This document shows positions 1-64,000 of a stretch of 64,000 bases of DNA, one piece after another. This DNA comes from Halopseudomonas salina (GTDB taxonomy: Bacteria; Pseudomonadota; Gammaproteobacteria; Pseudomonadales; Pseudomonadaceae). Positions within the stretch are counted from its first letter, which is position 1. The number at the start of each line of letters is the position of its first letter. The stretch spans positions 688,207 through 752,206 of the forward strand of contig NZ_VTTI01000001.1 of NCBI RefSeq assembly GCF_008641105.1. The letters run 5' to 3'. The position numbers and the translations under genes are program-made. The notes beneath the pieces were generated by a model. It had not been told where the DNA came from. It was given only the letters and a program-made list of their open reading frames with translations, and ran no database searches.

Positions 1-1
1 G

Positions 2-1330
2 GTCGTGGATGTCACTGGCAAGCTGGTGGATTACACCACCATATTCCCCCATGCACCGCGCAACCAGTGGCAGGAATCCCTCGCGGTGTTGGCTGGCCTG
101 TGCGACAAGCACAACGTGACGCTGCTGGCGATTGGTAACGGTACCGCCTCGCGCGAGAGCGACAAGCTGGCGGGTGATCTGATCAAGCTATGCCCAAAAC
201 TGCCCATGCAGAAGATCATGGTGTCGGAAGCGGGTGCCTCGGTGTATTCGGCGTCCGAGCTGGCAGCCAAGGAGTTCCCGGAGCTTGACGTCACCTTTCG
301 CGGCGCGGTGTCGATTGCCCGGCGCCTGCAGGATCCTCTGGCCGAGCTGGTCAAGATTGAGCCCAAGGCCATCGGGGTTGGCCAATATCAGCATGATGTC
401 TCCCAGGTCAAGCTGGCTCGGAGCCTGAATGCAGTGGTGGAAGACTGTGTGAACGCCGTTGGCGTGGACCTCAATACCGCATCCGCACCGCTGCTGACCC
501 GCGTCTCAGGCCTGAATCCGACCATTGCCCAGAACATCGTCGACTACCGTGACCAGCATGGCGCCTTTGGCAGTCGCCGAGAGTTGCTCAAGGTGGCCCG
601 CCTGGGCGACAAGACCTTTGAACAGGCTGCAGGCTTTCTCCGGGTGATGAGCGGCGATAACCCCCTGGATGCCTCCGCGGTTCACCCCGAAGCCTATCCG
701 CTGGTTGAGCGCATAGCCAGCGAGACCGGCCGTGATGTGCGTAGCCTGATTGGCGACTCGGCCTTCGTTCGCAAGCTCGATCCGAAGAACTTTACCGATG
801 CCCACTTCGGTATTCCAACCATCAGCGATATCCTGCTCGAGCTGGACAAGCCGGGTCGTGACCCGCGTCCGGAGTTCAAGGCAGCTGCGTTTCAGGAAGG
901 GGTCGAAACCATTCGCGACCTCACACCAGGCATGCAGCTCGAAGGGGTTGTCAGCAATGTTGCCAACTTCGGCGCTTTTGTGGATATCGGCGTGCACCAG
1001 GACGGTCTTGTGCATATTTCCATGCTCGCCCACCAGTTCGTCAAGGATCCCCGGGACGTGGTCAAAGCCGGCGATATCGTCCGCGTGAAAGTCATGGAAG
1101 TGGATATCCCGCGCCAGCGCATCAGCCTCAGCATGCGCATGGATGACGAGCCTGGCGCCGCGACCCAGGGCCGGACTGGTGACTCGGATCGACCGGGCAA
1201 GGCGCAGGGCGATCGTGCCAAAAACACTGGGCAGGGCCGTGGCCAGAGCGCTGGTGCTGGTGCGCAGCCAGCCGCCGGTGGTACCTTTGCCAACCTGTTT
1301 GCCAATGCCAAAGACCTGAAGAAGCGCTGA
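2..1330 (+). CDS. tex: Tex, S1-domain RNA-binding transcription accessory protein (C-terminal part)
   Basis: The reading frame is open from the left edge, so only about 443 C-terminal residues of a protein normally near 780 residues are present. The visible part begins in the YqgF/RNase H-like domain ([18 protein letters not shown]). A helix-hairpin-helix region follows ([19 protein letters not shown], then a second HhH around [12 protein letters not shown]). Near the end is an S1 RNA-binding domain ([20 protein letters not shown] ... RISLSMRM), followed by a Gly/Gln-rich low-complexity tail. Tex binds nucleic acid and takes part in transcription and RNA decay; domain order and sequence make the family assignment firm. 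The next gene starts 2 bp after the stop, so it is probably cotranscribed. Confidence 0.95.
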
Positions 1331-1332
1331 GA

Positions 1333-1719
1333 ATGAGCCCACATCCCACATTGAATCGTATGAGCGCCTTTACCCGGATGCTCGGCCTTGAGTTCAAATC
1401 CATCGAGGTCGGCACCTGTACTCTGACGCTGCCGATCCGCGAGGATCATTTCAACTCTACCGAGCGGGTGCATGGCGGAGTTATCTTCTCGCTATTGGAT
1501 TCGGCCATGGGCGCTGCTGCGTTCAGCGTACTGGAGCCCCACGAATCCACTGCTACAGTGGAGTGCAAGATCAACTACACCCGTGCGGTGGTCGGCGGTG
1601 AGCTGGAATGCATCGGCAAGGTTGTGCATGCCGGTACCCGTACCGTTGTGGTCGATGGCGAGATCCGTCAGGACGGCGCCCTGGTCGCCAAAGCCCTCGG
1701 CACCTTCGCGCGGATCTGA
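1333..1719 (+). CDS. PaaI-family hotdog-fold thioesterase
   Basis: This is a 128-residue single-domain hotdog protein. It shows the PaaI-type motif HGGVIFSLLDSAMGAAA at about residues 48-64, in which the HGG turn and the Asp on the long helix form the acyl-CoA thioesterase site. The central ATVECKINYTRAV strand is typical of the family. Substrate is probably an acyl- or aryl-acyl-CoA but cannot be read from sequence. It begins 2 bp after tex, the same order as in Pseudomonas (tex, thioesterase, gshA). The ATG at 1333 has no good ribosome site; an in-frame ATG at 1360 is an alternative start. Confidence 0.88.
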   Translation: MSPHPTLNRMSAFTRMLGLEFKSIEVGTCTLTLPIREDHFNSTERVHGGVIFSLLDSAMGAAAFSVLEPHESTATVECKINYTRAVVGGELECIGKVVHAGTRTVVVDGEIRQDGALVAKALGTFARI

Positions 1720-1785
1720 TCCGGTATTCATCAGCATGCCATGCGCGCATTGCGCAGCGGCCCGTAAGGCTAAGGAGTGACAACC

Positions 1786-3366
1786 TTGTCACCAGCATTC
1801 AGCGACACCCTTGATCTGTTCTACACCACGGCTGGGCGCGAGGCCCTGCGCGGTTGCCGCCACGGTATCGAAAAGGAAAGTCTGCGCACAACCCCGGACG
1901 GCACGCTGGTGCACACGCCGCACCCGGTTGCCCTGGGCTCTGCACTGACGCACCCGAGCATCACCACCGACTATTCAGAGGCGCTGATCGAGCTGATTAC
2001 GCCGGTCAATACCAGTCTGAAAGGGTTGTTTGACAGCCTCGATATGACCCACAGATTCGTTTATGCCCAACTGGGCGATGAGTTGCTGTGGACCGAGTCG
2101 ATGCCCTGCCGCCTGCCCGCGGATGCCGATATTCCGATTGCCTGGTACGGCACTTCCAATGTTGGCATGCTCAAGAATGTCTACCGCCGTGGCTTGGCGA
2201 TTCGCTATGGCAAGGCGATGCAGTGTATTGCTGGTATTCATTACAATTTCTCGTTGCCGTCCCAGCTTTGGGCGACACTCCAGCAGCGCGCGGGTGATCA
2301 GCGTTCGGCTCAGGATTATCAGTCCGACCGCTACATGGCGATGATCCGCAACTTCCGTCGTTATGCCTGGCTGTTGATGTACCTGTTCGGCGCTTCACCG
2401 GCGGTCTGCGCGACCTTCCTGCAGGGGCGTGACCACAAGCTGCAGAAGCTGGGCGACAACACACTTTACCTGCCCTATGCCACCAGCCTGCGCATGAGTG
2501 ACCTGGGTTACAACAACAATGCCCAGTCCGGGTTGAACGTCTGCTATAACACCCTGGAAAGCTATATCCACAGTATGCAGGAAGCTATCGGTCTGCCCTT
2601 CGCGGCCTATGATCGCATGGGTACCCACGACAGCAACGGTCAATGGCAGCAGCTCAACACCAATCTGCTGCAGATCGAGAACGAGTTCTACAGCCCGATT
2701 CGTCCCAAGCGGGTAACCCACAGCGGCGAAAAGCCAGTGCATGCGCTGGCCTCGCGGGGGGTTGAGTATATTGAAGTGCGTTGCATGGATATTGATCCGT
2801 TTGTGCCGATGGGTGTCGAGCCGGCTACCGCCCGTTTTCTGGACAGTTTCCTGCTTTATTGCGCCCTGCAGGAAAGTCCCCCGCTCACCGAGGAAGGTTG
2901 CACAGAGACCGGCGAAAACTTTGCGCTGGCAGTCAAGCGCGGTCGTGAGCCCGGCCTGCAGCTGTCCGATAGTGGCGTGAGTCGCGAGCTGACTGCCTGG
3001 GGTGAGGAGCTGCTGGAGCGCATTGGTGAATGCGCAACCTTGCTCGATGGCGTGCATCAGAGTGAGGCTTATGGTGAAAGTCTGGCTGCGCAACGGGCCA
3101 AGCTGGTCGATCCGGCCCTGACTCCCTCGGCACGGGTGCTTGAGGCTATTGCTGGACACGGCAACAGTTTTTTCCGCTTTGCCCTGGAGCAATCCAAGGC
3201 GCATCAGGCGTACTTTGCGGCCCGGCCGCTGGATGAACAAACGCTCGCAGCCTATCAGGCAGAGGCGGCTGCCTCGCTGGCCGATCAGGCGGCAATCGAA
3301 GCAGCTGACACGGTGGATTTCGACAGTTTCGTCGCCAGCTACCTGAGTCAGGGTATCGACGATTAG
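1786..3366 (+). CDS. gshA: Glutamate-cysteine ligase, first step of glutathione synthesis
   Basis: GshA joins glutamate and cysteine with ATP to give gamma-glutamylcysteine in the cytosol. The product (about 526 residues) matches proteobacterial class I GshA in length and in blocks such as GIEKESLRTTPDGTL near the N-terminus, PSITTDYSEALIELITP, and RGVEYIEVRCMDIDPF in the centre. A GTG at 1777 is in frame, but it overlaps the ribosome-binding sequence TAAGGAG (1771-1777). The TTG at 1786 lies about 8 bp after that sequence, so I chose TTG. The gene follows the tex-thioesterase pair as in other Pseudomonas, but the next gene is on the opposite strand. Confidence 0.93.
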   Translation: MSPAFSDTLDLFYTTAGREALRGCRHGIEKESLRTTPDGTLVHTPHPVALGSALTHPSITTDYSEALIELITPVNTSLKGLFDSLDMTHRFVYAQLGDELLWTESMPCRLPADADIPIAWYGTSNVGMLKNVYRRGLAIRYGKAMQCIAGIHYNFSLPSQLWATLQQRAGDQRSAQDYQSDRYMAMIRNFRRYAWLLMYLFGASPAVCATFLQGRDHKLQKLGDNTLYLPYATSLRMSDLGYNNNAQSGLNVCYNTLESYIHSMQEAIGLPFAAYDRMGTHDSNGQWQQLNTNLLQIENEFYSPIRPKRVTHSGEKPVHALASRGVEYIEVRCMDIDPFVPMGVEPATARFLDSFLLYCALQESPPLTEEGCTETGENFALAVKRGREPGLQLSDSGVSRELTAWGEELLERIGECATLLDGVHQSEAYGESLAAQRAKLVDPALTPSARVLEAIAGHGNSFFRFALEQSKAHQAYFAARPLDEQTLAAYQAEAAASLADQAAIEAADTVDFDSFVASYLSQGIDD

Positions 3367-3372
3367 TTGAGT

Positions 3373-3406
3373 GCCTTCACCTAGCCCGCTCTGGTTCGGT
3401 GAAGGC
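3373..3406. terminator. Weak inverted repeat between convergent gshA and FliL-like gene
   Basis: GCCTTCAC (3373-3380) and GTGAAGGC (3399-3406) form an 8 bp stem with an 18 nt loop in the gap between the two convergent stops. There is no T-run, so it may be a Rho-assisted or processing hairpin and not a classical terminator. Confidence 0.3.
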
Positions 3407-3414
3407 CGAGCAGC

Positions 3415-3813
3415 CTACTGGGTGACCAGGTTGGTAAACAGCAGATCGTCTACCAGGGGCGTGCCTTCTTCTTCCTCAAGCACTTCACGCACTGCAGCCA
3501 GCGCCTTGCTGCGCAGCGCCTCCTTGCCTTCCAGGGTCGCGACGCTCTCCAGCGTCTCGTGGGCAAACAGACTGACCAGCGCATTGCGGATCAACGGGTC
3601 GTGATATTCGATGCGCGGAACTGCTGTTGGATCGTTGGCCCGCAGTGCCACGTCGACCTTCATGTACTGGATCTTGGGCCCCGGGCCAACGGTACCGACA
3701 AAGGACGGCTTGAGCTCGACGTATTGGGCTGCTGCCACAGGGGTATCCTGAGCCTTGGCGGGCAGTGCCGCAAACAGGCTCAGCAGAAGGGGCAGGGCGA
3801 GGATCATGCGCAT
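3415..3813 (-). CDS. FliL-like secreted protein
   Basis: This 132-residue protein has the FliL-domain pattern: PGPKIQYMKVDVALRANDP, then DPLIRNALVSLFAHETLESV, then GKEALRSKALAAVREVLEEEEG. Instead of the single transmembrane anchor of flagellar FliL it begins with a cleavable-looking signal peptide (MRMILALPLLLSLFAALPAKA). The ATG at 3813 was chosen over an upstream in-frame start because AAGGAGT sits 7 bp before it and because the signal peptide starts there. It lies outside any flagellar cluster, convergent with gshA. Such FliL-family proteins are common in Pseudomonas, but whether this one acts on the flagellar motor is not known from sequence. Confidence 0.82.
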   Translation of the reverse strand: MRMILALPLLLSLFAALPAKAQDTPVAAAQYVELKPSFVGTVGPGPKIQYMKVDVALRANDPTAVPRIEYHDPLIRNALVSLFAHETLESVATLEGKEALRSKALAAVREVLEEEEGTPLVDDLLFTNLVTQ

Positions 3814-3976
3814 GGGATAGACTCCTTGTAATTGCCCACAGGATAGCCGAGCGCGGTCCGCCAGCCAACCGGCGCCGCAGCCGATCTTATGAATGGCAAT
3901 CAATCAAGGGTATGGTCATTGACCCGGTTGCCCTGCTTGCGACTAGACTGTCTGAAAATCTGATAATGGAGTCATC

Positions 3977-4954
3977 ATGAAAGCCGTATTGTGCAAAGAA
4001 TTTGGTCCTGCCAGCTGCCTGGTACTGGAAGAAACCGCCGATCCCGTAGCCAAGGCCAATGAAGTGGTCCTGGACATCCATGCCGCAGGGGTCAACTTTC
4101 CCGACACGCTGATCATTGAGGGCAAGTACCAGATCAAACCACCGTTTCCGTTCTCCCCGGGTGGCGAAGCGGCTGGCGTGATCGCCAGCGTCGGCGAGAA
4201 GGTTCGCCATCTCCAGCCCGGCGACCGGGTCATGGGTCTGACCGGCTTCGGCAGTTTTGCTGAACAGATCGCAGTTGACGCGATGCGCGTATTGCCGATT
4301 CCCAAGGATATGGATTTTGTTACCGCGGCCGGTTTCAGCATGACCTACGGCACCTCGATGCACGCCCTCAAGCAGCGTGCCGACCTCAAGCCCGGCGAAA
4401 CCCTTCTGGTACTCGGTGCTTCGGGTGGCGTAGGCCTGGCAGCCGTGGAAATCGGCAAGGCAATGGGTGCGCGCGTTATCGCCGCCGCCTCAAGCGCTGA
4501 AAAGCTCGAAGTGGCACGTGCTGCTGGCGCAGACGACCTGATCAACTACAGCGAAGTCAGCCTCAAGGACGCCGTAAAGGAACTCACCAAGGGGCAGGGC
4601 GCGGACGTAATCTATGATCCGGTCGGTGGTGATCTGTTCGACCAGGCCGTGCGCTCGATCAACTGGAAAGGCCGTTTGCTGGTAGTAGGCTTCGCCAGCG
4701 GCCGTATTCCGGAGTTTCCGGTTAACCTGGCGCTGCTCAAGGGATCTTCCATTGTCGGCGTATTCTGGGGTTCTTTCGCCGCACGTGAGCCACAGACCAA
4801 TCTGGAAAACTTCCAGCAGTTGTTCGCCTGGTTCAGTGAGGGCAAGCTCAAGCCATTGGTCTCGGAAAAATTCCGCCTGGACCAGTATGAAGATGCGCTG
4901 AACATCCTGACCTCACGCAAGGCTGTGGGCAAGGTTGTGGTTCAGGTACGTTAA
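3977..4954 (+). CDS. Zinc-independent NADPH:quinone oxidoreductase (MDR family)
   Basis: This is a 325-residue medium-chain dehydrogenase/reductase. The N-terminal GroES-like domain (AAGVNFPDTLIIEGKYQ, FSPGGEAAGVIASVG) lacks the zinc ligands of alcohol dehydrogenases. The Rossmann part carries the nucleotide motif LVLGASGGVGLAAVEIGKA at about residues 143-161. This is the quinone reductase / crotonyl-CoA reductase-like branch, expected to be NADPH-dependent and cytosolic; the real substrate is unknown. GGAG precedes the ATG by about 6 bp. The gene ends about 10 bp before the first heptamer repeat array, which lies between it and the convergent trmL. Confidence 0.87.
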   Translation: MKAVLCKEFGPASCLVLEETADPVAKANEVVLDIHAAGVNFPDTLIIEGKYQIKPPFPFSPGGEAAGVIASVGEKVRHLQPGDRVMGLTGFGSFAEQIAVDAMRVLPIPKDMDFVTAAGFSMTYGTSMHALKQRADLKPGETLLVLGASGGVGLAAVEIGKAMGARVIAAASSAEKLEVARAAGADDLINYSEVSLKDAVKELTKGQGADVIYDPVGGDLFDQAVRSINWKGRLLVVGFASGRIPEFPVNLALLKGSSIVGVFWGSFAAREPQTNLENFQQLFAWFSEGKLKPLVSEKFRLDQYEDALNILTSRKAVGKVVVQVR

Positions 4955-4960
4955 ACCCAG

Positions 4961-5122
4961 CGGCAAGCTTCAAGTTTCAAGCTTCAAGCTTCAAGCTTCA
5001 AGCGGTTCAGTTTGATCGGGAAAATAGTGCTCTTGCCGAAAGAAATAAGTTGACTGGCATGGCGCACCGACCAGGCTGATCATGCTTGCAGCTTGCAGCT
5101 TGCAGCTTGCAGCTTGCAGCTT
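4961..5122. repeat. Inverted heptamer-array element A
   Basis: The left arm (4964-4998) is five head-to-tail heptamers of the type CAAGCTT, one of them CAAGTTT, preceded by CGG. The right arm (5084-5118, plus GCTT to 5122) is five perfect GCTTGCA units, which read CAAGCTG-type on the other strand. The arms are therefore inverted copies matching at about 6 of 7 bases, around an 85 bp middle. The right arm runs directly into the TAA stop codon of trmL (5121-5123). The element fills the gap between convergent genes and could form a large hairpin at the end of both transcripts. Confidence 0.85.
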
Positions 5123-5585
5123 AGAAGGCGCCCTCATACCCCTGCTGCCGCCAGGCTTCGAATATCAGCACCGCAGCACTGTTCGACAGGTTCAGGCTGC
5201 GGCTGTCTGGCCGCATCGGAATGCGCAGCACCTGATCCTGCGGCAGGCTTTCGCGAACAGCTGCCGGCAGGCCCCGGCTCTCGGGACCGAACAGAAACAG
5301 ATCCCCCGGCTTGAACGCCACCTCACTGAAATTACGCGTGCCCTTGGTGCTCAACGCAAACACCCGCTCCGGCTGCACGGCCGCTAAGCAGGCCTCCAGA
5401 TTCCCATGGGTCCTGACCGCAGCAAACTCATGATAATCCAGGCCCGCTCGACGCAATCGCTTGTCATCCAGCTCGAAACCCAAAGGCTCGATCAGATGTA
5501 ATTGACAGCCGGTATTGGCGCACAGGCGAATGATATTGCCGGTATTGGGCGGGATTTCCGGTTCGAGCAGGGCGATGTGGAACAT
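5121..5585 (-). CDS. trmL: tRNA (cytidine/uridine-34-2'-O)-methyltransferase TrmL
   Basis: TrmL 2'-O-methylates the wobble base of certain leucine tRNAs using S-adenosylmethionine. The 154-residue product starts [17 protein letters not shown] and has the SPOUT knot motifs [12 protein letters not shown] and [17 protein letters not shown] near the C-terminus, which form the cofactor site. Length is normal for the family. The ATG at 5585 was chosen because upstream in-frame codons run through repeat sequence unrelated to TrmL proteins. No strong ribosome site is visible. The stop codon is embedded in the edge of repeat element A, and repeat element B lies just upstream of the start, so the gene is bracketed by two copies of the same repeat family. 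Confidence 0.93.
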
Positions 5586-5640
5586 GGCGGCGCGCGCTTT
5601 CAGAAGTGGGGAGCCGCGCAGTTTAGGGGGTGGCGCGCGC

Positions 5641-5786
5641 AGCGGCAAGCCACAAGCTGCAAGCTGCAAGTAGTCCGAGCAGATAGGCGAATTTGCTGTA
5701 TCGGCAGAATTGGGTAGACAGGGATCAAATGGGCTTCACTCTGAATCGCTTGCAGCTTGCAGCTTGCAGCTTGCAGCTTGCAGCTT
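5641..5786. repeat. Inverted heptamer-array element B
   Basis: The left arm starts AGCGGCAAGC and contains two and a half CAAGCTG units (5653-5670). The right arm is five perfect GCTTGCA units (5748-5782) plus GCTT. The arms are inverted relative to each other around about 77 bp. The layout is that of element A, and the element lies between the start of trmL and the end of ntrC. Confidence 0.85.
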
Positions 5787-5802
5787 CTTTCCTTTCGCCC
5801 AT

Positions 5803-5843
5803 AAAAAAAGGCAACTCCAGCCTGCCTGAACTGGAGTCACCCC
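5803..5843 (-). terminator. Rho-independent terminator of ntrBC
   Basis: On the minus strand, ACTCCAG and CTGGAGT form a stem with a 10 nt loop, followed by GCC and a run of seven T. It lies about 57 bp after the ntrC stop. Confidence 0.75.
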
Positions 5844-5899
5844 AAATACACCCATAGTTACCTTTGCATCAAGCGTGCCAAGGCTTCCCCGGTGCTCGG

Positions 5900-7330
5900 T
5901 TACTCGGTTTCGTCCTCGTCGTGGCCGTCGATATTCATCCCCAGTTCCTTGATCTTGCGGGTCAGGGTATTGCGGCCCCAGCCCAGCAACTGCGCGGCGT
6001 CTCGGCGTCTGCCGGCAGTGTGCTTGAGAGCTGTTTCGATCATGATCCGCTCGAAGGCAGGGACGGCGGTTTCGAGTAGGCTGGTGACACCGCGGTCCAG
6101 CTCCTGGTCGGCCCAGATGCGCAAACTGTGCTCCCAATGGCCGTCGGCTGCACTGTCCTGGTGCTGATTGAGCATTTCCGGAGGCAGATCTTCAACTAAC
6201 ACCTCGCGGCTGGAGGCCATGACGGTGATCCAGCGGCAGGTGTTTTCCAGCTGACGCACGTTGCCCGGCCACGGCAGGCTGCGCAGGTAGTCGCGGGTTT
6301 GAGGCTTTAGTACCTTGGGTTCGACGGCTAGCTCCTTGGCGGCACGGGCGAGGAAGTGCTGGGCCAGAGCCGGGATGTCTTCGCGGCGCTCGGCGAGCTT
6401 GGGGATGTGAATGCGGATCACGTTCAGGCGGTGGAACAGATCCTCACGGAAGTTGCCGGCTTGTACCAGGTCCTCGAGATTCTGGTGGGTGGCAGCGATG
6501 ATGCGCACGTCCACCTTGATCGGGACGTGGCCGCCCACGCGGTAGAACTCACCATCGGCCAGCACGCGCAGCAGACGGGTCTGGGTTTCCGCCGGCATGT
6601 CGCCAATTTCGTCGAGAAACAGGGTGCCGCCATCGGCCTGCTCGAAACGGCCGCGGCGTTGCACTGCCGCGCCGGTAAAGGCACCTTTTTCATGACCAAA
6701 CAGCTCGGATTCCATCAGGTCCTTGGGAATTGCCGCCATGTTCAGCGCGATGAACGGGTTGCGTGACCGCGGGCTGTGGCGGTGCAGTGCGTGGGCTACC
6801 AGCTCTTTGCCAGTACCGGACTCACCATTGATCAGTACAGTGATATTGGAGTGGGACAGTCGGCCGATGGCACGGAAGACTTCCTGCATCGCTGGCGCTT
6901 CGCCGATTATCTCCGGCGTGCGTGCGGTGCTGAGGTCGGGCCCCTGGCCTTCCTGCTCGCGGCTATGGGCCAAGGCGCGGCGAACCAGCGCCACGGCTTC
7001 GTCCACGTCGAACGGTTTGGGCAGGTATTCGAAGGCACCACCCTGGTAGGAGGCAACTGCGCTGTCCAGGTCGGAGTGGGCGGTCATGATGATCACTGGC
7101 AGCTTCGGCAGTCTGTTTCTCAGCGTGGATAGTAACTCGAGACCGCTGGTCCCGGGCATGCGTATATCGCTGATCAATACGTCTGGTTGTTCGCGTTGCA
7201 GGCGGGCAAGAGCTGCGTCGGCATTGTCGAAACTGACGGACTCCATGCCCTCCTGCTGCAGCGCTTTTTCCAGCACCCAGCGTATCGAACGGTCGTCATC
7301 GACGATCCAGACGTTTTCAGTTCGGCTCAT
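5900..7330 (-). CDS. ntrC: Nitrogen regulator NtrC, sigma-54-dependent response regulator
   Basis: NtrC is the DNA-binding response regulator that activates sigma-54 promoters under nitrogen limitation. The 476-residue product has a receiver domain with the phospho-acceptor Asp near residue 55 (LISDIRMPG), then a AAA+ domain with Walker A GESGTGKE, the sigma-54 contact loop GAFTGA and Walker [12 protein letters not shown] Fis-type helix-turn-helix ends the protein ([20 protein letters not shown]). The ATG at 7330 has GGAG about 10 bp upstream, and the gene overlaps the end of ntrB by 14 bp, which suggests translational coupling. Candidate target sites are present upstream of glnA and ntrB in this window. 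Confidence 0.97.
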
Positions 7331-8414
7331 GGGTTTTGTCTCCGGGTACGGGTTCAAGTGGCAGGAACATGGTGAATACAGTGCGTCCAGGCTTGCTGTC
7401 GCATTCGATCAGGCCCTGGTGTTGACTGATGATGTTCTGGGTAATGGAAAGCCCCAGGCCGGTGCCCTCGGGGCGCCCGCTTACCATGGGGTAGAAAATG
7501 CTGTCGACAATGTCACGGGGGATGCCCGGGCCGTTGTCGATGACCTGCACCAGACAGACCAGGCGGTGGCGCACCTGTCCGATGGTGAACTGACGTAGGG
7601 CCCGGGTGCGCAGGGTAATGCGACCCTTTTTCAGCCCGCCCTGTTCAGCGATTGCCTGCATTGCGTTGCGCACTATATTGAGCAGGGCCTGGATCAGTTG
7701 CTCGCGGTCGGCCATTATTTCCGGAATGCTTGGATCGTAATCCCGGCGTAGCGTTAGTTCGTGTTGGGTCTCAGCCTCCACCAGGCTATAGACTCGCTCG
7801 GTGATCTCATGAATGTTCAGGGGCTGTAGTTTTGGCGGGCGATAGGGCCCGAGCATGCGATCAACCAGATTCCGCAGCCGGTCGGCCTCTTCAATGATCA
7901 CATCGGTATAATCCTTGAGCGATTCTTCCGGCAATTGGCGGGCCAACAATTGGGCCGCGCCGCGTATGCCGCCCAGAGGGTTCTTGATCTCATGAGCCAG
8001 GCCGCGCACCAGAACCTTGGTGACCTCCTGCTTGGAGAGCTGGGCCTCCTCCTTGGTGATGCGCAGCAAGCGGTCGCGGGGATGCAGTTCCAGTAGTAGC
8101 CAATTTGTGGGAGCGTTGACAATGGGCGTTACTGAGTAGTCGACCATGAGACTCTGGCCGTTGTTCAGGTTCAGCTGTGCTTCGCGTTTGGTGAAGGGAT
8201 CTCCGTCCGCCACCGCATGCTGCAGAGAGTCGATCGCTGCCTGATTATCATGGAAAAGCTCGCCGACCGGTTGTTGCGAAACACGCTGACCGCTGACCTC
8301 CAGCAGTATCTCAGCGGCTGGATTCATGTACCGCAGACAAAGGTGGTCATCCAGCAACAGCACAGCTGTGGTCAGGTTATCGAGTATCTGGCGTAAAAAT
8401 CGATCAGGCAGCAT
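7317..8414 (-). CDS. ntrB: Nitrogen sensor histidine kinase NtrB
   Basis: NtrB phosphorylates and dephosphorylates NtrC under control of PII. The 365-residue protein has an N-terminal PAS-type sensor (about 5-110), the phospho-acceptor His near residue 141 in GLAHEIKNPLGG, and a HATPase domain with NIVRNAMQA, DNGPGIP and GTGLGLSI boxes. No transmembrane segment is seen, as expected for a cytosolic kinase. The ATG at 8414 was chosen on family length (about 360). A sigma-54-type promoter lies about 30 bp upstream and an NtrC-type palindrome about 290 bp upstream, which suggests autoregulation separate from glnA. Confidence 0.96.
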   Translation of the reverse strand: MLPDRFLRQILDNLTTAVLLLDDHLCLRYMNPAAEILLEVSGQRVSQQPVGELFHDNQAAIDSLQHAVADGDPFTKREAQLNLNNGQSLMVDYSVTPIVNAPTNWLLLELHPRDRLLRITKEEAQLSKQEVTKVLVRGLAHEIKNPLGGIRGAAQLLARQLPEESLKDYTDVIIEEADRLRNLVDRMLGPYRPPKLQPLNIHEITERVYSLVEAETQHELTLRRDYDPSIPEIMADREQLIQALLNIVRNAMQAIAEQGGLKKGRITLRTRALRQFTIGQVRHRLVCLVQVIDNGPGIPRDIVDSIFYPMVSGRPEGTGLGLSITQNIISQHQGLIECDSKPGRTVFTMFLPLEPVPGDKTHEPN

Positions 8415-8442
8415 ATGAAGTCCCGTAGTTTGTGCAGACAAA

Positions 8443-8458
8443 TGCAAGAAGCGAACCA
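8443..8458 (-). promoter_or_regulatory. Candidate sigma-54 promoter of ntrBC
   Basis: The minus strand reads TGGTTCGCTTCTTGCA. It has the required GG and GC doublets exactly 10 bp apart and a perfect TTGCA -12 box, but the -24 box (TGGTTCG) departs from TGGCACG. Predicted transcription start is about 18 bp before the ntrB ATG. Confidence 0.5.
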
Positions 8459-8697
8459 ATACGGGGCGTAAAACACGCCCTGGGTACTGGTTCGGCCGGC
8501 CGGACTATCCTGGGCCAGTACTTGTTTTGGTGCGAAGGCCTGTTCGTGAGCGCGCAAGTCGCTTGCATCGGGCTCTAGGGGCGTTCGATACACCGGCGTG
8601 GATGACCGGCGCGAGGGTGGTCGGCATGCGTCGATGATCAGTTAGCGCGATCAACGTCAGGATTCATGCACGAAATCCGGCGCACCAGCAATCAGTA

Positions 8698-8714
8698 TGC
8701 ACCAATATGGTGCG
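8698..8714. promoter_or_regulatory. NtrC-type binding site upstream of ntrB
   Basis: TGCACCAATATGGTGCG matches the NtrC consensus TGCACC-N4/5-GGTGCA. GCACC and GGTGC form a perfect inverted repeat with 5 bp between. It sits in the 319 bp gap between ntrB and the DUF4124 gene, about 240 bp upstream of the candidate sigma-54 promoter. The rest of this gap shows nothing else I can support. Confidence 0.7.
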
Positions 8715-8733
8715 CCGTATTGACGCGGTTCAA

Positions 8734-9363
8734 TCAGGGTGCTGTGCCGCCGGGTGCAGGAATCTGGGGAGCCTGGGGTGCGCTGTTTGGGCCGGTACGT
8801 CCGGGCTGCAGAATGGACGTGCGTTGAATATGTACGGTAATGCCCTGGCTGCGTTGTACTTCTTCGCCACGGGTGTTGGTTACTACAAGGGCAACATTGT
8901 GTGAGCCTCGGTCGAGTTCGCGCAGCGTCAGACGCTGGGTTGACTGCCCATTGCCGGCAACCGCCTCCTGTCGCATTTCGCCATCGACGTTGGCCCGCAA
9001 TATGTGGCCGGGTGAGAGGGGTGGGTCAGTATTGATCGTCAGGGTGAGGTTGCCATCATTTGCACGTATGCCTTCGTCGTTCTTGGGACTGGCAATTTCG
9101 AGTGTGCGATAGCCACTATTCAGCTGGCCTTGGCGATCTTCATTGCGGTTCTGGGCACCTTGTCGGGCTTCCGGTGTCTGGGGCACTACCGACTCCAATG
9201 TATTGGTTGGCGGTAAATCAACCTGGCGGGAATCCGGGTGGGGCTGGTCGGAATAGATCTTGTTGCCCTGCGCGTCAGTCCAGGTATAGATCTGCGCGTT
9301 GGCGAAGCCGGCCAGCGAAGCGAGGAGGGCGCTCAGGGCCCAGCACAAATGAGTTCGCAGCAT
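8734..9363 (-). CDS. Secreted DUF4124-domain protein
   Basis: This 209-residue protein has a signal peptide (residues 1-22, ending GFANA) followed directly by a DUF4124 domain, recognisable from IYTWTDAQGNKIYSDQPHP. The middle is Gln/Asn/Arg-rich. The second half resembles an Ig-like beta domain (NLTLTINTDPPLSPGHIL ... GSHNVALVVTNTRGEEV), and the tail is proline-rich. AGGAGTGA precedes the ATG at 9363. A DUF4124 gene lies between glnA and ntrB in other Pseudomonas as well, so the position is conserved. It is probably periplasmic; function is unknown. Confidence 0.88.
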   Translation of the reverse strand: MLRTHLCWALSALLASLAGFANAQIYTWTDAQGNKIYSDQPHPDSRQVDLPPTNTLESVVPQTPEARQGAQNRNEDRQGQLNSGYRTLEIASPKNDEGIRANDGNLTLTINTDPPLSPGHILRANVDGEMRQEAVAGNGQSTQRLTLRELDRGSHNVALVVTNTRGEEVQRSQGITVHIQRTSILQPGRTGPNSAPQAPQIPAPGGTAP

Positions 9364-9437
9364 CGTTGTCACTCCTGTGATTCGAGGTCTCAGCCTTGCA
9401 CCTGCGCGCTGATCTGGCAAGGTCCGGCGGACGGGCG

Positions 9438-9470
9438 AAAAAAAAGGGCGCCTGAAAGGCACCCTTTTTT
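9438..9470. terminator. Bidirectional terminator after glnA
   Basis: An eight-A run, a stem (GGGCGCCT / AGGCACCC with one mismatch, GAA loop) and a six-T run lie 24 bp beyond the glnA stop. It should end the glnA transcript and separate it from the DUF4124 gene. Confidence 0.85.
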
Positions 9471-9493
9471 CGACCGCAGCTACAACATCGGGT

Positions 9494-10897
9494 TCATACG
9501 CTGTAGTACAGATCGTACTCGAGGGGGTGAACGAAGGTGCGCACCTTGATTTCCTCGGCGGCTTTCAGTTCGATGTAGGCATCGATCAGGTCGTCGGTAA
9601 ATACGCCGCCCTTGGTCAGATACTCACGGTCAGCGCTCAGGGACTCGAGTGCTTCTTTCAGGCTGCCACATACCTGCGGGATCTGGTTCGCCTCTTCAGG
9701 CGGCAGGTCATACAGGTTCTTGTCTGCAGCATCGCCAGGGTGGATCTTGTTCTGGATGCCGTCCAGACCAGCCATCAACAGTGCGGCGAAGCACAGGTAG
9801 GGGTTGGCAGCCGGATCAGGGAAGCGTGCTTCGATGCGACGCGCCTTGGGGCTTGAAACGTATGGAATACGGATCGAGGCCGAGCGGTTGCGGGCCGAGT
9901 AGGCAAGCATGACCGGCGCTTCAAAGCCAGGAACCAGACGCTTGTATGAGTTGGTAGCCGGGTTGGTGAACGCGTTCAGCGACTTGCCGTGCTTGATGAT
10001 ACCGCCGATGAAGAATAGGGCAGTGTCAGACAGGCCTGAGTAGCCTTCGCCAGCGAAGGTGTTCTTGCCATCCTTGGAGATGGACATGTGTACGTGCATA
10101 CCGGAGCCGTTGTCGCCATACAGGGGCTTGGGCATGAAGGTAGCTGTCTTGCCGAAGGCATCGGCGACGTTGTGTACGCAGTACTTCAGGGTCTGTACTT
10201 CGTCAGCCTTGGCTACCAGTGTGTTGAACAACACGCCGATTTCATTCTGGCCGGCAGTGGCTACTTCGTGGTGATGGACTTCAATGGTCAGGCCCATCTC
10301 TTCCATCGCATTACACATGGCAGTTCGGACTTCATGATCGTGATCGACCGGTGGAACGGGGAAGTAACCACCCTTTACGGCGGGGCGGTGGCCCTTGTTA
10401 CCGGTTTCGAAGTCGGCATCAGTGTTCCAGGAAGCCTGCTCAGAGATGATCTTGAACATGGAGCCGGAGATGTCCGATTTGAACTTTACTTCGTCGAACA
10501 CAAAAAACTCGGGCTCTGGTCCAACAAATACGGTGTCACCGATACCAGTGGACTTCAGGTATTCCTCGGCGCGGCGAGCAATGCTGCGGGGATCACGCTC
10601 ATACCCCTGCATGGTGGACGGCTCGATAATGTCGCAGACGATGATAACGGTTGGCTCTTCGGTGAAGGGGTCCAGTACCGCAGTGCTGTCGTCGGGCATC
10701 AGGATCATGTCGGAGGCTTCGATACCCTTCCAGCCGGAGATGGAGGAGCCATCGAACATCTTGCCTTCTTCGAAGAAGTCATCGTTCACATCACGGGCGG
10801 GCATGGTGACGTGCTGCTGTTTGCCTTTGGTATCGGTGAAGCGAAGATCAACCCACTTCGCGTCAAATTCTTTAATCAGTTTAACTGTCTTCGACAT
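9494..10897 (-). CDS. glnA: Type I glutamine synthetase
   Basis: GlnA makes glutamine from glutamate, ammonia and ATP as a cytosolic dodecamer. The 467-residue product carries the GS-I signatures [12 protein letters not shown] near residue 50, [18 protein letters not shown] in the ATP-binding region, and the adenylylation Tyr near residue 396 in NLYDLPPEE, so GlnE-type control is expected. GGAGG precedes the ATG at 10897. About 94 bp upstream of the start is a strong sigma-54 promoter with NtrC-type sites behind it. Together with ntrBC downstream on the same strand this forms the classic nitrogen-control block. Confidence 0.98.
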
Positions 10898-10990
10898 GGT
10901 TTCCTCCAGAAGGAATCATTAGCCAGGCATCTGACCCAGCGTTACAAAATTCGAGCGGAATACATCTACGCTCCGCTTGTGGTATTGAGG

Positions 10991-11006
10991 AGCAAAAGGT
11001 GTGCCA
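10991..11006 (-). promoter_or_regulatory. Sigma-54 promoter of glnA
   Basis: The minus strand reads TGGCACACCTTTTGCT, a near-perfect match to TGGCACG-N4-TTGCW with the GG and GC doublets 10 bp apart. Predicted transcription start is near 10980, leaving a leader of about 83 nt. Confidence 0.88.
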
Positions 11007-11066
11007 TTTCAGAGCATGCCCTGAAACACCCGTTCCGTAAGCCTTGCATCAGTTGCTGCCGATTAA

Positions 11067-11128
11067 TGCACCTAATAAGTGCGCCCTAAAATGGTGCGTA
11101 TAAAGAGGCGACGATTCATTATGGTGCA
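11067..11128. promoter_or_regulatory. NtrC enhancer region of glnA
   Basis: One full site, TGCACCTAATAAGTGCG (11067-11083), is followed by half-sites TGGTGCG (11092-11098) and TGGTGCA (11122-11128). They lie about 90-150 bp upstream of the predicted glnA start, the usual enhancer distance. Confidence 0.75.
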
Positions 11129-11248
11129 ATGCTGGCCAGTGTTTGATAACAACTGACCTACGAAATTCACACAGCGGCGCCTATGATGCTCTGCTTTACT
11201 GTTTCTTGCACTCGTCGACACGGAAAACTGCCGTTTCGTACAAAAAAC

Positions 11249-11277
11249 ATACACTGTCATGCGTGGGTCTGTATAAT
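11249..11277 (+). promoter_or_regulatory. Candidate sigma-70 promoter of typA
   Basis: A perfect TATAAT lies at 11272-11277, about 55 bp before the typA start; the -35 region (around 11249) is poor. It shares the 435 bp gap with the divergent glnA promoter. Confidence 0.5.
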
Positions 11278-11332
11278 ACCCCCCTCTTTTTTCAGTTAGC
11301 CGGGCTACGCCTGGCCACCCAGGATGTCCATA

Positions 11333-13141
<1,809 letters not shown>

Positions 13142-13158
13142 TCGGCTACATCTGTATT

Positions 13159-13188
13159 AAAAAACCCGCCCTTGTAGGCGGGTTTTTT
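13159..13188. terminator. Bidirectional terminator between typA and pomB
   Basis: An A-run, CCCGCC, six-base loop, GGCGGG and six T. It serves typA on the plus strand and can also serve pomAB on the minus strand. Confidence 0.88.
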
Positions 13189-13233
13189 ATTGCTCTGATA
13201 TCGGGGCGTCGGCTAATGGCTACTGCCGACCGT

Positions 13234-14139
13234 TTAACGCGCGTTTTGCACCTCGAACCCCTGAATGACCTGGTCGAGGTCATCTTCCATCAGTTCTCGC
13301 AAACGGGTTTCATACTGGTCTGCGGCCTCGGCCAGATCCACGACAATTTCCACTCGGCGGTTCAATGCGCGGGTTTCCGGCCATTCGTTGCTGGCTCGGG
13401 GCCGAGTGTCGGCATAACCCTGAACCTTGAGGCGTTGAGCTTCTACTGCGCCGGTTGCGAGCAGGGCATTGGCGACTGACGAGGCCCGCGCTGCGGATAG
13501 ATCCCAGTTGGAGTTGAAGCGTGCGGTATTGATCGGTACGTCGTCGGTGTGGCCTTCGACGGTTATCTCACCCGGTAACTGACTGATGACTTCAGAAATT
13601 TTGAACAGAATATCCTCGAAGTCTTCAGTCATGACGGCCGAGCCCGATTGAAATGAGCCCCGCTCTTCGATCCGTATAATAACGCGCTTGCGGTCCTGTT
13701 CAAGCTGCAGGCGGCCTTCGGTCAGTTCCTGTTCCAATACATTCTTGATGGCTTCCAGGTTGACCTGAATTTGCTTCTCGGTTGTTGATGCGACCTGTTC
13801 CTGGAGGTCCGCCTCCATTTCTGCCCTCAGGGTGTCTATCTGCGGCAGTTCCTCGGTGGTTTGCTGCCGGACCTGATCTATCGGTGTGGGCTCGGGCTTG
13901 CCGGGTGAAAAGTTGTCGAAAATCGGACTGGTACCCATGGGGATCTCGAGTGCAGGCACGTCTCGCTGCACACCGAATGCCTTGCTCAATTCCCCGGCGA
14001 TCTGCTTGAACTTCATGGCATCTATTTCAGAGAAAGACAGCAATAATACAAAGAAGCACATCAGCAGGGACATCAGGTCGGCGAAGGTCACGACCCAGGC
14101 GGGGATACCGGGTTTATCCTCTTCTTCTGGCAGCTCCAT
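13234..14139 (-). CDS. pomB: Flagellar motor stator protein PomB (sodium type)
   Basis: PomB forms the ion channel of the flagellar stator with PomA and anchors it to peptidoglycan. This 301-residue protein has one N-terminal membrane segment with the channel Asp near residue 21 (VTFADLMSLLMCFFVLLLSF). The flanking sequence FKQIAGELSKAFGVQ and PGKPEPTPIDQV are hallmarks of Vibrio-type PomB, not E. coli MotB. A long coiled-coil stretch follows, then a C-terminal OmpA-type peptidoglycan-binding domain (EGHTDDVPINT ... LNRRVEIVV). The start overlaps the pomA stop by one base (TGATG). Sodium rather than proton use is inferred from the PomB-like channel segment. Confidence 0.92.
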   Translation of the reverse strand: MELPEEEDKPGIPAWVVTFADLMSLLMCFFVLLLSFSEIDAMKFKQIAGELSKAFGVQRDVPALEIPMGTSPIFDNFSPGKPEPTPIDQVRQQTTEELPQIDTLRAEMEADLQEQVASTTEKQIQVNLEAIKNVLEQELTEGRLQLEQDRKRVIIRIEERGSFQSGSAVMTEDFEDILFKISEVISQLPGEITVEGHTDDVPINTARFNSNWDLSAARASSVANALLATGAVEAQRLKVQGYADTRPRASNEWPETRALNRRVEIVVDLAEAADQYETRLRELMEDDLDQVIQGFEVQNAR

Positions 14140-14912
14140 CAGGCTTCTCCGGGCTCGCCGGCGGTCTTGCCCCGCTTGTCGGGTGGGAGATAGCTGGCCA
14201 ACAACTGTTCAACAATACGCGGGTTGGTGCCCTCCTGGATTGCCAGAACGGCGTCGATCCAGAGGCTCTGCATGCGCGCTTCCTCTGTCATTCGCAAGGA
14301 CAGTTTATCGGCGATGGGATTACATATCATGGTGGCCAACATTGCGCCGTAAAGGGTTGTCAGCAGCGCTACTGCCATGGCAGGACCGATCGACTTGGGA
14401 TCTTCCATATTCGACAACATCTGCACCAGGCCCACCAGGGTGCCGATCATGCCCATGGCGGGTCCTACATCGCCCAGAGCGGTAAACACTTTTGCGCCCC
14501 AGCGGTTGCGGTCCAGGGTTAACACCCGCTCCTTTTCGAGGATGGCTCTCACGGTTTCCTGCGGATGCCCATCAATCAACAGCTGAATGCCGCTTTTAAG
14601 AAAAGGGTTGTTGATTTCCTGGTCTTCGAGGGCCAGCAGGCCCTGCTTGCGAGCGACAGTCGAGAGGGCGACGAGCTCCGCAATACTGGCTTCGGTGTCG
14701 GGCAGGCGAAACTTGAAGGCTCGGCCGGCGACTTTGAATGCGCCGAAACACTGGGCAAAGCTGAACTTGGCCAGGACTACGAGCAGACTGCCGCCCAATA
14801 CGATCAGTAGCGAGGGAACGTTCATAAATACCAGCGGGGATGCGCCAAGGGCAACAGCCGAGCCTATGATTCCCAGTGCGCCTAACAAGCCTACTAAAGT
14901 AGCTAAGTCCAA
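14139..14912 (-). CDS. pomA: Flagellar motor stator protein PomA (sodium type)
   Basis: PomA is the four-helix membrane partner of PomB; its cytoplasmic loop pushes on the rotor protein FliG. The 257-residue product follows Vibrio PomA closely: MDLATLVGLLGALGIIGSA at the start, FLALEE-type loop (QGLLALEDQEINNPFLKSGI), and the last two helices in DVGPAMGMIGTLVGLVQML and SIGPAMAVALLTTLYGAML. The start is TTG at 14912, supported by AAGGAGG six bases upstream; no ATG or GTG fits. The gene is the first of a two-gene unit. Nothing flagellar other than the FliL-like gene near 3.6 kb is nearby. Confidence 0.92.
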   Translation of the reverse strand: MDLATLVGLLGALGIIGSAVALGASPLVFMNVPSLLIVLGGSLLVVLAKFSFAQCFGAFKVAGRAFKFRLPDTEASIAELVALSTVARKQGLLALEDQEINNPFLKSGIQLLIDGHPQETVRAILEKERVLTLDRNRWGAKVFTALGDVGPAMGMIGTLVGLVQMLSNMEDPKSIGPAMAVALLTTLYGAMLATMICNPIADKLSLRMTEEARMQSLWIDAVLAIQEGTNPRIVEQLLASYLPPDKRGKTAGEPGEA

Positions 14913-15301
14913 GAAAAACCTCCTTGTAGAAATAATGGCGCAGCAGTTGGGCGCAATGGCATGCGAATTCTAAGGCAATCACACCTTGCATTCCACAAAC
15001 TAGCAGAGGGTAGCCCCCCTTTAGACCCCGATATAGACACATCCTGGAACAATATAGGGATCCTGTGGAGGCTGGCTTCCACTGTGCGGAATACATCGGT
15101 TCCGTCAGCGGCTCACTTCCGGGCGAAGAGAGACGGCCGGTGATCGCTGTGGATTTTTTCTTTCTGGCATTGGTTGGCAACTCTGAGGTTTTTCGGTTGG
15201 CAGTCACTCATGGGTATCGCAGTCTTGCCCACTGGTTACCCCCGTGATGAGTCGAGAGCCCGGGTGCAGCTTGATGCCCGGTCAGTGAAAAGGATGTCAC
15301 C
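14913..15301. other. 389 bp intergenic region, pomA / DNA ligase
   Basis: A divergent promoter region between pomA and the DNA ligase gene. I looked for FliA-type, sigma-54 and sigma-70 elements and found none convincing, and no stable RNA or riboswitch that I could recognise. Apart from the pomA ribosome site at its left edge I see nothing to annotate. Confidence 0.5.
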
Positions 15302-16156
15302 ATGCGTCACATTATTCTGTTCTGCATCTGTTTTGTTGTATCAATCGTGGCATATGCCGCCATGGCGTCGGGTCCAGCCCATCAACCCATGCTGGCTGGC
15401 ATTTATCCTGGCACCGCACCCGTTACTGAATACTGGGTCAGTGAAAAGCTTGACGGTGTGCGTGGTCATTGGGATGGCACGGCCCTCTGGACCCGAGGCG
15501 GCAATCGCATCAATGCGCCCATCTGGTTCACGCGGGGCTGGCCCGAGACGCCTATGGATGGCGAACTATGGATCAGCCGTGCACGATTTGATCAGGTCAG
15601 CGCCATAGTGCGCACCGCCGAACCGGATGAGACCGACTGGCAGAAGATCAATTTCATGGTATTCGATCTACCCGCGCACCGCGGAGAGTTCAGCCAGAGA
15701 GTGCTTGCCATGCGCCGCATCACAGCTTACGCCATACCATGGCTGCAACCGATCAGACAATTCAGGGTCGAGGGCGTCGAAGACCTGGATCGGCGCCTGG
15801 ATAGACTGGTAGGAGCAGGAGGGGAAGGCTTGATGCTCCATCACCAGGAAGCTCTGTATTCAGCTGGACGCAGTCAGGGTCTGCTCAAGTACAAACTGCA
15901 TGAAGATGCCGAGGCGCAAGTTGTGGGCTACACCAGAGGTCAGGGTAAATATGCCGGTATGGTGGGCGCGCTGGAAGTGGAAAGCGAGGACGGCAGGCGA
16001 TTTCGTCTTGGCAGTGGGTTGAGCGACGATGACAGACTGCAACCGCCCCCTTTAGGTAGTTGGGTCACGTATCGTTTCAACGGGCTCACTTCAACCGGCC
16101 TACCGCGCTTTGCGCGGTTTGTACGTGTGCGCATGGAGTCCATTACGCCAGATTGA
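15302..16156 (+). CDS. Secreted ATP-dependent DNA ligase (Lig E type)
   Basis: This 284-residue protein is a minimal ATP-dependent DNA ligase with a signal peptide (about residues 1-22), so it is predicted to act in the periplasm. Nucleotidyltransferase motifs are visible in order: motif I SEKLDGVRG with the AMP-accepting Lys near residue 49, motif III MDGELWI, motif IIIa FMVFDLPAH, motif IV GEGLMLH and motif V LLKYKLHEDAEAQVVGY. An OB-fold follows (LGSGLSDDDRLQPPP, GSWVTYRFNGLT). Lig E proteins of this size occur in several proteobacteria and have been linked to handling of extracellular or incoming DNA. AAGGA precedes the ATG by about 8 bp. Confidence 0.9.
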   Translation: MRHIILFCICFVVSIVAYAAMASGPAHQPMLAGIYPGTAPVTEYWVSEKLDGVRGHWDGTALWTRGGNRINAPIWFTRGWPETPMDGELWISRARFDQVSAIVRTAEPDETDWQKINFMVFDLPAHRGEFSQRVLAMRRITAYAIPWLQPIRQFRVEGVEDLDRRLDRLVGAGGEGLMLHHQEALYSAGRSQGLLKYKLHEDAEAQVVGYTRGQGKYAGMVGALEVESEDGRRFRLGSGLSDDDRLQPPPLGSWVTYRFNGLTSTGLPRFARFVRVRMESITPD

Positions 16157-16187
16157 AGGTGGCGAGTTCGCCACGAGATCCAGCCAC

Positions 16188-16215
16188 GGAACCGAATTGA
16201 AGAAATACGCTCCAA
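16188..16215 (+). promoter_or_regulatory. Possible ECF (AlgU/RpoE-like) promoter of entericidin-like gene
   Basis: GGAACC at 16188-16193 and TCCAA at 16211-16215 are 17 bp apart, resembling GAACTT-N16/17-TCnnA envelope-stress promoters. The match is partial. Confidence 0.25.
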
Positions 16216-16340
16216 TAAAGCAACGGAACTGCATTCATTCGGCAAGACATGGAGTAGTGCAGATTTCGGGAAGAGACGCAGTGGCATAACCACGGCGATA
16301 TTTGCTTCACTCTTTTGAAGCGTTGGATAAGGAGCATGTT

Positions 16341-16475
16341 ATGAGCCTGGAAATTAAATCGATTTTGCTGGGTATGGCCTTGCTGTTCGGTGTGGTTGGC
16401 TGCAACACCATGGAAGGCGCAGGAGAGGACATCGAAAGAGGTGGCGAAGCCATACAGGAAGGTGCTCGAGGCTGA
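16341..16475 (+). CDS. Entericidin A/B-type small lipoprotein
   Basis: A 44-residue protein with a short hydrophobic signal and a lipobox ending VVGC (Cys near residue 21). The mature part NTMEGAGEDIERGGEAIQEG is the amphipathic Gly/Glu-rich segment of the entericidin EcnA/EcnB family. These small lipoproteins are envelope components of toxin-antidote-like or stress-induced type in enterobacteria; in Pseudomonas their role is unclear. TAAGGAG lies about 8 bp before the ATG, and a strong terminator lies 20 bp after the stop, so this is a free-standing gene. Confidence 0.85.
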   Translation: MSLEIKSILLGMALLFGVVGCNTMEGAGEDIERGGEAIQEGARG

Positions 16476-16495
16476 TTATTGCCTGGCGTCAGTGA

Positions 16496-16530
16496 AAGCT
16501 GGAACCGGTTGACTGGTCCCAGCTTTTTTT
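16496..16530 (+). terminator. Rho-independent terminator after entericidin-like gene
   Basis: AAAGCTGG and CCAGCTTT form the stem, an inner ACC/GGT pairing extends it, and seven T follow. The A-rich other side may also help the convergent flavoprotein gene. Confidence 0.85.
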
Positions 16531-16569
16531 AAGTCTGCAGCATCCCGTCGAGCTCAATCAGCAAATAGA

Positions 16570-18192
16570 TCAACGGTCCTGGAGATCTTCCAGCATCGCC
16601 AGAGCCACAGCTTCCGCAACCTTGATACCATCCACTCCGGCCGAGAGAATCCCCCCTGCATAGCCGGCTCCTTCCCCGGCAGGGTAAAGCCCTCGCGTAT
16701 TAATGCTTTGCAGCGACAGGTTATCGCGCTTGATGCGTATCGGTGACGAGGTGCGGGTCTCGATGCCAGTCAGGATCGCATCCTGCCGATCAAAGCCACG
16801 AATCTGCTTGCCGAAAGCGGGTAGAGCCTCGCGTACGGCTTCGATCACATAGGCGGGCAGTGCCGAGGCCAGATCCCCCAGCAGAACACCGGGCTTGTAG
16901 GATGGCTCCACTTCGCCAAATTCAGTGGAGGCCTTACCGCGAATGAAATCTCCCACCAATTGCCCGGGTGCACAATAGTCATGACCGCCGAGCTCGAACG
17001 CGTGGGATTCCAGTTTTTCCTGCAATTCGACACCTGCCAGGGGGCCGCCAGGAAAGTCTGCTTCGGGCGTTATACCGACAACAATACCCGCGTTGGCATT
17101 GCGCTCATTGCGCGAATACTGGCTCATACCGTTGGTAACAACCCGGTTGGGTTCGGAAGTAGCCGCTACGACGGTACCTCCGGGGCACATGCAGAAGCTG
17201 TAAACCGCTCGGCCGTTTTTCGCATGGTGGACCAGCTTGTAGTCAGCTGCGCCGAGTTCCGGATGACCGGCGTATTTACCCAGGCGCGCTTTGTCGACCA
17301 TCGATTGCGGATGCTCGATCCTGAAGCCTATTGCGAAGGGCTTGGCTTCGATATAGACGTCCCGCGCGTGGAGCATGCGGAAGGTATCACGGGCGCTGTG
17401 ACCCAAGGCAAGTACAACGTAGCGGCTGCGTAGTTGCTCGCCATTTGCCAGTGTGACACCTTCGATCCGCCCATCCTCGATCAGAAAATCGGTGACCCGG
17501 CTATCGAAACGTACTTCACCACCCCGTTCACGAATCTCTTCGCGCATGGTCGAGACAACGCCGGTCAGCCTGAAGGTGCCTATGTGCGGCTTGCTGACGT
17601 ACATGATCTCCGCCGGTGCACCGGCGCGCACAAACTCGTGCATGACTTTGCGGCCGTAGAACTTGGGATCCTTGATCTGGCTATACAATTTCCCATCGGA
17701 AAACAGCCCGGCGCCGCCCTCACCAAACTGCACATTGGACTCGGGAGTCAGCACCTTGTTGCGCCACAGTGCCCAGGTATCCTTGGTGCGCGTACGCACA
17801 TCCTTGCCGCGTTCCAGCACGATGGGCTTGAAGCCCATCTGCGCCAGACTCAGTGCAGCAAACAGGCCGCAGGGCCCGAACCCAATTACCAGGGGGCGCT
17901 CGCTCAGGTTGGCTGGTGCCTGCGCCACCGGGTAATAAGCGGTATCCGGGGCGGGACGGACATTGCGGTCCTGGGCGAAGCGCGCCAGTACCTTCGCCTC
18001 GTCACGCACCTGGGCATCAATGATGTACACGAACGTAATTTCACTGTTCTTCTTGCGCGCATCGTAGCTGCGTTTGAATACGGTGAAATCGGTCAGGTCG
18101 GTATCGCCGAGGTTGAGCCGTGCAAGGACGGCCTTGCGCAGGGCGTCGACAGGATGGTCGAGGGGGAGCTGCAGTTCGTTGATACGGATCAT
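16570..18192 (-). CDS. FAD-dependent oxidoreductase of the COG2509 type
   Basis: This roughly 540-residue flavoprotein has an N-terminal domain of about 100 residues (MIRINELQLPLDHP) followed by the FAD-binding GxGxxG-like motif VIGFGPCGLFAALSLA and a glutamate-ending strand (PIVLERG). Further on are QFGEGGAGLFSDGKL and the C-terminal FAD site GLYPAGEGAGYAGGI. These are hallmarks of uncharacterised BFD-lacking dehydrogenases found across bacteria; the substrate is unknown. The ATG at 18192 was chosen over an upstream extension because it gives the conserved N-terminus and has AGGA upstream. Confidence 0.85.
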   Translation of the reverse strand: MIRINELQLPLDHPVDALRKAVLARLNLGDTDLTDFTVFKRSYDARKKNSEITFVYIIDAQVRDEAKVLARFAQDRNVRPAPDTAYYPVAQAPANLSERPLVIGFGPCGLFAALSLAQMGFKPIVLERGKDVRTRTKDTWALWRNKVLTPESNVQFGEGGAGLFSDGKLYSQIKDPKFYGRKVMHEFVRAGAPAEIMYVSKPHIGTFRLTGVVSTMREEIRERGGEVRFDSRVTDFLIEDGRIEGVTLANGEQLRSRYVVLALGHSARDTFRMLHARDVYIEAKPFAIGFRIEHPQSMVDKARLGKYAGHPELGAADYKLVHHAKNGRAVYSFCMCPGGTVVAATSEPNRVVTNGMSQYSRNERNANAGIVVGITPEADFPGGPLAGVELQEKLESHAFELGGHDYCAPGQLVGDFIRGKASTEFGEVEPSYKPGVLLGDLASALPAYVIEAVREALPAFGKQIRGFDRQDAILTGIETRTSSPIRIKRDNLSLQSINTRGLYPAGEGAGYAGGILSAGVDGIKVAEAVALAMLEDLQDR

Positions 18193-18333
18193 GGTGGGTC
18201 CTGGCCGGTGTCTCCGGCAGAGGGCCAGAGCGACCGGTTGGCGTTGGCCAGCGGGTCGCCCGGGGAAATCAGTCTGGGCGCACATTGTAGCGGTGCACGC
18301 CCGGGCTGTCATGCGCTCCTGCGGCCAGCAGGA

Positions 18334-19212
18334 CTACTGGTTGCTCTCCGGTTCCAGCTTGTCCTGTGTACGTGTCTGGAAGTCGCTGGCGTCGTGTCGC
18401 TCGTGCAGTTGCTCGCGCGGGTCACCCCAGGCCCGGTTAACCATGCGTCCGCGCTGGACCGCGTCGCGCTCCTCCAGCTCCTGAGTCCAGCGTAATACAT
18501 TCTTGTAGGTGTGGGTCTGCAGGAATTCGGCGGCCTCGTAGACCTTGTTGGTTACCAGGGCGCCGTACCAGGGCCAGATGGCCATGTCTGCAATGCTGTA
18601 CTGGTCACCGGTAATGAACTGGCGGCTGGCCAATTGGCGATCAAGCACGTCGAGCTGGCGTTTGACTTCCATCGCATAGCGATTGATCGGGTATTCGTAC
18701 TTTTCCGGTGCGTAGGCATAAAAATGACCAAAACCACCGCCCAACATGGGTGCGCTGCCCATCTGCCAGAATAACCAGGACAGGCATTCAGCCCGCTCGG
18801 CGGGTTCGGTGGGCACAAAAGCGCCAAACTTCTCAGCCAGATACAACAGAATTGCGCCGGACTCGAATACGCGAATGGCCGGATCGCTGCTGCGATCGAG
18901 CAAGGCTGGAATCTTGGAGTTGGGGTTGACGCTGACAAACCCGCTGCTGAACTGGTCACCCTCGGTGATTCTAATCAGGTGGGCGTCATATTCGGCGCCT
19001 TCAAAGCCCTTTGCCAGCAGCTCCTCGAGCATGATGGTGACTTTAACCCCGTTGGGGGTAGCAAGCGAATACAGCTGGAGGGGATGTTTGCCAACGGGCA
19101 ACTCTTTGTCATGTGTAGGGCCGGCAACCGGACGATTGATACTGGCGAACCTGCCGCCGCTTTCGGCGTCCCAGGTCCACACCCGTGGCGGTGTGTAAGT
19201 TGGATCAGTCAT
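18334..19212 (-). CDS. yghU: YghU-type glutathione S-transferase / disulfide-bond oxidoreductase
   Basis: The 292-residue protein matches the Nu-class GST YghU: an N-terminal extension (YTPPRVWTWDAESGGRFASI), a thioredoxin-like domain with TPNGVKVTIMLEELL and the NPNSKIPALLD cis-Pro loop, ESGAILLYLAEKFG, then an all-helical C-terminal domain. Such proteins bind two glutathiones and reduce disulfides and organic peroxides in the cytosol. CAGGAG lies about 9 bp before the ATG at 19212. It precedes the flavoprotein gene on the same strand with a 141 bp gap. Confidence 0.92.
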   Translation of the reverse strand: MTDPTYTPPRVWTWDAESGGRFASINRPVAGPTHDKELPVGKHPLQLYSLATPNGVKVTIMLEELLAKGFEGAEYDAHLIRITEGDQFSSGFVSVNPNSKIPALLDRSSDPAIRVFESGAILLYLAEKFGAFVPTEPAERAECLSWLFWQMGSAPMLGGGFGHFYAYAPEKYEYPINRYAMEVKRQLDVLDRQLASRQFITGDQYSIADMAIWPWYGALVTNKVYEAAEFLQTHTYKNVLRWTQELEERDAVQRGRMVNRAWGDPREQLHERHDASDFQTRTQDKLEPESNQ

Positions 19213-19324
19213 GTCTGTGGTCTCCTGCAGGGGCGGCGCGACCCGCGCGCGGTGCATTCATAGTAGGCCAGGTCAGACCCCGCACGCACAAACGAGTTGT
19301 ATTGTGAATGTGCAGCGACAGGTG

Positions 19325-19555
19325 TCAGGATTGTTTCTCTACCCATTTGTCACCGAGCTTCTCGTACTTTTGCTTCACAGCTGACCAGGCCACCTTGTGA
19401 GCCACCGTTTCCCGGTCGTCGTCTCCCTTGCGCTCGCGTGGGTCTTCATATTGCTTCCAGGCGTTATCGAATGCTTCCTTGTAGATTTCCTGCGCATGCC
19501 TGGGCAGGCTGTTCCTCACGCTGTCGGGCAACTCCGAAATGCTGTCGTAGGGCAT
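19325..19555 (-). CDS. chaB: ChaB family protein
   Basis: A 76-residue protein with the ChaB signature PDSVRNSLPRHAQEIYKEAF and AHKVAWSAVKQKYEK. It has the normal family length; ChaB was named as a putative regulator of the ChaA cation antiporter, but its function is not settled. GGAGG lies close before the ATG at 19555; an upstream in-frame start was rejected because it lies before this ribosome site. No chaA is nearby. Confidence 0.9.
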   Translation of the reverse strand: MPYDSISELPDSVRNSLPRHAQEIYKEAFDNAWKQYEDPRERKGDDDRETVAHKVAWSAVKQKYEKLGDKWVEKQS

Positions 19556-19648
19556 GTGACCTCCGTTTTTGCAATGCGCGAGCATGGCTTGGCTGTACCT
19601 GAAGCTTCGACCGCGCCGGAGGTGACATGTTTCCTGTAGTGCCGTAAC

Positions 19649-19960
19649 TCAGTCCTGTATCTCGCTGATCTGCACCTGTGCATTGATGTCGGTGTAGTTG
19701 GGAATATCTTCGGCAAACTTTTTGGCGTTGGGTGCGAAGGCCTGCTGAAAGCTATCCAGGCTGTCGAAATACAAATTGGCTATGGCCACGAAAGGCGCCT
19801 GTGCACCGGGTGTCCCGCCCGCCACGCCTTTCTCTACTTCCGCCTTGAGACAGGCCGCGCCGAGCGCGCCGGTTACCATTGGCATATGTGAATGCAGGTA
19901 GTACTGCATGTCGAAACGGGCATTGGGGCTGTTGGGATACATCACGCTTGCCTTGATCAT
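19649..19960 (-). CDS. EthD-domain protein
   Basis: A 103-residue EthD/dimeric alpha-beta barrel protein: MIKASVMYPNSPNARFDMQY, then YLHSHMPMV with the conserved His pair, and FVAIANLYFDSLDSFQQAF. Members of the family were first found next to a cytochrome P450 for ether degradation, but most are uncharacterised. GGAGA precedes the ATG. It heads a same-strand series with chaB and yghU, although the gaps of about 93 and 112 bp make a single operon uncertain. Confidence 0.85.
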   Translation of the reverse strand: MIKASVMYPNSPNARFDMQYYLHSHMPMVTGALGAACLKAEVEKGVAGGTPGAQAPFVAIANLYFDSLDSFQQAFAPNAKKFAEDIPNYTDINAQVQISEIQD

Positions 19961-20093
19961 GGTACGTCTCCAGATGAGTATGTAATCAAGGTAGCTCAGG
20001 GCATGTCTGGAGGCGAACGGTAATTGCGTCAGCCAATGCGCTATTTACTGTATGAATCAGGTGGGATGCATTGCGCGGGTGCCTGGAAACATC

Positions 20094-20121
20094 TTGAAAT
20101 GGCTAACCATAAGGTTAAAAT
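20094..20121 (+). promoter_or_regulatory. Candidate sigma-70 promoter of the VWA autotransporter
   Basis: TTGAAA (20094-20099), 16 bp spacer, TAAAAT (20116-20121). The predicted start near 20128 gives a leader of about 170 nt. The rest of the gap left of it (19961-20093) shows nothing I can support. Confidence 0.5.
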
Positions 20122-20172
20122 ATCTCCAGTTGACCATCAGGTGACAGAGCCTGATCGCAGCGCCACAGCATC

Positions 20173-20291
20173 CAGGAAGCACTACCGACATGAAGTCGCT
20201 GGCATCAAGAAGTAGTCAGTTGTTGTTGAAGGTCTTTCGGACAAGGAACGATTCCGGAACCTCGACAGGATCCGGGTCAGAAGAAACGGAG
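20173..20291 (+). promoter_or_regulatory. GGA-rich mRNA leader, possible Rsm/Csr control
   Basis: The leader holds five GGA triplets: CCAGGAAG near 20173, ACAAGGAACG (20241-20250), CCGGAA (20255-20260), GACAGGA (20264-20270) and ACGGAG (20286-20291). The last one is the ribosome-binding sequence of the autotransporter. ACAAGGA and ACAGGA resemble the RsmA/CsrA target ACAnGGA. CCGGAACC and GGATCCGG can pair as a stem around TCGACA. Confidence 0.35.
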
Positions 20292-20299
20292 CACAACCC

Positions 20300-22360
20300 A
20301 TGACTTTTCCCAAGCCGACACTACTTGCCACCCTCATCAGTACCGCCGTCGCCAGTACCACACTGCATGCCGCATCCTCGTTGGATATGGTCGTTGCCAT
20401 TGATGAATCGGGCTCCATGTCCGGTGAGCACAATGCGTTTATCGGCACCTACGTAAAGAATCTCGATAGTCTGCTAAATGACCAGAACGTGACCCTCAAC
20501 CAGTTTGGTCTGGTGGGTTTCGGCGCCAGCAGCAGTCAATCTGCAACCACCAACGAAGCAGGTCGAGAAACGGGCACGGCGCTGTATCGTCATTTCAATC
20601 TCAATAGTGGGGCCAGCCCGCTTTGGGGTAGCGCAGCCGAGTTTGATGCGATAACCCCCGAGCTCAGAACCAGTGGTGGCACAGAGGATGGCTACCGGGC
20701 TATCGATTACTTGTACCGGTATTTCCAGTTTCGTCCGACGGCAGGTTCATCGATCATGTTGATCACAGACGAAGACCGTGACAACGATACCTTTGACCTG
20801 GACTTGAACAACCTGCCCACGGGCATGACCGAGATCGACAAGAACTACATTCAGGATCAGCTCGCGCAATACAAAACCGTGGTCCATGCGGTAGTCAGCC
20901 AACGCTTCACGGACAAGGATGGCAACACGGCCATCGCTGTTGTGGGTAGCGATCCTGATACTGGCTATGCCTACGTGAAAGACAGTTCGGGCGTCATTAC
21001 CAAGGTGCAGGGTTATATATTGGCGTCGGCCGACGGAACTACGGAAACGGATTACACCGAGTTGGCGCTGCTCAGTGGTGGCACCGCTATGGATATTGAC
21101 GGGCTGCGCAGCGTCTACACCGATGCGGCTGCGCTGGCAGCGCTCAGTGGCGAGTTGGCCAAGCTGGTAGCGGACATTGCAGTGGGTCAGGTGCCTGTTG
21201 TGGGCATTGACTGTAATGCGGCCACAGGTATTGCTGCTCAGATATGTTCTGCTATCGCCGGCTCGAGCAATACCCAGCTCCAGCAGATTGGACAGCAGAT
21301 CAATAATCCGCAGCAATATCGCCAGTTGAGTCAGTACCAGGTCAATCAGATGCTGCAGACCGCTGTTTCCAATGCGCGCAACGTGCGCAGAGTGGTACTC
21401 GGTCGCCTGGCCGATTTGCGTCGCAGCGGTATGGCCACCACCGACATCAATGTGATGGATTATTCCAATGGCAACATTGCCCTGTCTGCCGATATGACTG
21501 AGCAGTTGCAATATGCCCGGGGTGGCGCTGCCTCGGCGGATCGCGGTGACGTAGGTTACTTTATCCGCGGTATCTATACCCGCGGCGATTACGAAGACAC
21601 TGCAGAGGCCAACGGTTTTGATTCCACCACCTACACCTTTGTGGCAGGTGTCGATAAATTTATCAGCGATGCAACGCAGATTGGTGCGGCCATCGCCTAC
21701 GCGGCTTCCGATTCGGATTTTTCTGGTGCCCGCGGGGGGACAGAGGCTGATACCTACGGCATAACCGCCTATGCTTCCCATGAACTGGGTCAGGATTTTT
21801 ATCTGGAAGGCAACCTGGGATTCAGTCGGGCGAACTTTGATACCGATCGCGATACCGGTTTCGGCATGGTCGAGGGCAAGACCAAAGGCGACATCTGGAA
21901 CCTCTCTGCCGGGGTTATCAAGTCCTACCCGATGAATGCATTAGTGCTCGAACCCTTCGCCTACCTTCATTACACCGACGTATCTGTGGATGGCTTTACC
22001 GAAAAAGGTGGCGCGGCTGCGCTGCGGGTTGGGCACAGCAGCTTCGACTCCCTGGTCTCCGAGCTCGGCTTCACCGCAGCCTATCAGCTCAGCGATAGCG
22101 TTACCGGTGATTTGCGCCTGGCATGGGAACACGAGTTTGAGAACTCCGGCACGTCGGTAGCCTCATCCTTTGTGAGCGCCCCTGGCAATGTGTTTGACAG
22201 CAAGACGCCTTCACAGAGTTCCAACTATGGACGCGTGGGTCTGGGGCTAACTAAGGCAATGGCCTATGACCGCAGTATCGCTTTGCGCGGAGAGACTCTG
22301 GTAGGGCATGATCGCTACGATGAGTACTCCATTGAAGTACGCTTCCGTCAGAATTTCTGA
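20300..22360 (+). CDS. Autotransporter with von Willebrand factor A passenger domain
   Basis: This 686-residue protein begins with a signal peptide (about 1-25, ending LHAAS). Next is a VWA domain with a complete MIDAS start (VAIDESGSMS, near residues 33-41) and the expected downstream TSGGTEDGYRAI and MLITDEDRDND segments. A helical linker (ITGIAAQICSAI-like region to VRRVVLGRLADLRRS) leads into a C-terminal autotransporter beta-domain of about 270 residues (VGYFIRGIYTRGDYED onwards) ending in the aromatic terminus RFRQNF. I infer outer-membrane insertion with the VWA domain displayed or released, probably as an adhesin. Such pairing of VWA with a type V barrel is uncommon. The gene stands alone, with its own long leader. 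Confidence 0.85.
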   Translation: MTFPKPTLLATLISTAVASTTLHAASSLDMVVAIDESGSMSGEHNAFIGTYVKNLDSLLNDQNVTLNQFGLVGFGASSSQSATTNEAGRETGTALYRHFNLNSGASPLWGSAAEFDAITPELRTSGGTEDGYRAIDYLYRYFQFRPTAGSSIMLITDEDRDNDTFDLDLNNLPTGMTEIDKNYIQDQLAQYKTVVHAVVSQRFTDKDGNTAIAVVGSDPDTGYAYVKDSSGVITKVQGYILASADGTTETDYTELALLSGGTAMDIDGLRSVYTDAAALAALSGELAKLVADIAVGQVPVVGIDCNAATGIAAQICSAIAGSSNTQLQQIGQQINNPQQYRQLSQYQVNQMLQTAVSNARNVRRVVLGRLADLRRSGMATTDINVMDYSNGNIALSADMTEQLQYARGGAASADRGDVGYFIRGIYTRGDYEDTAEANGFDSTTYTFVAGVDKFISDATQIGAAIAYAASDSDFSGARGGTEADTYGITAYASHELGQDFYLEGNLGFSRANFDTDRDTGFGMVEGKTKGDIWNLSAGVIKSYPMNALVLEPFAYLHYTDVSVDGFTEKGGAAALRVGHSSFDSLVSELGFTAAYQLSDSVTGDLRLAWEHEFENSGTSVASSFVSAPGNVFDSKTPSQSSNYGRVGLGLTKAMAYDRSIALRGETLVGHDRYDEYSIEVRFRQNF

Positions 22361-22387
22361 CCCTGGCTTAAGTGCAGCAGGTTTGCT

Positions 22388-23254
22388 TTGCGTGTGAGTA
22401 AGCGTGCGGTGAAGGGGCTGGCCGCCTTGCGGCCGGCCCTTTTTGCATTTCTTTCGAGCGCTGTGCTGTTGACAGGCTGTGCGTCGACATCCGGCGGCCC
22501 CGACGCCCAGGCAAGCCAATCTGGTTTGAATAATCTTGTACTCATGGGTGGCCCTTTCACCTTGCAGGCCTTTGACCGTGCAGGGCCTCAATCCCATGCT
22601 CATGTGTTCATAGAGGGTGATGGTCGGCCCTGGCGGGCCGGCGGCAGGGTGGTTTCCGAGGATCCTACCCCCAAGCGTCTGCTGGCGCTGGGATGGATGC
22701 GTGAGGTTCCGGGCCCGGTGCTTTATCTGGGTCGCCCCTGTTATTTCACAACGGAAGCAAACCCATCCTGCGATCCACTCCTGTGGACCTATGGCCGCTA
22801 CTCGGAGCTTGTGGTGCAAAGCATGGCAGCAGGGCTGCAGGATTGGTTGCGCCATCGACCGCATATCACTTCGGTGACATTGGTTGGGCACTCAGGGGGC
22901 GGGGTGTTGGCCCTGTTGCTGGCTGAGGGTGTGCCGGTGGTGAATGAAGTGGTCGCCGTCTCGACCCCGGTAGATATTGATGTCTGGACCGGCATGCATC
23001 GCTATACACCCCTGTTTGCCTCTCTAAATCCCGCGCGGCAGCAAAGCTGGAGGAAGGGCGTGCTGCGTCGGTTGTACTTTGGTCAGAATGACCGCCAGGT
23101 CCCCCCAGAGGCTTTTATACGGGCTGCCCGGGATTTGCCGGGCGCCATGGTCAGGGTTGTGGAGGGTGCTGACCATGACTGCTGTGGGCCGTCAGTATGG
23201 CTTGCACCCAGGCAGTTGGATGCCGCTCACTCATCCCGGCCCGGAGGCTCTTGA
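22388..23254 (+). CDS. Alpha/beta-hydrolase-type lipoprotein
   Basis: A roughly 288-residue protein with a basic N-terminus, hydrophobic stretch and lipobox LLTGC (Cys near residue 31), so a lipoprotein. The body is an alpha/beta hydrolase: HVFIEGDGRPW after the first strands, the nucleophile elbow VGHSGGGVLALLL (Ser in GHSGG), and a late VVEGADHDCC that may supply the catalytic His. Substrate is unknown. The start is uncertain: TTG at 22388 or GTG at 22394, both with only a weak AGG upstream. Its last 28 bp overlap the convergent TVP38-type gene. Confidence 0.75.
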   Translation: MRVSKRAVKGLAALRPALFAFLSSAVLLTGCASTSGGPDAQASQSGLNNLVLMGGPFTLQAFDRAGPQSHAHVFIEGDGRPWRAGGRVVSEDPTPKRLLALGWMREVPGPVLYLGRPCYFTTEANPSCDPLLWTYGRYSELVVQSMAAGLQDWLRHRPHITSVTLVGHSGGGVLALLLAEGVPVVNEVVAVSTPVDIDVWTGMHRYTPLFASLNPARQQSWRKGVLRRLYFGQNDRQVPPEAFIRAARDLPGAMVRVVEGADHDCCGPSVWLAPRQLDAAHSSRPGGS

Positions 23255-23928
23255 CCGGGCGTGTGATGCTTCCCATGCGCCCTGAACCAATAACGTTTCG
23301 CGATGCTGCCCAGTACCAGTAACACACCGAGTATGAAGAGGGGTAGGAGGGCTTTGAACTCCAATGCTTCTTCGGCCTGGGTAGCTGACACCATGCCATG
23401 CACTGTATGCGCGTAAACGGACCATTTGACGGTCAGGCCGAGAATCGCAGCACTGACGAAGGTGATCAGCCGCAACCTCAGCATGCCTGCTGCAAGATTG
23501 ATCAGCGAGTGGGGGACCCCAGGCATTATTCTCAATGCGCACTGGGTCAATAAGTCGCTGCGCCTGGTCAGCAGTTGCAGTAACCGACTCGAAATGTCTT
23601 CGACATGCCACGCATGGCCCAGCCCCATACCCAGGCGGTAGGCTCCCAGAGCACCGCCAACACTGCCCAGCAATAACATGCAAACGCTCAATAACAGGGG
23701 GTGAAAGGGGGCAATTATCCAGAAGCAAAGGCTGCCGGGCAGACCGAAAGTCATCAGCGCGGCCATCAGCAGGACAACGCCGAGCATGGCCAGCGGGTGC
23801 CCCGAAACCCGCGCCCCCCATTCCCACAGTTCGGCAATGGTCAAGGGTGACAGCCAGCCCGCTATGAACAGTAGCGTAATGATACCGGCGACCAGGGTAG
23901 CTTTTTGACGACGGGAAAATCTGGGCAC
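23227..23928 (-). CDS. TVP38/TMEM64 (VTT-domain) membrane protein
   Basis: This 233-residue inner-membrane protein has about five or six hydrophobic segments. The VTT/DedA-like core is recognisable from MTFGLPGSLCFWIIAPF, LLGSVGGALGAYRLGMGLG, and the conserved RIMPGVPHSLINLAAGM. The family is related to DedA proteins and lipid scramblases; role here is unknown. The start is GTG at 23928 with GGAG just upstream. The C-terminal coding end overlaps the convergent hydrolase gene by 28 bp. Confidence 0.85.
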   Translation of the reverse strand: MPRFSRRQKATLVAGIITLLFIAGWLSPLTIAELWEWGARVSGHPLAMLGVVLLMAALMTFGLPGSLCFWIIAPFHPLLLSVCMLLLGSVGGALGAYRLGMGLGHAWHVEDISSRLLQLLTRRSDLLTQCALRIMPGVPHSLINLAAGMLRLRLITFVSAAILGLTVKWSVYAHTVHGMVSATQAEEALEFKALLPLFILGVLLVLGSIAKRYWFRAHGKHHTPGQEPPGRDE

Positions 23929-24145
23929 GTGGCTCCAAACTGCGGCTGAAAAAATTAACTATGACATATGACGACGCCATTACATTCTCAAGGTCGACCA
24001 TTAATGCGGGGAGAGCTTGAATTTCTCAAGACGCCGGGCTTGAGTATGCCGAATACAGGGTTGAGCGGATGCGCTGGCCAGCCTCCCCGGCTATAGTGTC
24101 GCTTCTGCCGTCAGTTAACGGTTCAATGATAAAAAGGATATTGCG

Positions 24146-24727
24146 ATGCTGGTTCTGGTGATAGGTCTGCTGGTGTTTCTTGGGGTGCATTCCACCCGCA
24201 TGTTTGCTCCACAGTGGCGCGCGACAACCATCGACAAAAAGGGGCTGGGGCTGTGGAAGGGGCTGTATTCCGTTGTCGCCGTCATTGGTCTGATCATGAT
24301 CATCTGGGGTTATGGTCAGGCACGACTGGACCCCGTCCTGTTATGGGTGCCACCTGTATGGACCCGCCATCTGGCCGCGCTGCTGACAATCCCCGCGTTT
24401 ATTCTGCTGGTTGCTACTTACGTGCCCCACACCCATATCAAGGCGCGGGTCGGGCACCCGATGTTGTTAGGGGTCAAGTTCTGGGCTGTTGCCCACTTGC
24501 TGGCCAATGGCATGCTGGCTGACCTGTTGCTGTTTGGCGGATTCCTCGCCTGGGCAGTACCGCTCTACATTGTCTCGCGCAAGCGCGACCGCATGGCTGG
24601 TGTGCGTTATCCCAAGGGGCAGATCAGCCGGGACGCGATCACGGTAGTGGTTGGTCTGGCGCTCTGGGTCGTGTTTGCGTTGTGGCTGCATGGCATGTTG
24701 ATTGGTGTGAAGCCATTTGGCGTCTGA
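24146..24727 (+). CDS. NnrU family membrane protein
   Basis: A 193-residue integral membrane protein with about five transmembrane segments and the NnrU pattern: GLLVFLGVHSTRMFAP at the start, KGLYSVVAVIGLIMIIWGYG, then VPHTHIKARVGHPMLLGVKF and HLLANGMLADLLLFG. NnrU was found in nitric/nitrite-reduction clusters and is related to the 15-cis-zeta-carotene isomerase family. No denitrification gene is near here, so the function is open. AAGGA lies 8 bp before the ATG. Confidence 0.88.
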   Translation: MLVLVIGLLVFLGVHSTRMFAPQWRATTIDKKGLGLWKGLYSVVAVIGLIMIIWGYGQARLDPVLLWVPPVWTRHLAALLTIPAFILLVATYVPHTHIKARVGHPMLLGVKFWAVAHLLANGMLADLLLFGGFLAWAVPLYIVSRKRDRMAGVRYPKGQISRDAITVVVGLALWVVFALWLHGMLIGVKPFGV

Positions 24728-24850
24728 GCCGGATGACATAATGTCTGCCGGGAAGTAATGTTGTATGGGTAATACGCCGGCTCACCTTGCTGGCGTTGTC
24801 ACCCAGGAGTTGGCCCCGCGGGGCTGTCATTCAGGCCAGGAGCCTTCGCC

Positions 24851-25825
24851 ATGCAGCTGTTGTACCCCGAGATCAAGCCCCACGCCCGGCACGAAATAAC
24901 AGTACAGGCACCACATGTCCTGTACGCAGACGAGAGCGGTCAGCACGCTGAAGGGTTGCCCGTCGTGTTTATTCACGGAGGACCAGGCGCCGGGTGCGAT
25001 AGCTTGAGCCGGCGCTTTTTCGATCCTTCAGTCTATCGGATCATTACCTTTGATCAGCGCGGTTCTGGACGTTCGACGCCCCATGCCAGTCTGGAAAACA
25101 ACACCACGCAACATCTTATCGAGGACCTTGAGGTGCTGCGCGAGCATCTGGGGATCGAAAAGTGGGTGCTCTTTGGTGGTTCCTGGGGATCGACGCTGGC
25201 GCTGGCCTATGCCCAAGCCCATCCGGATCGGGTAATGGGCATGATCCTGCGGGGCATTTTCCTGTGCCGCGATCAGGATATTCAATGGTTTTATCAGAAG
25301 GGTGCGAGCCATATCTTCCCGGACTATTGGGAGGATTATGTTTCGATGATTCCAGAGGCCGAGCGCGGTGACATGGTAGCTGCCTACTACCGGCGGCTGA
25401 CCGGAGACGACGAGATCTGTCGCATGCATGCTGCCAAGGCCTGGTCATTGTGGGAGGGCCGTTGCGCTACACTCAGGCCCAGTCCGCAGGTGGTGGACAG
25501 GTTCAGTGACGCACGGCGCGCCTACGCGATTGCACGCATCGAGTGTCATTACTTCGTCAATCACGCTTTCCTGGCACCGGATCAGTTACTGGATAACATG
25601 CACCGTATCGCCCACATTCCCGGAATTATCGTGCATGGCCGGTACGACATGGTCTGCCCGTTGGACAACGCTTACAGCCTGCATCACAAATGGCCCGGCA
25701 GTGAACTGCAGATTATCCGTGACGCCGGTCATGCGGCCTCGGAAACCGGCATCGCTGATGCGCTGGTCAGAGCCAGTGAAACCCTGTCGCGGCAGCTGCT
25801 GGGTCTTCCTCCGCGGGTGGAGTAG
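24851..25825 (+). CDS. pip: Proline iminopeptidase
   Basis: Pip removes N-terminal proline from peptides in the cytosol. The 324-residue protein is an S33 alpha/beta-hydrolase with the oxyanion motif FIHGGPGAGC near residue 40, the DQRGSGRSTPHA block, nucleophile elbow FGGSWGSTLALAYAQ, and the late IVHGRYDMVCP (Asp) and DAGHAASE (His) segments of the catalytic triad. AGGAG lies 8 bp before the ATG. The gene is followed 3 bp later by dtd on the same strand, so the two are probably cotranscribed. Confidence 0.95.
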   Translation: MQLLYPEIKPHARHEITVQAPHVLYADESGQHAEGLPVVFIHGGPGAGCDSLSRRFFDPSVYRIITFDQRGSGRSTPHASLENNTTQHLIEDLEVLREHLGIEKWVLFGGSWGSTLALAYAQAHPDRVMGMILRGIFLCRDQDIQWFYQKGASHIFPDYWEDYVSMIPEAERGDMVAAYYRRLTGDDEICRMHAAKAWSLWEGRCATLRPSPQVVDRFSDARRAYAIARIECHYFVNHAFLAPDQLLDNMHRIAHIPGIIVHGRYDMVCPLDNAYSLHHKWPGSELQIIRDAGHAASETGIADALVRASETLSRQLLGLPPRVE

Positions 25826-25828
25826 CGG

Positions 25829-26266
25829 GTGAAAGCCTTATTGCAGAGGGTCAGTAGCGCCCGTGTCGAAGTGGTCGGGGAAATCCTAGGGTCGATCGAC
25901 AGGGGGTTGCTGGTGCTGGTGGGCGTGGAGCCCGAGGACAACCAGGCCGCGGCCGACAAGCTGCTTAAGAGACTGCTGGATTACCGGGTATTCAGCGATC
26001 CGGAAGGCCGTATGAATCTGTCGCTGCGGGACATTGATGGCGGGTTGCTGCTGGTGTCGCAGTTCACCCTGGCGGCTGATACCCGTAAGGGCCTGCGTCC
26101 GGGGTTCTCCACCGCCGCCCCCCCGGAGCAGGCGGCTGCGCTGTTCGATTATCTCCTCGAGCGCGCCCGGACTCAGCATGCGGTTGTCGCCAGCGGCCGC
26201 TTTGGAGCGGACATGCAGGTGCATCTGGTCAATGATGGTCCGGTTACTTTCCTCCTCGAGGTCTAA
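25829..26266 (+). CDS. dtd: D-aminoacyl-tRNA deacylase
   Basis: Dtd cleaves D-amino acids mischarged on tRNA. The 145-residue protein has the family signatures [17 protein letters not shown] in the centre and the Gly-Pro motif [11 protein letters not shown] at the C-terminus, which gives chiral proofreading. The start is GTG at 25829 ([12 protein letters not shown]), three bases after pip. The 3' end overlaps the convergent DsbA-type gene by 4 bp. Confidence 0.95.
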
Positions 26267-26856
26267 CTGCTGGCGCTCAGTTTTTCCTCCACGAAGTCCA
26301 GGCGATCCTGGCCGAAAAACATCTCGCCATCGATAAAAATCGTAGGGGCACCAAACACGCCGCGACGCACGGCCTCTTCAGTTGTCTCCTTCAGCCCCTG
26401 CTTCACCTTCGGATCGCTGAGGCGTTCCATTAACTCTGAAGGATCAAAGTCCGCGGCTGCCAGAACCTTGCCTACCACTTCGGGTTGCCCCATATCCTGC
26501 TCGTCTACCCACATCGCGGTGAACACAGCGGTCAGATAAGGTTGCAGCTGATCTGTTTCGCGCAGGGCTTCGGCTCCACGCATCAGCTGCAGGGTGTTGA
26601 TCGGGAAATAGGGATTGTGGTTTAGCGTGACGCCATAGCGGCGAGCAAAACGTTGGAAGTCGAGACGTGTATAGGCGCCCTTGGCTTCGATGCTGGCTGG
26701 GGACTGGTTACCTGTCGCCTGAAATACGCCGCCCAGTAACATGGGACGATAGACCAGGGTCGCGTCATGACGCTTGGCCAGGGCGGCAAGTTGTGTCCAG
26801 GCCAGATAACTGGCAGGACTGCCGACATCAAAGAAGAACTCGATCTGTTTGCTCAT
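26263..26856 (-). CDS. DsbA-family 2-hydroxychromene-2-carboxylate isomerase
   Basis: A 197-residue protein of the DsbA/kappa-GST type. [17 protein letters not shown] at the start has Ser-Pro where DsbA has CxxC, as in the glutathione-dependent isomerases; [19 protein letters not shown] is the cis-Pro and C-terminal segment. Members act in aromatic degradation, but no aromatic pathway is visible nearby, so the substrate is unknown. GGAGA precedes the ATG at 26856. The SDR gene lies 38 bp upstream on the same strand. Confidence 0.88.
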
Positions 26857-26894
26857 GTGGGTATCTCCAGTCAGGTGGTGCGGTCAGATGCTGG

Positions 26895-27623
26895 TCAAAA
26901 GGTTTCCATCCACGGGCGCAGATCCAGTTCATGGGTCCAGGCGTCGCGGGGCTGGCGATGCAGTTGCCAGTACTGCTCGGCTATATGCTCCGGGTCGAGA
27001 ATGCCGTCCTGGTCCTTCAGTGCATAGCGCTCGGGAAAGGTATCGCGGATGAAAGCGGTGTCGATAGCTCCGTCGATGATCGGGTGAGCAACGTGGATCC
27101 CCTGTGGGCCCAGCTCCCTGGCCATGCTTTGAGCCAGTGCACGCAGGGCGAATTTGGCGCTGGCAAAGGCTGCGAACCCGCTTGATCCGCGTAATGACGC
27201 GGTGGCGCCAGTGAAGATGATCGTGCCCCGGCTGCGCGGTAGCATGACTCTGGCTGCTTCACGACCAGTCAGAAATCCGGCCAAGGCAGCCATTTCCCAC
27301 ACCTTGCGGTAAACGCGCTCGGTGGTTTCGGTAATCGAAAATCGTACATTGGCGCCGATGTTGAATACCACCACTTCGATCTGGCCGACATCGCTCTCGA
27401 TATGCTCGAACAAGTCGACCATCTGTTCCTCGATGCGGGCGTCACAGCCGAAGGGGTGGGCAGTACCACCCGTGGCGCGGATTTCAGCCACCAGTGGGTC
27501 CAGTTGGTCCCGGTTGCGGCGGGTTACGCATAAGGTGTAGCCCTCACGGGCAAAGCGTTTGGCAACGGCGCTACCCGTAGCGTCGCCGGCGCCGATAATC
27601 AGCGCAACAGGTGATCTGGACAT
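26895..27623 (-). CDS. SDR-family oxidoreductase
   Basis: A 242-residue short-chain dehydrogenase/reductase. The N-terminal cofactor motif is ALIIGAGDATGSAVAKRFA. The position of NAG is taken by NIGAN (VFNIGANVRFS). The usual YxxxK is altered: around AFASAKFALRALAQSMA a Phe stands where the catalytic Tyr would be (SGFAAFASAKFALRA), which is seen in some SDRs of uncertain activity. GAGG lies 8 bp before the ATG. It is divergent from an HxlR regulator, a common Pseudomonas pairing, and probably controlled by it. Confidence 0.88.
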   Translation of the reverse strand: MSRSPVALIIGAGDATGSAVAKRFAREGYTLCVTRRNRDQLDPLVAEIRATGGTAHPFGCDARIEEQMVDLFEHIESDVGQIEVVVFNIGANVRFSITETTERVYRKVWEMAALAGFLTGREAARVMLPRSRGTIIFTGATASLRGSSGFAAFASAKFALRALAQSMARELGPQGIHVAHPIIDGAIDTAFIRDTFPERYALKDQDGILDPEHIAEQYWQLHRQPRDAWTHELDLRPWMETF

Positions 27624-27640
27624 CGGTCTTTCCTCTTGGG

Positions 27641-27683
27641 TTCTTTTTTGGAACTAACTCTATAGTCAGTTTCTTTTTGGAAC
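27641..27683. promoter_or_regulatory. Candidate HxlR operator between SDR and regulator genes
   Basis: AACTAACTCTATAGTCAGTT (27652-27671) is an imperfect palindrome, 16 of 20 positions symmetric. It is flanked by direct repeats TTCTTTTTTGGAAC (27641-27654) and TTCTTTTTGGAAC (27671-27683). The location in the 102 bp divergent gap fits control of both genes. Confidence 0.55.
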
Positions 27684-27725
27684 CTGTCAAGCTACTCTTG
27701 GTGTGACTGTTTTCGAGGATAGACC

Positions 27726-28205
27726 ATGCGATGGGAAGAACTGGACCAGCAGCCATGTTCGCTGGCGCGCACCCTAGCGGTGATCGGCGACAAGTGGACG
27801 CTGCTCGTACTGCGTGATTGTTTTCTCGGTGTTCGCCGCTTTGACGAGTTTGAACAACGTCTGGGCATCACCCGACATCTGTTGGCGGGACGCCTGAAAA
27901 AGCTCGTGGAGCATGGTGTGTTGACCAAAGTGGCTTACCAGCAACGTCCGCTGCGTGAAGAGTATCGCCTGACCGAGAAAGGGCTGGATCTGCATCCGGC
28001 GATGCTTGCGCTGGTGTCCTGGGGGGATCGGCATATGGCGGACGAGCGGGGGGCTCCGGTGCTGCATGTCCACAAGGGTTGCGGCAAGGTGATGCACCCA
28101 GTAATTGTCTGTTCTGAATGCGGCGAAACGGTGGGCGCGCGGGATGTAAGAGTTGAGGCCGGTGCGGGTTGGGCGGAGGAAGCTCAACTACCCCGCCAGG
28201 CCTGA
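27726..28205 (+). CDS. HxlR-family transcriptional regulator
   Basis: A 159-residue regulator with the HxlR winged-helix pattern: CSLARTLAVIGDKWTLLVLR, RRFDEFEQRLGITRHLLAGR, LKKLVEHGVLTKVAYQQRP and EYRLTEKGLDLHPAMLALV. After the DNA-binding domain is a Cys-rich tail (HKGCGKVMHPVIVCSECGE) that resembles a small zinc ribbon and is found in a subset of HxlR proteins. GAGGATAG precedes the ATG. It probably represses itself and the divergent SDR gene through the palindrome between them; the inducer is unknown. Confidence 0.9.
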   Translation: MRWEELDQQPCSLARTLAVIGDKWTLLVLRDCFLGVRRFDEFEQRLGITRHLLAGRLKKLVEHGVLTKVAYQQRPLREEYRLTEKGLDLHPAMLALVSWGDRHMADERGAPVLHVHKGCGKVMHPVIVCSECGETVGARDVRVEAGAGWAEEAQLPRQA

Positions 28206-28238
28206 TGACAGCTATGCAACCACATCGCTAATGGGCGT

Positions 28239-28946
28239 TCAGAAGAGTCTTCCAATCAGGGCTGTAACGGCGGTTTCGACTCGAAGGATTCGCTCGCCAA
28301 GCTGCACTGGTTGCAGTCCGGCCTCCAGCAGTTTGTCTAGCTCATAGGGAATCCAGCCGCCCTCTGGTCCTATGGCCAGGGTAACCTGGCGGGTAACCTG
28401 GTGGGGGCAGGGCGCGTAATCGCCAGGGTGTGCAACCAGCCCGAGGGAGCCAGCTGCGATTGCCGGAAGCTGATCCTCCACGAAGGGTTTGAACCGCTTT
28501 TCGATACGTACACGGGGCAGTACCGTGTCGCGTGCCTGCTCCAGACCCAGAATCAGGTTCTGCTCGATCTGCCCCGCTTGCAGAAAGGGGGTCTGCCAGA
28601 AGCTTTTTTCCACCCGGTAGCTGTTGAGCAGAACGATCTCGGGCACGCCGAGGGTCGCGCAATGTTGAAGAATACGCCGGAACATCTTGGGACGGGGCAT
28701 GGCCAGCAGCAAGGTCAGGGCTAGCTTGGTCGGGGGCGGCTGGTGGAAGCTGACTTGCAGTTCCGCGCTTTTTTCATTCAGGCGTAGTATGCGCCCCTGG
28801 CCCATCAGTCCGCCGAGGCGGCCCACCCGGATACTGTCGCCCTCTTGCGCCTGGAGCACGTCTCTTATCTGCTGCAGGCGGCGATCACCTAGCAGTACCC
28901 GGTCATCGGAAAGAAAGTCGGCTTCCTGCACGAGGACCAGGTTCAT
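28239..28946 (-). CDS. rsmE: 16S rRNA m3U1498 methyltransferase
   Basis: RsmE methylates U1498 of 16S rRNA with S-adenosylmethionine. The 235-residue protein has an N-terminal PUA-like domain ([20 protein letters not shown]) and a C-terminal SPOUT knot with [17 protein letters not shown] and [16 protein letters not shown]. Its start overlaps the tatC stop by 4 bp (ATGA), so it is the last gene of the tat run. Convergent with the HxlR gene, 33 bp apart. Confidence 0.95.
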
Positions 28947-29722
28947 GCTTCAGGTTGGTCTTCCGGGGGGTGCTCGGCCTGCGTACGCTTCTTGATGAGC
29001 ATGCTGAAGAGAATGCCGAGCTCATAGAGCAGCCACATCGGGATTGCCAGCAGCGCCTGGGAGATCACATCGGGTGGAGTCAGAACCATACCGATAATGA
29101 AGCAGCCGACCACCACATAGGGCCGAATCTCCCTCAGCTTGGCTACGTCGACCACTCCGGCCAGAACCAGCAGAATGGTGGCAATCGGGATCTCGAAGGA
29201 CAGGCCGAATGCCATGAACAGCGTCAGTACGAAATCCAGATACTTGTTGATATCGGTCATTACCGCCACGCCCGCCGGCGCGGTGCTGGTAAAAAAGCCG
29301 AACACGAGAGGGAAAACAACGAAATACGCGAACGCCATGCCTGAGTAGAAGAGCACGATGCTGGAGGCGAGCAGCGGGACCGCCAGGCGTTTTTCGTGTT
29401 TGTAGAGCCCTGGTGCGATGAAGCTCCAGAATTGATGGAGAATGAATGGCATGGCCAGAAAGAGCGCGCTCACCAGCGCCAGTTTGAATGGCGTGAGAAA
29501 AGGTGACGCCACGTCTGTGGCGATCATGCTGGTGCCTTCCGGGAGGAATACCCGCAGAGGCTCGGATATGAACGTGTAGAGATCGTTGGCAAAGTAGAAC
29601 AGGCCAGCGAAAATCAGCAGCCAGATGCCGACAATGCGCAGCAGGCGGGAGCGCAACTCGGTTAAGTGCGCGACCAGGGGCATATCTTCGGCCAGTTGAC
29701 TGGGTGTGCGTTTATCCGTCAT
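28943..29722 (-). CDS. tatC: Twin-arginine translocase subunit TatC
   Basis: TatC is the signal-peptide receptor of the Tat export system. The 259-residue protein has six predicted membrane helices and the conserved N-terminal [17 protein letters not shown], the periplasmic F-x-P region ([16 protein letters not shown]) and the [18 protein letters not shown] block. ATG at 29722 overlaps the end of tatB by 11 bp; an in-frame GTG at 29749 is less likely because the protein would then carry nine extra residues lying inside tatB. Confidence 0.95.
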
Positions 29723-30104
29723 TGCGAGGTTTTTGCTGGGTGGCGGCACTGGCGTCTACGTCTTTTTGGTCGGTGTTCTGGCCGGAGGGCTCAGCTGAAG
29801 TAGCAGTTTCCTCCTGTTCCGTGACAGCCGGATGACGGCTGGATTTGACGTTTGATGCGGGTGGGCTTGTCTCCTTGGCCTGTTTTTCAAGGTTGCCCAT
29901 CACGCGCTCGTTGTGCAGTTGCTGACGTATCTCATCCGCCCCGATTTCGCGCTCCACCTGAGATTTTACGTCGGCAAAGCCACGCTTGATGCGGCCGATA
30001 GTCAGGCCAACCATGCGCACAGCGCCAGGCAGCCGCTCAGGTCCGAGCACCAGCAGGGCGATAATGCCGATAATCAGCAATTCGAAGAATCCAACGTCAA
30101 ACAT
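29712..30104 (-). CDS. tatB: Sec-independent translocase protein TatB
   Basis: A 130-residue TatB with the single N-terminal helix and hinge [20 protein letters not shown] / [10 protein letters not shown], an amphipathic helix ([20 protein letters not shown]) and a long polar Ser/Thr/Gln-rich tail. It works with TatC in the receptor complex. The start is 6 bp after the tatA stop. Confidence 0.95.
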
Positions 30105-30110
30105 GGACGA

Positions 30111-30347
30111 TCACTCTCCGGACCGTGTTTCCTGTTTTTTACGTTCGGATTCGGCATTGATGGTATCGCCGCTGCTCTTGTCCTGCACCGAAGGTTTTTC
30201 ATCTTCCGTATTCACTGACTTGCGAAAGCCCTTGATCGCCTCGCCCAGATCGCTACCGACACTCTTCAATCGTTTTGTGCCGAAGAGCAGGATGACGATC
30301 ACCAGAACGATCGCCAGTTGCCATATGCTGATGCCACCAAAACCCAT
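30111..30347 (-). CDS. tatA: Twin-arginine translocase pore protein TatA
   Basis: A 78-residue Tat[21 protein letters not shown] is the membrane helix, [20 protein letters not shown] the hinge and amphipathic helix, and a short charged tail follows. TatA oligomers form the protein-conducting patch of the Tat system. It is 22 bp after hisE in the same run. Confidence 0.95.
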
Positions 30348-30369
30348 TTTAAACCCCCAGGGCTATGCC

Positions 30370-30702
30370 CTAATTAGTTTGGCGAGATGCCTTTTCGGTT
30401 AGACCGGACAGATCAAAGCGTCGTTCCAGTTCTTTGAGAATATCGTCGGGACCCAGTCCCAGATGGCTGAGCATGACCATGCTGTGAAACCACAGGTCGG
30501 CCGTTTCGCCAATCAGTTCGGATTTGTCTTCACGGTGCTCGCAATCCTTGGCAGCGAGCAGCGTCTCAGTACACTCCTCACCGACCTTTTCAAGAATCTT
30601 GTTCAGCCCCTTGGCGTGCAGGCTGGCCACATAGGATTTGTCGCTGCTGGCCTGTTTGCGCTGCTCCAGGACCACCGCAAGACGACTTAGAGTGTCATTC
30701 AT
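30370..30702 (-). CDS. hisE: Phosphoribosyl-ATP pyrophosphatase
   Basis: HisE removes pyrophosphate from phosphoribosyl-ATP, the second step of histidine synthesis. The 110-residue protein has the all-alpha NTP-PPase pattern [20 protein letters not shown], with its metal-binding acidic residues, and [16 protein letters not shown] at 30702 (MNDTLSRLA) matches the family length and overlaps the hisI stop by 8 bp; an in-frame ATG at 30714 is possible. Confidence 0.94.
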
Positions 30703-31108
30703 GTTTGTGCTCATAGATCTCATCGGGGTCTTTGAGAACGGGGTCTGCGATTTGCCATTCGTTGCCGCGCAGAACCCGGTAGAAGCAGCTTTCTCTTCCG
30801 GTGTGGCAGGCCATGCCGCCAATCTGCTCGACCATCAGGATGATGACGTCGGCGTCGCAGTCAAGCCGGAGTTCGTGCAGAACCTGAACGTGTCCGGATT
30901 CTTCGCCCTTGCGCCAGAGTTTTTGCCTTGACCGCGACCAGTATATCCCTCGGCCTTCAGAGGCAGTGAGCTGCAACGCCTCGCGATTCATCCAGGCAAC
31001 CATCAGCACGCGCTGGGTGTGAATGTCCTGCGCAATGGCGGGTATCAGGCCATCAGGCCCCCACTTCACGGTATCTAGCCAATCGGTACTTTCAGTCTTG
31101 TCAGTCAT
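30695..31108 (-). CDS. hisI: Phosphoribosyl-AMP cyclohydrolase
   Basis: HisI opens the adenine ring of phosphoribosyl-AMP, the third step of histidine synthesis. The 137-residue product has [20 protein letters not shown] and the zinc/magnesium site [13 protein letters not shown] ... [12 protein letters not shown] with its three Cys. The open frame runs another 169 codons upstream, but that stretch is antisense to ubiB; ATG at 31108 ([11 protein letters not shown]) gives the normal length. No strong ribosome site is visible. Confidence 0.94.
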
Positions 31109-31157
31109 ACGCAGAAGTGTGCCAGTTAAGGGTCCGGTTGCGCCAGCAGTAAGTAAG

Positions 31158-32750
31158 CTAACCGCGGCCGAGTACCAGCCAGCCGCCAATGGCCAACAAA
31201 AGCCAGTTGCTTGGAGCTGCATCGCTCCACATGGCAGGATCGCCGCCCAACTGGCTTGCCCCCAGTAGCAGCAGTAGCAAGCCTGCCAGCCGCAAAACGG
31301 TATTGCCTTTTCGAACCACCACGGGCGGCTGGCGCTCGGCCAGGTTGTCCAGTGCATGACGGGCGCTGTGCAGCAATGCCGGTACCTGGTCCAGCTGTTG
31401 CTGCCAGTGCCGCAGTTGGTGCGCAGGCATTGCACGTTCGCGCATCCAGCGCTCGAGATAGGGTTGGCCGGTACTCCAGAGGTCCAGGTCGGGATACAGC
31501 TGACGTCCCAGCCCTTCGATATTGAGCAGCGTCTTCTGCAGCAGTACCAGCTGTGGCTGGACTTCCATATTGAAGCGTCGCGCGGTCTGGAACAGGCGCA
31601 GCAGCAGCTGACCAAAGGAGATGTCTTTCAGTGGGCGCTCGAAAATGGGCTCACAGACGCTGCGAATGGCGGCTTCGAATTCATTGACCCGGGTTTCGGC
31701 GGGTACCCAGCCGGAGTCGATATGCAACTGAGCCACCTGGCGGTAGTCGCGCTTGAAGAATGCCATCAGGTTGCGTGCCAGATAGTTCTGATCCTCCGGC
31801 GTCAGGCTGCCAACGATGCCGAAGTCAACAGCCAGGTACTGCGGCTCCCAGGGGTGACTGCGCGAGACAAAGATATTGCCGGGGTGCATGTCTGCATGGA
31901 AAAAGCTGTCACGGAAAACCTGGGTAAAGAATATCTCGACCCCTCGCTCCGCGAGCTTCTTCATGTCGGTGCGCTGGTCCAGCAGGCCAGCCATGTCAGT
32001 AACTGCCAAACCATTGATGCGTTCCATAACCAGGACCTTGTGCCTGCTCCAGTCCCAATAGATCCTGGGTATGTAGAGTAGCGGTGAGTCCTCGAAATTG
32101 CGCCTCAATTGGGAGGCGTTGGCGGCCTCGCGGTACAGGTCCAGCTCGTCAAAAATGGTGTTCTGGTAGTCGCTGACAACCTCGACCGGACGCAATCGCC
32201 GCCCTTCGACCCACACCCGTTGAAGTAGCTTGGCGGCCAGGAAAAGCCATTGCATGTCCTGGTGGATGGTCTGGCCGATGCCAGGACGGATGACCTTGAC
32301 GACGACTTCACTGCCGTCATGCAGGCGTGCTGCATGTACCTGGGCGACCGAGGCAGAGGCCAGCGGCTCGTCGCTGAAGCTGCTGAACACCGAGTCAATT
32401 GATTGCCCGAGCTGTTCCTCGATGCGTTTGCGCGCCTGAGCGGCCGGGAAAGGCGGCACCTTGTCCTGCAGGCGTGCAAGTTCCAGGGCAATGTCGTCTG
32501 CCAGCAAGTCGCGCCGGGTAGACAGAATCTGACCGAACTTGACGAACACCGGGCCGAGGTCCTCGCATGCCAGACGCAGCCGGGCGCCACGGCTCAGGTC
32601 TTTGGGGGCGGGGCACAAGCGCCACGGGCCGATACGAAGCAACAAGCGCGCGAACCAGGGTAACGGAACGGCCCACAATAGCTGGTCCAGCCGATAACGA
32701 GTAAATATCCGGGCGATGCGAAAGAGGCGCAGCAGGGCAATCGAATTCAT
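31158..32750 (-). CDS. ubiB: UbiB, atypical kinase-like protein of ubiquinone biosynthesis
   Basis: UbiB is an ABC1/ADCK-family ATPase needed for ubiquinone synthesis, associated with the inner membrane. The 530-residue protein shows the KxGQ motif ([16 protein letters not shown]), the Ala-rich loop ([13 protein letters not shown]), [20 protein letters not shown] and the metal-binding DFG ([10 protein letters not shown]). Two hydrophobic helices close the C-terminus ([17 protein letters not shown] and [13 protein letters not shown]). Its start overlaps the end of ubiJ by 4 bp (ATGA). Confidence 0.96.
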
Positions 32751-33370
32751 GCTTCGGGGGTTTCCGGGTGATGGTCGCTCAGCTGTTGTACCCGCGCTTC
32801 CAGGCGGTCCAGGTCCAGGCGTAGCTGATAAAGCTGGTCCGCGGAGACTTGCGCTTCAGCATTGCCGACGAGTTGGCCACTCTCTTCAGTCAGGTATTCA
32901 GCCAGGCTGCGTCCCAGCGTCTGTCTGGCTCCGCCGCCCCATTCCCAGCTTTTGCGCGCAACCTGTGCAACAGCATGGGCCGGCACAGGCCCAAGCCAGC
33001 GAGAGAGCTCTGCTTCACCGTCCAGCTGCAGATCCGCCATGGCGTTTTGCAGGCTGACTAGCACCTGGCTATCGCCGCTGAGATGTAATTCCGGATCCTG
33101 TAGCAAAGGTTGTCGCTGATTGCTGATCAGCAATTTCGCGAGCAGGCTGCTGGGGGCGCTCAGAGTGCAGTCAGGCTCGTGGGTACTGTCTGTGGTCAGG
33201 CCGATACCGTTAGAACCTGGCTGCAGATACAACTGCCAATCCGGATTTCGCCCCTGTACCAGAACGGTCTTGTTCTGCAGTGCCGCCAGGCGACTCGCCG
33301 TGAGCGGATCCCGCTCCAGCGCCAGTCTCAAGCTGCGCTCAGCCGCACCCAGCATGGCGCGGGTCAGCAT
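32747..33370 (-). CDS. ubiJ: UbiJ, SCP2-domain accessory factor of ubiquinone biosynthesis
   Basis: A 207-residue protein with an SCP2-like lipid-binding domain ([20 protein letters not shown]) and a C-terminal helical/coiled region ([19 protein letters not shown]). UbiJ binds lipid intermediates in the soluble Ubi complex with UbiK. The order ubiE-ubiJ-ubiB is the conserved proteobacterial one, and the gene overlaps both neighbours (TGATG with ubiE, ATGA with ubiB), which suggests coupled translation. Confidence 0.93.
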
Positions 33371-34131
33371 CAGGGCTTGATTCCCCGGTGCAGTGCCACC
33401 ACGCCACCGGTCATGTTGTGGTAAGTCACGCGCGCAAAGCCGGCTTCTTCCATCATCGCCTTGAGCGTTTCCTGATCCGGATGCATGCGGATCGACTCGG
33501 CCAGATAGCGATAGCTCTCGGAATCGTTGGTGACCAGCTTCCCCATCAGCGGTAGCAGGGTGAAGGAATATTGGTCATAGGCCTTGGACAGTAACTTATT
33601 ACCCGGTTTGGAGAACTCCAGAACCAGGAGCCGACCGCCGGGCTTGAGCACACGCAGCATCGAGGCTATCGCACGATCCTTGTGGGTAACATTACGCAGC
33701 CCGAAGGCGATGGTGATGCAGTCAAAATGATTGTCCGGGAAGGGTAGCGCTTCGGCGTCGGCCTGCACAAAGCGCACATTGCCGGCAATGCCCTGATCCA
33801 GCAAACGGTCACGCCCGACCTTGAGCATGGAGTCGTTGATGTCGGCAAGTACCACCTCGCCCGCGGTGCCCACCAGTTTGGAAAATTTGCGGGTGAGATC
33901 ACCCGTGCCGCCAGCGATATCCAATACCCGGTTACCCGGCCGTACACCCGAGAGCTCGATGGTGAAGCGCTTCCACAAACGGTGGACGCCGCCGGACATC
34001 AGATCGTTCATCAGATCGTAACGCGCCGCTACGGAATGGAATACATCAGCGACACGCGCGGCCTTCTCGGATTCGTCGACAGTCTGGTAGCCGAAGTGCG
34101 TCGTGCGATCTGTTTTGTGTTCGTCTGTCAT
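33370..34131 (-). CDS. ubiE: Ubiquinone/menaquinone C-methyltransferase
   Basis: UbiE methylates the ring carbon in ubiquinone (and menaquinone) synthesis with S-adenosylmethionine. The 253-residue protein has the cofactor motif [20 protein letters not shown] near residue 70, the family signatures [18 protein letters not shown] and [19 protein letters not shown], and [12 protein letters not shown]. It is first in the run ubiE-ubiJ-ubiB-hisI-hisE-tatABC-rsmE. The gap to the divergent PHA genes is 153 bp. Confidence 0.97.
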
Positions 34132-34284
34132 GGACTCATCTGCCTGGCAAATCAGCTTCTATTCTAACCACTTTTTCGGTTTGAGCGGGGGTTTTCAGGT
34201 GGACAGGCTGTCGCAGTAGCAGGATGACGCTGGACCGGCTTTGCGGCATGCTATGGCACCTGACCTAAACAAGAGAGAACACCC

Positions 34285-34560
34285 ATGGCGACTGTTGATA
34301 TCACCCGCGAACACAATCTGGGCAAGGAAGAAGCGCGTGCGCGTGCCCAGAAGATGGCCGACAAGCTGGCACAAAAGCTGGATGCGAAATGTACCTGGGA
34401 AGGCGACAACCTGAGTTTCAAGCGCAGTGGCGCTGATGGTTGTATCGAGGTGCGAGAAGACCTGGTAAGGGTGACGGTCAAGCTCGGCATGATGCTCACG
34501 CCCATGGCTGGCATGGTCAAGGGTGAGATCGAAAAGTCACTGGACAAGTATCTGAGCTGA
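34285..34560 (+). CDS. PHA-system family protein (PHA_gran_rgn)
   Basis: A 91-residue protein of the polyhydroxyalkanoic acid system family: VDITREHNLGKEEARARAQK, CTWEGDNLSFKRSGADGCIEV and a C-terminal MLTPMAGMVKGEIEKSLDKY. The gene is regularly found between ubiE and phaI in Pseudomonas. It is small, without signal peptide, and thought to associate with PHA granules or their control; the biochemical role is unclear. GAGAG precedes the ATG. Confidence 0.9.
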   Translation: MATVDITREHNLGKEEARARAQKMADKLAQKLDAKCTWEGDNLSFKRSGADGCIEVREDLVRVTVKLGMMLTPMAGMVKGEIEKSLDKYLS

Positions 34561-34570
34561 TCGGGTGCTT

Positions 34571-34588
34571 TTAGTATGTGTTTTCTAA
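34571..34588 (+). promoter_or_regulatory. Shared element upstream of phaI
   Basis: TTAGTATGTGTTTTCTAA occurs 71 bp before the phaI start and recurs with a single change upstream of the third phasin gene (35928-35945). Position and repetition suggest a binding site for the cluster regulator, most likely PhaD; this is inference. Confidence 0.5.
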
Positions 34589-34659
34589 TTCTTACGGGTA
34601 GTTTGACTCTCAAGGATCGATAACCGGTCCACTTTTGATCCATTTGAGGAGTTACTACC

Positions 34660-35082
34660 ATGGCCAAATCCACAGCCAAGAAAGTTGAAGAAAACACCGC
34701 ATCAGTCGCCGGCGACATGAAGAACTACGCTCACCAGATCTGGTTGGCGGGCCTGGGTGCCTATGCCAAGGCAGGCAAGGAAGGCGCGGATTACTTCAAG
34801 AAGCTGGTAACCGAAGGCGAAGCAGTCGAGAAGCAGGGCAAGGAACTGGTCTCAAGCCAGGTCGAGTCAGCCACCAGCCGTGTCAACAGCAAGGTTGAGA
34901 GCATTCGCGAGCGTTTTCAGACCCGCACTGGCACCAGCTTGAACAAGGTTGAGGAAGTATTCGACGAGCGCGTAGCTTCGGCACTGAGCCGTATGGGTAT
35001 CCCCAGCAAGAAGGACGTTGACCAGTTGTCTGCTAAGCTGGATGATCTGACAGCTGCAATCAAGTCGATGGAAAGCAAGTAA
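34660..35082 (+). CDS. phaI: Phasin PhaI
   Basis: A 140-residue phasin that coats PHA granules. The conserved IWLAGLGAYAK and YFKKLVTEGEAVEKQGKEL form the hydrophobic/amphipathic phasin region; the rest is helical, with a coiled-coil C-terminus (KDVDQLSAKLDDLTAAI). GAGGAG lies about 8 bp before the ATG. It is followed 20 bp later by phaF, as in other Pseudomonas. Confidence 0.93.
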   Translation: MAKSTAKKVEENTASVAGDMKNYAHQIWLAGLGAYAKAGKEGADYFKKLVTEGEAVEKQGKELVSSQVESATSRVNSKVESIRERFQTRTGTSLNKVEEVFDERVASALSRMGIPSKKDVDQLSAKLDDLTAAIKSMESK

Positions 35083-35102
35083 GGTCACAGAGGAGTCACT
35101 CC

Positions 35103-35858
35103 ATGGCGGGCAAGAAAAAGCAGGAAAAGGATACTGGCTGGATCAGCGATATAGAAAGCTATTCGCGGCAGATCTGGTTGGCTGGACTGGGCGCTTATGC
35201 CAAGGTCGGTAAGGAGGGTGTCAAGCTCTTCGATACGCTGATCAAGGATGGCGAGCAGGCTGAAAAAGCGGCCAAGGCCGAAATCGACAAGCAGGTCGAG
35301 TCCGTCAAGGGCAAGACCACCAAAGGCAAGAAGGATTCTGTCGATGCTGCCAAGTCCAAGGTCGACAAGGCTCGGGGCAAGGTGTCCGGTCGCTGGGATG
35401 AGCTTGAAGCTGCCTTTGACAAGCGTCTGAACAGTGCTGTTTCCCGTCTGGGAGTGCCTTCGCGCGATGAAGTAAAAGCGCTGAATGCCAAGGTCGACGA
35501 ACTGACCAAACTGATCAGCCAGATGAGTAACGCCAGGACGCCGGCGAAGGTGGCACCGAAAGCTGCGCCCAAGCCAGCTACTCGTGCGGCTGCCAAGCCA
35601 AAACCGGCAGCGAAGGCTGCGGCTAAACCTGTTGCCAAGAGCGCGCCAGTCAAGCCCAAGGCGCCTGCGGCAGCAAAGGCTCCGGCTAAGCCGAAGGCGC
35701 TGGCCAAACCAAAAGCGCCGGCCAAACCAAAAGCAGCTTCAGAGTCTGGTACTGCAGCCAAGCCTCAGGCAGCTCCAGGCAAGACAGCTGTAACTGCTCC
35801 GGCGGCACCTGCAGCGGCCAGCCCGGCAACGGCGGCTGACAAGCCAACCAACAGCTAA
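35103..35858 (+). CDS. phaF: PhaF, phasin with histone-like C-terminal domain
   Basis: A 251-residue two-part protein. The first 140 residues are a phasin domain (IWLAGLGAYAKVGKEGVKLF ... LNAKVDELTKLISQM). The rest is a very basic Ala/Lys/Pro repeat region with many AAKP and PKAPAKPK units, like the H1-type DNA-binding tail of P. putida PhaF, which ties granules to the nucleoid and affects transcription. AGGAG precedes the ATG. A strong terminator lies 20 bp after the stop. Repeats make the tail length prone to variation. Confidence 0.94.
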   Translation: MAGKKKQEKDTGWISDIESYSRQIWLAGLGAYAKVGKEGVKLFDTLIKDGEQAEKAAKAEIDKQVESVKGKTTKGKKDSVDAAKSKVDKARGKVSGRWDELEAAFDKRLNSAVSRLGVPSRDEVKALNAKVDELTKLISQMSNARTPAKVAPKAAPKPATRAAAKPKPAAKAAAKPVAKSAPVKPKAPAAAKAPAKPKALAKPKAPAKPKAASESGTAAKPQAAPGKTAVTAPAAPAAASPATAADKPTNS

Positions 35859-35876
35859 CACCTGCTGGTTGACAGA

Positions 35877-35908
35877 AACCCGATCCGCGCAAGCGGGTCG
35901 GGTTTTTT
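35877..35908 (+). terminator. Rho-independent terminator of phaIF
   Basis: AACCCGATCCGC, GCAA loop, GCGGGTCGGGTT and six T; one mismatch in a 12 bp stem. Confidence 0.9.
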
Positions 35909-35927
35909 ATTATTCAAAGAACGAGAA

Positions 35928-35945
35928 TTAGTATGTTTTTTCTAA
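35928..35945 (+). promoter_or_regulatory. Shared element upstream of third phasin
   Basis: TTAGTATGTTTTTTCTAA matches the phaI upstream element (34571-34588) at 17 of 18 positions and sits 76 bp before the third phasin start, nearly the same distance as at phaI. Confidence 0.5.
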
Positions 35946-36021
35946 AATGACTAGATAGTCTTTTAATGAGGCTGCGGTTCCGCAGCAAGCTGAAGTCTTT
36001 TTTCAACAGGGAGTAATGATC

Positions 36022-36444
36022 ATGGCTAATGCTAAGACAGGCAATGTGCTGGAGTCGGGCGCACACTTTTTCAACGAGGTCGTCGACGGCATGAAGACTC
36101 AGACGCGCCAATTCTGGCTGGCTGGCCTGGGTGCCTACGCCAAAGCCGGCAAGGATGGCATGGAGTACTTCAAGAGCCTTGTTGCAGAGGGTGAAGTGCT
36201 GGAAAAACAGGGTAAAGAGCTTATTTCCGAGCAGACCGATAACGCTAACGAGAAGCTGGCCGAGCTGAAATCGCGTTTCGAGGATGTAACCGGTGGGCGT
36301 TTCCAAAAGGTATCCAGCACGCTTGAAGAGCGCCGGGCAGATTTTCTCAGTCGCTTCGGTATTCCCAGCAGCCATGAAATTGAAAAGCTGTCCGCCAAGC
36401 TCGATGAGGTATCCAGTTCATTGAAGAAGACGCAAGCGCGCTGA
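36022..36444 (+). CDS. Third phasin, PhaI-like
   Basis: A 140-residue phasin with FWLAGLGAYAKAGKDGMEYF, SLVAEGEVLEKQGKELISEQ and the C-terminal EIEKLSAKLDEVSSSL coil. It is closely similar to PhaI and probably arose by duplication. The start was set at the second ATG (36022), 8 bp after GGGAG; the ATG at 36016 is too close to it. It is a separate transcription unit, with its own upstream element and terminator. Typical Pseudomonas clusters have only phaI and phaF here, so this gene is an addition. Confidence 0.9.
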   Translation: MANAKTGNVLESGAHFFNEVVDGMKTQTRQFWLAGLGAYAKAGKDGMEYFKSLVAEGEVLEKQGKELISEQTDNANEKLAELKSRFEDVTGGRFQKVSSTLEERRADFLSRFGIPSSHEIEKLSAKLDEVSSSLKKTQAR

Positions 36445-36469
36445 TTGTCGTTAGCTCTTGCATCTGCTG

Positions 36470-36493
36470 AACCCGGCCGTGGCCGGGTTTTTT
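36470..36493 (+). terminator. Rho-independent terminator of third phasin
   Basis: Perfect 9 bp stem AACCCGGCC / GGCCGGGTT, 2-base GT loop region, then six T; it separates this gene from convergent phaD. Confidence 0.9.
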
Positions 36494-36509
36494 GTGGGCA
36501 GGACGTGGG

Positions 36510-37124
36510 TCAGTTGTAGCGTTGTATCAGACTGCTCATCCAATGCCGCGTATCTGTTTCGAGGTAGGGCAGCAGCAAACCGAGTACCTGCTGGACGGCC
36601 TGAGTTGGCTCATCGTCCTCGCGTTGGCTGACGCGTTGGTAATCAAGCCAGAACAGTACGGTTTGGCATAGTGCATCGAGCAGCCGCTCCAGGGCCTGTG
36701 CATCACAGAGCAAGCGTTGCTGCTCATGCAGGTCGAGCAATAGGCGCTTCAGTGTCGAGCGCAACGCGTCCACCCACTGGCGCATACTGCGAGCGATGAC
36801 GGTATAGCGGCCTATAAGGTTCGACAGATCCTGGAACAGAAAGCGGTAGGCGATGATCGATTCAAACAGCAGGTGCAGAAACAACCAATAATCCTCAGGC
36901 TCCAACGGGCCTGCGCGGGACTCCAGATGAAGAAGGCCGTGTGTCTGGTCGAGGAAGTCTGCGAGCAACTCCTCCAGTAATGCCTCCTTGCCGCGGAAAT
37001 GGTAGTAGAGATTGCCGGGACTGATATCCAGCTCAGTGGCGATATCCAGCGTAGTAACGTTGGGTTCACCGTGCTCGTTGAATAGCTCCAGGGCACACTG
37101 CAGGATTCGCTCACGGGTTTTCAT
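36510..37124 (-). CDS. phaD: PhaD, TetR-family regulator of the PHA cluster
   Basis: A 204-residue TetR-type regulator. The DNA-binding part is MKTRERILQCALELFNEHGE / NVTTLDIATELDISPGNLYYHF, and the C-terminal helical domain would bind the inducer. In P. putida PhaD activates the phaC1 and phaI promoters in response to a fatty-acid metabolite. It starts 8 bp after the phaC2 stop, so it belongs to the phaC1-phaZ-phaC2-phaD operon. The shared element upstream of the phasin genes is a candidate target. Confidence 0.93.
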   Translation of the reverse strand: MKTRERILQCALELFNEHGEPNVTTLDIATELDISPGNLYYHFRGKEALLEELLADFLDQTHGLLHLESRAGPLEPEDYWLFLHLLFESIIAYRFLFQDLSNLIGRYTVIARSMRQWVDALRSTLKRLLLDLHEQQRLLCDAQALERLLDALCQTVLFWLDYQRVSQREDDEPTQAVQQVLGLLLPYLETDTRHWMSSLIQRYN

Positions 37125-37132
37125 TCAGGGCC

Positions 37133-38773
37133 TCACGATTTGTGCACATAGCGACCTGGTGCTGCCTGCAACGGTGGGAAGTCGGGATTGCCCAGTATGG
37201 CAGGGGCGGGAACAAGCGGGCCGCTATGCGCCTTGGTCCAGTCACTCCAATGGCTCCGCCAACTCCCCTGAAGGGGGGCATGTTGGTGCAGCCAGCTGGT
37301 TATAGGGCTGTTGTCAGTCACCGTTCCGGCCCGGAACCAGGCGCCGGGATGATCCAGTGGGTTGACCAGGCTCTGGATATGGCCGCTATGACTCTGTACG
37401 AAGGTTTTCTCGCCGCCCATACGCCGCATGGGAAAGCTGTTGGCGCAAGGTACGATATGGTCATGCTGTGCGCCCAGGTGCCAGCTGGGGGTGGAGACTG
37501 CGCGCAGATCGATTGCCTGACCCTGAACGACGAGACTGCCCGGCCGGGCAAAGGGGTCGCGCTCGAAATAATCCAGAAAGTCTTCCACCAGCCTGGCGGG
37601 TAGCCGGGTACAGTCCTGGCTCCAGGACAGAACGTCTCGCGGTCGAGGATCCTGTCCCAGCGCATAGCGCTCCACGGCCTGAGCCCAGACGAACTCTTCC
37701 GGTCTCTGCCAGGAGAAAGCCCTGGCTATATCGCTGGCCGGCAGGAAGCCATGGTGCCAGAGTCTGCTGCGCAACCGCTGGCGCGCAGCGGGTCCGAGCA
37801 TCCGCAACAGGCCGGTGTCCATGCGTGCATCGATGGGCGTTACCAGGTAGCTGGCACTGCAGATCCGTTTACTTTGTCCGCGACTTTGCAGCACGCCCTG
37901 CATCAGGAGGGCGAGAAGTCCCCCGGCACAAACGCCCATCAGGTTTACCGGGCCGTTACCGGTTAACTGGCTGACCACCCGCAAGGCTTGATCGCAGGCA
38001 CTGACGTACTGGTTGAACCCCCAATTTCTATGTTCGGGGTCCGGGTTGCGCCAGCTGATCATGAAAACCTGCAGCCCCTGATCCAGAGCATGGCGAACCA
38101 GGCTGGAGCTTTCGGTCAGGTCCAGCAGATAAAAGCGGTTTAGTGGCGGGGGGACCATCAACAGCGCTCTTTGGTGAGCTTGCGCAGTGGTTGGCTGGTA
38201 CTGAAGCAATTCGAACAGCGGTTCGCGCATGATGACCTGGCCGGGGGTGGACGCGAGGTCGCGGCCAACCAGGAAGGCATCATCGGCGCACAGTGGAGCT
38301 GCAGGACGCCGGAGCACCAGGTCTGTAAGCAGGTTGCGCGTTCCCCGGCACAGGCTGGCGCCGCGCGTATGCCGTAATCGGTCAATGAACACGGGATTGG
38401 CCGGGGAGTTGCTGGGCGCTAGCGTGGCACTGAGCATGTCTCCCAGTTGCCGAAGGCGAGCGCGGTCTGGCTCGGGAATATCCAGATCGTCGAGCCACTG
38501 CCGGTAATGCACCTGCCAGCCAAGCCAGCCTTGCAATGTGCGACGTAAAACCGGATTGGTTTGCCAGGCGCAATGATCGAATCGTCGATCCCGTGGCGGG
38601 ACAGGCAACGCGCTGTTGCCCTGTACCGCTTTGGCCAATTGAACAGCGAAATGACCCAGGTAGCGCGCGTGATGCGAAGTTTGATCCGGCAACGTCCGCA
38701 AGACGGCAAGCAGACTGTCGGCGAGGTCGCCAGCCAGCGCTGCTGCTGCGTTGTGGGCACTGCTTTCAGGCAT
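37133..38773 (-). CDS. phaC2: Class II PHA synthase PhaC2
   Basis: The second medium-chain PHA synthase, polymerising 3-hydroxyacyl-CoA on the granule surface. The 546-residue protein has the lipase-like box LMGVCAGGLLALL with the catalytic Cys, FMISWRNPD and the His segment VQSHSGHIQSLVNP near the C-terminus. It resembles PhaC1 over its whole length. AGGAA precedes the ATG. It follows phaZ with an 86 bp gap and is nearly contiguous with phaD. Confidence 0.95.
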   Translation of the reverse strand: MPESSAHNAAAALAGDLADSLLAVLRTLPDQTSHHARYLGHFAVQLAKAVQGNSALPVPPRDRRFDHCAWQTNPVLRRTLQGWLGWQVHYRQWLDDLDIPEPDRARLRQLGDMLSATLAPSNSPANPVFIDRLRHTRGASLCRGTRNLLTDLVLRRPAAPLCADDAFLVGRDLASTPGQVIMREPLFELLQYQPTTAQAHQRALLMVPPPLNRFYLLDLTESSSLVRHALDQGLQVFMISWRNPDPEHRNWGFNQYVSACDQALRVVSQLTGNGPVNLMGVCAGGLLALLMQGVLQSRGQSKRICSASYLVTPIDARMDTGLLRMLGPAARQRLRSRLWHHGFLPASDIARAFSWQRPEEFVWAQAVERYALGQDPRPRDVLSWSQDCTRLPARLVEDFLDYFERDPFARPGSLVVQGQAIDLRAVSTPSWHLGAQHDHIVPCANSFPMRRMGGEKTFVQSHSGHIQSLVNPLDHPGAWFRAGTVTDNSPITSWLHQHAPLQGSWRSHWSDWTKAHSGPLVPAPAILGNPDFPPLQAAPGRYVHKS

Positions 38774-38859
38774 CCAGCGTTCCTTGTCCAGATACAGAGG
38801 GGATGACTTGCAGTGTACCCATCTACGGCGTCACATGTCTCCTGTTGCGCCTGCTCTCT

Positions 38860-39717
38860 CTAGTGCTTGGCTAGCGGTTCGGCACGAGGGCGGATAACCG
38901 CCGGCTGCCGCTCCTCGGCCAGAAAACGCATAATGATCGGAGCGACCGACGCAGCACGGGTAATCAGGAACAGGTGGCCGTCATCAATCACGTGGAGTTC
39001 GGCGTTGGGGATTCGCCACGCAATCATTCGCATGTTGACCAGAGGGATGATTGGGTCGTCATCACCGGCCATTACCAGCGTTGGCTGACGGATCTTGTGC
39101 AGCCAGTGGATGCTGGTCCAGCCTAGCCCCGCCGCCAGCTGCCAGTAGTAACCTACCTTGCCGGACGAGCGCACCTTGGACGCGTGGCCGCGGGCCAGAT
39201 CCGGATCTCGCCTGAAGGCGCCACCATAGATGTCGGGTGCAATCTTGACTACGTGGGAAGGCTGAATATACCGCCGTGGGCTGGCCATTTTCAGCAGCAC
39301 ATGAGGCCTGCCCGGTACCATGAAAAAACCTGGCGAGGTGGCGGCCAGAATCAGCTTCTTGCACCGCTCTGGATAATCGTGGGCAAACTGCTGGGCCAGG
39401 GCACCACCCCAGGAAACGCCAATCACATTGACCTGGCCGTAATCGAGATAATCGAGCATGCGTGCTGCCAGCTTGGCCAGGCCCGGAAAACGGAATGGCG
39501 TTCCGGGCGTGGAGGAGCCGCCGACGCCAGGTGCATCAAACACGATGACTTCGAGGTCGGGATCCAGTGCCTTGACGAAGGGAAACACCAGTTCGAGGTT
39601 TGCCCCAATGCCATTGAATACCAATAAGGGTGGCAGGTTACTGCTACCCGGGCGAACGGCCGTTCGCAGGAACTGACCGTTCAGCTCGATAGTGCGAAAT
39701 ACAAAATTCTGAGGCAT
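38860..39717 (-). CDS. phaZ: Intracellular PHA depolymerase PhaZ
   Basis: PhaZ releases hydroxy fatty acids from stored medium-chain PHA. The 285-residue alpha/beta hydrolase has the nucleophile elbow VIGVSWGGALAQQ with Ser near residue 102, the FDAPGVGGSSTP block, GDDDPIIPLVNM (Asp) and DDGHLFLITR (His). No signal peptide, as expected for a granule enzyme. It lies between the two synthase genes, 23 bp after phaC1. Confidence 0.96.
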   Translation of the reverse strand: MPQNFVFRTIELNGQFLRTAVRPGSSNLPPLLVFNGIGANLELVFPFVKALDPDLEVIVFDAPGVGGSSTPGTPFRFPGLAKLAARMLDYLDYGQVNVIGVSWGGALAQQFAHDYPERCKKLILAATSPGFFMVPGRPHVLLKMASPRRYIQPSHVVKIAPDIYGGAFRRDPDLARGHASKVRSSGKVGYYWQLAAGLGWTSIHWLHKIRQPTLVMAGDDDPIIPLVNMRMIAWRIPNAELHVIDDGHLFLITRAASVAPIIMRFLAEERQPAVIRPRAEPLAKH

Positions 39718-39740
39718 GTATCGTTCTCGTTTGCACGCTC

Positions 39741-41420
39741 CTAGCGTTCGTGGACGTAGGTCCCGGGAGCCGCTTCCATCGGCGCATAATCTGCATTACC
39801 CAACGCTGCAGGGGCGGGTTTGATCTTGCCGCCCCGAGCATGCAACCAGTCACGCCAGTAGGCCCACCAGGAGTCAGCCTGCTTGGTGGCGGTCTCCAGC
39901 CATTGCTTCGGATCTTCTGGCATATGGGTATTGGTAAAGAAACGGGACTTGGGGTTGCCAGGTGGATTCAGGATGCTTTGTATATGACCACTGGAAGATA
40001 AAACAAATTCACATTTTCCACCCAATAATTGGGCAGACTTGTAACAGGCGTCCCAGGGGGTGATGTGGTCGTTGAGTCCGGCAATGCAGAAAAAATCGGC
40101 CTTGACCTGTTTCAGGTCGATAGGCGTGCCGCATACTTCCAGTGCCTTGGCCCGGGTCAGGGGGTTGGTCTTGAACATCTCCAGAAACTCGCCGTGCAGC
40201 GCCGCTGGCAGACGGGTAGTGTCGTTGTTCCAGAACAGGATATCGAAAACCGGCGGCTCATTACCCAGCAGGTAGTTGTTCACCCAGTAGTTCCAGATCA
40301 GATCGTTGGGCCGCATCCAGGCAAAAACCTTGGCCATGTCCCGGCCTTCGAGTACGCCGTTCTGATAGGACATGCGCCGCGCCGCCTCAATCGAGCGCTC
40401 ATCGGCAAAGAGCGCCACCTGAGTCTTGATGCCGGTGTCCAGTACGCTGACTAGCAGTGTGAAGGCGTGAACCTTCTTTTCTTTGAGGGCGGCATAGTGT
40501 CCCAGCAAGGAGGCGGTGGTAATACCGCCGGAGCATGCGCCGAGCATGCTCAGATCCTTGCTTCCGGTGATTTCTAGTACGATGTCGATGGCCTCTTTCA
40601 AAGCCTCGATATAGGTAGACAAGCCCCATTCGCGCTGCGCCTTGGTCGGGTTGCGCCAGCTGATCACAAAGGTCTGCATGTGGTTGGCGGTGAGGTACCG
40701 AGCGAGACTCTTTTCCGGTGACAGATCGAATACGTAGAATTTGTTGATTTGTGGTGGCACTACCAGCACCGGGCGCTCGTAGACTTCTTCTGTCAGTGGC
40801 TTGTACTGAATCAGTTCCAGCACTTCATTGCGAAAGACCACCGAACCCTTGGTGACGGCGAGATTCTTGCCGACTTCAAAGGCGTTCATGTTGACCTGGC
40901 TGGGCATGCCGCCGTTATTGGCGATATCCTGAGCCATGTGCGTCAGCCCGTCGAGAATACTTTTTCCGCCGGTCTCGAAGAAGCGCTTCACTGCTGCCGG
41001 GTTGAGGGCGGTATTGGTTGGTGCCATGGCTTCTGTCAGCAAAGAAATCACGAACTTCGCTCGCGATACATCCTGTTCGGGCAGATTGGAGGAGGTGATC
41101 CACTCGTTTAGCTCGGTGCGCCAGGCCAGATAGCTCTGCATGTAGCGACGATAAAGCGGATTCTGGCTCCAGGTAGGGTCCAGAAAGCGCTTGTCGTCTG
41201 CGCTTGGGGTGATTTCGGAGCGGCCAATCATTACCTTGGTGACCGCCACGGATAACTTGCCTATGTGCCTCAGGCTGTGCACCGGCTGTTTGACGGTTTG
41301 CCGCATGACCTGTCTGGCTGTGCTGATGATGTCGCGTGTCGGCGCGCCGATTACCGGGTTGGGTCCGAGAATATTCTCGCTGGCTCTCTTTCCGAGCTCT
41401 TCATTCTTGTTCTGGGCCAT
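39741..41420 (-). CDS. phaC1: Class II PHA synthase PhaC1
   Basis: The main medium-chain-length PHA synthase. The 559-residue protein has the active-site Cys at residue 296 in SMLGACSGGITT, the same number as in characterised Pseudomonas PhaC1, plus FVISWRNPTKAQREWGLS and the catalytic His in LSSSGHIQSILNPPGNPK. GGAG lies 9 bp before the ATG at 41420. It is the first gene of the phaC1-phaZ-phaC2-phaD operon. In the 210 bp upstream I see no clear sigma-70 promoter; a gapped, weak relative of the phasin element lies at 41511-41525. Confidence 0.97.
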   Translation of the reverse strand: MAQNKNEELGKRASENILGPNPVIGAPTRDIISTARQVMRQTVKQPVHSLRHIGKLSVAVTKVMIGRSEITPSADDKRFLDPTWSQNPLYRRYMQSYLAWRTELNEWITSSNLPEQDVSRAKFVISLLTEAMAPTNTALNPAAVKRFFETGGKSILDGLTHMAQDIANNGGMPSQVNMNAFEVGKNLAVTKGSVVFRNEVLELIQYKPLTEEVYERPVLVVPPQINKFYVFDLSPEKSLARYLTANHMQTFVISWRNPTKAQREWGLSTYIEALKEAIDIVLEITGSKDLSMLGACSGGITTASLLGHYAALKEKKVHAFTLLVSVLDTGIKTQVALFADERSIEAARRMSYQNGVLEGRDMAKVFAWMRPNDLIWNYWVNNYLLGNEPPVFDILFWNNDTTRLPAALHGEFLEMFKTNPLTRAKALEVCGTPIDLKQVKADFFCIAGLNDHITPWDACYKSAQLLGGKCEFVLSSSGHIQSILNPPGNPKSRFFTNTHMPEDPKQWLETATKQADSWWAYWRDWLHARGGKIKPAPAALGNADYAPMEAAPGTYVHER

Positions 41421-41630
41421 CGGGTAAAGCTCCGTAGTAGCAGTTTCAGCCTGGGCTGAAGGGTCAGGAATACGGTGGGGCAGCCGGGCGGATATGTTCA
41501 GGCTGCCTAAAGTGTGTTCGTCTGAGACAAGTTAGCATGGCCTGATGCTGCTGTTAAAAGGATTTTATTTGGCAATTCAGGCAGGACGGCTATGGAGCCG
41601 AAAAGGGCAAGGGCGGGCAGGGCACCCATT

Positions 41631-42011
41631 TCAGGGAATAAAACGGACCGCACTGGTGTGCGGATCGCGACTGGCTCCGGCCTTTTCCAGCTGGTCCAGG
41701 TAGAACTGCCAACGGCTTTCCTGATTGACCGCAAGTTCGTGAAGATAGTCCCAGGTGTACAGGCCGCTGTCGTGGCCATCGTCAAAGATCAGTTTTAACG
41801 CATAACGACCGGCCTGCTCGATGCCGGCCAGACTCACATGCTGCTTTCCTGTCTGTAACACCGGCTTGCCATGGCCACGCACCTCGGCGGAGGGGGAGTA
41901 GACCCGCAGATATTCGGCCGGCAGCGCGTACTCCTTGCCGTCGGCATACGCCAGGCGCAGGCTGCGCGAGGCTTTCTGCAGCTTGATAGAGGTGGGGATG
42001 GGTGCGGGCAT
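41631..42011 (-). CDS. DUF971 / GBBH-like N-terminal domain protein
   Basis: A 126-residue protein of the DUF971 family, related to the N-terminal domain of gamma-butyrobetaine hydroxylase: SIKLQKASRSLRLAYADG, YALPAEYLRVYSPSAEVRGH, and AGRYALKLIFDDGHDSGLYT with the WDYLHEL helix. Small stand-alone members often sit next to hslVU in Pseudomonas; function is unknown, possibly linked to iron-sulfur or metal proteins. ATG at 42011 was chosen; the frame extends upstream into repeat element C, without a usable start signal. Confidence 0.87.
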   Translation of the reverse strand: MPAPIPTSIKLQKASRSLRLAYADGKEYALPAEYLRVYSPSAEVRGHGKPVLQTGKQHVSLAGIEQAGRYALKLIFDDGHDSGLYTWDYLHELAVNQESRWQFYLDQLEKAGASRDPHTSAVRFIP

Positions 42012-42024
42012 GGGAGGCCTTTTA

Positions 42025-42115
42025 GCTTCAAGCGGCAAGCTTCAAGCGACAAGTCGAACAGCAGCTTGTGCGGTGCACACGGTCTGCTTGTGGCTTGCAG
42101 CTTGTCGCTTGCGGC
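42025..42115. repeat. Inverted heptamer-type element C
   Basis: Two 29 nt arms, 42025-42053 and 42087-42115, are inverted copies matching at 24 of 29 positions around a 33 nt loop. The arms are built from the same CAAGC-type heptamers as elements A and B (AGCGGCAAGCTTCAAGCGA on the left). The element fills the space between the hslU stop and the DUF971 start, so the hslU transcript can fold into a long hairpin there. Confidence 0.8.
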
Positions 42116-42120
42116 TCATG

Positions 42121-43461
42121 TTAGAGAATATACCGCGACAGATCCTCGTTGACCGCCAGCTCGCCCAGATGCTTGTCCACGTAGGCGGCATCGATCACTA
42201 TTGCCGAGCCGTCCTGCTTGGACGCAAGGTCTCCTGCATTGAAGGAGATCTCTTCCAGCAATCGTTCCAGCACCGTGTGCAGGCGGCGTGCGCCGATGTT
42301 TTCAGTTTTTTCGTTCACCTGCCAGGCAATTTCTGCAAGCCGGGTTATGGCATCGTCGGCAAACTCAATGGTCAGACCTTCGGTATGCATCAACGCACGA
42401 TATTGTTCGGTCAGAGACGCATCAGGCTCAGTGAGAATGCGTTCGAAGTCGCCCGGCGTCAGGGACTTGAGTTCAACCCGGATGGGTAGACGACCCTGCA
42501 GTTCGGGAATCAGATCCGAGGGTTTGGTGAGGTGAAACGCGCCAGACGCAATGAACAGGATATGGTCGGTCTTGACCATGCCGAACTTGGTATTCACCGT
42601 ACAACCTTCGATCAGCGGCAGCAGGTCGCGCTGAACGCCCTCACGTGAGACATCGGCACCGCTGCCGCTGTCTGCGCGTTTGCTGACCTTGTCGATTTCG
42701 TCGAGAAACACGATGCCGTTCTGCTCGACCGCTTCTATGGCTTTGGACTTCAGCTCTTCCTCATTGACCAGGCGCGCGGCTTCCTCGTCGCGAATCAATT
42801 TGAATGCTTCCTTGACGGTCAGCTTGCGCGTTTTACGCTTGTCCTTGCCGAAGCTGGAGAACATGTTCTGCAACTGGCTGGTCATTTCTTCCATGCCCGG
42901 CGGGGTCATGATCTCAACGCCGACAGGAGTGTCAGCCACGTCGATCTCGATTTCCTTGTCATCCAGCTGGCCTTCGCGCAGCCGCTTGCGAAACAGCTGG
43001 CGGGTACTGTTATCTTCCCTTGCTGGCTGGTCGCTGGCACCCTGCCGGGCTGGCGGCAGAAGCGCATCTAGAATCCGTTCTTCGGCTGCATCCTCGGCGC
43101 GGTGCCCCATCTTGGCCATTTCCTGCACCCGCAGCATCTTCAGCGCTGCATCAACCAGGTCGCGAATAATCGACTCAACGTCACGGCCGACGTAACCGAC
43201 CTCGGTAAACTTGGTAGCTTCCACCTTGATGAACGGAGCCTGGGCGAGCTTGGCCAGGCGCCGGGCGATTTCGGTTTTGCCGACACCGGTCGGGCCGATC
43301 ATCAGAATGTTTTTTGGGGTCACCTCGTTACGCAATGCATCGGGCAGCTGCTGACGCCGCCACCGATTACGCAGGGCGATGGCGACGGCTCGCTTGGCGT
43401 CCTGCTGGCCGATGATGTGGCGGTCCAGTTCATGGACAATCTCGCGTGGGGTCATGGACAT
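42121..43461 (-). CDS. hslU: HslU, ATPase of the HslUV protease
   Basis: HslU is the AAA+ unfoldase that feeds proteins to HslV. The 446-residue protein starts [20 protein letters not shown], with Walker [20 protein letters not shown], the I-domain (about 110-240), Walker [12 protein letters not shown], sensor and Arg finger region, and the C-terminal DLSRYIL that docks in HslV. The ATG at 43461 gives the usual N-terminus; an upstream extension is hslV antisense-frame sequence. It follows hslV by 19 bp. Confidence 0.97.
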
Positions 43462-43480
43462 GCTTGTGATTCCGGCCGCC

Positions 43481-44011
43481 TCAGGTATTGGCGTCCAGCT
43501 CCTCGATTGTCTGGTTGTGGTTGGTATAGATGCAGATTTCACCGGCAATGTTCAAGCTCGATTCGACTATTTCGCGGGCCGACAGCTCGGTATGCCGTAG
43601 CAGGGCGGTGGCAGCAGACTGGGCGAAGGGGCCGCCGGAGCCGATGGCGATCAACCCTTCTTCGGGTTCAATCACATCGCCGTTACCGGTGATGATCAGG
43701 GATGCATCCTTGTTGGCTACGGCCAGCAGGGCTTCGAGACGGCGCAGTGCGCGGTCGGTGCGCCAGTCCTTGGCCAGCTCTACCGCAGCACGTACCAGGT
43801 TGCCCTGGTGTTTTTCCAGCTGGGCTTCGAAGCGCTCGAAGAGCGTAAAGGCATCGGCGGTGCCGCCGGCAAACCCGGCGATGACCTGGTCCTTGTAAAG
43901 CCGGCGTACTTTGCGGGCGTTGCCCTTCATGACGGTATTGCCCAGGGAAACCTGGCCATCGCCGCCAATCACGACCTTGCCGTGTCGACGAACTGAAACG
44001 ATTGTAGTCAC
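43481..44011 (-). CDS. hslV: HslV, peptidase of the HslUV protease
   Basis: HslV is the proteasome-like threonine protease. The 176-residue product starts [20 protein letters not shown] after the initiator, so the catalytic Thr is exposed when Met is removed. [18 protein letters not shown] and the C-terminal NHNQTIEEL are typical. The start is GTG at 44011, seven bases after AGGAG; the upstream TTG at 44017 overlaps too closely and would add residues before the catalytic Thr. A heat-shock-type promoter lies upstream. Confidence 0.97.
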
Positions 44012-44078
44012 GCGCAACTCCTGGTTGGCTGGTCTGAGTGAAGCAGCAGGGCACGCCTGAACACGCCCCTTTCAATCT

Positions 44079-44107
44079 ATCTTGGGGCGCCCATGACTAT
44101 TTCAAGT
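44079..44107 (-). promoter_or_regulatory. Sigma-32 (RpoH) type promoter of hslVU
   Basis: On the minus strand, ACTTGAA, 13 bp, CCCCAAGAT matches the heat-shock consensus CTTGAA-N13/15-CCCCATnT. Predicted start is near 44070, about 60 nt before hslV. HslVU is a heat-shock operon in E. coli, so the match fits the gene. Confidence 0.75.
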
Positions 44108-44154
44108 TTCGATTCTGGCTAGTACTGCCGGAACAGCCCCGAACAGGGCTGCTA

Positions 44155-44745
44155 TCAGGGCTTGGCGTCGCGCTGCTGCAGTAACAGATTGTCGAATCCG
44201 TTTCCGGTCAGGACCTGCTGAGCCTGGCTCAGCTTGGTGCGGTCGGTATAGGGGCCCACCTGCACGCGGTACCAGACATCACCGCTATCGAGCCGTGCGT
44301 CTTCCAGCCGCACATCCAGACCCAGCAGTAGAATCTGAGCCCGGACCCTATCAGCCTCGGACTGCTTGCGAAAGGAACCCGCTTGCAGAAAGAAACGGGT
44401 GCCGGTTTCCGTGGTCGTTTCGGTTGAGCTCTGCGTAGTGCCTTCGTCTGCGGGAGGTTCCGGTGTCACAGCGCCCTGTGGCACTATGACTTCCGACTCG
44501 GGCAGCAACGTATAAAAGTCGTAGCGTGGCTCCTCGCTTGCCTTGCTGCTCTGGCTCGGGGGCGGCGGTGGTGGCGTCTTGTCACGTTTGACGGTCTCGC
44601 TTCCAGGCTCTAACTGCAACAGAAAGGCCACGAACAGACCAATGGCCAGTCCGCTGACCAGCCAGAGCCAGCCTGGAACCGGGCGTCGAGGTGCGGGCTG
44701 CTGACGGCTTGCGCCGCGTCTGGGGGCTTTGCGTGCTTTGGCCAT
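44155..44745 (-). CDS. SPOR-domain inner-membrane protein (FtsN-like)
   Basis: A 196-residue protein with a basic cytoplasmic start rich in Arg/Pro, one transmembrane helix (VPGWLWLVSGLAIGLFVAFL), a Pro/Ser/Thr/Glu-rich periplasmic linker and a C-terminal SPOR domain (RFFLQAGSFRKQSEADRVRA ... WYRVQVGPYTD). SPOR domains bind denuded septal peptidoglycan, so a cell-division role is likely. It follows argS by 5 bp. A GC-rich hairpin without T-run follows its stop. Confidence 0.92.
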   Translation of the reverse strand: MAKARKAPRRGASRQQPAPRRPVPGWLWLVSGLAIGLFVAFLLQLEPGSETVKRDKTPPPPPPSQSSKASEEPRYDFYTLLPESEVIVPQGAVTPEPPADEGTTQSSTETTTETGTRFFLQAGSFRKQSEADRVRAQILLLGLDVRLEDARLDSGDVWYRVQVGPYTDRTKLSQAQQVLTGNGFDNLLLQQRDAKP

Positions 44746-44750
44746 ACTGC

Positions 44751-46496
44751 TTACATGCGCTCCAGGGTGTCGATGCCGAGCAGGTTGAGTCCCTGCTGCA
44801 GAGTCCGGCCGGTCAAGGCTGCCAGCCTTAGGCGGCTATCGCGGTCGGCGGGTTTTTCAGCCGCCAGAATCGGGCACAGCTCGTAGAAACTGGAGAACCG
44901 GCCAGCCAGTTCATACAGGTAGTGGCAGAGTACATGAGGCGTGCCCTCCCGGGCGACATAATCCAGTGTCTGGGCGAACTGTGACAGGTGTGCACCGAGT
45001 TCGACCTCGGCCGGTTCCTGGAGTTGCATTGCACCCAGGTCGTCAACGTGCTCCATGCTGCGTTCGAGCTTGCGGAACACACTGGCGACACGGGTGTAGG
45101 CATACATCAGGTATGGCGCAGTATTGCCTTCAAAGCTCAACATTTGCTCGAAGTTGAAGTTGTAGTCACTGCTGCGGTGTTTGGACAGGTCGGCGTATTT
45201 TACCGCCCCAATGCCTACCGCGTGGCCAATCTGTCTCAGCTCGTTTTCAGCCAGCTCGGGATTCTTTTGTGCGACCAACTGGTGTGCCCGCTCCTCTGCT
45301 TCGTCGAGCAGATCCGTAAGCTTGATTGTGCCCCCGGAGCGCGTCTTGAAGGGCCGCCCATCGGGGCCGTTCATGGTGCCAAAACCCATGTGCTCAAGCT
45401 GCATGCTCTCGGGTACAAAACCGGCCAGGCGGGCAACTGCAAATACCTGCTGAAAATGCAGGGCCTGGCGCTGGTCGACGAAGTACAGCACGCGATCAGC
45501 TCCAAGCGCGCTATGGCGGTATCGCATGGCGGCCAGGTCTGACGTCGCATACAGGTAACCGCCGCCGGCCTTCTGGATAATCACTGGTAGGGGATTGCCC
45601 TCGGCGTTCTTGAACTGCTCGAGGAATACACACTGGGCGCCCTGACTTTCCGTTAGTAGACCTGTGGTGCGAAGCTGGTCCACTACGCTGGCAAGCTGAT
45701 CGTTGTAGGCGCTCTCGCCGCGCACATCAGCGGTACGCAGACTGACGCCGAGGCGTTCGTATACGGCCTGGCAGTGCCCCAGCGAGATGCGATTGAATCT
45801 CTCCCATAGCGCCAGGCATTGTGGGTCGCCGGCCTGCAGCTGGACAACGCGCTCACGGGCACGGTCAGCGAATTCGGGGCTTTCATCAAAGCGCTGCTTG
45901 GCCTGGCGATAGAAGTTTTCCAGATCAGCCAGCTCGGCCTCTGCGTCTACGCTGTGTTCTTCCAGGTAGGCCAGTAGCATGCCGAACTGGGTGCCCCAGT
46001 CGCCTACGTGGTTCTGGCGCACCACCTCGTGTCCAAGGTATTCGAGAACCCGGGTCACAGCGTCGCCAATGATCGTCGAGCGTAAATGACCGACGTGCAT
46101 TTCCTTTGCCAGGTTGGGTGATGAGTAATCCACTACGACGCGTTGTACCGGGTGGGCTGCCGGTACGCCGAGCCGCTCATGTTGCAGGGCTTCATCCAAT
46201 CGGGCGGCGAGCCATTGCTTGCTCTGGAAAATATTGATAAATCCCGGGCCGGCGATGCCGATCTCTGCAACGGCCTCGTGTTCGGGCATGGCAGCGACGA
46301 TCTTTTCGGCCAGATCCCTGGGCTTCATTCTCGCAGGCTTGGCCAGGGTCATGGCCAGATTGCTGGCAAAGTCGCCGTGTGCCTTGTCTCGAGCTATCTC
46401 GACCTGGATCGAGGGGATCAGGTCGGCGGGCAGTACGCCCTCATTCTGCAGGCGAGTGACGGCGCTGGCGAGCAACTGACTGATAAGGTTCTTCAT
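44751..46496 (-). CDS. argS: Arginyl-tRNA synthetase
   Basis: ArgS charges tRNA-Arg. The 581-residue class I synthetase has the N-terminal Add1 domain ([20 protein letters not shown]), the HIGH-type motif [18 protein letters not shown], the KMSKS-replacing region [19 protein letters not shown], and the C-terminal DALR anticodon-binding domain ending [12 protein letters not shown] at 46496 was chosen on the family N-terminus. Confidence 0.97.
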
Positions 46497-46599
46497 AAGC
46501 GATCGGGTATCCGGCATGTGCCTGTGGAAAGCCGGCCATTATCCGCGTTCGACCGGGGATTGCCAAATCTGTGTTGGCCGCGTGGCCGCGGGAACAATC

Positions 46600-48816
46600 C
46601 TAGAACATGTCCAACGGATCGACATCAATCGACCAGCGCACCTTGCGGCCCAGGCTGTGGCTCTCCAGGCTTATCAGCCAGTGATGTAACAATTGGTGCA
46701 ATGCGGAGCGATGGGGCGCCTGTACCAGCAACTGGGCGCGGTAACGCCCGGCGCGTCGTTCCATCGGTGATGCGACCGGACCGAGCAGGTCGACTTTCTC
46801 AAGGGCCAGATCAACGCACAGCTGCTCGGCAAGCTCGCAGGCTGATTCAAGAAACTCATTGGCGATAGCCGCGTTATTGGCCTCGGCGCGCAGCAGTGCG
46901 ATAAAGCTGCAGGGAGGCAGCCCGGCCTTTTCCCGGCCATTCAGTTCGTTCTGGGCTATGGTGGCATAGCCATGCTCGGTCAGATCGATCAGCAACTGAT
47001 GTTCGGCCATGTGGGTCTGGATCAATACCTGCCCGGGCTTTTCCGCCCGACCGGCGCGCCCGGCCACCTGGGTGATCATCTGGGCCATGCGCTCGGGGCC
47101 GCGAAAGTCCGAAGAGAACAGCCCGCCATCGGCATCCAGGATGGCGACCAGTGTGACGTCTGGAAAGTGGTGCCCCTTTGCCAGCATTTGAGTGCCGACG
47201 AGCAGACAGGGCTGGCCGGTCTGGATGCGCGCCAGCATGTCCTGCATAGCCTTCTTACGTGACATGCTTTCGCGATCAATACGCAGCACCGGAAACTCCG
47301 GAAAACAGCTGACCAGATGTTCCTCGGTCCGCTCGGTACCTGCGCCGATGGAGCGCAGCTCGGTGCTCTGGCATTTTGGACATTCCGTATCAACTGGCCG
47401 TTGGCTGTCGCAGTGGTGGCAATGCAGCCTTGGCGGCGACTGATGCACCGTCATGCGCGCATCGCAACGGGTACATTCAGCCATCCAGCCGCAGTCGTGG
47501 CACATCAGCGTGGGTGCGAAACCGCGGCGGTTGATAAATACCAGCACCTGGTTGCCCTTGCTCAAATGCTCGCCAATGGCTTCGATCATCGGACGACACA
47601 GTCCTGCCTCCAGCTTGCGGCTGCGGATGTCGATGCATTGAAAGGTGGGCGGCTTTGCATTGCCAGCGCGTTCCGTGAGGCGCAAGTGCTGGTAGCGTCC
47701 GCGTCTGACGTTATAGAGGCTTTCCAGTGAGGGTGTGGCAGACCCGAGAATGATTGGGGTTTTCTCCAGATATGCGCGATAAACCGCCAGGTCACGGGCG
47801 TTATAGCGCAGCCCTTCCTGTTGCTTGAAAGACAGGTCATGCTCTTCGTCGACAATGATCAGGCCGGGCCGTGCCAGGGGGGTGAATATCGCCGAGCGGG
47901 TACCGATCACGATACCGGCTTCTCCATCCCGGGCTGCGACCCATGCATCCAGGCGCTCGCGGTCGTTGAGGCCAGAGTGCAGGATCACCACCGGCACACT
48001 GAAGCGGCGTTGAAAGCGCTCCAGGGTTTGAGGCGTGAGGCCGATCTCGGGAATCAGCACCAGCACCTGACGGCCTTCGCCCAGGCAGTGCTCTATGGCC
48101 TGAAGATAAATTTCGGTCTTGCCGCTGCCAGTGACCCCGTCGAGGAGCCATGCGGTGAAACCTGACTGTGCCTTTATAGCGTCCAACGCGGCGACTTGTT
48201 GCGAGTTGGGTGTCAGCCGGGGCTCGCGTAATAGCGGAAGCGGCTCATTGGTGTGGTGATGAGATTGGCTGATACGTTGAACCAGGCCTTTTTTCTCCAG
48301 CGCTTCCAGTGTGTCGCGGCTCAGCCCCCACTGTGCGGTCAGTGCGTGGGAGAGACCATGGGGGTGCTTGGCCAGCAGCTGCACGGCTTGTTTCTGTTTG
48401 GCAGCGCGGCTGATCGCCGGATGCTCGGGATAGGCCCCGGGTAGCAGCTGCCAGAGGCGATCCTGGCGTGCAATGGCTGGCTCGCCCTGGCGCAAGAGTG
48501 TGGGCAGGGCGCAACTCAGGGTGTCGCCGAGTCCGTGCTGGTAGTAGCTGGCGGTCCAGCAGCACAGCTGCCATAGGGTTTCGGGCAGTAGTGGCTCAAG
48601 GTCGATCAGTTCGACGGCACGCTTTAATCGCGCGGGGGGGACGTCCGAGGCATCGCTCAACGAGGCAATGACGCCCACCATCTGACGCTGGCCGAAGGGC
48701 ACACGAATGCGCTGGCCTGGACGCAGGTCTTTTGCGTGCGCCCCGCCGGGCGCGCGGTAATCGAAGAGTCGTCGCAGTGGCGAGGGCAGTGCGACCTGCA
48801 GTATGGGACCGGACAC
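46600..48816 (-). CDS. priA: Primosomal helicase PriA
   Basis: PriA restarts collapsed replication forks. The 738-residue protein has the N-terminal DNA-binding domain (LQVALPSPLRRLFDY), Walker A LLDGVTGSGKTEIYLQA, Walker B IIVDEEHDLSFKQQ, and two zinc sites (CHDCGWMAECTRCDARM and CHHCDSQ ... CPKC), then LVGTQMLAKGHHFPDVTLV and QVAGRAGRAEKPG. The start is GTG at 48816, six bases after AAGGAG; the longer upstream frame lacks a ribosome site. It is divergent from rpmE. Confidence 0.96.
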   Translation of the reverse strand: MSGPILQVALPSPLRRLFDYRAPGGAHAKDLRPGQRIRVPFGQRQMVGVIASLSDASDVPPARLKRAVELIDLEPLLPETLWQLCCWTASYYQHGLGDTLSCALPTLLRQGEPAIARQDRLWQLLPGAYPEHPAISRAAKQKQAVQLLAKHPHGLSHALTAQWGLSRDTLEALEKKGLVQRISQSHHHTNEPLPLLREPRLTPNSQQVAALDAIKAQSGFTAWLLDGVTGSGKTEIYLQAIEHCLGEGRQVLVLIPEIGLTPQTLERFQRRFSVPVVILHSGLNDRERLDAWVAARDGEAGIVIGTRSAIFTPLARPGLIIVDEEHDLSFKQQEGLRYNARDLAVYRAYLEKTPIILGSATPSLESLYNVRRGRYQHLRLTERAGNAKPPTFQCIDIRSRKLEAGLCRPMIEAIGEHLSKGNQVLVFINRRGFAPTLMCHDCGWMAECTRCDARMTVHQSPPRLHCHHCDSQRPVDTECPKCQSTELRSIGAGTERTEEHLVSCFPEFPVLRIDRESMSRKKAMQDMLARIQTGQPCLLVGTQMLAKGHHFPDVTLVAILDADGGLFSSDFRGPERMAQMITQVAGRAGRAEKPGQVLIQTHMAEHQLLIDLTEHGYATIAQNELNGREKAGLPPCSFIALLRAEANNAAIANEFLESACELAEQLCVDLALEKVDLLGPVASPMERRAGRYRAQLLVQAPHRSALHQLLHHWLISLESHSLGRKVRWSIDVDPLDMF

Positions 48817-48871
48817 ATTCGCTCCTTGGTTAGCCAGGCATGTTAGCATTACGGGCTGATTCGCATGAGAC

Positions 48872-48899
48872 TTGCGTTGGCGTCCGTTTCTGGTATTAT
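48872..48899 (+). promoter_or_regulatory. Sigma-70 promoter of rpmE
   Basis: TTGCGT (48872-48877), 16 bp spacer, TATTAT (48894-48899), giving a leader of about 105 nt before rpmE. Confidence 0.6.
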
Positions 48900-49010
48900 C
48901 GCTGGCCTATTTTAAGGTCTCTGCGCATTGGCGTCGGAACCGGCAGACAACCACAGTGCGGTGCCAGATCAAGTCGATCGGGTGGCGGCACACCTACCGA
49001 GGAAATATCC

Positions 49011-49223
49011 ATGAAAGCTGATTTGCATCCTACTTACCAGGAAATCGAAGCTACCTGCAGCTGCGGCAACGTGATCAAGACCCGTTCCACACTGCAAAGC
49101 GGTATTCACCTGGACGTCTGCTCCGAGTGCCACCCCTTCTACACCGGCAAGCAGAAGATCCTCGACACCGGTGGCCGGATCGAGCGCTTCAAGCAGCGTT
49201 TCGGCGCCGTCAGCTCCAAGTAA
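49011..49223 (+). CDS. rpmE: 50S ribosomal protein L31
   Basis: A 70-residue L31 of the zinc-containing type: CSCGN and [11 protein letters not shown] carry the Cys residues that bind zinc. GAGGAAAT lies before the ATG. A perfect terminator hairpin lies 52 bp after the stop, inside the start of the next gene. Confidence 0.97.
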
Positions 49224-49248
49224 CATCAGTTTGTCTGGCCGCTCGAAA

Positions 49249-50058
49249 GTGCTGGCTATAAGACAAGCGAACAGAAAGGCGCTCCTCTGGAGCGCCTTTT
49301 TTGTTGCCTGGCTGTTTGCTCCCGCTGTGCAGGCAGATCCCTGCGCGCCGATTGGCAGAGGCAGCGAAGTAAGCAGCCGCTTTGTGATTGACGGCGATAC
49401 GTTAGAGCTGACTGACGGCCGTCGCGTGCGCTTGATCGGCATCGACACTCCCGAGATGGGTCGACGTGGCGAGCCGGCCGAGCCCTTTGCCCAGGCGGCG
49501 AAAAAACGCTTGCAGCAACTGGTCGAGGCTTCCGGGCTACGGATGTACACGGGTGAGGAGCCAAGTGATCGCTACGGTCGGATTCTGGCTCATCTCCATG
49601 CGGCCGACGGTAGCAATATCGAAGCACAGATGTTGAAGGAGGGCCTGGGCTTTGCTCTGGTGGTCCCGCCCAATGACGCAATGGCTGACTGCCATGGCCT
49701 GGCTGAGCGACAAGCTCGCAGCCTTGATCGCGGGATCTGGAGTCGCTCACCGGTCATCCGCGCCTCGGCATTGGAGGAGGGAGGGTTTACCATTATCAAG
49801 GGGCGTGTTGAGTCGGCTTCCGAAGGCGGTGGCCATCTATGGCTGGATCTTGACGGGCCGGTTACCCTGCGCATCGGTCGGGACGAGCGCGAGGCCTTTG
49901 ACGCCAACCTCATTGAAGGCTCCCCCCGTCGCTGGGTTGGTCGCCATGTGGAGGCACGCGGCTGGGTAGTGGATCGCCAGCGTAAAGGGCAATCGCCAAA
50001 AACGTATAAAAGGTTCATGCTGCCAGTGCGCCATCCCTTCATGCTGGAGATCGACTGA
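49249..50058 (+). CDS. Secreted thermonuclease-family (SNase) nuclease
   Basis: A roughly 269-residue protein with signal peptide (about residues 1-29, ending APAVQA) and a staphylococcal-nuclease-type domain: FVIDGDTLELTDGRRVRLIG / IDTPEMGRRGEP with the metal-binding Asp and catalytic Arg/Glu, and SDRYGRILAHLHAADG. A C-terminal OB-like extension of about 100 residues follows. The start is uncertain: GTG at 49249 gives a full signal peptide, while TTG at 49231 is possible; neither has a strong ribosome site. The rpmE terminator lies inside the signal-peptide codons. The stop overlaps the next gene (TGATG). Confidence 0.82.
   Translation: MLAIRQANRKALLWSAFFVAWLFAPAVQADPCAPIGRGSEVSSRFVIDGDTLELTDGRRVRLIGIDTPEMGRRGEPAEPFAQAAKKRLQQLVEASGLRMYTGEEPSDRYGRILAHLHAADGSNIEAQMLKEGLGFALVVPPNDAMADCHGLAERQARSLDRGIWSRSPVIRASALEEGGFTIIKGRVESASEGGGHLWLDLDGPVTLRIGRDEREAFDANLIEGSPRRWVGRHVEARGWVVDRQRKGQSPKTYKRFMLPVRHPFMLEID
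49275..49302 (+). terminator. Terminator of rpmE, inside the nuclease signal sequence
   Basis: Perfect 11 bp stem AAAGGCGCTCC / GGAGCGCCTTT with TCT loop and a six-T run. It is 52 bp after rpmE but 26 bp inside the predicted nuclease gene, where it encodes part of RKALLWSAFFVA. Confidence 0.88.
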
Positions 50059-51500
50059 TGCGTTCGACATGCTTCCTTGTTTTGGCTTTTACACTTGTGC
50101 TTTTTCAGGGTTGTGCGGTCAATCCGGTTACCGGCAAGCAGGACTTCGTGATGATGTCCGAGAATCAGGAGCTGGCGATGGGCCGTCAGGCCAATGCGCA
50201 AATCAGTCAGCAGATGCCCATGGTGGATAATCCCGCGCTGCAGGCTTATGTGCAAAACATTGGCGAAGAGCTGGCGCGCAACAGTCACCGCAGTAACCTC
50301 GAGTACCGTTTTCAGGTCGTTGACTCTGCGGATATCAATGCGTTTGCCTTGCCAGGCGGGTTTGTCTATATGAACCGTGGGCTGATGGCCTATATGAACT
50401 CTGAAGCCGAGCTGGCCGCTGTACTGGGGCACGAAATCGGTCATGTGACAGCCCGTCATGGCGTGCGTCAGCAGAGCATGGCCATGGGGTCGAGCTTGCT
50501 GGGCCAACTGGTTACAATTGGTACGGGGATCCCTGCCGCAGGTGACCTCAGCAATATGCTCGGCAGCGCTCTGGTCTCGGGCTATGGCCGCGACATGGAG
50601 CTGGAAGCGGACGGCCTGGGCGCCGAATATCTGGCCCGATCAGGCTATCGACCGGACGCCGTACTGGAGGTCATAGGAGTACTCAAGGATCAGGACACCT
50701 ATGCCAGACAACAAGCCGAAGCACGGGGCAAGAAGGTTGAAAGTTACCACGGCCTTTTTGCCAGTCACCCCACCCACGATCAACGGTTGCAACAGGTGGT
50801 AGGGCAGGCCCAGGCATTATCCACTGGCGACAGCCAGCGCATCGGGCGCGACGTTTACCTCAAGGCGATCGAGGGAATGGTCTACGGTGACAGCGAAGCG
50901 CAGGGCGTCGTCCGTGATCAACGCTTTTATCATGTGCCATTGAATATGCGGCTTGACTACCCCTCGGGCTGGACTGTTCTCAACCGCCCGGATGTGGTTA
51001 TCGGTCATACGTCTGATGAAAGTGCGTTCATTGCAATGACGCTTGAGACTGCGAATGCAGGATCGGATGTTAGCGAGCTGCTGCGCCAGCGTGCGGGAGG
51101 CCAACAACGGCTCGTTCAGGAGGAGAGGTTTTCCGGTTCCGGTTATCAGGGGGTCATGGCTATTCTGCCGGGTCAGAGCCCCCGCCGCGTGGGGGCGATC
51201 CTGCGCAAAGACCAGTTGTTTCTGTTCATCGGAGCGGTCCGTGGGCAGACCCGGCTGGAAAGCCACGATAGCGGATTTGTCAGCGTTATCCGCAGTTTTT
51301 CCGGGCTGAGTGCAGCTGACCGCAAGAAGGCCGCGCCGTTGCATATTCGCCTGGTGCGTACGGGCAAGGGTGATACCTATGCGCGCCTGGCACGTAACAG
51401 CCCGCTGGGCGATGAAGCAGAAGCGCGTTTACGCCTGCTAAACGGGCACTGGCCGGACGGGCAGCCAGAGGCAGGGCAGTGGCTCAAAGTTGTAAGATAA
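50058..51500 (+). CDS. M48-family metalloprotease lipoprotein
   Basis: A 480-residue secreted zinc protease. It has a lipoprotein signal with lipobox LFQGC (Cys near residue 20), [20 protein letters not shown], the zinc motif [14 protein letters not shown] (HExxH) and the third-ligand region [18 protein letters not shown]. The C-terminal third (about 290-480) resembles the extra domain of BepA-like relatives with an unassigned fold. BepA-type proteases care for outer-membrane proteins; that role here is inference. The ATG overlaps the nuclease stop by one base, so the two are coupled. Confidence 0.92.
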
Positions 51501-51597
51501 TGTCCTTGACATTGATGCGGTGAATGATCTTGTTCAGACAGGTCCTTTTCTGTATTCTCGTCGACCCCGCATAAGCAACTTGACCGGAATATTGAAC

Positions 51598-52860
51598 ATG
51601 TCTGATTTGAGAACCGATGCACTCGACTATCATGCCAACCCACGTCCGGGCAAGCTGAGCGTCGAGCTGACAAAGCCTACCGCCACTGCCCGTGATCTCG
51701 CGCTTGCCTACAGCCCGGGTGTTGCAGAGCCGGTACGCGAAATCGCCAAGGACCCTCTCAATGCCTTCAAATACACCGGCAAGGGTAACCTGGTAGCTGT
51801 AATTTCCGATGGCACAGCCATTCTCGGCCTGGGTAACCTGGGTCCGTTGGCCAGCAAGCCGGTAATGGAAGGCAAGGGCGTGCTGTTCAAGCGTTTCGCC
51901 GGTATCGATGTTTTCGACATCGAAGTCGAATCCGAAAGCCCCCAGGCCTTCATCGATACAGTACGTCGCATCTCCTGCACCTTTGGCGGTATCAACCTTG
52001 AGGATATCAAGGCGCCAGAGTGCTTCGAGATTGAACGCGCGCTTGTCGAGCAGTGCAACATCCCGGTCTTTCACGATGATCAGCACGGCACCGCGATTGT
52101 GACTGCCGCGGCGATGATCAATGCGTTGGAGTTGGCTGACAAGAAGCTCGAAGATGCCAAGATCGTCTGCCTGGGTGCTGGCGCTGCGGCCATTGCCTGC
52201 ATGAAGCTGTTGGTCAGCATGGGCTGCAAGGTCGAGAACATTTATATGCTCGATCGCAAAGGCGTGATCCACGCGGGCCGTGATGACCTGAACGAATACA
52301 AGGCCATCTTCGCTACCGAAACTGAGAAGCGCACTCTGGCCGACGCCATGAAGGGTGCCGATGTGTTCGTTGGCCTTTCCGGTCCGAACCTGCTCAAGCC
52401 GGCAGAGCTCAAGCTGATGGCGGAAAATCCCATCGTCTTCGCCTGCTCCAACCCTGATCCGGAAATCGATCCCGAGCTGGCCCATGCTTCGCGTCCGGAC
52501 GTGATCATGGCTACCGGTCGGTCGGATTATCCTAACCAGGTCAACAACGTACTGGGCTTCCCCTTCATCTTCCGTGGTGCACTGGACGTACGTGCTACCC
52601 GTATCAACGAAGAAATGAAGATTGCTGCTGTTCACGCCATCCGCAAGCTGGCCAAGGAGCCGGTGCCGGAGTACGTTTCCGCAGCGTACGGCGGTATCAA
52701 GCTGGAGTTTGGTCGTGAATACATCATTCCCAAGCCAATGGATGTGCGCCTGATCGAGGAAGTGCCGGCTGCTGTCGCCCAGGCCGCCATTGATTCGGGT
52801 GTGGCTACACTGCCCTATCCAGCGCACTACCCGCTCAAGTCGGTAGAAGACTGCAAGTAA
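51598..52860 (+). CDS. maeB: NADP-type malic enzyme (short form)
   Basis: Converts malate to pyruvate and CO2 with NAD(P)H formation in the cytosol. The 420-residue product has [60 protein letters not shown] and the Rossmann motif [17 protein letters not shown]. It lacks the phosphotransacetylase-like C-terminal domain of E. coli MaeB, as is normal in Pseudomonas. ATG at 51598 was chosen on the family N-terminus ([18 protein letters not shown]). A strong terminator follows. Confidence 0.95.
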
Positions 52861-52874
52861 AGAGTCTGTGTAAG

Positions 52875-52901
52875 AAAAAACCCGCCCAGGCGGGTTTTTT
52901 T
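52875..52901. terminator. Bidirectional terminator between malic enzyme and amiB
   Basis: A-run, AACCCGCC, CA, GGCGGGTT and a seven-T run in the gap between two convergent genes. Confidence 0.9.
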
Positions 52902-52904
52902 GTG

Positions 52905-53972
52905 TCAGCTGATAGTGTCCGGTGCCTCCAGGGTAATTTCTATCCCATCCTTTTGGGCAGCCAGATCTGCGATAAGCAGGCAGCCTGGCGGGCGATCCGG
53001 ACTCTGTAGCAGCGCATGCGCCACCTCCGGCTCCAGCCACTGACGAAAGCAGCGGGCCATGGCGCGAGCTCCATAGCGACGATCAAAGCCCTGCTCGCCC
53101 AGCCAGCTCTTCAATCCGGGCCTGGCGACAAGTTGCACCTGGTGTCGGGCGAGCCGATTATTCAGTCGCTCCAGTGCGAGCTCGACCAGGACAGTCACTT
53201 GGTCATCGGTCAGTCGCTGATAAATCAATTGTTGATCAATCCGATTAAGAAACTCCGGAGCGAAGGCTTTTTCCAGGGCCAGCTTCTGCTGTTTATGCTC
53301 CTGCTGTGCCCGCCAGTTTTCCGGTAACCAGCGGCGCCAGCTGTTTTGCTGGCGCTGCTGCCAGTTCCAGATTGCCTGCGCGCCAATATTACTGGTCATG
53401 AAAATCAGGCTATTGCGGAAATCCAGTGTGGTAGTGCCGGAGCTGAGTCGCAGCTGACCGTTGTCAAAGATGTTCATCAATGCGCGAGTTACTGGTTCGC
53501 TGGCTTTCTCCAATTCATCGAATAGCACGATGCCCGGTTTGCCAAAACTGCCTTCAATTGCCTCTCGATCAAATAGGGTGTTGCCCTCCTTGCTACCGAC
53601 ATAACCCGGCGGTGCCCCGGTTAATGAGGCAGCGTAATGTTCCTGGGCCAGGGTGTTCATATCAATTCTGCACAGAGCATCTGCCCGGCCGTGAATGGCC
53701 TCTGCGAGCAGGCGTACTGTTTCGGTTTTGCCCACCCCGGTCGGTCCCATGAGCAACATGACGGCCAGTGGCTTGCGGGGGTCGCCCAATTCAGCCTTGG
53801 TCAGAGCCAGGCTCGCCGCTATCGCATCCAGCGCAGCATCCTGTCCGGTAATCCGCGAGCGTAACTGCTGCATGACCTTGTCCAGATCGAACAGGAATCG
53901 CGATTGACGCACGGGCGGCGCGTTGCCGCCCGTGCGCTGGTTGTGCTCGAGCACTTCATTGATAAAGGGCAT
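52905..53972 (-). CDS. amiB: AmiB-type stand-alone Clp/Hsp100 AAA+ ATPase
   Basis: A 355-residue protein equal to the second AAA+ module (D2) of ClpA/ClpB plus its small domain. It shows Walker [14 protein letters not shown] (about 75-87), the pore loop GAPPGYVGSKEG, Walker B IVLFDELEKA, sensor 1 FMTSNIG, the Arg finger APEFLNRID and sensor 2 RYGARAMARCF. No N-domain and no ClpP-docking IGF/IGL loop is seen. It starts 21 bp after amiE (GGAG six bases before the ATG). The P. aeruginosa amidase operon has a Clp-like ATPase, AmiB, directly after amiE, so position and sequence agree. Role in amide use is not known. Confidence 0.88.
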   Translation of the reverse strand: MPFINEVLEHNQRTGGNAPPVRQSRFLFDLDKVMQQLRSRITGQDAALDAIAASLALTKAELGDPRKPLAVMLLMGPTGVGKTETVRLLAEAIHGRADALCRIDMNTLAQEHYAASLTGAPPGYVGSKEGNTLFDREAIEGSFGKPGIVLFDELEKASEPVTRALMNIFDNGQLRLSSGTTTLDFRNSLIFMTSNIGAQAIWNWQQRQQNSWRRWLPENWRAQQEHKQQKLALEKAFAPEFLNRIDQQLIYQRLTDDQVTVLVELALERLNNRLARHQVQLVARPGLKSWLGEQGFDRRYGARAMARCFRQWLEPEVAHALLQSPDRPPGCLLIADLAAQKDGIEITLEAPDTIS

Positions 53973-53993
53973 TACCGACTCCACTCGTCAGCA

Positions 53994-55040
53994 TCATGCG
54001 CCGGCTTCCTTGTCCTTACCCGGATGCGGTAGCTCGCCGACCGGGCAGTCTTTGACGCCGATGGTGCTGCGAGTCATCTTCTCGACATCGTCGCGCGCCT
54101 TTTCTGCGTCCAGAACCCAGGTGCGATAGAAGTCGAATGGGCAATCAGCCACACCACGGTCGCCGTCTCCGGAGTTATACACGCCGGTGTAGCCGCGGTG
54201 CAGAAGCTTGAACAGGTGATTCTGTGACTGATCATTGGCCCGTGCATCGCGGATCTGCGATACCGAGAGCTGAGCGTACTGGATCCCCATGTCCTCTTCG
54301 CCACATTCACCCAGGGTGCGGCCGTCAAAGCCGATAATCGCAGAGTGACCAAAGTAGGAATACACGCCGTCAAAACCGCTGGCATTGGCAACCGCCACAT
54401 AGCAGTTGTTGGCCCAGGCCATGGACTTGGCCATCATTACCTGTTGTTCCTTGGCGGGGTACATATAGCCCTGGCAACGCACAATCAGTTCGGCGCCTTT
54501 CATTGCACAATCTCGCCAGATTTCCGGATAATTACCGTCATCACAGATAATCAGGCTGATTTTCATGCCCTTGGGGCCTTCCGACACATAGGTGCGGTCG
54601 CCGGGATACCAGCCTTCGATCGGGCACCAAGGAATGCACTTGCGGTATTTCTGCACGATCTCACCCTGATCATTAATCAGCACCAGGGTGTTATAGGGTG
54701 CCTTGTGCGGATGTTCCTCGTGTTGCTCGCCTGTGAGTGAAAAAATACCCCAGGTTTTAGCCTGCTTGCAGGCTTCACTGAATATGCGTGTTTCGTCACC
54801 TGGAATGGTCGCCGCGGTGGCCATCATCTCATCGTTGTCGTACATGATGCCCATGGTGCTGTATTCGGGAAACACCACCAGATCCATGCCGGGCAGGCCC
54901 TTTTTCATGCCGATGATCATATCCGCGATGTTGCGAGCGTTAGCCAGCACCTCTTCACGACTATGCAACCGTGGCATCTTGTAATTGACTACCGCGACAC
55001 CCACGGTATCCGGGCTGCTGGAAATATCTCCATGACGCAT
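53994..55040 (-). CDS. amiE: Aliphatic amidase
   Basis: AmiE hydrolyses short aliphatic amides (acetamide, propionamide) to acid and ammonia. The 348-residue nitrilase-superfamily protein follows P. aeruginosa AmiE almost residue for residue, with the catalytic triad Glu59 (VVFPEYS), Lys134 ([10 protein letters not shown]) and Cys166 ([13 protein letters not shown]). GGAGG lies 8 bp before the ATG. It is 33 bp after the sigma-54 activator gene and before amiB, in the same minus-strand run as fmdA, so it is probably induced with formamidase. Confidence 0.97.
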
Positions 55041-55073
55041 TGGTTAATCCTCCGCTTGCTTGGGTTGGGAAGG

Positions 55074-56714
55074 TCAGTTGAGGTCAATCCCCAGTTTGCT
55101 GACCCGATAACGCAATTGTCTGAGGCTCAGGTTGAGTCGTCTGGCCGCCTCGGACTGGTTGTTATTGGTGTCTACCAGCGTCGCGCGAATCTGCGCGGCT
55201 TCATCCTGGTTGACCCAGTTATAGGAACGCCCATAGGGCCGTTGTCCGGGTCCGCTTGGTTGGTATGCTGTTGTTTCGGCTGTTCCGCTGATGCCAGGCT
55301 TCTCGCCGCTGGCATGCTGGGGAAGATTGATTGCACTTTCAGACGAGAGGCTGTGCTTGATTTTTGCGCCGCTTAGCGAGTCCTGGTCACTGGTCAAAGC
55401 CGTGCGCTCGAGGACGTTCTGCAATTGCCGGATATTGCCCGGCCAGTCAAAACGCTCGAGAACCTCGAAGGCATTCGCTTCCAGGCTCCAGTTACGTTCG
55501 TAGTGGTGATTGAGCTCGTTGAGAAAATGCAGCGCCAACTGGCGTATGTCTTCCTGGCGTTCACGCAGCGGCGGTAATTGCACGGGCACGACATGCAGGC
55601 GGTAGAACAGATCCAGACGAAACCGTCCCTGGTTGACGGATTCCTGCAGGTTGACGTGGGTGGCAGTAATCACGCGAAAGTCTACGGAGATGGCGCTGTC
55701 GCTACCTACTGGATCGACCTTTTTCTCCTGTAGTACGCGCAGCAACTTGGCTTGCAGTGCCAGTGGCATATCGCCGATCTCATCCAGAAACAGTGTGCCA
55801 CCATCTGCCTGGACGATCTTGCCTTGCTTGTTCTGCGAGGCGCCGGTGAACGCACCTTTTGCATGACCAAAAAGTTCTGATTCGAGCAGGTCGGCGGGTA
55901 TGGCGGCGCAATTGATGCAGATGAAGGGCTTCTCGCGGCGGTCGCTTTGCTGGTGCGTCATCCGCGCGAATTTTTCCTTACCAGTACCAGACTCGCCGAG
56001 CAGCATTACCGGCGCATCACTGCGAGCAACCTGAATAGTTGCACGCACAGCGTCCATCAGGGCCGGGCTGGTACCCAGGATACCGTGGGCCAGACTCTGC
56101 TTGAGCATGGCTTCGATCGCGATGCTGTGGCGCAGGTGCTGGTTTTCCTTGACCAGGTGAGCGGTTTGATCCACGACAAACTGGTGAATGCGCAGTACCT
56201 GCCCCACCATTGAGGCAGCGATACGCATCAGGCTGATGTCACCATCAAATGGTCTTTCATGCAGGCCTTCGCGCTGAACCGACAGCACACCGATCGGTCT
56301 TCCCGACTCTAGGATAGGCACTGCGATAAAGGTCATCCGTCCACCGGTATGGTTCGACAGCTCCGCAACCCGGTAGATGAATAGGGGCTCCTTGTTAACA
56401 TCCGGGACCAGGCCGATCGAGCCGGTGCGCATGACGTAGCCGGTCACACCCTGATTGATATTGAGAGTAAATCGACCGGCTTTGAGATCCTCTGGGGATA
56501 ATCCGTAGGAATAGCGCACCTCCATGGTGTTGGTCGCCGCCACGGGCAGGCTGACTCTTCCACAGTTGAGGCCATACAGCTGCGAAAGCAGACGAAGGAT
56601 CCCCTGTATGGTTCGAGGAGCATCCAGTGGCTTTTCCAACAACTTGGCCATTTCCAGAATCACGACCAGTTCACGCTTCATCTGCTGGGCTGTCCCATCG
56701 GGCATGGTTATCAC
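55074..56714 (-). CDS. GAF-domain sigma-54-dependent activator of the amide genes
   Basis: A 546-residue enhancer-binding protein with a GAF sensor (about 20-180), a AAA+ domain with Walker A GESGTGKE (240-247), the sigma-54 loop GAFTGA (287-292) and Walker [11 protein letters not shown], and a C-terminal Fis-type helix-turn-helix (NQSEAARRLNLSLRQLRYRV). Architecture is NifA/NorR-like, without a receiver domain, so it should respond to a small molecule and not to a kinase. I chose GTG at 56714 (AAGGAG 10 bp upstream). Lying between fmdB and amiE, it probably activates the divergent sigma-54 promoters upstream of fmdA and urtA. It is not AmiR. Confidence 0.92.
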   Translation of the reverse strand: MITMPDGTAQQMKRELVVILEMAKLLEKPLDAPRTIQGILRLLSQLYGLNCGRVSLPVAATNTMEVRYSYGLSPEDLKAGRFTLNINQGVTGYVMRTGSIGLVPDVNKEPLFIYRVAELSNHTGGRMTFIAVPILESGRPIGVLSVQREGLHERPFDGDISLMRIAASMVGQVLRIHQFVVDQTAHLVKENQHLRHSIAIEAMLKQSLAHGILGTSPALMDAVRATIQVARSDAPVMLLGESGTGKEKFARMTHQQSDRREKPFICINCAAIPADLLESELFGHAKGAFTGASQNKQGKIVQADGGTLFLDEIGDMPLALQAKLLRVLQEKKVDPVGSDSAISVDFRVITATHVNLQESVNQGRFRLDLFYRLHVVPVQLPPLRERQEDIRQLALHFLNELNHHYERNWSLEANAFEVLERFDWPGNIRQLQNVLERTALTSDQDSLSGAKIKHSLSSESAINLPQHASGEKPGISGTAETTAYQPSGPGQRPYGRSYNWVNQDEAAQIRATLVDTNNNQSEAARRLNLSLRQLRYRVSKLGIDLN

Positions 56715-56797
56715 GGAATGCAGGCTCCTTGGATCGGGGACGAACTGGCCCCCTGTGGCCTGCGTCTTGGGCGTGCACCGGCTAGCTTGCGTTTAGC

Positions 56798-57127
56798 TCA
56801 GTGACTGATCATCCACGGACGTCGCGGACCACTCTGTTGCTTCAGGGGTGGTGGCTGCCCTTCGGCGCGAGGCTGATGGGTGCATTTACCTGAGCTGCAA
56901 CAACTGTGCCCGTGGCCATGGCTGACTTTTGGTTGATGGGCGCTGCGCTCATTGGTTTCGTGAGCTGTACGCTGCTGGCGACTGAGTACCTGCAGCCGCG
57001 GCGCGCTTATCAGGCGCTGCATGGTCTGCCCGCAGGCGGGGCAGTCACGAGGGAGATTGCGTTCGGCACTGGGTAGCAAGGCTTCAAAAGCGCCACATTG
57101 GGGGCAGTCGAAATCGTATAGGGGCAT
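56798..57127 (-). CDS. fmdB: FmdB-family zinc-ribbon protein
   Basis: A 109-residue protein with the FmdB zinc ribbon: MPLYDFDCPQCGAFEALLP, then CPACGQTMQRLISAP, giving two CxxC pairs. The tail is His/Cys-rich (HGHGHSCCSSGKCTH), which may bind metal. In Methylophilus the fmdB gene lies next to formamidase and is thought to be regulatory or a maturation factor. ATG at 57127 was chosen because the zinc ribbon starts there and the upstream frame is antisense to fmdA. Confidence 0.92.
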   Translation of the reverse strand: MPLYDFDCPQCGAFEALLPSAERNLPRDCPACGQTMQRLISAPRLQVLSRQQRTAHETNERSAHQPKVSHGHGHSCCSSGKCTHQPRAEGQPPPLKQQSGPRRPWMISH

Positions 57128-57197
57128 AATGTGCTCTCTAACTGTGCGCTCAAGGGGGTGGCCGCCGCACCAAAATGGATACGACGGCCTGACCGAA

Positions 57198-58427
57198 TCA
57201 CTTATTCCATTTCGAGGTCGGTACTTCCGGGCTATTGACCGAGATCGTCGGGCCATCTGCGTTTGGCATGATGTCGAAGTCGAATATTTCGGTGGGAATC
57301 CACAGGGTGGCGCATACGTTGGGCACATCGACAATGCCACTGATGTGACCCTGGACAGGTGCAGTACCTAGCAATGAATAGGCCTGGGCGCCGCTGAAGC
57401 CGAATTTCTTCATATATTCGATGGCGTTCAGGCAGGCCTGGCGGTAGGCCACGTGGGCATCGAGATAATGTTGCTTGCCACTTTCATCAACAGAAATACC
57501 CTCGAATATCAGGTGCTTCTTGTAGCTTGGTGCCATGTCGCTGGGCTGGAAAATGGGGTTTTTCACGCCGTATTTCTTCACGCCATCCTTGATCAGATTG
57601 ACCCGGATGTGGATCCAGCCAGCCATTTCAATGGCGCCACAGAAAGTGATCTCACCGTCGCCCTGGGAGAAGTGCAGATCGCCCATCGACAGTCCGCCAC
57701 CTTTGACATAAACCGGGAAGAACACACGTGACCCCTTGGTCAGGTCCTTGATGTCGCAGTTCCCGCCGTGCTCCCGAGGTGGCACGGTGCGGGCGCCTTC
57801 GTTGGCAATCTTTGCGGCTACATCGCCTGTGGCGCGACCGGTATGGGCAGTGGGTGCGTAGGGCGGGTTGGCGAGACCTGGCACGCGATCCGGGTCGGTA
57901 TCGATAAGGGCCTGTTCGCGTTTGTTCCATTCATCAAGCAATTCCTGGGAAGGCAAACAACCAATCAGGCCGGGGTGCATCAGGCCGATGAACTCCACAC
58001 CGGGAATATGCCTGGACTTGGTGTAGATGCCATTGAAGTCCCAGATGGTCTTGCGCGCTTCCGGGTAGTGCTCTGTCAGGAACCCACCGCCGTTTTCCTT
58101 GGCAAATACGCCGTTGAAGCCCCACATCTGGTCGGCAAAGGCTCCCAGGTCGAGGATATCCACGACCATCAGGTCGCCGGGTTCTGCACCTTCTACTGCA
58201 ACCGGGCCGCTAAGGTAGTGCACCTTGCTCAGGTCCACGTCGCGCACGTCATCGGCACTGTCGTTATTGGCAATCTGCCCGCCGGTCCAGTCCATGCACT
58301 CGATTATGAAGTCGTCACCTGGCTTGACTGTCGCTACCATCGGCACATCGGGATGCCAGCGGTTATGGATGGTGTCGTGCTCCTTCGGGCTCTTGCTCAG
58401 ATCGATCTTGATCAATGTCTCGGCCAT
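57198..58427 (-). CDS. fmdA: Formamidase
   Basis: FmdA hydrolyses formamide to formate and ammonia. The 409-residue protein belongs to the FmdA_AmdA (acetamidase/formamidase) family and matches Methylophilus-type FmdA: NRWHPDVPMVATVKPGDDFI, VHYLSGPVAVEGAEPGDLMV, ENGGGFLTEHYPEARKTIWD, REHGGNCDIKDLTKGSRVFF and SMGDLHFSQGDGEI. AGGA lies 9 bp before the ATG at 58427; an earlier start was rejected because it lies before the predicted transcript start. It heads the run fmdA-fmdB-activator-amiE-amiB from a sigma-54 promoter. Confidence 0.96.
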   Translation of the reverse strand: MAETLIKIDLSKSPKEHDTIHNRWHPDVPMVATVKPGDDFIIECMDWTGGQIANNDSADDVRDVDLSKVHYLSGPVAVEGAEPGDLMVVDILDLGAFADQMWGFNGVFAKENGGGFLTEHYPEARKTIWDFNGIYTKSRHIPGVEFIGLMHPGLIGCLPSQELLDEWNKREQALIDTDPDRVPGLANPPYAPTAHTGRATGDVAAKIANEGARTVPPREHGGNCDIKDLTKGSRVFFPVYVKGGGLSMGDLHFSQGDGEITFCGAIEMAGWIHIRVNLIKDGVKKYGVKNPIFQPSDMAPSYKKHLIFEGISVDESGKQHYLDAHVAYRQACLNAIEYMKKFGFSGAQAYSLLGTAPVQGHISGIVDVPNVCATLWIPTEIFDFDIMPNADGPTISVNSPEVPTSKWNK

Positions 58428-58491
58428 GACTGTGAATCCTCTGTGTGGGTGATGGCAATCGCGGCCAGATTCTGGCCAGTCATGATCCCAG

Positions 58492-58507
58492 AGCAGATGA
58501 CGTGCCA
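58492..58507 (-). promoter_or_regulatory. Sigma-54 promoter of fmdA
   Basis: The minus strand reads TGGCACGTCATCTGCT, one mismatch (C for T in the -12 box) from TGGCACG-N4-TTGCT. Predicted start is near 58481, 54 nt before the fmdA ATG. Confidence 0.8.
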
Positions 58508-58595
58508 GCTTTGTCATTAAAAGTAAAAATCGTTAATAATCAATGCGATATAAAGCAATAGTCAATTAATGTCAGCTTCTGGCTGCCACTGGATG

Positions 58596-58640
58596 TGACA
58601 ATGTCAGATCTATCGGCTGGACATTGTCATGACAATGTCA
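58596..58640. promoter_or_regulatory. Triple TGACAATGTCA operator between the divergent amide genes
   Basis: Three copies of the quasi-palindrome TGACAATGTCA: 58596-58606, 58619-58629 (inverted, GGACATTGTCA) and 58630-58640. The last two abut and make a perfect 20 bp palindrome, GACATTGTCATGACAATGTC. Centres are 23 and 11 bp apart. They lie about 100 bp behind the fmdA promoter and 135 bp behind the urtA promoter, a suitable enhancer position for both. The remaining parts of this 439 bp gap (58508-58595 and 58641-58773) are AT-rich and hold nothing else I can support. Confidence 0.7.
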
Positions 58641-58773
58641 GGTCCCGTTGGCGTGGGTAGATGAAGTCCAGCCCTGCGCTTTACGGCTCCCTAATCTGGT
58701 AGCGCGCATAGGTTGCTGATATTTATGGATTTATATCCATCAGCTAATAATTTTATGGATGACCTTGGCATGC

Positions 58774-58789
58774 TGGCACAAGGGTTGCT
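58774..58789 (+). promoter_or_regulatory. Sigma-54 promoter of urtABCDE
   Basis: TGGCACAAGGGTTGCT matches TGGCACG-N4-TTGCT at all but one position. Predicted start is near 58800, about 67 nt before the urtA ATG. Confidence 0.85.
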
Positions 58790-58866
58790 CAGGGTGTGTT
58801 GACAGGTAGACAAACCGTTCAGCGGATTTGCTTGCCGGTTTTACCCACATCTAGGAGATTCACCCT

Positions 58867-60111
58867 ATGCAAGAATCGATACGCAAGATGCCAGCCTGGA
58901 AGCGCCACATGCTGGCGCTGGCGCTGGGCACGGGTTTGGGCGTGACCGGGATTGCCGGCGCTGCCGATTATCCGACCGATAAGGTTAATACCACCGGCCT
59001 GGCGGTTACCGATGACACTGTCAAGGTCGGTATCCTGCACTCCATTACTGGCACCATGGCCATCAGCGAAACGGGTTCGGTCGAAGCAGAAATGCTGGCC
59101 ATCGAGCAGATCAACGCGATGGGCGGCGTTCTAGGCCGCCAGATCGAGATCGTGCAGGAAGATGGCGCCAGTGACTGGCCCACCTTTGCCGAGAAGTCCC
59201 GCAAGCTGCTGACACAGGACAAAGTAGCCGCCGTTTTCGGATGCTGGACATCGGCTTCACGCAAAGCAGTTCTGCCTGTATTCGAGAAAGAAAACGGGAT
59301 GCTCTATTACCCGACGTTCTACGAAGGGCTTGAGCAATCCAAGAACGTAATCTACACAGGCCAGGAAGCAACCCAACAGATTCTTGCCGGCCTGGACTGG
59401 ATAGCTGAAGAGAAAGACGCCAAGACGTTCTACCTGGTCGGCTCTGACTATATCTGGCCACGTACTTCCAACAAGATCGCCCGCAAGCACATCGAAAATG
59501 TACTGGGTGGCACCGTGGTTGGCGAGGAGTACTACCCACTGGGCAACACCAACTTCGGTTCGCTGATCAACAAGATCCGCCTGAAGAAGCCTGACGTGGT
59601 GTACTCCAGCATCGTCGGGGGTTCCAACGTTGCCTGGTGGAAGCAGTTGAATGCGGCTGGTATCACCGCTGACCGTCAGACCATCATGACCATCTCCGTA
59701 ACCGAAGACGAAGTATTGGGCATTGGTGGCGAGAACATGGTGGGGTTCTATTCCTCCATGAAGTATTTCCAGTCGCTGGAAAACGACAACAACTCCGAAT
59801 TTGTGAAGGCGTTCAAGGCTCGCTGGGGTGAAGACAGCGTGATTGGTGACGTTACTCAGGCTGCCTATCTCGGTCCCTGGCTGTGGAAAGCGGCTGTAGA
59901 AAAGGCCGGCAGCTTTGACGTCGATGCTGTTTCAGCAGCTTCACCGGACATCGAACTGACCAGCGCGCCTGAAGGCTACGTGAAGATTCACGGCAACAAT
60001 CACCTCTGGAGCAAGCTGCGCGTCGGCGAATGGCAGGCAGACGGTCAAGCCAAGGTGGTTTACGAGTCTGAGCTGATCGAGCCAAACCCCTTCCCCGAAG
60101 GTTATCAATAA
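58867..60111 (+). CDS. urtA: Urea/short-chain amide ABC transporter, substrate-binding protein
   Basis: A 414-residue periplasmic binding protein with a long signal peptide (ending about IAGAAD at residue 36). The body is of the UrtA/FmdD/AmiC-like amide-binding branch: VKVGILHSITGTMAISETGS, INAMGGVLGRQIEIVQEDGA, VFGCWTSASRKAVLPVFE, GMLYYPTFYEGLEQSKNVIY. Sequence alone does not separate urea from formamide or acetamide; the fmdA/amiE context favours short amides, and fmdD would then be an equally valid name. AGGAG precedes the ATG. A stem-loop follows the stop. Confidence 0.92.
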   Translation: MQESIRKMPAWKRHMLALALGTGLGVTGIAGAADYPTDKVNTTGLAVTDDTVKVGILHSITGTMAISETGSVEAEMLAIEQINAMGGVLGRQIEIVQEDGASDWPTFAEKSRKLLTQDKVAAVFGCWTSASRKAVLPVFEKENGMLYYPTFYEGLEQSKNVIYTGQEATQQILAGLDWIAEEKDAKTFYLVGSDYIWPRTSNKIARKHIENVLGGTVVGEEYYPLGNTNFGSLINKIRLKKPDVVYSSIVGGSNVAWWKQLNAAGITADRQTIMTISVTEDEVLGIGGENMVGFYSSMKYFQSLENDNNSEFVKAFKARWGEDSVIGDVTQAAYLGPWLWKAAVEKAGSFDVDAVSAASPDIELTSAPEGYVKIHGNNHLWSKLRVGEWQADGQAKVVYESELIEPNPFPEGYQ

Positions 60112-60139
60112 GTCCCTCCCATTAGCGTAAGTCAATATC

Positions 60140-60163
60140 GGTGCGGTCCTTGTTGACCGCACC
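60140..60163 (+). other. Stem-loop between urtA and urtB
   Basis: Perfect 9 bp stem GGTGCGGTC / GACCGCACC with CTTGTT loop and no T-run. Such a structure can protect the urtA part of the mRNA and give more binding protein than permease. Confidence 0.6.
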
Positions 60164-60186
60164 GTTTCGAATCGAGGAGAGAGAAC

Positions 60187-61110
60187 ATGGGCGGATATTC
60201 CTCGCAGGAACTCACGGCCATTTTTGTCATGCAGGGGTTCAGTGGGCTTAGCCTGTTCTGTGTTTTCCTGCTGATGGCACTGGGTCTGGCGATTATTTTT
60301 GGACAGATGGGTGTTATCAATATGGCTCACGGGGAGTTCTTGACCCTGGGCGCCTATATCACCTGGTTGGTGTCTGTACTAGGCACCGAAATCTGGCCAT
60401 GGATGGAGCACATCTATTTCCCCATTGCCATTCTGGCGGCTTTTACGGGGACATTCATTCTTGGCTACTTCGTCGAACGGCTCATGATTTGCCGATTATA
60501 CAAGCGCCCACTGGATACGCTGCTGGCAACCTGGGGCTTGGGGCTGATCATGCAGCAGGCTTTTCGCTCCGGTTTCGGTCCGCGGGAAGTGAGCGTCAAT
60601 CTTCCTCCGTGGTTGATGGGCTCCTGGGCTCCCACCGATATCATCGATATCCCGGTTAATGGCATGTTCGTGATGGTCGTCACCTTCTTCATTACCCTCG
60701 GGGTTGCCTTGCTACTGTACAAGTCACGCTGGGGCATAAAGGTGCGCGCTACTACTCAGAACCGTGCCATGGCCAATGCGGCGGGCATCAATACCCAGCG
60801 GGTGGACCGTTTCACTTTCGCACTGGGTTGCGGAATTGCCGGTGTTGCTGGAGCCGCTTTCACCACGATTGCTTCAACCGGCCCGACTACGGGGTCACTG
60901 TACATCGTCGACACCTTCCTGGTTGTGGTCTTCGGTGGTGCTGCAAGCATTCTGGGTACCGTGGTCTCAGCATTCGGCATCGCTCAGTCGCAATCGATTA
61001 TGGAGTTTTTCCTCAGCGGTTCCATGGCCAAGGTTATCACTCTCACGGTCGTGGTCGGCATTCTGATGGTTCGTCCCCAGGGGCTCTTTGCAAGCAAGGT
61101 ACGCCGGTGA
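60187..61110 (+). CDS. urtB: Urea/amide ABC transporter permease UrtB (LivH type)
   Basis: A 307-residue inner-membrane permease with about eight hydrophobic helices. FLLMALGLAIIFGQMGVINM and AHGEFLTLGAYITWLV are typical of the LivH/UrtB family, and GVNLPPW-type QVSVNLPPWLMG-like and IKVRATTQNRAMANAAGIN segments face the ATPase. It pairs with UrtC to form the channel. GAGGAGAGAG precedes the ATG. The next gene follows after 27 bp. Confidence 0.92.
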   Translation: MGGYSSQELTAIFVMQGFSGLSLFCVFLLMALGLAIIFGQMGVINMAHGEFLTLGAYITWLVSVLGTEIWPWMEHIYFPIAILAAFTGTFILGYFVERLMICRLYKRPLDTLLATWGLGLIMQQAFRSGFGPREVSVNLPPWLMGSWAPTDIIDIPVNGMFVMVVTFFITLGVALLLYKSRWGIKVRATTQNRAMANAAGINTQRVDRFTFALGCGIAGVAGAAFTTIASTGPTTGSLYIVDTFLVVVFGGAASILGTVVSAFGIAQSQSIMEFFLSGSMAKVITLTVVVGILMVRPQGLFASKVRR

Positions 61111-61137
61111 TCGGCGTGCCCGCTGGAGGTTATTGAT

Positions 61138-62274
61138 ATGCACAGATGGATAGCGGCATTTGGGGGAGGTCAACGGCTGCTGCAGCTGCTGGCGTTGGCG
61201 GTCTTACTGCTGGTCATTCTGCCCCTGACCCTGGATATATTCAGGCTCAATCTGTTGGGCAAGTATCTGACCTACGCCTTTGTTGCTGTGGGTCTGGTGC
61301 TGTGTTGGGGCTACGGGGGCATTCTGAGTCTGGGGCAGGGTATCTTTTTTGGTGTTGGCGGGTATTGCATGGCGATGTTCCTGAAGCTGGAATCGTCGGC
61401 TCCGGAATTCACATCGATACAGAGCACACCGGGTATTCCTGATTTCATGGACTGGAACCAGATCACCGAGTTGCCCTTGATGTGGTTACCGTTTCACAGC
61501 CTTACCCTGACCATTATTCTTATGCTTACCGTACCCGCTCTGATTGCCTTCTTTATTGGCTTTGCCATGTTCAAGCGTCGGGTAGGCGGGGTGTATTTCG
61601 CAATCATCACGCAGGCTATTGCCTCAATTGCGACCATTCTTATCGTCGGTCAGCAGGGTTATACCGGAGGTATCAATGGCATTACTGACCTGAGAACGCT
61701 GCTGGGCTGGGATATCCGATCCGATAGTGCGCGCTACATATTGTATTTCGTCTGCTGCGTCGCGCTGATCATTTGCCTTTTGATCGGTCAGTTCGTATTG
61801 GAAAGCCGTTTCGGCAAGCTGCTGATCGCCATGCGCGACCAGGAAGACCGAGTGCGTTTTTCCGGCTACGACGTAGCCAATATAAAGATCTTTGTATTTG
61901 CACTGGCAGCGGTATTTTCGGCTATCGGTGGCGCCATGTTTGCTTTGCAGGTGGGCTTCATGTCGCCTTCCTTCGTAGGCACGGTAGCCTCAATCGAGAT
62001 GGTGATCTTTTGTGCCGTGGGCGGCAGGCTGTCGCTGATAGGCGCAGTATATGGCGCTCTGTTGGTCAATCTGGCCAAGACAATGCTGTCAGAAACCTTC
62101 CCACAGCTCTGGATCGTCTTCATGGGTGCGCTGTTCATTGGCGTGGTTCTCCTCTTCCCTCAGGGACTGGCCGGAATCTATAACGACTTCGTCAGGCCGC
62201 ATTTGTCGCGACTGTTTGGGCGCTCGCAAAGAAAGGCAAGTGAGCCGGGTACTGGTCAGGAGGCACAGTCATGA
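61138..62274 (+). CDS. urtC: Urea/amide ABC transporter permease UrtC (LivM type)
   Basis: A 378-residue permease with about ten hydrophobic segments. LVLCWGYGGILSLGQGIFFG, FKRRVGGVYFAIITQAIASI and RFGKLLIAMRDQEDRVRFSG are LivM/UrtC signatures; the last is the loop that contacts the ATPase. GGAGG lies close before the ATG. The stop overlaps urtD by 4 bp (ATGA). Confidence 0.93.
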   Translation: MHRWIAAFGGGQRLLQLLALAVLLLVILPLTLDIFRLNLLGKYLTYAFVAVGLVLCWGYGGILSLGQGIFFGVGGYCMAMFLKLESSAPEFTSIQSTPGIPDFMDWNQITELPLMWLPFHSLTLTIILMLTVPALIAFFIGFAMFKRRVGGVYFAIITQAIASIATILIVGQQGYTGGINGITDLRTLLGWDIRSDSARYILYFVCCVALIICLLIGQFVLESRFGKLLIAMRDQEDRVRFSGYDVANIKIFVFALAAVFSAIGGAMFALQVGFMSPSFVGTVASIEMVIFCAVGGRLSLIGAVYGALLVNLAKTMLSETFPQLWIVFMGALFIGVVLLFPQGLAGIYNDFVRPHLSRLFGRSQRKASEPGTGQEAQS

Positions 62275-63011
62275 CTTCACCGATATTGTTGGCAATAGAA
62301 GATCTCACGGTTTCCTTTGATGGTTTCAAGGCAGTTGATGGTCTCAACCTTTATGTGGAGCGCAACGAGGTACGTGTTGTCATCGGGCCCAACGGTGCTG
62401 GGAAGACAACCTTGCTGGATCTGATATGCGGTAAGACACGTGCCTCTTCAGGCTCGATCATGTTCAAGAATACCGAGTTGACCAAGCTGGCGGAGAACCA
62501 GATCGTCAAGGCGGGCGTGGGGAGGAAGTTTCAGACTCCTTCGATCTATGAAAATCTGACTGTGCGCGAGAATCTTCAGCTGTCCTACCCCGGCGGGCGT
62601 ACCGTCTTTGGCAGCCTGTTCTTCAAGACAACCGAGCACGTCACACAGCGCGTCTGTGAAGTGGCGGCGGATATTTTCCTAGAGGAGCGGCTGGATGTCA
62701 GTGCGGGCCTTTTGAGTCATGGGCAGAAGCAGTGGCTGGAAATAGGGATGCTTCTTATCCAGGATCCCGAGCTGCTCATGCTTGATGAGCCAGTAGCGGG
62801 TATGAGTGTGCCGGAGCGTGAGGCGACGGCTGACCTGTTACGGCGTATCAGCAATAACCGATCGGTGATCGTGATCGAGCATGATATGGATTTCGTAAAG
62901 GACATCGCCAACAAGGTCACTGTATTGCACCAGGGCAAGCTGCTTGCCGAGGGTAAAATGGATGATGTGCAGAAAAACGAAAAGGTCATCGAGGTCTACC
63001 TGGGCCACTAA
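62271..63011 (+). CDS. urtD: Urea/amide ABC transporter ATPase UrtD (LivG type)
   Basis: A 246-residue ABC ATPase: Walker A VIGPNGAGKTTLLDLICG, KFQTPSIYENLTVRENLQ, signature LLSHGQKQWLEIGML (SHGQK in place of SGGQ, usual in UrtD), Walker B LLMLDEPVAGMSVPE and the switch His in VIVIEHDMDFV. It works with UrtE as the motor pair of the importer. Confidence 0.94.
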   Translation: MTSPILLAIEDLTVSFDGFKAVDGLNLYVERNEVRVVIGPNGAGKTTLLDLICGKTRASSGSIMFKNTELTKLAENQIVKAGVGRKFQTPSIYENLTVRENLQLSYPGGRTVFGSLFFKTTEHVTQRVCEVAADIFLEERLDVSAGLLSHGQKQWLEIGMLLIQDPELLMLDEPVAGMSVPEREATADLLRRISNNRSVIVIEHDMDFVKDIANKVTVLHQGKLLAEGKMDDVQKNEKVIEVYLGH

Positions 63012-63026
63012 CAGAAGGAATCGAAC

Positions 63027-63716
63027 ATGCTGACTGTTCGCGATTTGCACGTAAGTTACGGAATGAGCGAAGTCATCCATGGTATTTCGCTGGATGTCGG
63101 AGCTAATGAAACGGTCGCAGTAATGGGTCGCAACGGCATGGGCAAGACGACGCTGTTCAAATCCCTTATCGGAATGCATCCGAGTAACAGTGGAAGTATC
63201 ACCTTCAATGGCAAGGAGCTGAGCAATGCCCAGTCCTACCAGCGTGTGGCTAGTGGTATCGCATATGTGCCGCAGGGACGAATGGTATTTCCGACGTTGA
63301 CAGTAGAGGAAAATATCATGGCTGGGCTGGAGGCCTCGGGGCGCAAGAAAGTACCGGGGGACATATATGAATTGTTTCCAGTGCTTCTTGAGATGCGTAG
63401 CCGCAAGGCGGGTAATCTTTCCGGTGGGCAGCAGCAGCAACTGGCTATTGGAAGAGCATTGGCTGCTGATCCCAAGATCCTGCTGCTTGATGAACCGACC
63501 GAGGGTATTCAGCCCTCTATCATCAAGCAGCTGGCAAGCACGCTTAACGACATCAAGCACGCGCGCAAAATCAGTATCGTGGTTTCCGAACAGGTGCTCA
63601 GCTTCGCTTTGGCGGTGGCTGACCGGATGCTGGTGATGGACAAGGGCGTCATCGTACATGAGGCAAGTGGCGACCAGATTGACCGGGCGCACATCAGCCG
63701 TTACCTCTCCGTGTGA
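63027..63716 (+). CDS. urtE: Urea/amide ABC transporter ATPase UrtE (LivF type)
   Basis: A 229-residue ABC ATPase: Walker A VMGRNGMGKTTLFKSLIG, signature NLSGGQQQQLAIGRALA, Walker B ILLLDEPTEGIQPSII. The switch position reads VVSEQVLSF, with Gln in place of the usual His, as is common in LivF/UrtE proteins. AGAAGGAATCG lies before the ATG. It is the last gene of the importer, followed by a strong terminator 13 bp after the stop. Confidence 0.94.
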   Translation: MLTVRDLHVSYGMSEVIHGISLDVGANETVAVMGRNGMGKTTLFKSLIGMHPSNSGSITFNGKELSNAQSYQRVASGIAYVPQGRMVFPTLTVEENIMAGLEASGRKKVPGDIYELFPVLLEMRSRKAGNLSGGQQQQLAIGRALAADPKILLLDEPTEGIQPSIIKQLASTLNDIKHARKISIVVSEQVLSFALAVADRMLVMDKGVIVHEASGDQIDRAHISRYLSV

Positions 63717-63729
63717 CCAGCGTGGTCGT

Positions 63730-63765
63730 ACCCTCCACCCGTGAAAACGGGTGGAGGGTTTTTTT
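63730..63765 (+). terminator. Rho-independent terminator of urtABCDE
   Basis: A 13 bp perfect stem ACCCTCCACCCGT / ACGGGTGGAGGGT with GAAA tetraloop and a seven-T run, one of the strongest in the window. Confidence 0.95.
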
Positions 63766-63789
63766 ATGCCAGGTAAACGCAAAGAAGCC

Positions 63790-63817
63790 TTGACGGAAAA
63801 ATCCCAGCCCCTATAAT
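63790..63817 (+). promoter_or_regulatory. Strong sigma-70 promoter reading out of the window (P1)
   Basis: TTGACG (63790-63795), 16 bp spacer, TATAAT (63812-63817), followed by GCGCGTC. A GC-rich discriminator like this is typical of stringently controlled stable-RNA promoters. Confidence 0.7.
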
Positions 63818-63836
63818 GCGCGTCTGCCCAGTCAGG

Positions 63837-63854
63837 GCGCTTTGTATAAAGCGC
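63837..63854. other. Hairpin between the terminal promoters
   Basis: GCGCTTT and AAAGCGC form a 7 bp stem with a GTAT loop, followed by only three T. It could be an operator, a weak terminator or part of an RNA leader. Confidence 0.4.
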
Positions 63855-63887
63855 TTTACAATCAATAAGTTAGCGATAATTTAGGGG

Positions 63888-63914
63888 TTGACAGGGTAGA
63901 TTGTTTTTTAATGA
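63888..63914 (+). promoter_or_regulatory. Second outward promoter (P2)
   Basis: A perfect TTGACA (63888-63893) followed 15 bp later by TAATGA (63909-63914). A third TTGACG at 63993-63998 suggests a further promoter whose -10 lies beyond the edge. No gene start is visible before the window ends. Confidence 0.5.
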
Positions 63915-64000
63915 TACGGCGACCACCGAGACAGCAGCACGATCGCTGATTCGGGTAAGTCAGAGAGATCTGAAAAGTTTCAAGGAAGCGGTTGACGGGG

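Follow-up and report, generated by a model that had tools for sequence, protein, structure and literature searches.

A sigma-54-type switch, probably of fmd/urt origin, on a short-amide nitrogen island of Halopseudomonas

In the 64,000-nucleotide stretch of Halopseudomonas salina DNA analysed here (the window), genes for a formamidase, an aliphatic amidase, a GAF-type sigma-54 activator and an ABC importer form an island that is quite likely a self-contained nitrogen regulon for formamide and short amides, with the activator and its dyads driving both arms and amiE-amiB added later. What is distinctive about the island is the regulator together with its operator, not the gene set.

A preliminary description had laid out ten genes in two divergent arms, fmdA, fmdB, an activator gene, amiE and amiB on one strand and urtA-E on the other, and all ten lie close to where it had put them (Table 1). 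The likely start of fmdA is ATG 58427 and not the mechanical ORF start at 58517, with the FmdA profile beginning at residue 33; given this start, the minus-strand promoter falls upstream of fmdA. Residues 1-395 of the 409 in FmdA match the solved formamidase 2wkn, and AmiE reaches only 260.8 bits against the formamidase model NF009803 (cut-off 406). The spacing between amiE and amiB is 9 bp, and amiB adjoins amiE at most Pseudomonadaceae amiE loci examined. By domain and profile matches, the island contains an importer and lacks AmiC, AmiR and AmiS, again in line with the preliminary description; a domain search that detected its two positive controls found AmiR_N in none of the 16 related genomes carrying the island.

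Table 1. Genes and putative control elements of the island, in window positions.
Feature	Position	Strand	Assignment
amiB	52905..53984	-	Single-module ClpB-D2-type AAA+ ATPase; AAA_2 and ClpB_D2-small domains; closes the fmd arm
amiE	53994..55040	-	Aliphatic amidase; NF009802 equivalog, 713.4 bits (cut-off 427)
GAF-AAA+-Fis sigma-54 activator	55074..56714	-	Start GTG 56714 or ATG 56705
fmdB	56798..57124	-	FmdB-type zinc ribbon; TIGR02605, Zn_ribbon_8
fmdA	57198..58427	-	Formamidase; NF045496, 765.6 bits (cut-off 500)
fmdA-arm sigma-54-type promoter	58492..58507	-	TGGCACGTCATCTGCT; one mismatch
Probable enhancer dyad 1	58596..58606	n/a	TGACAATGTCA; conserved in the 16-row alignment; recurs beside the activator in other lineages
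Probable enhancer dyad 2	58619..58629	n/a	GGACATTGTCA; 16-row alignment; abuts dyad 3
Probable enhancer dyad 3	58630..58640	n/a	TGACAATGTCA; 16-row alignment
urt-arm sigma-54-type promoter	58774..58789	+	TGGCACAAGGGTTGCT; perfect -24/-12 match
urtA-type binding protein	58867..60111	+	TIGR03407, above cut-off
urtB permease	60187..61110	+	TIGR03409
urtC permease	61138..62274	+	TIGR03408
urtD ATPase	62271..63011	+	TIGR03411
urtE ATPase	63027..63716	+	TIGR03410
Terminator-like hairpin	63730..63759	+	13 pairs, T tail; consensus match; after urtE, closes the urt arm

The claim that a sigma-54-type promoter precedes each arm also holds, both consensus matches being kept across an alignment of 16 rows (15 relatives and the window). 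All 16 loci have a perfect urtA site, and 15 have no more than one mismatch at fmdA, the exception being L114. By number alone, -24/-12 matches across the window do not stand out from chance (50 with up to two mismatches, 46.75 expected), so we relied on conservation: within the 439-bp gap, the mean major-base fraction of promoters and dyads is 0.91-0.96, against a background of 0.63. The three 11-bp TGACAWTGTCA dyads between both promoters are probably the enhancer of the activator. None of 2000 composition shuffles of the gap equalled this number, and dyads 2 and 3 are present at the island gap in all nine sigma-54-type genomes searched. A doubled dyad also lies upstream of a thiolase-like operon in two of these nine (G174, G063), which means that a similar site may serve another protein; a good sigma-54 site is absent there, and we do not claim the operon as a second target.

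Both promoters could in principle be driven by NtrC, with the local activator secondary, which we regard as quite improbable. Elsewhere in the window, a single further perfect -24/-12 match (10991-11006) directly precedes what reads as a glutamine synthetase gene, a classic type of NtrC/sigma-54 target, and amides serve as nitrogen sources. For Bradyrhizobium DOA9, the accessible part of a study reports RpoN-dependent urt genes together with a putative amidase (PMC13207237). Against this, the conserved dyads follow the distribution of the local activator: the dyad pair is missing in all three tested genomes of the same genus with another layout, and loci of the same family that lack the activator mostly lack the promoters as well, with sites of at most one mismatch at urtA in 2 of 66 loci (missing from the other 64), at fmdA in 0 of 75 and at amiE in 0 of the 53 callable by script.

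The local activator, which we favour as the driver, has GAF, Sigma54_activat, AAA_lid and HTH_8 domains. Its AAA+ domain with a GAFTGA loop and its Fis-type HTH are those of a sigma-54 enhancer-binding activator, K286-A292 is invariant among five relatives save one position, and a conserved enhancer-like element lies upstream of the -24/-12 promoters that it is predicted to act on. Scans of genome contigs with the activator yielded generic sigma-54 activators (37-53% identical), since the search patterns fell on the conserved AAA core; these loci were used solely to reach whole genomes, and generic AAA matches from viral contigs were set aside. NifA is the best NCBIfam match and the nearest full-length solved relative, and among solved GAF relatives NifA and Nlh1 come closest. 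Like NifA/Nlh-type enhancer-binding proteins, the activator has the GAF-AAA-Fis layout and GAFTGA, with similarity over most of its length; unlike NifA, it stays below the equivalog cut-off (TIGR01817, 442.6 bits against 528.85), has an operator different from that of NifA and stands in an island without nif genes.

The kinship with NifA bears on what the GAF domain may sense. Some NifA proteins respond to 2-oxoglutarate or a PII-type signal, and if the activator likewise read nitrogen status, the island would be a starvation response and not amide-induced. The Methylophilus fmd genes, in the accessible part of their description, are ammonia-repressed as well as amide-induced (PMC10781810). 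We consider this somewhat unlikely. The activator is found together with amide genes, or with a cyanase-type operon, and brings its own operator along, an association that accords with a pathway-specific cue; and in comparisons with L109, L112 and L115, identity is lower over its GAF domain (80-85%) than over the AAA domain (86-87%). In the regulon proposed below, the GAF domain would respond to an amide or a related signal.

How far the switch and the gene set each extend was assessed in 348 Pseudomonadaceae genomes; only the best three or four candidates per genome were scored, so all counts are lower bounds. The sigma-54 form occurs in at least 16 genomes, all of one genus (taken as Halopseudomonas). 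This genus is represented by 37 genomes, of which 8 have another fmdA locus (in 7 of them with importer and amidase in a different layout), and in 13 no fmdA match reaches the threshold. The search for the gene order in related genomes, as the preliminary description had proposed, showed that all 15 complete relatives keep the divergent order next to maeB; a contig end cuts the sixteenth. The activator is absent from 75 fmdA loci; 42 of them read urtABCDE-fmdA-fmdB-amiE, and a further 7 combine importer, amiE, amiB and fmdA in a different order. A divergent hybrid-kinase gene is present at 60 of the 66 other urt-fmd loci. An amiE-amiB-amiC-amiR arrangement was found at only two loci (L258 and L260), with AmiS identified in one. 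In the sampled Pseudomonadaceae, amiE inside an fmd cluster without amiC/amiR is thus the rule. The preliminary description had inferred a distinct wiring and a candidate for a little-described system; the gene set is the family norm and has been published for P. veronii Yu15, and the wiring remains distinct as to its switch.

The Yu15 urtABCDE-fmdA-fmdB-amiE cluster shares the enzymes, the importer and the lack of amiC/amiR with our island, and the accessible part of its description makes no mention of a sigma-54 activator (PMC13209695). According to the same source, acetamide and formamide both serve this strain as nitrogen sources, and it also has a plasmid-borne ami operon (PMC13209695). 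Unlike the island, the loci of this kind that we examined lie on one strand, mostly have the divergent hybrid-kinase gene and mostly lack sigma-54 promoters. The fmdCABDEF cluster of Methylophilus methylotrophus likewise comprises a formamidase, a putative regulator and a binding-protein-dependent importer for short amides; the genes named in the accessible text include the porin gene fmdC and do not include amiE, amiB or a GAF activator (PMC10781810). A merger with a Methylophilus-like fmd system had been suggested: fmdA and fmdB are there and the importer is predicted to take short amides, and the importer, which had been taken as the stand-in for AmiS, is likewise part of the Methylophilus cluster. 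The amiEBCRS operon of P. aeruginosa (with L260 as the examined example) shares the adjacency of amiE and amiB. Unlike it, the island lacks AmiC, AmiR and AmiS, and only 33 bp precede amiE, leaving little room for an antitermination leader.

These differences had been read as an exchange, and that reading survives only as far as AmiC, AmiR and AmiS are absent and an importer and two sigma-54-type promoters are present; a rare exchange inside amiEBCRS finds no support. That an ancestral amiEBCRS operon kept amiE-amiB and swapped AmiC/AmiR/AmiS in place for the activator and the importer would accord with the homology between the island's amiE-amiB and those beside the AmiC/AmiR genes in L258 and L260, yet it is very improbable given the family norm described above and the two lineages outside the genus that carry the switch. 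A class-wide search gave at least 2 of 369 genomes, one being the search centre itself and the other, G602, opening the second lineage. Activators of this distant order show 57-59% identity. At all three loci that extend far enough, a perfect dyad stands between the activator gene and urtA, followed about 105-130 bp downstream by promoter-like sites (1, 1 and 2 mismatches). The site before urtA in L262 has two mismatches, and such sites are frequent (10 in 19.9 kb); no site with up to two mismatches precedes fmdA on its strand in L262 or L273. In a third lineage, L383, the activator is 45-47% identical, and two dyads lie between a perfect urtA promoter and a one-mismatch fmdA promoter. The FmdA proteins of the sigma-54 forms from two orders group together against other forms (99/96), and no amiE was found in the examined stretches around the switch-bearing fmd/urt clusters of both outside lineages. 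With switch and operator on such clusters, it is more likely that amiE-amiB joined the fmd/urt unit, and the switch is probably an fmd/urt switch.

All five importer proteins score above their own NCBIfam urea-transporter cut-offs, and L383 has a urease alpha gene nearby, as might be expected if UrtA-E were a true urea importer, as annotated, placed here by chance. We judge this improbable. Gln144 and Asn246, which grip the amino groups of urea, are replaced by Phe and Val in the UrtA of the window and in 44 of 44 fmd-linked copies compared (45 of 45 with L383), whereas all 12 paralogues compared retain both. The accessible part of a study on Prochlorococcus UrtA reports that altering either residue cut or abolished urea binding (PMC10392092). 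Of four paralogous urt clusters examined, one lies beside allophanate hydrolase (L308) and one beside urea carboxylase and allophanate hydrolase (L311); by ORF reading, neither gene adjoins those of L309 and L310. The expectation of urease as a neighbour was not borne out at these four loci. Because the urea-gripping residues are replaced, UrtA-E probably imports simple or short amides rather than urea.

In the regulon that we propose, the activator, encoded within what would be a single fmdA-fmdB-activator-amiE-amiB transcript, would bind the three dyads midway between the divergent promoters and from there switch on both the hydrolases and the importer. FmdA would act mainly on formamide and AmiE on acetamide-type amides, both probably supplied by the importer. 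Since the activator gene lies behind one of its target promoters, the switch should reinforce itself. Native to the fmd/urt unit, it would have gained amiE-amiB behind it in Halopseudomonas.

Could the same type of switch serve other pathways? Related activators stand beside cyanase-type operons, with similar operators at five of six loci. The sixth, L382, has no dyad with up to one mismatch in its two tested gaps, which counts against a family; nor are the six loci independent, since L384/L386 and L387/L388 appear to be close pairs. Activators and operators together suggest a small family of C1-nitrogen switches. Tentatively, we envisage an undescribed subfamily of GAF-type sigma-54 activators with the shared operator TGACAWTGTCA, each running a complete one-carbon-nitrogen import-and-hydrolysis module; these modules may be formamide and short amides here and, in other genomes, a cyanase-rubredoxin reductase-OsmC operon for cyanate, perhaps thiocyanate. 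If so, the operator would have stayed constant as GAF domains and their target pathways diverged.

The island is a case of one metabolic module being run by different switches in close relatives. It also gives studies of amide use, which commonly take AmiC/AmiR as their model, an operator and a regulon that can be tested. Where a 'urea transporter' is annotated next to a formamidase gene, the label probably often misnames the substrate, which affects genome-based readings of nitrogen use.

Family searches in the window bear out all ten genes named in the preliminary description as real, and AmiE scored 260.8 bits against the nitrilase-type formamidase model, under its cut-off of 406. With only 73, 83, 33 and 9 bases separating the genes from fmdA to amiB, the minus-strand arm is likely to be read as one transcript. 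Named activator proteins at 90-96% identity come mostly from Halopseudomonas, two being named only as Pseudomonas sp.

Island genes, regulatory elements and related features in the window
Feature	Position	Strand	Sequence or remark
Gene reading as glutamine synthetase	9494-10897	-	named from sequence
Other perfect sigma-54 promoter match	10991-11006	-	TGGCACACCTTTTGCT
Malic-enzyme-like gene	51520-52860	+	named from sequence; convergent to amiB
amiB	53984-52905	-	one ClpB-D2-type AAA module
amiE	55040-53994	-	aliphatic amidase, 713 bits (cut-off 427)
GAF-AAA-Fis activator	56714-55074	-	
fmdB	57124-56798	-	
fmdA	58427-57198	-	formamidase by score; residues 1-395 of 409 match solved formamidase 2wkn
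Sigma-54-type promoter, fmdA-directed	58507-58492	-	TGGCACGTCATCTGCT
Dyad 1	58596		TGACAATGTCA; 11 bases
Dyad 2	58619		GGACATTGTCA; 11 bases
Dyad 3	58630		TGACAATGTCA; 11 bases
Sigma-54-type promoter, urtA-directed	58774-58789	+	TGGCACAAGGGTTGCT
urtA-E	58867-63716	+	
Terminator-like hairpin after urtE	63730-63759	+	

The fmdA-urtA gap of 439 bases holds both promoters and, between them, three copies of a dyad of the form TGACAWTGTCA, a probable enhancer element, with centres spaced by 23 and 11 bases, or roughly two turns and one turn of the helix; the second and third abut as a doubled dyad. Over the whole window the count of sigma-54 promoter matches is not above chance, and the case for the promoters therefore rests on conservation. 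In 16 aligned loci, the window included, the mean major-base fraction is 0.91-0.96 in the five gap elements versus 0.63 in the 371 remaining columns, and 3 to 33 of about 450 sliding windows, the five elements counted among them, are equally conserved. The urtA promoter is perfect in 16/16 of these loci; the fmdA promoter departs from the consensus at no more than one position in 15/16, L114 being the exception. Dyads with up to one mismatch number five in the window, three of them inside the gap; shuffles gave 0.87, with a maximum of 3. The window's sole other perfect promoter match lies ~95 bases upstream of the putative glutamine synthetase gene and, this being a familiar sigma-54 target, provides a fair internal control.

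What sets the island apart is this sigma-54 wiring. Among 348 sampled Pseudomonadaceae genomes, the activator was found in 16 (E 1e-170), amiE in 77 (E 1e-120) and fmdA in 91 (E 1e-100). All 16 activator loci belong to the genus of genome G174, which we take to be Halopseudomonas, and the gene order, which the preliminary description had proposed to look for in relatives, is the same in the 15 complete loci of the 16 fetched (the other, L120, ends at a contig edge). The malic-enzyme-like gene is the constant neighbour in all 15, so the island keeps one constant place on the chromosome across the genus. Of its 37 genomes, 16 carry the sigma-54 form, eight more have fmdA (seven of these ordered urtABCDE-amiE-amiB-fmdA), and 13 gave no fmdA match at threshold. 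The family's 75 fmdA loci besides the activator loci sort by layout into urtABCDE-fmdA-fmdB-amiE (42, of which 41 with amiB), urtABCDE-fmdA-fmdB (17), urtABCDE-amiE-amiB-fmdA (7), fmdA-fmdB-amiE-amiB (7), fmdA alone (1) and a layout cut by the contig (1). The combination of importer and amidase is thus common in the family; it is also in print for P. veronii Yu15, where the passage concerned notes amiC and amiR as missing (PMC13209695). In Ectopseudomonas guguanensis, urtABCDE, its locus tags adjoining that of fmdA, is reported beside two-component, LuxR-family genes (PMC13296017).

How did such a unit arise? The preliminary description saw amiE-amiB as retained from amiEBCRS, with AmiC/AmiR and AmiS exchanged for activator and importer. 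AmiR_N was not found in 16/16 genomes with the island, in a search that was positive in G131 and G297 and gave no match in its own 14 control genomes, absences from the island's own genome being read from these relatives. An antitermination leader would have little room in the 33 bases before amiE. The island stands as a real, well-conserved version of a known gene set under a different kind of switch, and it probably did not arise by swapping genes within an amiEBCRS operon.

Read most simply, the sigma-54 fmd/urt unit forms a lineage of its own, which amiE-amiB joined in the genus of G174. In loci without the activator, a sigma-54 site with at most one mismatch lies upstream of urtA in 2/66, of fmdA in 0/75 and of amiE in 0/53 script-callable loci. 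The gap carries the doubled dyad in 9/9 sigma-54-type genomes searched versus 0/3 from the same genus that have the other layout. The activator recurs, at 57-59% identity, in 4/9 genomes of the distant order of G602, where fmdA-fmdB diverges from activator-urtABCDE (full in L262 and L274; partial, by contig reach, in L273 and L275) and amiE and amiB were not found in the fetched stretches. A perfect dyad occupies the activator-urtA gap in 3/3 loci reaching it, with promoter-like sites of 1, 1 and 2 mismatches downstream; before fmdA, one-mismatch sigma-54 sites occur in L274 and L275, and none with up to two mismatches in L262 and L273. In a third lineage, L383, a perfect promoter for urtA and a one-mismatch promoter for fmdA flank two dyads, with no amiE in 16 kb. 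In unrooted trees excluding L383, an FmdA branch (99/96) parts the sigma-54 forms of both orders from the other forms, those of the same genus included, and UrtA agrees more weakly (83/75).

Two further kinds of site were seen. In 4/4 loci of G602's order, a sigma-54-like site with two mismatches and the ending CCTTGC (L262 8935; L273 2470; L274 10155, minus strand; L275 2244 and 2399) stands before the activator gene and is possibly the activator's own promoter. Two of the nine sigma-54-type genomes have one further doubled dyad (L268 6187-6208 and L269 5990-6011, genomes G174 and G063); the one in L268 is located ahead of thiolase-like and multifunctional fatty-acid-oxidation-like genes, as named from sequence, with no good sigma-54 site there.

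The sequences show the regulatory elements and their co-inheritance; binding, looping, autoregulation and cue are our inference. Most likely, an activator hexamer would bind the shared dyads and contact sigma-54 polymerase at both promoters through DNA looping, raising importer, formamidase and amidase together, and the activator's own gene, being part of this circuit, would be autoregulated. Identity in the GAF versus the AAA domain is 80-85% versus 86-87% within the genus (L109, L112, L115) and 51-58% versus 65-68% between orders, a pattern that fits a ligand domain and names no ligand.

The activator also has more distant relatives. An order-level sample of 390 genomes (E 1e-130; 8 positive, search centre included) gave seven further activators at 43-48% identity: one in the fmd/urt locus L383 and six (L382, L384-L388) in another operon, typically comprising an NMT1-type ABC importer, the activator, an OsmC-like protein, an acyl-CoA-dehydrogenase-like flavoprotein, a rubredoxin-reductase fusion and cyanase (family searches on one example each, mostly L385, also L384, the remainder by resemblance; the L388 stretch stops short of the expected cyanase position). 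This operon perhaps serves cyanate or thiocyanate use; looking for such an operon in open-access papers turned up one on 3-cyanoalanine use. Because TGACAWTGTCA-type dyads with at most one mismatch recur in the activator-OsmC gap of 5/6 loci (equalled in 0 to 17 of 2000 composition shuffles; none in the two tested gaps of L382), a wider family of activators may share the dyad, though the six loci are not independent, since they seem to include two close pairs, L384/L386 and L387/L388. Promoter-like sites occur in three of the five dyad-bearing gaps, one with one mismatch and two with two. A literature search turned up no account of a sigma-54 activator dedicated to amide or formamide genes; because it covered open-access papers only, this hints weakly that such a switch is new to the literature. 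Among the nearest reports, one describes urt genes and a putative amidase that depend on RpoN in Bradyrhizobium DOA9 (PMC13207237), and another predicts that sigma-54 controls genes for urease and urea carboxylase (PMC12316311).

What does the importer carry? According to a report on Prochlorococcus UrtA, urea is held by Ser122, Gln144, Tyr190 and Asn246, and a substitution at any of the four reduces or abolishes its binding (PMC10392092). Placed by motif and spacing via alignments to 8hic, presumably the structure from that report, and 7s6e, the window's UrtA retains Ser and Tyr and has Phe for Gln144 and Val for Asn246. The motifs YPTFYEG and VGGSNV occur in 44/44 fmd-linked copies compared (16 of sigma-54 type, the window included, 3 of G602's order, 7 same-genus with other layout, 18 others), and Gln and Asn are retained in 12/12 second UrtA copies compared (14 were found in 18 genomes). 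L383's UrtA is also amide-type by motifs, despite a nearby urease subunit alpha gene. Second urt clusters with urea-type UrtA adjoin allophanate hydrolase (L308) or urea carboxylase and allophanate hydrolase (L311). Judged by these residues, fmd-linked UrtA is without the urea grip, and the importer is probably one for amides.

The other layouts may use a different sensor. A divergent gene of one cluster is present in 60/66 activator-free fmdA loci with a full urt set; its tested member (L181) is a hybrid histidine kinase, in which the first ~670 residues matched no Pfam family. The kinase, of ~1125 residues and beside urtA (e.g. L263 2973-6347, L265 2878-6255), is a candidate amide sensor of this wiring; among five loci for which a longer stretch was fetched, a response-regulator gene follows it in two (L263, L265), and none was identified in the remaining three. 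In five loci amiE occurs without fmdA, and two of these, L258 and L260, encode AmiC-like and AmiR-like proteins, AmiS being identified in L260 and not in L258. Their AmiC-like proteins have Thr143 and Val246, as in the fmd-linked group, and Pro at 144; that of L260 matches the solved AmiC 1pea at 752 bits. Genome G297 has both L247 (urtABCDE-fmdA-fmdB-amiE-amiB) and L260 (amiE-amiB-AmiC-AmiR-AmiS), a natural system in which to compare two amide wirings.
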